Source: Chromera velia (taxonomy: Eukaryota; Sar; Chromeraceae). From it: a stretch of DNA of 22,500 nucleotides. Made by a program: the position numbers and the translations under genes. The notes beneath the pieces were generated by a model. That model did no database searches, had not been told where the DNA came from, and saw nothing but the letters and a program-made list of their open reading frames with translations. Every line of letters starts with the position of its first letter. Within the stretch, counting starts at the first letter, position 1. Positions 1 to 22,500 of the stretch are shown in pieces. The stretch covers positions 1 through 22,500 of the forward strand of contig JAHBMJ010001330.1 of NCBI GenBank assembly GCA_018398765.1, read 5' to 3'.

Positions 1-500
1 GTCTTCAAGGGGAGAGCGTCTTTTTGCATGCACTTTGGTGCGTGCATGGAGAAACAGTCTGACTGACCTTGAAACGGGAAGTCACAATATTAATATATGC
101 TGCAGTCAAGTACTGTCAGGTACGCCAAGCTCTCTGTCAAAGCCCTCTGTGAAGTAGGCACACGGATCGTGGATTGTGGGAAACGATGTCGAGGAAACAA
201 GAGAAAATGGAGTAGGCGAAAGTCGAAAGAGCATCACCTAATTCGATCTCGCTTTGTTTGGCCTTCTTTGCGGGTGCGTACATGCATATGCATGCATGGT
301 GCGCGTCCGTCATGCATCTGACGCACGCAAGCGTGCGAACGACCCCGGAAAGCGTGAAATCCATCTTTCTTTTCGCACCGCGGAACGATAAGTGCCCCCC
401 AAACTTTCCAGTACTTTCCGGGGCCTTTTTTTGACGAATATATGTTTTATTTTCCAGGGTTATGCAAGTATAATGCAAGTATATATACAAGCGCGGGATA
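1..500. other. Non-coding leader region, no gene seen
   Basis: No convincing coding region is visible; the open frames on both strands are short and resemble no family I know. The stretch contains several GCATGC-type motifs (near 26, 281-297 and 310) and GC-rich self-complementary stretches around 300-345. It runs into the foldback element that starts at 501. It could be the flank of a gene lying outside the window. Confidence 0.5.
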
Positions 501-934
501 CACCCAACCACACGACGAGAAATTTCGGGGGCCTTCGAGGGCTTTCGGGGGCTCTTCGGGGGATTTTTTTTTTCGGGGGCTTGCGGGGGCCGCCGGGGCG
601 CAGGTGTTGCCCCGCAACGCCCCGGAATAAAACAACACCTCCCGTCTCTTCCCAATAAATTGGCCTTCGCCCCGATAAATGAACAACACCTAGGAACAAT
701 ACATCGACGTCTCCATGATTTGAATTTTTACTTGGCCCGCGCAACATGTTGGATACCCCGGCATACCCCAAAAAATATTGGGCCCCCGGGCTAGGCCCCG
801 GTACCCTCAATTAAAATTTTCGTAGCACTTTTTGCCCCGGTGGCTCCCGCAAGCCCCTGAAAAAAAAAAAATCCCCTGAAGAGCCCCCGAAAGCCCCCGA
901 AGGCCTCCGAAATTTCTCATTGTGCAGTTGGGTG
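501..934. mobile_element. Foldback / MITE-like element with ~100-bp inverted repeats
   Basis: The stretch 501-599 is matched in reverse complement by 834-934. Both arms begin with CACCCAAC at the outer edge, continue through a GAGAAATTTCGG block and several GGGGGC/TTCGGGGG blocks, and include an oligo-T run of 9-12 bases. They end at CCGGGGC. Mismatches are scattered and a few small indels separate the arms. The ~234-bp centre has no coding capacity. Similarity stops abruptly outside CACCCAAC. I found no clear target-site duplication. Long terminal inverted repeats around a short non-coding core are typical of non-autonomous foldback or MITE elements. The family is not recognised. Confidence 0.6.
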
Positions 935-1059
935 AGTGCCTCGGGGGGGGTCCACTAATTGATACACACCATCGGGGGCTTAGGCATGTCTAAGTTGTGT
1001 ACTGCCATGGGGCGGGGGCCATGGCAACAAAGTATACTTTTCGGGACCGCACGCGCGTC

Positions 1060-1160
1060 GTATACATGTGCAACTCCGTACGAGTTATTTGAAGGGCACG
1101 CATGCGCAAAGTAATTAAGGCATATACGATCGTGACTCCGTACGAGTTGGTTGAGGGGCA
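1060..1160 (+). repeat. Degenerate two-copy direct repeat
   Basis: About 39 bp at 1060-1098 recurs at 1121-1160. Both copies share the core ACTCCGTACGAGTT followed by a TTGA(A/G)GGGCA tail, and each starts with an (A)TATAC block. The copies are about 62 bp apart and differ at several positions. No coding role is evident. Confidence 0.5.
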
Positions 1161-1933
1161 TATTTTAGAACACTGGGGCGATACCAACCATGACGGAGAC
1201 AGAACCAATCCCCCCCTCCAAACTGAAAAAATGCGTTATGCGAGTGCGTGCGATCTTAGGGCCTCTCGGCTGATCTCAGCAGAGCTGAACTGCCCCTCGA
1301 GGCGATACAATTTTTCTTTGCGCATAGACAAGTAGATACGAGTAGAGCCAGTTACATCTATAGGGCTGGAAAGCGCATGTCGCCTCTGGGGGCAGCTTAA
1401 TATTCGAAAAAATTATGAGAGAAACCTCAACCAATTTGAACCAAAAACATTTTTAGTTGGTTACTACCTGTTAGTAAAGCAGTGTATTCATAAATGTGAG
1501 CGGGGTCTCACATTGAACAGATTCGATTTCTTCGCAGTTAATTTTCTTGTTATTGCCACTCAGTGGGCAGTTCTTCGCTTTAATTCTTCATGCATGCATC
1601 TAGGCATGCATGCAAAAGACCCCATACAAAGTAACATTAAATTACGTAATATATTAGTGTAAAACATCGTCTTATTCCAAATACGTACGTACGTAAGAAG
1701 TGAACCCTAAAGTAAACCTCTGGTGATTTTGGCAATAACTTAGGTTATTCAATTCAACATCGAATCCTTAAGCCTGGGTTACATATTAGACATATCTTTA
1801 AATTACAGTTTTTCAATTTGACACGGTTTTTCTTCAGTAGTTTCTCATTGAAATTCTCAATTCTCAGGCTGTTGTTTCAACCAGTTTCATCTAATCATTT
1901 ACTACTTTCAATTAAGTTTTAGTCAAATGACTC
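1161..1933. other. AT-rich spacer downstream of the EST1-NYN gene
   Basis: No gene is seen. From about 1390 the base composition turns AT-rich. A near-perfect palindrome built from GCATGCATGC lies at about 1589-1613, and an (ACGT)n run at about 1682-1696. The far end probably contains the 3' untranslated region and cleavage site of the minus-strand gene ending at 1934, but no polyadenylation signal can be assigned. Confidence 0.4.
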
Positions 1934-2189
1934 TCAAGGCCCCAGAGTAGCCGAAAACCTCTCAGGAGGTGTCACAAAGTCAGGATTTGGAATGAATTCG
2001 TCCCCAACGAAGGTGAAAGAGATCACATGAGAGCTCACCCATCTGCAAAAAAAACAAACACGCGCCATGAACTTCATGGAATGCAGCAGCGGACTCTGGA
2101 AGGTATGTAGACTCCCTGTCGCTCTCCCACTCAGGCAGGCAGGCAGACGGGCACAGAGAGAGACGAAGAGAAAGACCTCCATCCGAGCA

Positions 2190-2222
<33 letters not shown>

Positions 2223-2227
2223 GGGGN

Positions 2228-2268
<41 letters not shown>

Positions 2269-5200
2269 AAGAGAAAGAGAAAGAAAGAGAAAGAAAGGGA
2301 GAAAGGGAGAAAGACAGACATAAAGAAAGAGCGCAAGCAAACCAGTAAGCAAACAAAAAAGCAAGGTCGGAAGAGAGGAAGGATGGAAGCAAAGAATTGA
2401 AAGTCGAAATCTCGACTCGATATTAGAATGTGGAGAGGCCGACAGGAAGAAGATCCTTTCTTTTGTTTACACAAAAAGCTCACGCTCAACAGAAACAAAA
2501 AAGGGGACAGCACAACCAGCACTCAGGAAAAACTTTTTCGCATGGATTCCGAAAGAACCAGCCTCACGCAGCTTGAGAAGACTTCATTGCATCCACACAT
2601 TCTAACGCCATTTGAACACATCACCGCGGTTTCCAAATGCTTCCGCAAAACCGGAAGGGGAACAGAAGAAGCATGTCGCAATCCGGACAAAAACAGAGAA
2701 ATCAAACGAAATGATTCAACGAAGACGCATCAAACGGACCGTTGCGCCCTGTCCCTTGCCCTTTTGTCTTGTTGTCCCTGTGTCCCTCCCGCCTTTTGCA
2801 CGAAGTCTCGGAAGAGGTCGTTCGAGACCACGCATCCGTCGTGAGTTTGGGCATACCTGCATACGCTCCAGCAATTTTCATTTTTGACAACTGATTCGTT
2901 TCTCAATACACGGACTCCGACTGTTCTGCATCTTCCTTCAGAGCAATATTACAAAATTATTGTGCACGGTCAAGATCGATCACACTCGCTCACGAAAGCG
3001 GAAAGAGAAGGCCTCAGAGAGAATTAAGAGAGCAGAACGGAGACAAAAGCAAGCACCGGGATGAGATGTGGGAAATTCACAGCTGGTTCACTTTTTTACG
3101 GAAAAACGGATCAGCGACTGGGTTGCAGGGTAAGGAAGTGATGCAGTTGCAGGGAAGTGCCAACAACAGTGGAGAATTACAAGGATCTTCAGTCTTCTTC
3201 TTCAAAAAGGATCACACCAGCAATCGGAATCTTATTATCCTGTGATTCCGTCGCTTCTGACTGACTTAATTGAGTACGAGTCGTCATAGTCCTGGGGGGG
3301 TGTCAATGCTACCAGTCCCTGTTTGACAAGAGACTCCAAGAGCAGAGGCTTGTCGGCAATTTTGCTCGGGTCCTTTTCTGGCTGCACGCAAAAAAAAAAA
3401 AAAGACTCACACTTTTACGTGGGATTTCTTGAACGAACAAGAGAAAAGAGTGAATGCACAGAAGGCAACAATCCCAGGCAGTTTGATTTCTGAACAGGCA
3501 GAAAAGGAAGAAATGAGCAAGCAACAAAAGAAGTCAGTCTGACTTTTCAAATCTCCCTCTAATGTCATGGTTGAACCCAGACAGAACCCGCCCGTTCTTT
3601 CCACTACTCGACTACAGACCGACACCCCCCTACCTTAGCAGGATCCTCCCTTTCAGGATGGAGTCAGGAACATTGCATGCATTCATTTTTGAAGAATTCT
3701 GTATGGAAATGAATAAGTGCACCCACCTTAGCAGGATCCTTCCTCCCTTTCAGGATGTAGTCAGGAACATTGCATGCATTCATTCTTGAAGAATTCTGTA
3801 TGGAAATGAATAAGTGCACCCACCTTAGCAGGATCCTTCCTCCCTTTCAGGATGTAGTCAGGAACAAACGCCACGGCCCTGTGCCCCCTTTGGAGATAAT
3901 AATCGAGAGCCAGACGAACACCCTCACAAGAGAAAAACCCTTTCCCAATGCCCACCCCTCCATGTCGCAACGCAACGTTGCAACCGTCTATAACTACCAA
4001 GAACTTACGCCCACCACCACCATCACTAAGCCCAGAGACCACCCCACTGACAGCAGCCGATGCACCCCCCCCCCGTCTCCCCCTCTGCGGCTCCTCATCT
4101 TCAGGACCAGACGGAGGAAACCCAGCCCCCGACTGACTCACTGGCACTACACCCACCGGCCGTCCCCGCCCACCCCCTCGCCTGTCTCGTGACGGAGACG
4201 GACGCTGGGTCTTCCCCGCCGCTGCACTCCCAGCAGCCACTGCCGCGGCATCAACCCGGAAAAGCCCTTTCCCCGCCCCGCCTCCCCTTCCAGGAGAGGC
4301 AGAAAGAGACGGAAACGCTGTCGCACTGTTTGCAGAGGAGGCCAACGGGCCGTCTCCCGCAGCCGTTGCGTGGCCTTGCTGCCGCACAGCAGCCTGCATA
4401 GCTGATGCGAACTCCGGCCATCCGCTGACAAGCGAAAGGAGACGCGCGACTTGGACAGCCGGGACAAATTCGGGCGGTGCTGGGCGGTCCTCGTCGACGG
4501 AAATCGACACGAACGCCGGGCAGGCTTCACTGATTTCCTCCGAAGCCTCCTCAATGCGAGTGGCCCCGCCGGAATCTTTCCGGGGCCGTCTCGCAGGCAC
4601 CTCTGCCTCATTTGCTGCAGTCGATGGCCTCGGACTGAATCCGGGTGGGGGTACGTCGGGATCAAATTCCTGTTCTGTTTTTGTTTCTTTGATGTCCAGA
4701 CAAGTAGAGATCTGCTCCCCGGGGTCGGAAGGGGAGGCAGCGGGATTATGAGCTACATGCAGGTAGTGGGATTCTCTATCTGTGCCTGTCTCCTCCCTCT
4801 TTTCTTCTCTTGTAGCAGACAAAACCGTTTCTTGGCCCTCTTCCCTCTCTCCCTCTCTAAAAGAGCCTCCGTGAAACGAAGCTCGGACAGCTGCTGCCGC
4901 TGAAGAAGAAGAAGCATGAATGAGGATCTCCTCATCCTCGTCTGAGGAATCCCCATGCAACCCGCCCACCGGCTCTGCTGCATACGATGCCATCAAATCT
5001 GTTGACGGGCCAACTTCCCTCCCATAATGCGCACCTACAACTTCTTCCCTCCCAGCCTCACAGTCTCTGCTCTCTCTTAATCCCGAATCTCCCCAACGAC
5101 CTGCACTGCCGAGACCCGCATATTCCCCCCTGGAATCTATGGACAAGCGAAGATTCATCAACCCTTCTGAGCCTCCGAAGTCTTCACTCACCCCCCCTGC

Positions 5201-7184
5201 CCAATTCATGTCAGCTCCCTCAAAATCAACATGTGGAGTCTCAAACACCCCCAAACCACGCGATCCGCCTCCTTCCCTGAGACTCATTTTTCTCTCCCCC
5301 TCTTCGTCTCGCGGAGAAGAAACCGAAACTGCAACCGGCCTTTCCCCCAAATCAATCGCAAAATCCTCTCCATACCAAGCTGCCAAGCTCTCCTCCCCAG
5401 CACCCCTACATTCTCTTTCTTCCTCTCCCCCTTGTTCTCCCCTCGTCTCAACATTCTCATGGCAACCACCCCTGATCCCCTCAATCCCTTCAGTTGTCAT
5501 TCCCATCCCCCACACTCCAATAAGCCCGTCATTCTCGTTCAATGCCTCCCCTAAAATCTCCCCCCCTTTCCCGTCACTCGATGTCAGATTGGGGGGCAGC
5601 AAACTCACCGGATTCACAAAGCAAAGCACCTGTTTTCCTTCCGCCCCTCCCTCCTCCAGGCCCCCCCCTGAACACGCACTAGATATGACTTCATCCTCTC
5701 CCAAACGAAAAGAAAGCAAACGACCCCAGTCCCAGCGCAGCCCGTACCAAGAACTCGCAACTCCACCCTCGTCTCGCAACTCTTCCGGCATCTCCAACGA
5801 AACAGACAACCGACCAGCACACCCGCACAATGCTGCTCGTGCTCGCTGAAGAGACGACCTCAGCACACCCCCAAAGGAGTCCCATCCTTCCTGATCTATG
5901 CAGTCTCGAACAAACAGCGAATTCAAGCACAGAGACGCAAGGAGGACACTAGGCAACCTTCGACAACTGTCAGCCACGGCGGCACACCGCAGCAGCATCA
6001 GTTCAGCAGCCAGCAGCGCCGTCTCACCCCTGGCATCCAATTCTGACGCTCTAATCACCCCTGTAGGCAATTCAGAGACCTCATCCCGATGTTGGGTGCC
6101 CCCATTGACAACGCCAGGCCGCGCTCTGCCCCTTGTTGCGGACACCAAAGCAGTCACATCCACTGCCGCCATATGGAGGAAAACACGTTCCCACCTTTCC
6201 CTCTCTTTCGCAAACGATCCCCTGCTGAATCTCTCCAGACTCCTGATGTGCGTCTCCTTGACTCCGTTGAATGACTGATCAAGCTGGAGTTTGCAAAAGA
6301 GACGCATATGGAGACGCAAACCCGATGTGAGCACGTGAGGGTATGCACCCTCAGAAAGGGCTGCAGTCGCAGAGGCGACACCCTTGGCCGTCGCTGACCG
6401 AGCTTTCCGTTCGATTCCCTCAATCTGCTCATTCAGAAACAGAGGGATGAATTCAATGTTCGGACGCCAGGGGTGAGAAGCGCAGACAGATTTGAGATGG
6501 GCAAACAGGACTGCGAAGGGTTCAGAGGGTCTTTTTCTGATCCACAACGCTCCAATTTGATTCCATGCCTTTCCGGAGTCAGGCTGAATTCTCAAGGCGT
6601 CACGGTACAGTTGGTGCGCCTCTCGGAAGGGAGAACTCTCCTCACTTTGGGGAGGAGGAAGGTATGTTGCCTTGTAGCGACATATGTCACCCCGGATGAT
6701 CTTGAAGTAGCTGCGGGCCTCCTTCAGCTGATCAGAGGCCTCTGGTCCCTCCTGCAGTTATCAAGGCAAAGATCAGAAGATCTGAAGAAGCACAATTCTG
6801 GGAAGGGCGGCAGAAGAAGTATGACAGAGGTATAGGACTGACCACAGAAATCGCGTTCTCCTTGCAGAACTGGTGAAGGTGTCGTTCGAGTTTCTTCATA
6901 AATTCGTCTACGGCCCTCAAATTTTTTTGGAGTTTCGCTGTAACCTCGGGGTCCTCTATGGGCCCCGCGGGGCGTCCCTTTAGAAGAGGTTTCAAGTGGG
7001 TAGAGTGGACTTTCACCCACATGGCATCGACAGTCTTCACGGGGGTCAGGTGAGTCTTTCCTTTTCCTATGAGAGCCCGATGTAGTTCTATTTCCAGCTT
7101 CCTGATGTCCTGAGTGAGGGAGGAGGACGAGGAAGAAGATGAGGATCCCCCACCCTCCTCCTGTCTGAGCCCTCCAGAGGGCAT
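1934..7184 (-). CDS. EST1/SMG5-6-7-like protein with C-terminal Zc3h12a-like NYN ribonuclease domain (5 exons)
   Basis: Proposed exons on the minus strand are 7184-6843, 6751-3824, 3381-3266, 2925-2857 and 2042-1934. All phases agree and give about 1187 residues. Residues ~30-115 (with VDAMWVKVHSTHLKPLL) and the start of exon 2 (ARSYFKIIRGDICRYKATYL, then YRDALRIQPDSGKAWNQIGALW) match the EST1/SMG7 14-3-3-like/TPR core. Family members bind phosphorylated UPF1 in nonsense-mediated decay. The middle (~residues 420-1020) is Gly/Ser/Glu-rich and probably disordered. From ~1030 comes the NYN/PIN-like fold of the Regnase/N4BP1 family: FLVVIDGCNVALRHGG, FSCEGVRLALDYYLQRGH, then YDDSYSIK in exon 3 and ISFTFVGDEFIPNPDF in exon 5. 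Metal-binding Asp of VVIDG and YDD are present; later acidic positions look altered. The start is the Met nearest the first EST1-like helix; upstream in-frame Mets exist. Exon 4 is the least certain. Domain assignments are strong; the role in mRNA decay is inferred. Confidence 0.8.
2189..2335. repeat. CA/GA microsatellite with an undetermined base
   Basis: An (AC)n run passes into (GA)n and then GAAA-rich purine sequence. A single N at 2227 sits inside it, suggesting a sequencing or assembly ambiguity. On the minus strand it lies in the last intron of the EST1-NYN gene (2043-2856), where it supplies a long pyrimidine stretch well upstream of the acceptor. Open frames across it are low-complexity artefacts. 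Confidence 0.9.
3633..3865 (-). repeat. Three tandem copies of an exon end plus 5' splice site (97-bp unit)
   Basis: The block coding VPDYILKGRKDPAK, followed by the donor GCTAAG|GT, occurs with its donor after 3824, again after 3727 and again after 3634. The period is 97 bp, with 93 bp for the outermost copy, which lost 4 bp. Between copies lies the donor-side intron start plus a GCATGC-containing segment. Each repeated unit also holds a CATACAG acceptor-like site, which would frame a 69-nt (3727-3795) or 65-nt (3634-3698) mini-exon with a 28-nt gap between. The 69-nt copy would be in frame and the 65-nt copy would shift frame. Reading straight through from the first copy meets a stop at 3761. 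The simplest model uses the 3824 donor, leaving the other copies in the intron. Confidence 0.85.
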
Positions 7185-7828
7185 CTCCCCTTTCTGCTTC
7201 AGCAAGTGGCTCCCCTTTCTGCTTTCCTTTTTCGAAACTGGCACGCACGAAAATCGGCAAGAGGCGGCTGGAATGCGATTGAAAGGACGTACAGAGCGGG
7301 ACAGAAAACAAAAGTAAAGCATCGGAAGCCAATTTGCTCCCCTTGTCGGATTGAACACAAAAGAGACGGCAAAAAACGGCATGCAAGGTATATATTGCAA
7401 GGTCCGATCGTGAATTGCACGCATGCACCCCTGACCTCGCCGTCCGACCATGCATCGACACTTTCGCGCGCGCGCGTTTCATGCATGGACGTCAGGGGTG
7501 CATGCATGCTAACCGTCTACATTGCATGACGATAACTCGGAGACGGAAAATTCCAAGCCAATGTCTTCGAGTTAACAGTTGGCACATATCCAGCTTTGAC
7601 CGCGACATAACTGCTGTCTGTACGTGCTCTCCTGGTCTGCACACGGGTATGTATGTCTACAGTCCACACGTCCACGTCCTACAGAACCCAAAGGTATTCG
7701 TTTTTAAAACTCTTCCTCAGTAGAAAAAGAGGCGGCAAAGAAAGTAGCTGCCTCGTCTGTCAGAAAGACTTTCAAACTTTACGCACGGGGATCGGAACCT
7801 GGTCCCAGGTTGTTCGTTCGCAGTCATA
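7185..7828. promoter_or_regulatory. Shared spacer of a divergent gene pair (EST1-NYN and RCC1-like)
   Basis: This 644-bp spacer separates the proposed starts of two head-to-head genes and so must hold both promoters and 5' untranslated regions. It contains a nested palindrome (7421-7505) with TGCATGC-type motifs. No TATA box can be assigned with confidence. If an upstream Met is used for the minus-strand gene, the left part of the spacer would be coding. Confidence 0.5.
7421..7505. promoter_or_regulatory. Nested palindrome with GCATGC motifs
   Basis: GCATGCACCCCTGAC at 7421-7435 is repeated as its exact reverse complement at 7491-7505. Inside it CCATGCAT (7448-7455) pairs with ATGCATGG (7481-7488), and the centre is an alternating CG run near 7465-7476. 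TGCATGC is a known promoter motif and AP2-factor site in apicomplexans. Its position midway between two divergent starts suggests a bidirectional control element; that role is inferred. Confidence 0.55.
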
Positions 7829-10259
7829 ATGAGCTCCACATCAGCCTCGTCTGTCGAAAATCGTTTGTTGGAGGGGTTGTGTGGAGACCTGAAGAAGGAT
7901 CAGGTCCTCCTGAAGGAACGGTTGACAGGGTTGCAGTTTGAGAGACGGCTGTTGGAGTTTGTCGAGAGCGGAGAGGAAAGCCTCCAGCTCTCAAGTGAGG
8001 AGTGTGTGGGAGATCGGAGCAGAATCTATCGATTGACGGGGGTTGGCGAGAAACTAGGGCTCAGTGTGGAAGAACTTACAGAAGCCATGGGAGGAAATGT
8101 GCATTTGAAGAGAAAGGTTGTGGAGGTACGCAGAAAGCCTGAGCAAGAATACGAACAGCCGTCCGCCGAAGTTTATGACGAGTTGAGGAGTCAGGAGGAA
8201 CTGCTTTCTAGCAGGCTGGGTGAACTAACTGTATGCGAAAGGGTTGGAAAGGATGAGCCTGCAGAGATCCCTTTTGTCTGGCTGGAGGGCGTCCATCCTC
8301 TCCGTCCCTCTTCTTCTTCGTCTGCTTCTTCGTCCTCCTCTTCTTCTCCCGTGGACTCGGAAAGTGAGCCGCGAGATTCGGAAGAGGTAGCACTTCTCTC
8401 TTGGCATCGTCCTGCAGACGGAGGGTTGCCCCTTTTGGACTATCAGTTGTGTCTAAAACCGTTGGTCCTCTTCCAGGACAAACCTTCCAACCCCCCTTAC
8501 AATTTCCAACTGGGGGTCAGGCTTCCAGAGGACGGGAGGTGGGAGGCCGTGGGAATGATTGACACCAGAGAGGCAACTGATTCCCCCCAAAAAGCAGGAA
8601 AAGCAGCAGCAGCAGCCTCTGCAAGTTCGGAATCTGAGGAGGATCAGGAGGGGATCATATCGAAAATTCAGGCGGGGGAAATTTCAACTTCGGTCGGTGG
8701 AGACCAGCAGTGTCTAGGAATGCACTTTGATGGATTTCTCGGCCCAGGTGAGCCTGCCTTCTTCCTCTTTACTCCCTCCCCTTCTGATGAAGCAATATCT
8801 GTCCCCCACTTCCCCCTCTCACCGTCGCCTGGAGATGGCAGCTCTGCTGTGTCTGTTGAGCAAAGAGAAAGAAAAACTGGACAAAGGGTAGCTAATGAGA
8901 AAGAAAGACAGTCATTGATGAAAGGAGTAGAGAGACACTCGGTGCTCCTGCCGGGATTGCGAGACCCATTCGGTTCAAGACAGGGGTGGCCCTTTGAGGG
9001 AGACCCCACGAACTACTCTGTTCCTTTAGTACAGGGGGCTGCGAGGGGGTGGTGGGTGTGGTTGAGGGCCAAAAACGAGAAGGGGTGGGGGGCGTGGCCC
9101 CAAAGACCTCGTTTAATTCTGTTGCCTCCAGCGCAATTCGTCCAGTCGTGTCGTTCGTTCTTTGACGGTGTGTGTTATTGGGGGCAGGACTGGGAGGATC
9201 TGGTTCGGACAGAGCATTTTCATCATGATGGTGATGATTTTGATCCGACTGTCAGAGACTCGCCTGCCCAGTTAGAGGGGGAGTGGGACGATGAGGGTGT
9301 CGTCGCTGTGGCTACAGGCCTTCCTGCTACCCTCATTGTGGGCAGAAAGGGGGGATTGTGGCAATTAGGGGGGGTTGTGTGCATTGAAAATGAAGAAGAG
9401 AGCGAAAAAGTAATGGAACGTGATCAGATTTTACTTGCAAAAAATGCCGAGAAAGTCGTCCTGTCTGCTTCAGGCAGTGCCTCAAGTGTCCCTTTCCGAA
9501 CTAGGTTGGCAGCGTCTGGTCATCTCTTCTGTGCGGCAGTCTCTTGCGAGGGCGATCTCGCTATGTGGGGACGATCTGAATTCGGGGAGTGTGGTGTAAA
9601 GAGGAAGTTTTGCATTGCCCCTTCCCGTCCCGCGCTTTCTGTTTTGAGCACTTCCTTGTCCGTTCCCGTAGTACAGATTGCGTGCGGGTGGCAGTCGGTC
9701 CTCTGTCTGGATGCCTTCGGGCAGCCTTGGACTTGGGGGGCACAGAGAAGCGTCGCGATTGAACAGAGACAAACACATCTACAAAACATCGACAAAGCCT
9801 CAAATCCTTCAGAGGATGGGGGCCTAGAGGGCCCAGGGGGTACACGTCTGCCGGGGCCCCCCGTTCCTCCCAAGGTGAATCACCGCGTTGACTGGAACAC
9901 CCAGAGCGTCCATCAGTTGAAGCCGCGTCTCATGACGGATTTCCTCCCCAACAAAGTTGTGGCCGTTGCCTGTGGCCCCAACTTCGACGGCGCCGTGACT
10001 GAGGACGGCAGGATGTGGACTTGGGGCCTCAACGTGAGTAGCGTGCTGGGCCACGGGGAGGACCTAGAGGGGAAGGTGGAATTCTGGACTCCCAGAAGGG
10101 TGGAGACGAGAGGCAACTTCGAAGCTGCACCAATCGTATGGGTCCGTCTGTCTGCATGTCCGTGTGGAGGCATGTCCGGCCTTTTGCATGTGAGTACGTA
10201 TGTTTGTATGTATGGATGGGTGGCTGAATGCACGAGAAACACTTACGCCAGATCTGTGT

Positions 10260-10298
<39 letters not shown>

Positions 10299-11004
10299 GG
10301 TCTGTCAGTCTTTCTTACCTTTCTTCCTTCCTTCTTTCTGAATAACCCTGAGGTAGCAAGCAACAGCTCACTTAGACTCTCCCAAACACAGTCTTTCGTG
10401 TGACTGCACGCAGATGAGCTTTGGGTCGACTCACAGCACTTGCGTGGATGCCGATGGGCGCGTGTTTGTGTGGGGGGACAACTCACGCGGCCAATTGGGT
10501 CTCGGCAGGGGCGTTGAAGGGGAAGGGAAAGGGGGGGCTCTGGACTCTGCGGCCCGTCTTGAGACTGTGAATCGACCCACAGCTCTGACAGTATTTGAAG
10601 GAGGGTGCGCTGGGGTGGGGGGGAAATCAGAGAACTTGCCTTTCCGGGGCAATCCGGTGTGCCTGCGTACTTTCGCCGGAGTGCACTCGACTCATTTTGT
10701 CATGCAAGATTCTCAAGGGGGGTTCTTGCGTGATTCGAAAGAAGGGGGAGGGGGCAGGAGGGTCCATTTTTTCTTTTGCGGGTCTACAGAGGGTGGAAGG
10801 TCAGGGGGGAACCTGATGGGGAAGCGTGGGCGTATGGGAAGTGCGAGTGGTCCCGGAAAGTCTTCAAAGAAAGATGATAGTGCACCTTATTATGTGGCTT
10901 GGAAACCCGAGCTAATTTGGTCGGAACACTCCCCTTGGTGGGAGTGGGCCCAGATGGCCTGCGCTCGCCTCCATACCGCAGCTGTTTTTCGATGGGAAAA
11001 ATAA
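7829..11004 (+). CDS. RCC1-repeat protein with fibronectin-III-like region (2 exons)
   Basis: Exon 1 starts at ATG 7829 and ends at 10141 or 10135. Exon 2 is 10414-11004. The protein is about 967 residues. The N-terminal ~150 residues are charged and helical. A FN3-like half domain (WHRPADGGLPLLDYQL, ~190-205) and its matching end (WWVWLRAKNEKGWGAW, ~408-423) are separated by an acidic/serine-rich insert of about 150 residues. RCC1-type blades follow: GVVAVATGLPATLIVGRKGG, LFCAAVSCEGDLAMWG, VVQIACGWQSVLCLDAFG, VVAVACGPNFDGAVTEDG, a blade across the splice, SFGSTHSTCVDADGRVFVWG, and AQMACARLHTAAVF at the extreme C-terminus, which could close a propeller. Donor 10142 restores the V-x-M-x-F-G spacing of a blade; donor 10136 (GTATGG) is the better splice sequence. 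RCC1 proteins act as GEFs or scaffolds; which applies here cannot be told. The spacer is shared head-to-head with the EST1-NYN gene. Confidence 0.8.
10255..10297 (+). repeat. (TG)n microsatellite in RCC1 gene intron
   Basis: A GT-dinucleotide run lies within the intron between the two RCC1 exons. Reading frames that run through it give a Cys/Val low-complexity tail and a stop near 10345, which is why the intron is preferred. Confidence 0.85.
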
Positions 11005-11039
11005 ACATGCCGTCTCGTAACAGCCTTTCCATGTCGTTT

Positions 11040-11720
11040 GTCTAAACTAAAAAAAAGTAGTACGACTTCCATATTATTAAACCTAGTATTAAACAAGATT
11101 TTCTCTAGGTTTTTTGAACCAAAAGCTAAGCTAGCTGGAAGCTAAGCTAAAAACCTGCGTCACTCAGTTGTTTCTTTGATCACAATCATATACAATCAGC
11201 TTTCAAAAGTTATGAAAAACTATGTCACTCAGCTTTTTAAATACTTGTTTGATATACTTTGCTTAACTTTCTAGCAGTATATCTATTTCTTTTACGTTTT
11301 TTTTTGTTTGATACAGTTTCAAATTGATCGTTTGCCTATATTTGTTTGCATGTTGATGATGAATTTACCTTTATCAAGAATTTTCTTGAATCTCTTTTTC
11401 TTTTTTTGAATTTTGTATACACCTATCTCTTTTTGTATCTCTTTTCCTAATTAAGATAATTATTAAAATTTTGATGATATCGATTACAAAAATCAAAGAA
11501 GAATGTAATTATGTAAAGAACAAAGAAATCATCTGCTTAGTCGTATACGCAAAGTATCGAAACTATTGCATATTGTGATATATGAGTTTATTATCATCAT
11601 ATGTCTAGCTGAGTCATATATGATATTGATAAGAGTCATTGATTGTGATTCATTCTGATAAAATAATTTATGATGCCAGTGATGCTAAGATATAAGAGTT
11701 TTTTTAAAAAAAACGTCGAA
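11040..11720. other. AT-rich island, no gene seen
   Basis: Composition changes sharply from the GC-balanced RCC1 gene to strongly AT-rich sequence, without coding frames of note. It contains short internal repeats, such as two AAGCTAAGCTA-like copies near 11124-11150 and two GTCACTCAG copies at about 11157 and 11223. It resembles the AT-rich stretches at 1390-1930 and 19390-20150 in composition. Organelle-derived DNA or a decayed element are possible origins; neither is shown. Confidence 0.45.
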
Positions 11721-11817
11721 ATTAAAGGGGGAGAAAAGGGAGAGAGGACGGGAAGAGAGAAGAAATTTCTAATTCAAGAAAAGAGACAGGATCTGGCATA
11801 AAGAGAAAGAAACGTTC

Positions 11818-11821
11818 ATAT

Positions 11822-11859
<38 letters not shown>

Positions 11860-11864
11860 GCACG

Positions 11865-11929
<65 letters not shown>
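11818..11929. repeat. Compound (CATA)n-(CA)n-(GA)n microsatellite
   Basis: CATA units pass into CA, then CGCA, CA again and finally GA units, about 110 bp in all. Minus-strand frames through it are Val/Cys and Ser/Leu low complexity and were not called. Confidence 0.9.
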
Positions 11930-12817
11930 CCTATGACAAAGAGGGACAGAGAGAGCAAGCGCGCAAAAATCATCTCGAACTCACCCTCACTCGCTGACAA
12001 ATGGAGGGGGAGGAAGACCCAGAGACTTTCAGAATGTCTGGCGAACAGTTAGACGGACAAATAGACAGGCAGACAGACTTGGACAAACAGACGGAAGAGC
12101 ACCTGGAACAGGACAGAGAGAGGTTCTTGATGACTATTAGTGTTTCAGCTTCACTGAGGCTTGGCAGTCAGAGCAAATTTATCAAATTGATTCGTTCGAT
12201 AGTCGAATTCGGAATGAATCGAGCGTATTGATCGCTGCCAATCCAAACGTACATACTCATACTTTGCCTATCAGTTCAAAAGAGCAGAGGAAGCAGAGTT
12301 TGTTTGCACATCTGCCGAAAACTTAACTGATGCAACCGAACACCCGAACCGGTTGGCTATTCAGAGTGCCCGCTTGGTTCCTCCTTAGGTTATCTTATCA
12401 AATGGCGAATTGGTGAAGATAACTGCGCCTCTCCTACTTTCTCCTGAAATCAACGGACGCTTGTGCGGTATTTTTCAAGGGCGGGCCTCTTGTCCACCTC
12501 CATGTTCTGCTTCCAACTTCTTTCTTTCATTTTTTATGGAAGCGGCAAAGGTCACATACTCACCGCTCTGAATCCATCGACAAACGGTCTTGCTGCCTGT
12601 CTGTCACTTACGGGAGGGAGCGGTTACCGGCAGGCACCCGTACTGAAGGGACCGGGATGTATGTGGACTTTTGGCCCCATTTTTTGACATTTGTTTGGGG
12701 GGGAAGCGGGCAAATTTGGAATTTGGGGCGGTCGTGAAGCGGACAGATGGCATGTGAGTCAATTCAGATCCCCCTGGGAAGACCGATATTCATGCAGACT
12801 GGTGGTGCGATCATCAA
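11930..12817. other. Spacer between convergent RCC1-like and CLAMP-like genes
   Basis: No gene is supported. Short open frames exist on the plus strand (12001-12231 and 12463-12687), but they carry no recognisable domain and the first is biased by a GACA-type repeat (12051-12090). The part next to 12818 is probably the 3' untranslated region of the minus-strand gene. Confidence 0.4.
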
Positions 12818-13867
12818 TCAGTAGTACCCAGGAGGACCTGTGCCGGGGCCCCCCAGGAAGCCCGGGGGGGGGCCAGCGCCCCTGCCAAAGCCAGGGGGGC
12901 CCTGTCCGAACCCAGGGGGCCCAGCAGGACCTGGTCCTCCCCCAAAGGCGCCGCCCCCCTCATCGATGATCACTGTGACGTTTGCAGGAGGAGCAAACCC
13001 GGGGGGAGGTGCTCCCTGCTTCCGTATCTGCTGCTCTTCTGGCGGTCTCTCAAACCCTGGGGGGGCCACGCGGTCTCTCTGGGGCACTGAGGGCCCATAT
13101 GCGATTCCAGGGGGCATGCCGAGGCCCCCTGCATAGTTCTCATCGTCCCACTTCTCTGTGTCATCAAACTTGCTCCCTCTTCGGTGTACCTCTGCGACTC
13201 CGAAAATATTGACTACAGTAGCGAGACCAGAGAAGACAATGGCAATGATCATGAGAATATAGGAGGCTCCCATGGCTGGTTTGACAAATCCCTGTGTGCT
13301 TTCGGATATGGGGGAGACAAAAGAGGGGAAAAATGAAACGGCAAGAATCATAAGAACCGTGGCGCCCAAACCTGGAAGCGCTGTAAGGTAGCTCCCCCCA
13401 CTTTTCACGGTCTCCTCGCTTCTGGCAATCCCCACAAGGATGAAAGCATGCACGGGTACCGCAATCAGACTCAGGTATGCTCCCATACGGGCCCAAGTGA
13501 GTCTGCTCGGGTTTCCGAAATACCACCCCTTTGCGTAGCGGTCCATGCTGCCATAGTTTCTGCACCCTGGCCACAATCCCTTTGACACCCCGTACTGGGC
13601 TTCTAGTGGGATTGCGCGTGTGATGTCTTTGATCTCAGGATCGTAGGCCATACAGAAGCCATTCATGCCGTAAGTAATGTAGTTTCGTCTGTCGCGCCTC
13701 CATGCTGCCCATTTTCCGATCAGAACAGAATTGAGCAGGAGGATCAGCGAAATGAGACAGAGAACAGACGCCACTGCAAACCATCCTTTTCCTGCTGAAA
13801 GGACGAAACCGGGCTTCTTATCCGCCTCCCCTTCCTTATTCTTCTTGCTCTTTTTTGTCTTCGCCAT
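12818..13867 (-). CDS. Four-pass claudin-like membrane protein, CLAMP-like
   Basis: This is a single open frame of 349 residues from the ATG at 13867, which has a favourable GTGAAATGG context. A longer frame reaches 14110 but has no support. A short Lys-rich N-terminus precedes TM1 (~29-50). A first extracellular loop of about 70 residues follows, with Cys72, the claudin-like GLWPGC (Cys102) and tryptophans. TM2 is ~127-148, TM3 ~160-185 and TM4 ~201-224. A ~125-residue cytosolic tail contains repeated PPGF units (APPGFERPPE, PPPGFAPP, PPGFGQGPPGF) and ends in PPGYY. This topology, with a Pro-rich C-tail, matches the claudin-like apicomplexan microneme protein CLAMP, which is needed for host-cell invasion. 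Orthology is inferred from architecture, not alignment. In a non-parasite relative it could serve secretion or junctions. It lies head-to-head with the HAD-DPY30 gene. Confidence 0.8.
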   Translation of the reverse strand: MAKTKKSKKNKEGEADKKPGFVLSAGKGWFAVASVLCLISLILLLNSVLIGKWAAWRRDRRNYITYGMNGFCMAYDPEIKDITRAIPLEAQYGVSKGLWPGCRNYGSMDRYAKGWYFGNPSRLTWARMGAYLSLIAVPVHAFILVGIARSEETVKSGGSYLTALPGLGATVLMILAVSFFPSFVSPISESTQGFVKPAMGASYILMIIAIVFSGLATVVNIFGVAEVHRRGSKFDDTEKWDDENYAGGLGMPPGIAYGPSVPQRDRVAPPGFERPPEEQQIRKQGAPPPGFAPPANVTVIIDEGGGAFGGGPGPAGPPGFGQGPPGFGRGAGPPPGFLGGPGTGPPGYY

Positions 13868-14535
13868 TTCACTCCACCTCCAAGGATCGAATGTTACACG
13901 CGATCCGTCTCCCCCTGACTCGCACTCGAGTCTCAACAGCAAACTGTATACACCTTCGCAGCTCAAAGAATGTCTCCTTAGCGTAGAGGCACAGGTAGGC
14001 ACTGTCAAAAAAACACGTGCTTGCTCAGGAACAGAGACGATGCTCGCAGACAGACCCAGATTCAACATGCAGACAATCAAAGCACTCATTGAACTCATGA
14101 AAGCATGCATGCATGCATGCCATAATCATTCCATATAATCTTGAAAAAAAAAAAAATCAATACAAAAAAGCGAATAAGAGCTATAGCGAGCGTGGAGCCG
14201 GCTGGGGACGCGCAGCTCAGCTGTCAAAATCAATTATTAAAGCTGTGCATGAGCTCAATGAAGATAATTTGTCGACACTGATTGTCATATCAATACTTTG
14301 CAGAAAGGGCCAGACACAGTTGCTTCGCATACAGACTCTCAGCTTTCCATTGGCCCTGTAATCTCCTCTTCAGTCGAGTGTCAGGAGGAGCTCCGATTGC
14401 GGAAGCGGAAGCCAAGCAACAGTCTAGGCGCACGCTGTTGCAACAGTGACGGGCTGCTGTGATCAGACTGACTCGACATTACTTCTTGCAGCTTGCAGTT
14501 TGCTGTATCTCAGCTTGACGATTCCATCTGCACTC
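13868..14535. promoter_or_regulatory. Divergent promoter spacer with TGCATGC run
   Basis: This 668-bp spacer lies between the CLAMP-like and HAD-DPY30 starts. An uninterrupted GCATGCATGCATGCATGC run lies at 14103-14120, giving four overlapping GCATGC sites about 240 bp from one start and 420 bp from the other. The motif matches a known apicomplexan AP2/ribosomal-protein-gene promoter element; its use here is inferred. No TATA box is assigned. Confidence 0.5.
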
Positions 14536-17334
14536 ATGGCTGACAAGGAAAAGGAGAAGACCTCTCTGGAGGGCTTGAAAGTTCTTCCAGACGAGGAGCA
14601 ACCCAAACTCATTCTGCATTTCGACACAAACGCCCTTCTTTGCTTTGACACAGCAGGATCAGAGAATGGCGTCGAGGGAGCTGTGAACACTCTCCTCAGC
14701 CATGTGGTCAGTCTGTCAGTAAGAAGTACGTCGATGTACCTTCTTTATTTTCATGAAAGACAGGGAGGCAGATAGACGGGTTGGTTGACAGATGTGTATC
14801 AGACATATATGTAATCAGCCTTCACAGACGCAACTGTCTGGTAGGTCAACGGCTAGGCGAAAGCCACAGTCGGGCTGGTGGGGCAGAATAGACGGAAACA
14901 AACAGGCAGAAGAACGAAACACCGAGAGTTTCAGCACGCGTTCAGGTTCTCCGACAGGCAGAAACTGCCAACTTTGTTCGCATCCCTAGCAGATAGAGTC
15001 TTCAAGATTCAGGGACAATTGTTTGGATACCCACAAAATCGGACAAGACAGAAAAGAAACTCACTTCTGTTCTACTTGCTGATCTGCTGCAGGCATGGGG
15101 GGCGATGGACAATGAGACAGGGGCGTGGGTTCTGAAGTCGGAGTCGCCTTCCTTGACTCCCCCCGAGGGCGACACGACTCTCTGCACGTACGCGGACTTT
15201 GTTCGCATGTACGTGGCAGAGAACGTTACGTCGGAGGGAAAGCCGTCAAAGGGGGACAGCAGCGTCGTGACAGAGTCAGGGGGTGAGGCATCGAAAGCGA
15301 AATTCCAAAAGGAAGCTCAGGAGGCTGCACGGCAGAAACTGGAAACTTTTTGTCTGAAGGGACAGCCTGGGGATGCCCTGAAATTCTTCTACGACTCTGC
15401 ACTCAAGAACCTTTCGCTTCCTCTCGCAGTTCGCAAGAGGTTCGGCGTCGAGAAGGTAGACGCAAAGTCACGGACCCCGACCGATCTGAAAGATCTCGAC
15501 ATCAACCCCCTTCTTCTTGGACAGACAGAGACAGGGGTGATTGAGGAAGCCAACACTCAAATGTTCAAGCCGGGTTTCTGGCGAATCAACAACGCTTTCT
15601 TCACGCTGATCAACGTGCTCACTAAGGAGAAACGCAAATTCGCAAGTCAGTTGAGCCAGTCCATCTGACAGATTCCTTTCCTTCTCCTCCTTTTCCTGCA
15701 TTTCTCCTTTTCCCTGCTTGTTCAACTCAGTAGAGTGGACCCTTCAATTCATGCTGGTATTCTCACGTCACCTGATTTCCTTCTTGTCTCGCTGCTTGTG
15801 TGTAAAACTGCAGTTGTCCTGCACGCAACCCGAAAAGCCGGAGCCTCGCGGTCTGACAGAAAACTTCTGGAGGTGCTTGCGGAACTAAACCTGTTCTGCA
15901 GTGGGGAACATTTGGGGTACAATGGGCAGAACAGAACTAAGGCGGTTGGTTTTTGTTCATTCTTCTGTTTTTTCTTCTTTCTCTTCTTCGTCGTCTTCTT
16001 CTTCTTCTTCTTCCTCCTCCTCCTCCTCCTCCTCCTCCTCCTGCTACTGCTGCTGCTGTTGCTCCTCGATTTCTTTCTTTTTCCGTGCATGAATATCACC
16101 GGTGCTTCTCCCTTAATCCATTTGTCTTTCTTTGTCCGTCTGTCCTTCCACGTATCTGCCGGTCTTCCTGTTTGTTTGTTGGTTTGTTCCTTTGTATGTC
16201 TCTTGGCGTCTGTCTCTGTCTGTCGGCAGTTCTGCATGCATTCCTTTCTGTGTGTCTGAGTCTGTGTCTGTGTCTGTGTCTGTCTGTCTGTCTGTCTCTC
16301 TGTCTGTGCGAGAAAAAAAAAAACATACAGGACAGAAAGAAGAACTGTAGCATTGCTCGGTGACAGTCGATCTGTGTGTGAATCTCTCTACGCTTTCCTC
16401 GGTTCTTTTCTCCTCTTTCCCTTACGTTCTTCCCTTTCCCTCCTGCCACTTTTTCGTCCCCTCGAAACCCCTCTCTGCCTCGGCATCGATCTGTCTCGTC
16501 TGTCTGTCTGTCAGGTCAAATTCAACGGAGAGAAAGGCACTAGCGACCTCCGTGTGACCCTGCCCTCCCGGCACTGCCAATTTGAGAGGAACAAGAAGGT
16601 CGCCATCGCGGCGGCAGACGGGACCCTTCTCGAAGGCTGGCCTGACTGCCACGTCTTCATGACCAGAGAGGCCTTGAACGGGGTCAGTACAGAGAAACAA
16701 TGAATGAAGTTCAGTTCAATTTCCTTTGTGGTTTGTGTCCACCTTCGGGCAGCTCCTTTCAGTCATCTGTCAAGATCTCAGAGGGAGTAGTGACGGGTCT
16801 GTGATTTCAGTGTGCTACCTTCCGAAAGATGCGCCAATCGTTTTTGAGAGAGAGGAACTGTACAGCTCTTAAAAAACCATTCATTCATTCATTCATTCAT
16901 TCATTTTTTCGTTCATTCATGCCTACAGGGCAAGAACGCTCTTTTGATGGAGGATGTGAGTCTGGCGACAGGGGATCCTTTGGAGAGGGGGCAGAAGGCA
17001 GCGGTGGAACTTCCAGCAGCCAACCAGACGGACGCAGGAGACTCCTTGAAGGCAGAGGACTCCAAGATAACCACAGGGACTGGTGCCTCACAGCTGCTCT
17101 CGCACAGAGCGGCTAGAGAGGTCGGTCGGTCAGAATGAGAAGAGAAGAAAGTGATGCCTGCCTGCCAGGTCGATGGAATGATGGGTTGCTCCTATTGCGT
17201 GCTTTGTACAAATTTTTAAGAGAAGACGCACCTCTGTTCGTTCTCTGATAGAGAAAATGGCCGAGCTGATCGGGCTTCTCAAAAACTTCTCTCTCTCTCT
17301 CCCTCCCTCTCTCTTTCTCTCTCTCTCTCCCTCC

Positions 17335-17378
<44 letters not shown>

Positions 17379-18588
17379 TTTAGAGGACAGCAGTTGTTGG
17401 AGCTGAGAAAAAAAGAGTCGTTCTATCACCACATCTGTTCGCGACTCTGCATACAGGTTGAGGCCCCCCAGACAGAGAGGCTGAGGAGAGTGGGCGATTC
17501 GGGTCCTCATGGGTGTTGTCCTCTCGTTCTGATCGACACAGGCAACGTTGATTCCCATAATGTCGTGTTCCTCTCAAAGGGAAAAGAGTCAGTCAGGCAG
17601 CCAGTCAGTCAGTCAGACAGTCAATCAGTTGGAAAGTTACTCGAACAGTTAGACAGTCACAGAGTCAGTGAAAGAAAGATATTCACGGAGAAAGGAAATA
17701 CAAAATGAAGTACTGTGCCCCCCTCTGCAGCATTGCTCCCCCTCTCGTTCCCCTCTTGGTTTGTTTTTCTTCTCGGCCCCCTTGTCCCCTTGTTCCATTC
17801 ACGTTTTCATAAGCGGCGTCCCATAATTCAGTTCTACAGACACACATTCCGTCCTTTCGTTCTTTCCCGTAAATTTTCTCTCACGGTGTCTTCTCTCTTT
17901 CTCTCCTTCTCCAGAGCTTCCGCTTCTGATCCATCTGCAGACCCTCGAGACTGTGTGACGGTCGGTCGGTCGGGCCATTTCCCATTTGCACACTCAGAGG
18001 AAACTCCTGAAAGAAGTTGTTTCTTTTTGTCTGTTTCTCGACGCTGTCCCATCAAGACAAGCCTTCCCAAGGAATTTGACATTCTTCTTGGGCAGTGCCC
18101 TGCACTTCATTAAATCAGGTCACAAACGTACACCACCAGTTTGTTCCCAACAGTCTCTCTTCCCCCCCGCCCCCCCTCTCTCTGTCCACAAAACACCACA
18201 CGGCTGTATGATCAAAATAGAAACATTCACTGTGACAGTCAACGTGTGAATCCCGAACTGAACTGAATCAAATAGACAGAGCTTGAAAGAGTCATTGAAA
18301 GAATTCCTTCCCTTCCCTTGCATCCATCCGTTCATGCAGGGCGGCAAGGTGGACCCCCTCAAGGCGCCTCAAGTAGACGTTGCCGCGTTCTCTCCCCTGG
18401 ATGTCGCGCTCGACTCGGAGTGTTTCTTGAAGGTTTGTCAGCCAGGTACTCAGTCAGTGACACACAGAGAGCACATCTGTAACTGACTTGTGTCAGTATG
18501 GATGGGAGGGGGAAGGGTACTCTGACGCTGAGACAGACACGTAATGGGGAAAAAGGAGGTGAAGGGACGCGCACAAGAGGAAGGCGTG

Positions 18589-18625
<37 letters not shown>

Positions 18626-19330
18626 GGACAGAGAGAGAGAGGGGGGAGGGGGAGNGGGGAGGGGAGGGGAGGGGGGAGAGCGAGAAGAAGGAAGCACCGA
18701 GTAAAATTGCATACACTTTGCAGGCGGTGAGACATGCGGAGGCCAACAGGCTTGACAAGATCAAGAAGCAGAGGGAGGCCACTGCCTTCGCGGCGACGGA
18801 GGCTCAGAAGGCGGCAGAGGAGAAGTCAGTGTGTGCCTGCGCTTTTCGTGTTGCGTGCCAACGTCTTTGATTTTGGTTGTGCACCTTCCGTTAGGTGGGT
18901 ACGGGACTTGAAGGAGACAAACGATGCTTGAGAGTGTTCAAAGGTCGATCGATCATGAGGGGCAGCGAAGCATTTTGTGTCTCTGTACCTCCAGATGTCT
19001 CTCTCTTGCTTAATGTGCAACTGCACCTGTCAGGGCTCCCGTGTGTTTCTGAAGAATCTGAAAGCGTCCGCACAATCCTTCTGTCAAGCATGCATTCATG
19101 CATTTTCGTCGTCAAATTCTTGTTTGCTTGCTTGCTATGCGATTGATTGCAGCGTTCCTCTGAAAGAGCTTCCAGCTTCTGACTACCTCTACCGCACGGT
19201 GCTTCCAGCCCTCCACCCTGCCCTGGAGTCGGTGGCTCGAGAGAGGCCCGAGGACCCCCTCTCGTTCATCGCATTCCACCTCCTTAGGTACGGAAAGGAT
19301 GGAGGAATGGGGCGATCTCTCCTCGTGTAA
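14536..19330 (+). CDS. HAD-like protein with C-terminal DPY-30 motif (about 9 exons)
   Basis: Proposed exons are 14536-14706, 15093-15645, 15814-15944, 16515-16682, 16929-17128 (or 17124), 17384 (or 17386)-17591, 18340-18432, 18724-18824 and 19153-19330. Phases agree throughout and give about 600 residues. LILHFDTNALL (Asp30, Asn32) resembles motif I of a HAD-like family that carries FDxN instead of DxD. It is followed by AWGAMDNETGAWVL, then FFTLINVLTKEKRKFA spliced to IVLHATRKAG and LAELNLFCSGEH, which look like core strands and helices. GGKNALLMEDV and LVLIDTGNVDSHNVVFL could be later HAD motifs. A charged helix (KAVRHAEANRLDKIKKQRE) leads to the DPY-30 motif DYLYRTVLPALHPALESVAR and ERPEDPLSFIAFHLLR, a short dimerising helix pair used for docking in Set1 complexes, AKAP complexes and cilia. 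The last exon may instead splice at 19288. The exon 5/6 junction is ambiguous. Catalytic activity is uncertain. Confidence 0.7.
15963..16071. repeat. Pyrimidine-rich (CTT/CTC/CTG)n tract in intron
   Basis: The tract runs from TTC/CTT into CTC and CTG triplets, in the intron between exons 3 and 4 of the HAD-DPY30 gene. Frames through it give poly-Ser or poly-Leu and poly-Arg on the other strand, and are not genes. Confidence 0.85.
16191..16312. repeat. (GTCT)n tetranucleotide tract in intron
   Basis: Degenerate TGTC/GTCT units become regular between about 16258 and 16302, in the same intron as the triplet tract. A further short GTCT run directly precedes the exon 4 acceptor at 16512-16514 and may serve as its pyrimidine tract. 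Confidence 0.8.
16878..16905. repeat. (ATTC)n tetranucleotide repeat
   Basis: Seven tandem ATTC units lie just upstream of the exon 5 acceptor (CTACAG, ending at 16928) of the HAD-DPY30 gene. Confidence 0.85.
17286..17375. repeat. (CT)n microsatellite as polypyrimidine tract
   Basis: A CT-rich tract with two CCCTCC-containing sub-repeats runs almost to the TTTAG acceptor at about 17383 of exon 6 in the HAD-DPY30 gene, so it doubles as an unusually long pyrimidine tract. Confidence 0.85.
17588..17670. repeat. Degenerate (CAGT)n tract at the exon 6 donor
   Basis: GTCAGTCAGGCAGCCAGTCAGT-type units begin exactly at the proposed donor and extend into the intron. They create several overlapping GTCAG/GTCAGT candidate 5' splice sites, so the exact donor (17588 or 17592) is ambiguous; only the one after 17591 keeps phase with exon 7. 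Confidence 0.6.
18591..18680. repeat. (CA)n-(GA)n-G-rich microsatellite with an undetermined base
   Basis: CA repeats (18591-18622) pass into GA and then GGGGA units with an N at 18655. The tract lies in the intron between exons 7 and 8 of the HAD-DPY30 gene. Its layout and single N mirror those of the tract at 2189-2335. Confidence 0.85.
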
Positions 19331-20150
19331 GTCAAATCGGGGAGGTAAAGGATGGGGGTGGCGTATCGGATTGATCAGTTCGTCGGTCATCGATTATGAT
19401 GAATTTGAGCAAAAATTTGATCAAAACACGGTGCTGTCGCTTAGTTCCCGATCCCGACAACGGTGAAATATGCAGCTCCATACAATGGTTGTTACACAGA
19501 TCAAAGTTGATTGCACTCAGTAGAGGGCTAAATGAAGTGCTACCAGGGCAGTTCCCCCCTGAGGTCTACTATAGGCAGCAAAATGGATGTTACTTAATAT
19601 TTAATTTTATTTATGTTCTTTTTGTATCTTTTTGTTATTTTTTAGGATTAGGATTCATGTCCGGACTAAAGTGCCCGGGGGATTGTCATAAACTGGTTAT
19701 CAATCCTAACATAAAAATAAAATATGATTTAAACATCAATTGAAAGCTTAATGAATTTCTAAAAATGACAGAAACTTAAGCTTTACATAGAGTTTAAATA
19801 CTGAATTTTATCGCTAGATTTATTGAAGCAAATCTAGGAACAAAGCTTATACACATAGATTAGACACATAAAAAACTCTAGAGAAAACTTCCTAGAGAAC
19901 TTCAATTCTAACTAGCAAACGACATTATATACACAAAATATACTATTGCATGAACAAAAACTGGTATACAAAACTTTACTAAAATTTTTATGGTTTGTAG
20001 AATTCGTTCCCAAATTGTTGGTCGATATATATATATGGTTTATGGTACTCTTATGTTTTAGTATGCATATGTCCTGTACCTAGTCCTGTAGTTTGAACTA
20101 TAGAGTTTGACATTTCTCACATCATCTACTTATGTGTATATGAGAGACAA
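19331..20150. other. AT-rich island downstream of HAD-DPY30, no gene recognised
   Basis: From about 19390 the sequence becomes AT-rich. One frame at 19396-19743 is open for 115 codons but matches nothing I know, and its second half is Phe/Ile/Asn-rich as expected by composition. Two less AT-rich patches (about 19430-19590 and 19655-19700) stand out inside the island. Organellar DNA inserted into the nucleus or a decayed mobile element would fit; neither can be shown by eye. Confidence 0.4.
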
Positions 20151-21100
20151 TCTGTACAGAGAGACGCCCGTCGATCCAAAACGAAATCGACAGTCGCAAA
20201 GTGCAAATCGTCTTGAAAAGCGACGACCTAGGCGACGACAGACGTCAAAGGCTCACAGCACTTCCTTGATTAGCAGACACAGGAGCCATTGAACTTTCTA
20301 CTCCTCTCTCCGATAGCCGGATGGACGTGAAATGGAATGTGGGGTGCGCTGAGCTCACGTTGGCTCACGTCGAATTCAATCGAGAAAGAGAGAGAACGGC
20401 CAGACAGACCTTCCGCGGGCCGCCTATCCCAACGGATCGATCGATCGATGGATAAGGAACGTGAGGGAGCGTCCGTCACGCATGGGGCGGAGGCCGCAAA
20501 TCAATTAACCAGAAGAGTGACGGAGAGGAGAAGAGAGGAGGTCTCTCCCCATGACCTACATGCAGCAATCAAAGACGGAGATGGCGGTCGGAGGCCAAGC
20601 GACCGACACTCCTGCTGCATCCCTCTGCTCCACAATCCCGTTTCATTCTTCCCCTCTAGATCCTCTGTTCAGAGCAGACAGAGTAGAGACTGGTGGGCGT
20701 ACCGAGGTCGCAACATTGAAGGACCTGCAGGCAGAGGGAGACGTTCGTTCAGTCATGCATCGCAACTACCTTTACCGAGGCTGAGGTATTCAGTCATGTT
20801 CGGTCCGAAGGTCTTTCAGAGGAAAGAAGAGAGACGCAGAAGAAGAAGAAGAAGAAGAAGAACAAAAAGCAAACGAAAGGAAATAGGGTCATCTTCTTAC
20901 AACACACAGAAGCTCTCTCGCGAACCAAATACCATATTTGCGCGCTCTTTTTCCGCCCCTGCTTCAGAAAATGACCCCCATTTTCATTCTCCCGCGCCAG
21001 TCTTTTTCCCGTCGCTCGCTTTGATCCTCTGTACTTGCCTGCCGTCTCTCCAGCCGGATCTGCTAAATTGTCAAGAATTACAGGGGATCGAGGTCAAATG
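20151..21100. other. Region without a confident gene
   Basis: Composition returns to GC-balanced and overlapping plus-strand frames are open (20337-21101, 254 codons; 20551-20784, 77 codons). The longer one is Arg/Ser-rich, contains a poly-Arg run from the (AGA)n tract at 20838-20862 and has no recognisable domain. An ATCGATCGATCGATGG run lies at about 20436-20452. I would not annotate a gene here without transcripts. Confidence 0.35.
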
Positions 21101-21216
21101 AAATAAAAATCAAGTCGTACTTCTTCCCTTTATCCCCTTACTTACCTCCCTGCCATTCGTCTGTCTCCGGCTTGTAGAACTCTACGGACGACAGAACGTC
21201 CCCGCACTGCCCCCCA

Positions 21217-21291
21217 GAAACCTGCAACGCATGCGTTTATTTTCTGTATGAAATCTGTATGAAAATAAACGCCCCCCCGGAAACCTGCAAC
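21217..21291. repeat. 12-bp hairpin flanked by a 12-bp direct repeat
   Basis: GCGTTTATTTTC (21233-21244) is followed by its exact reverse complement GAAAATAAACGC (21261-21272). Within the unit TCTGTATGAAA is directly repeated (21243-21253 and 21254-21264). The whole is bracketed by direct copies of GAAACCTGCAAC (21217-21228 and 21280-21291). This is either a small structured repeat or a relic of an insertion with a target duplication. Confidence 0.65.
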
Positions 21292-21572
21292 ACAATCCTC
21301 TTACTCCGATCAGAGCATACAGGCAGGCCATCTGCATGTCTCCATCACCATCACCACCACCATCCAGGGCCCCCCCTCCACGAAAGAAGAACGAAAAAAT
21401 GAAACAGACAGAACGGCTGGGATAGGCAGGGAGGGAGGGAGGGAATGAACAAACTCCATGCAGAGATAAACAATGGGAAGGGAAGGAAATTCGTTCAGGC
21501 ATTCAATGCAACTCTACGCAGAATGGAAGGGTGTCTTTCCTGCATCAGCTGCCTCCTTTCCTATTGTTACAG

Positions 21573-21690
21573 GATAGACAGACAGACGGACAGACAGACT
21601 GACAGACAGACTGACAGACAATATCGTCTTTTCTTTACTTTACTTACTTACAGACAAACAGACAGAGAGACAGACAGACAGACAGACAAA
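21573..21690. repeat. (ACAG)n tetranucleotide tract
   Basis: GACA/CAGA units occur in two blocks (about 21573-21620 and 21652-21690), interrupted by a CTTTACTTACTTA stretch. Plus-strand frames through it give Asp-Arg-Gln-Thr repeats typical of this microsatellite, not protein. Confidence 0.85.
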
Positions 21691-21845
21691 AACAGACAAA
21701 ACCCAACCTCTTGCCTGCCTTTTGTGAACACATGAAAGGCAAAGAAACAAGTTGACATGAAGACACCACTACTCAATGACTGCACGAGGGAGGAAATGAG
21801 TGCAACCAACAAGGGGGACGTAGAGGGGCAGGCCCGTTCGCTCAC

Positions 21846-21920
21846 CATGATTGTGTCTGCCACAACCGTGGCCGCGCAATCCATTCTTCTCTCCGACATG
21901 TTGCGCCTGAAACTCCAGAG
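21846..21920 (-). CDS. Weak candidate exon of an unknown minus-strand gene
   Basis: On the minus strand a (GT)n tract followed by TTTGCAG gives an acceptor before 21920, and ATG|GTGAGC gives a donor after 21846. The 75-nt interval is open in phase 0 and would code 25 residues, including NMSERRMDCAATVVADTIM. No upstream or downstream exon could be joined and no family is recognised. The other strand is also open here, so this is only a suggestion. Confidence 0.2.
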
Positions 21921-21926
21921 CTGCAA

Positions 21927-21927
<1 letters not shown>

Positions 21928-21957
<30 letters not shown>

Positions 21958-21958
21958 A
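21928..21958. repeat. (AC)n microsatellite
   Basis: A pure AC run of about 30 bp is followed by a short non-repetitive stretch. Confidence 0.9.
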
Positions 21959-22115
21959 CACGACCCCCATGTAGTGCGGGCAAGCACACGGGCAACTGTT
22001 TTCTTTTTTCTTCTCGGCTGGAGGAGGAAAGGCACTGTGAGGAAGAGAAAGTGAATCCAAAAGGGACAGAAAACAGAAATAGACTAGCAGCTAGATGCAC
22101 ATCCCCACAAGCGCT

Positions 22116-22295
22116 GACAAACAAATGCTCAAATGCAGGACTCACAGAGAAAATAAAAACAGAAGGAAAACAAGTGACAAACAAATGCTCAAATGCAGGA
22201 CTCACAGAGAAAATAAAAACAGAAGGAAAACAAGTGACAAACAAATGCTCACATGCAGGACTCACAGAGAAAAAAAAAACAGAAGGAAAACAAGT
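22116..22295. repeat. Three tandem copies of a 60-bp unit
   Basis: The units start at 22116, 22176 and 22236 and are nearly identical. The third copy differs by a C for A in the CTCAAATG block and by an A for T in the AAAATAAAA block. The period of 60 keeps the reading frame, so both strands remain open through it (a TNKCSNAGLTEK-type repeat on plus, an AFEHLFVTCFPSVFIF-type repeat on minus). No codon bias or domain favours coding. Each unit has a GTGAGTCC donor-like site on the minus strand. Confidence 0.85.
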
Positions 22296-22500
22296 GGAGC
22301 GGATGGCAAGTTTTACACCAAGCCTCCTTCAAGCAAAAAACAAATTGAACCCTCATCCCTCAGTCCTTGCCTCTTTATCCCACTCATTTTCCTTTTTTCA
22401 AGCAGCGCATCCACCACGCCCTTTCTCCTAGTGGAAATAATTGAGCACCATCACGATCATTTGCGTTTTTTTTTTTTGTCTCGTACCATCGCATGCACAT
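22296..22500. other. Window end, nothing recognised
   Basis: The stretch contains no supported feature apart from a T-run at about 22467-22477 and a GCATGC motif at 22492-22497. Confidence 0.4.

Follow-up and report, generated by a model that had tools for sequence, protein, structure and literature searches.

Does Chromera velia, a free-living relative of apicomplexans, have a single protein that combines the scaffold of the SMG5/6/7 proteins with a Regnase-type nuclease, and could this protein stand in for SMG6? The question is raised by one predicted gene in our window (the whole stretch of DNA that was analysed, 22,500 nucleotides). Our comparisons support a fusion of an SMG5/6/7-type scaffold to a Regnase-type NYN domain. 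Scaffolds of this kind read the signal that marks a faulty mRNA for destruction. We think that the gene probably encodes a single-copy, SMG6L-type effector of nonsense-mediated decay (NMD), and a role as a substitute for SMG6 is our best reading.

The predicted gene is on the minus strand, with an ATG at 7184 and a stop codon ending at 1934, where a sequence-only reading had placed it; the product would have 1203 amino acids (Table 1). That reading had four exons, but our best model has five, because the exon at 2740–2856 had been overlooked. Since this exon is 117 nt long, the frame survives its omission, and this explains why the phases of the four-exon model had seemed consistent. We rejected the four-exon model: it is without the VVSND aspartate, and its NYN domain scores 63.4 bits, versus 95.8 bits once exon 4 is added. 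The predicted introns are GT-AG, and exons 2–5 start in phases 0, 0, 2, and 2.

Table 1. Predicted features of the gene.
Feature	Position	Strand	Residues	Comment
Exon 1	7184-6843	-	1-114	N-terminal part; 14-3-3-like on weak evidence
Exon 2	6751-3824	-	115-1090	Putative TPR of the SMG-type domain, long linker, and first third of the NYN domain
Exon 3	3381-3266	-		YDD, with predicted catalytic aspartates D1123 and D1124
Exon 4	2856-2740	-		THDGCVVSNDLFRDF, with the predicted fourth catalytic aspartate, D1142
Exon 5	2042-1934	-		FTFVGDEFIPNPDF, the end of the NYN domain, then the stop codon
GDICRYK motif	6671..6691	-	135-141	Aligns to GDIARYR in human SMG7
Linker	4004..5596	-	500-1030	G, E, A, S, and R are the commonest residues
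97-bp tandem repeat	3644..3866	-		2.3 copies; spans the border of exon 2 and intron 2
NYN (RNase_Zc3h12a) domain	1976..4000	-	1032-1190	PF11977; exons 2-5

The frame of exon 2 has no stops in 976 codons, while the other five frames have 12, 19, 32, 30, and 51. This one open exon holds both the SMG-type region (GDICRYK...NQ) and the first NYN motif, VVIDGCNVALRHGG, so no splicing is needed to join the two halves. It is very improbable that the two halves are separate genes or that their join is an assembly error. The tandem repeat at the end of exon 2 might suggest such an error, but it lies downstream of VVIDGCNVALRHGG, and the other pieces of the NYN domain come next in the correct order and phase. 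The repeat contains three copies of a GT donor. The frame is kept at the first copy, and read-through past it leads to a stop before the second. The linker between the two halves has one PPGF motif, at residue 816.

Judged by its sequence, the C-terminus is a Zc3h12a/Regnase-type NYN domain, nearly full length and with all four metal-binding aspartates, much as the sequence-only reading had claimed. In a Pfam scan of the predicted protein, PF11977 matched with E = 2.6e-25 (89.4 bits, positions 4–143 of 154 in the profile). A search of the PDB found structures of ZC3H12C, ZC3H12A, and ZC3H12B at 2.2e-17 to 4.3e-16, with ZC3H12C as the best match (2.2e-17). The metal aspartates of Regnase-1 are given as D141, D225, D226, and D244 (PMC12982082); these align with D1036, D1123, D1124, and D1142, the last of which is supplied by THDGCVVSNDLFRDF of exon 4. 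The metazoan SMG6 type of nuclease (PIN_4) was not found at the C-terminus: RNase_Zc3h12a was the only family that the Pfam scan gave there, and not the ordinary SMG6 PIN family. Like Regnase-1 and the rest of the ZC3H12 family, then, the Chromera protein has an NYN domain with four metal aspartates, but it has an SMG-type domain at its N-terminus instead of a CCCH zinc finger. The Pfam scan found no such finger, and the protein ends shortly past the NYN domain, so a 3'UTR reader of this sort would not be built in. Using the NYN domain as the query, we obtained 5 pattern matches in viral genomes and 32 in prokaryotic genomes, with no relatives among them (these collections are not meant for alveolates).

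Our comparisons also favour a divergent SMG5/6/7 domain at the N-terminus, although the evidence for this half is weaker than the sequence-only reading had it. Pfam's 14-3-3 family matched residues 83–170 of the whole protein with E = 3.6e-4, and EST1_DNA_bind matched the exon 2 part with E = 0.086; these and EST1 are all below the cut-offs. In profile searches of the genome, the gene is absent among the matches to PF10373, PF10374, and PF00244 (for PF00244, the 14-3-3 family, none of the 10 matches is in this gene). In the PDB, designed TPR proteins were at the top for this half (3.8e-21), and human SMG6 and C. elegans SMG-7 had values of just 0.028 and 0.7. Designed TPRs also scored higher (30.0, 27.7, and 33.0) than our protein (25.6 and 23.6 to 28.0) with an HMM of three SMG sequences, so we do not count this HMM as specific, and we dropped it as proof of SMG identity. 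All of this would fit a Regnase-like ribonuclease that contains TPRs but lies outside the SMG5/6/7 family. Its TPRs would recruit other partners, and it would cut selected mRNAs outside of NMD.

We consider such a protein unlikely, given the results from hhalign. Residues 21–245 aligned to three solved SMG5/6/7 sequences with a probability of 96.1% (score 63.1, 138 columns), and the TPR part alone gave 96.2% (score 59.1). In contrast, three generic TPR controls had scores of 34.1, 35.3, and 38.3 (probabilities of 59.8, 55.4, and 83.9%, the last for a natural TPR), and when the whole N-terminal domain was shuffled 100 times, the highest score was 20.4. The 14-3-3-like part aligns weakly on its own (8.8%, score 23.9 versus the shuffle maximum of 20.4). 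The alignment to SMG7, SMG6, and SMG-7 starts within exon 1, at residue 62, and 14 columns are identical across all four sequences. Furthermore, the protein shares with SMG6 and SMG7 a GDIxRY motif ahead of the TPR as well as P..G...NQ. In SMG7, R163 and K66 are described as phosphoserine-site residues, and SMG5 and SMG6 as being without K66 (PMC6739308). R163 matches the arginine in GDICRYK, and a lysine equivalent to K66 is not evident in our alignment. A single-sequence structure model of residues 115–480 had a mean pLDDT of 34.3 and was unusable for a fold search. Overall, the EST1/SMG half of the sequence-only reading holds up in the profile comparison (96%, versus 55–84% for the TPR controls), but not at the Pfam cut-offs.

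SMG6L of Tetrahymena thermophila was reportedly the subject of Tian et al. 2017. As described in a 2018 review, it belongs to the SMG5/6/7 proteins and carries an NYN nuclease at its C-terminus, it appears to act with UPF1 in NMD, and it is conserved in many protozoa (PMC6173133). So the architecture is not new, even though the sequence-only reading knew of no described example. Because this design was already on record from a ciliate, the Chromera gene looks, from its predicted product, like a further example of SMG6L rather than a protein of a new type. The order of the two domains is the same in both (SMG6L being compared by its published description), which also argues against a TPR protein from outside the SMG5/6/7 family. 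Metazoan SMG6 likewise has a 14-3-3-like/TPR scaffold and a PIN-fold endonuclease in a single chain, but its C-terminal domain is PIN rather than a Zc3h12a-type NYN. SMG7, including plant SMG7, has the 14-3-3-like/TPR scaffold (and GDIxRY, in human SMG7), but no nuclease domain. In yeast, a 14-3-3-like scaffold and a nuclease are described as joined in one chain in Esl1/Esl2 (PMC3789790) or as partners in Ebs1 and Nmd4 (PMC6173133), but the nuclease is of the PIN type, not the Zc3h12a type of NYN. In the literature that we searched (main texts), we found no description of the Chromera gene. The main text of PMC5862402, which mentions Chromera velia and "nonsense-mediated", has no occurrences of SMG, NYN, or Regnase, and PMC4501334 has none of "nonsense-mediated".

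Profile searches of the genome found matches to two NMD factors, UPF1 (CH domain, 3.7e-59) and UPF3 (1.3e-7). The contig with the UPF3 match holds another matching stretch as well, and the first stretch contains one TGA, which is possible if the match crosses an intron. In the UPF1 gene, the 168-aa stretch after the helicase exons has 8 SQ/TQ (versus a shuffle mean of 2.0, P = 5e-5), and the 153 N-terminal amino acids have 6 (versus 2.5, P = 0.018). The 277-aa CH exon has 1 (versus 0.6). Tetrahymena is similar in that UPF1 is in the genome and SMG1 is described as absent there (none was detected in C. velia). However, its UPF1 is, in the wording of PMC6173133, seemingly without classical phosphorylation sites.

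Exon-by-exon searches of the genome did not detect SMG1, SMG8/9, Mago, PIN_4, or EST1, but these negatives are weak: the PIN_4 search gave matches in 9 of 14 control genomes, and the searches for SMG1, SMG8/9, Mago, and EST1 gave them in no control genome. Profile searches did not find a second SMG5/6/7 gene either, which is also a weak negative. One candidate for a second EST1 (C1083; PF10373, E = 0.11) was rejected: when we inspected the translated ORFs by eye, they looked like TPR repeats in tandem. Eukaryotes are expected to carry PIN proteins such as Rrp44/Dis3, yet there was no PIN_4 candidate whatever in this genome.

Alternatively, a true SMG5/6/7-NYN protein might act mainly in the UPF1-dependent decay of specific mRNAs, by analogy to Regnase-1, or at telomeres, by analogy to yeast Est1, with another nuclease carrying out NMD. 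Decay by Regnase-1 is reported to depend on UPF1 and on translation (PMC6426291), and SMG5/6/7 proteins are described as having roles at telomeres too (PMC6173133). But the missing CCCH zinc finger speaks against specific mRNAs as the main target, and the failure to find a second SMG5/6/7 gene or a PIN_4 match speaks, weakly, against another nuclease. We consider both of these roles improbable.

Instead, we propose that this protein is an SMG6L-type effector of NMD. In the N-terminal SMG5/6/7 domain, 14-3-3-like helices would run into the TPR. This domain would dock on UPF1, probably at phosphorylated SQ/TQ sites in UPF1's tails. The long linker would give reach to the C-terminal NYN domain, which would cut the bound mRNA close to its stop codon in a metal-dependent reaction. 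A stronger version of our proposal seems to us less likely than not: as the sole SMG5/6/7 protein, it would do the work of SMG5, SMG6, and SMG7 on the phosphorylated SQ/TQ tails of UPF1, with a Regnase-type cut, in an alga that has lost SMG1.

Our results extend the SMG6L architecture to Chromera, with an apparently intact gene and with UPF1 as a putative partner in the same genome. They also raise a testable question: does an SMG5/6/7 protein that carries a nuclease cooperate with phospho-sites of UPF1 where SMG1 appears to be missing? If the stronger version is true, then another PIK kinase would phosphorylate the tails of UPF1 in place of SMG1. PIN-fold nucleases would have been joined to an SMG scaffold on two or more occasions, as PIN in animals and as NYN in protists. 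The alga would then represent a phospho-dependent form that was lost in ciliates.

The SMG6-like gene is modeled on the minus strand with five exons, with its ATG at 7184 and a stop codon that ends at 1934, and the model encodes 1,203 amino acids. All four introns (91, 442, 409, and 697 nt) are GT...AG, and the phases match. The sequence-only reading had both end points exactly right. It had given four exons, missing exon 4, which raises the domain-alone score against RNase_Zc3h12a from 63.4 to 95.8 bits. The frame of exon 2 has no stops in 976 codons, versus 12, 19, 32, 30, and 51 in the five other frames of the same stretch. Exon 2 by itself joins the first motif of the NYN domain to the SMG-type region, so the fusion is independent of splice prediction.

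Coordinates of the exons of the SMG6-like gene and of related features
Feature	Position	Strand	Remark
Exon 1	7184-6843	-	gene model
Exon 2	6751-3824	-	gene model
Exon 3	3381-3266	-	gene model
Exon 4	2856-2740	-	gene model
Exon 5	2042-1934	-	gene model
97-bp tandem repeat	3644-3866		2.3 copies, 98% matches; duplicates the exon 2/intron 2 border with its GT donor
UPF1 gene (L006)	G000:C1736:10600-20500		N-terminal and post-helicase stretches SQ/TQ-rich; no SMG1 detected in genome

Exon 4 bears the fourth catalytic aspartate, and since it is 117 nt long, skipping it would keep the frame and yield an isoform without D1142. An inner GT donor of the tandem repeat, if used, would lead to a premature stop. 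A probable NMD gene might in this way have an isoform that is itself sensitive to NMD; alternatively, the repeat may be an assembly trait.

Elsewhere in the window (G+C = 0.50), two plus-strand ORFs with RCC1 repeats (7748-11001) are transcribed away from the SMG6-like gene, and a Dpy-30 motif (9e-12) is at 18959-19327, in a plus-strand ORF. A minus-strand ORF at 12821-14125 matches Claudin_2 weakly (E = 0.0023, below the cut-off); its C-terminal tail has repeated PPGF motifs, and the SMG6-like protein has one (residue 816).

Pfam's RNase_Zc3h12a matches residues 1032-1190 (2.6e-25; 89.4 bits, with a cut-off of 23; positions 4-143 of 154). In the PDB, the NYN half is most similar to ZC3H12C (2.2e-17), followed by ZC3H12A and ZC3H12B and then KHNYN (6.4e-14). 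These results bear out the Zc3h12a-family NYN domain that had been read at the C-terminus. In Regnase-1 (ZC3H12A), the metal is held by D141, D225, D226, and D244 (PMC12982082). In the alignment to human ZC3H12A, with numbering converted by hand from PDB chain to protein, their counterparts are D1036, D1123, D1124, and D1142, the last encoded in exon 4. Unlike Regnase-1, the SMG6-like protein has no CCCH zinc finger in the Pfam scan, and it ends shortly past the NYN domain.

The scaffold half is probably of the SMG5/6/7 type and less likely a generic TPR. A profile was made from three sequences: SMG6 and SMG7 of human and SMG-7 of C. elegans. Against it, residues 21-245 scored 63.1 (138 columns, 96.1% probability) and the TPR part alone scored 59.1 (96.2%). 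Three generic TPR controls scored 35.3, 38.3, and 34.1 (55.4, 83.9, and 59.8%), and none of 100 shuffles exceeded 20.4. By itself, the 14-3-3-like part scored 23.9 (8.8%). On plain HMMs from the same sequences, designed TPRs (30.0 and 27.7; 33.0) ranked above the SMG6-like protein (25.6; whole protein 23.6, N-terminal part 28.0). Designed TPRs (best 9.9e-7 with a 502-aa query, 3.8e-21 with a 147-aa query) also outranked the human SMG6 TPR (0.18 and 0.028) in the PDB. The EST1 scaffold of the sequence-only reading is supported by the SMG profile comparison but not by Pfam, where 14-3-3 (residues 83-170 of the whole protein, E = 3.6e-4) is below the cut-off and EST1_DNA_bind is weak (exon 2 part, E = 0.086). 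By hand count, 14 columns are identical across the SMG6-like protein and the three SMG sequences, including GD..RY and P..G...NQ; those three share 24 in a separate alignment. In SMG7, the binding of phosphorylated UPF1 is described as critically dependent on K66 and R163 (PMC6739308). The arginine of GDICRYK aligns with R163; no counterpart of K66 is evident in the alignment, and SMG5 and SMG6 are described as lacking it too (PMC6739308). An AlphaFold run without relatives gave the exon 2 part of the scaffold a pLDDT of 34.3, too low for a usable fold.

The sequence-only reading knew of no described example, but a review describes this architecture in Tetrahymena SMG6L, an SMG5/6/7 protein with a C-terminal NYN nuclease, which seems to act together with UPF1 in nonsense-mediated decay and is conserved across many protozoa (PMC6173133). 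Thus, the SMG6-like gene is a further member of a known architecture. Its product is a putative ortholog of SMG6L, and a likely one.

Across the assembly (177.8 Mb, 4,040 contigs), the SMG6-like gene was the only hit for the Zc3h12a NYN family (1 match among 4 candidates) and for its N-terminal 449 amino acids (2 matches among 3 candidates, both within the gene). It was absent from the 14-3-3 family search (10 matches, all on three other contigs), and PF10373 found a single sub-threshold TPR gene. UPF1 and UPF3 (two stretches, one containing TGA) were found. Searches for SMG1, SMG8/9, Mago, PIN_4, and EST1 families gave no match, which is weak evidence of absence because genes were searched exon by exon. 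Causier and colleagues report SMG1 missing in all alveolates they examined and infer that its complex was lost at the alveolate base (PMC5709506).

The SMG6-like protein contains both domains and the catalytic residues. Most likely, the SMG-type domain would dock it onto UPF1 at the terminating ribosome, perhaps via phosphorylated SQ/TQ sites of UPF1, and the NYN domain, on a long linker, would cut the mRNA; we infer docking, phospho-dependence, and cutting from SMG7, SMG6, and Regnase-1. Docking might also be phosphorylation-independent, as human SMG6 has such a contact with UPF1, via a stretch adjoining its TPR (PMC4132714).

In ORFs of the UPF1 gene, SQ/TQ sites number 6 in 153 N-terminal amino acids (shuffled mean 2.5, P = 0.018) and 8 in a 168-aa stretch past the helicase exons (mean 2.0, P = 5e-5); in the CH exon (277 aa) there is 1 (mean 0.6, P = 0.45). 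These P values are rough because the boundaries of the stretches were drawn by eye, the last residues of the 168-aa stretch are themselves an SQ, and no transcript connects that stretch with the helicase. If this is right, then UPF1 retains SMG1-type phosphorylation sites while no SMG1 is seen.
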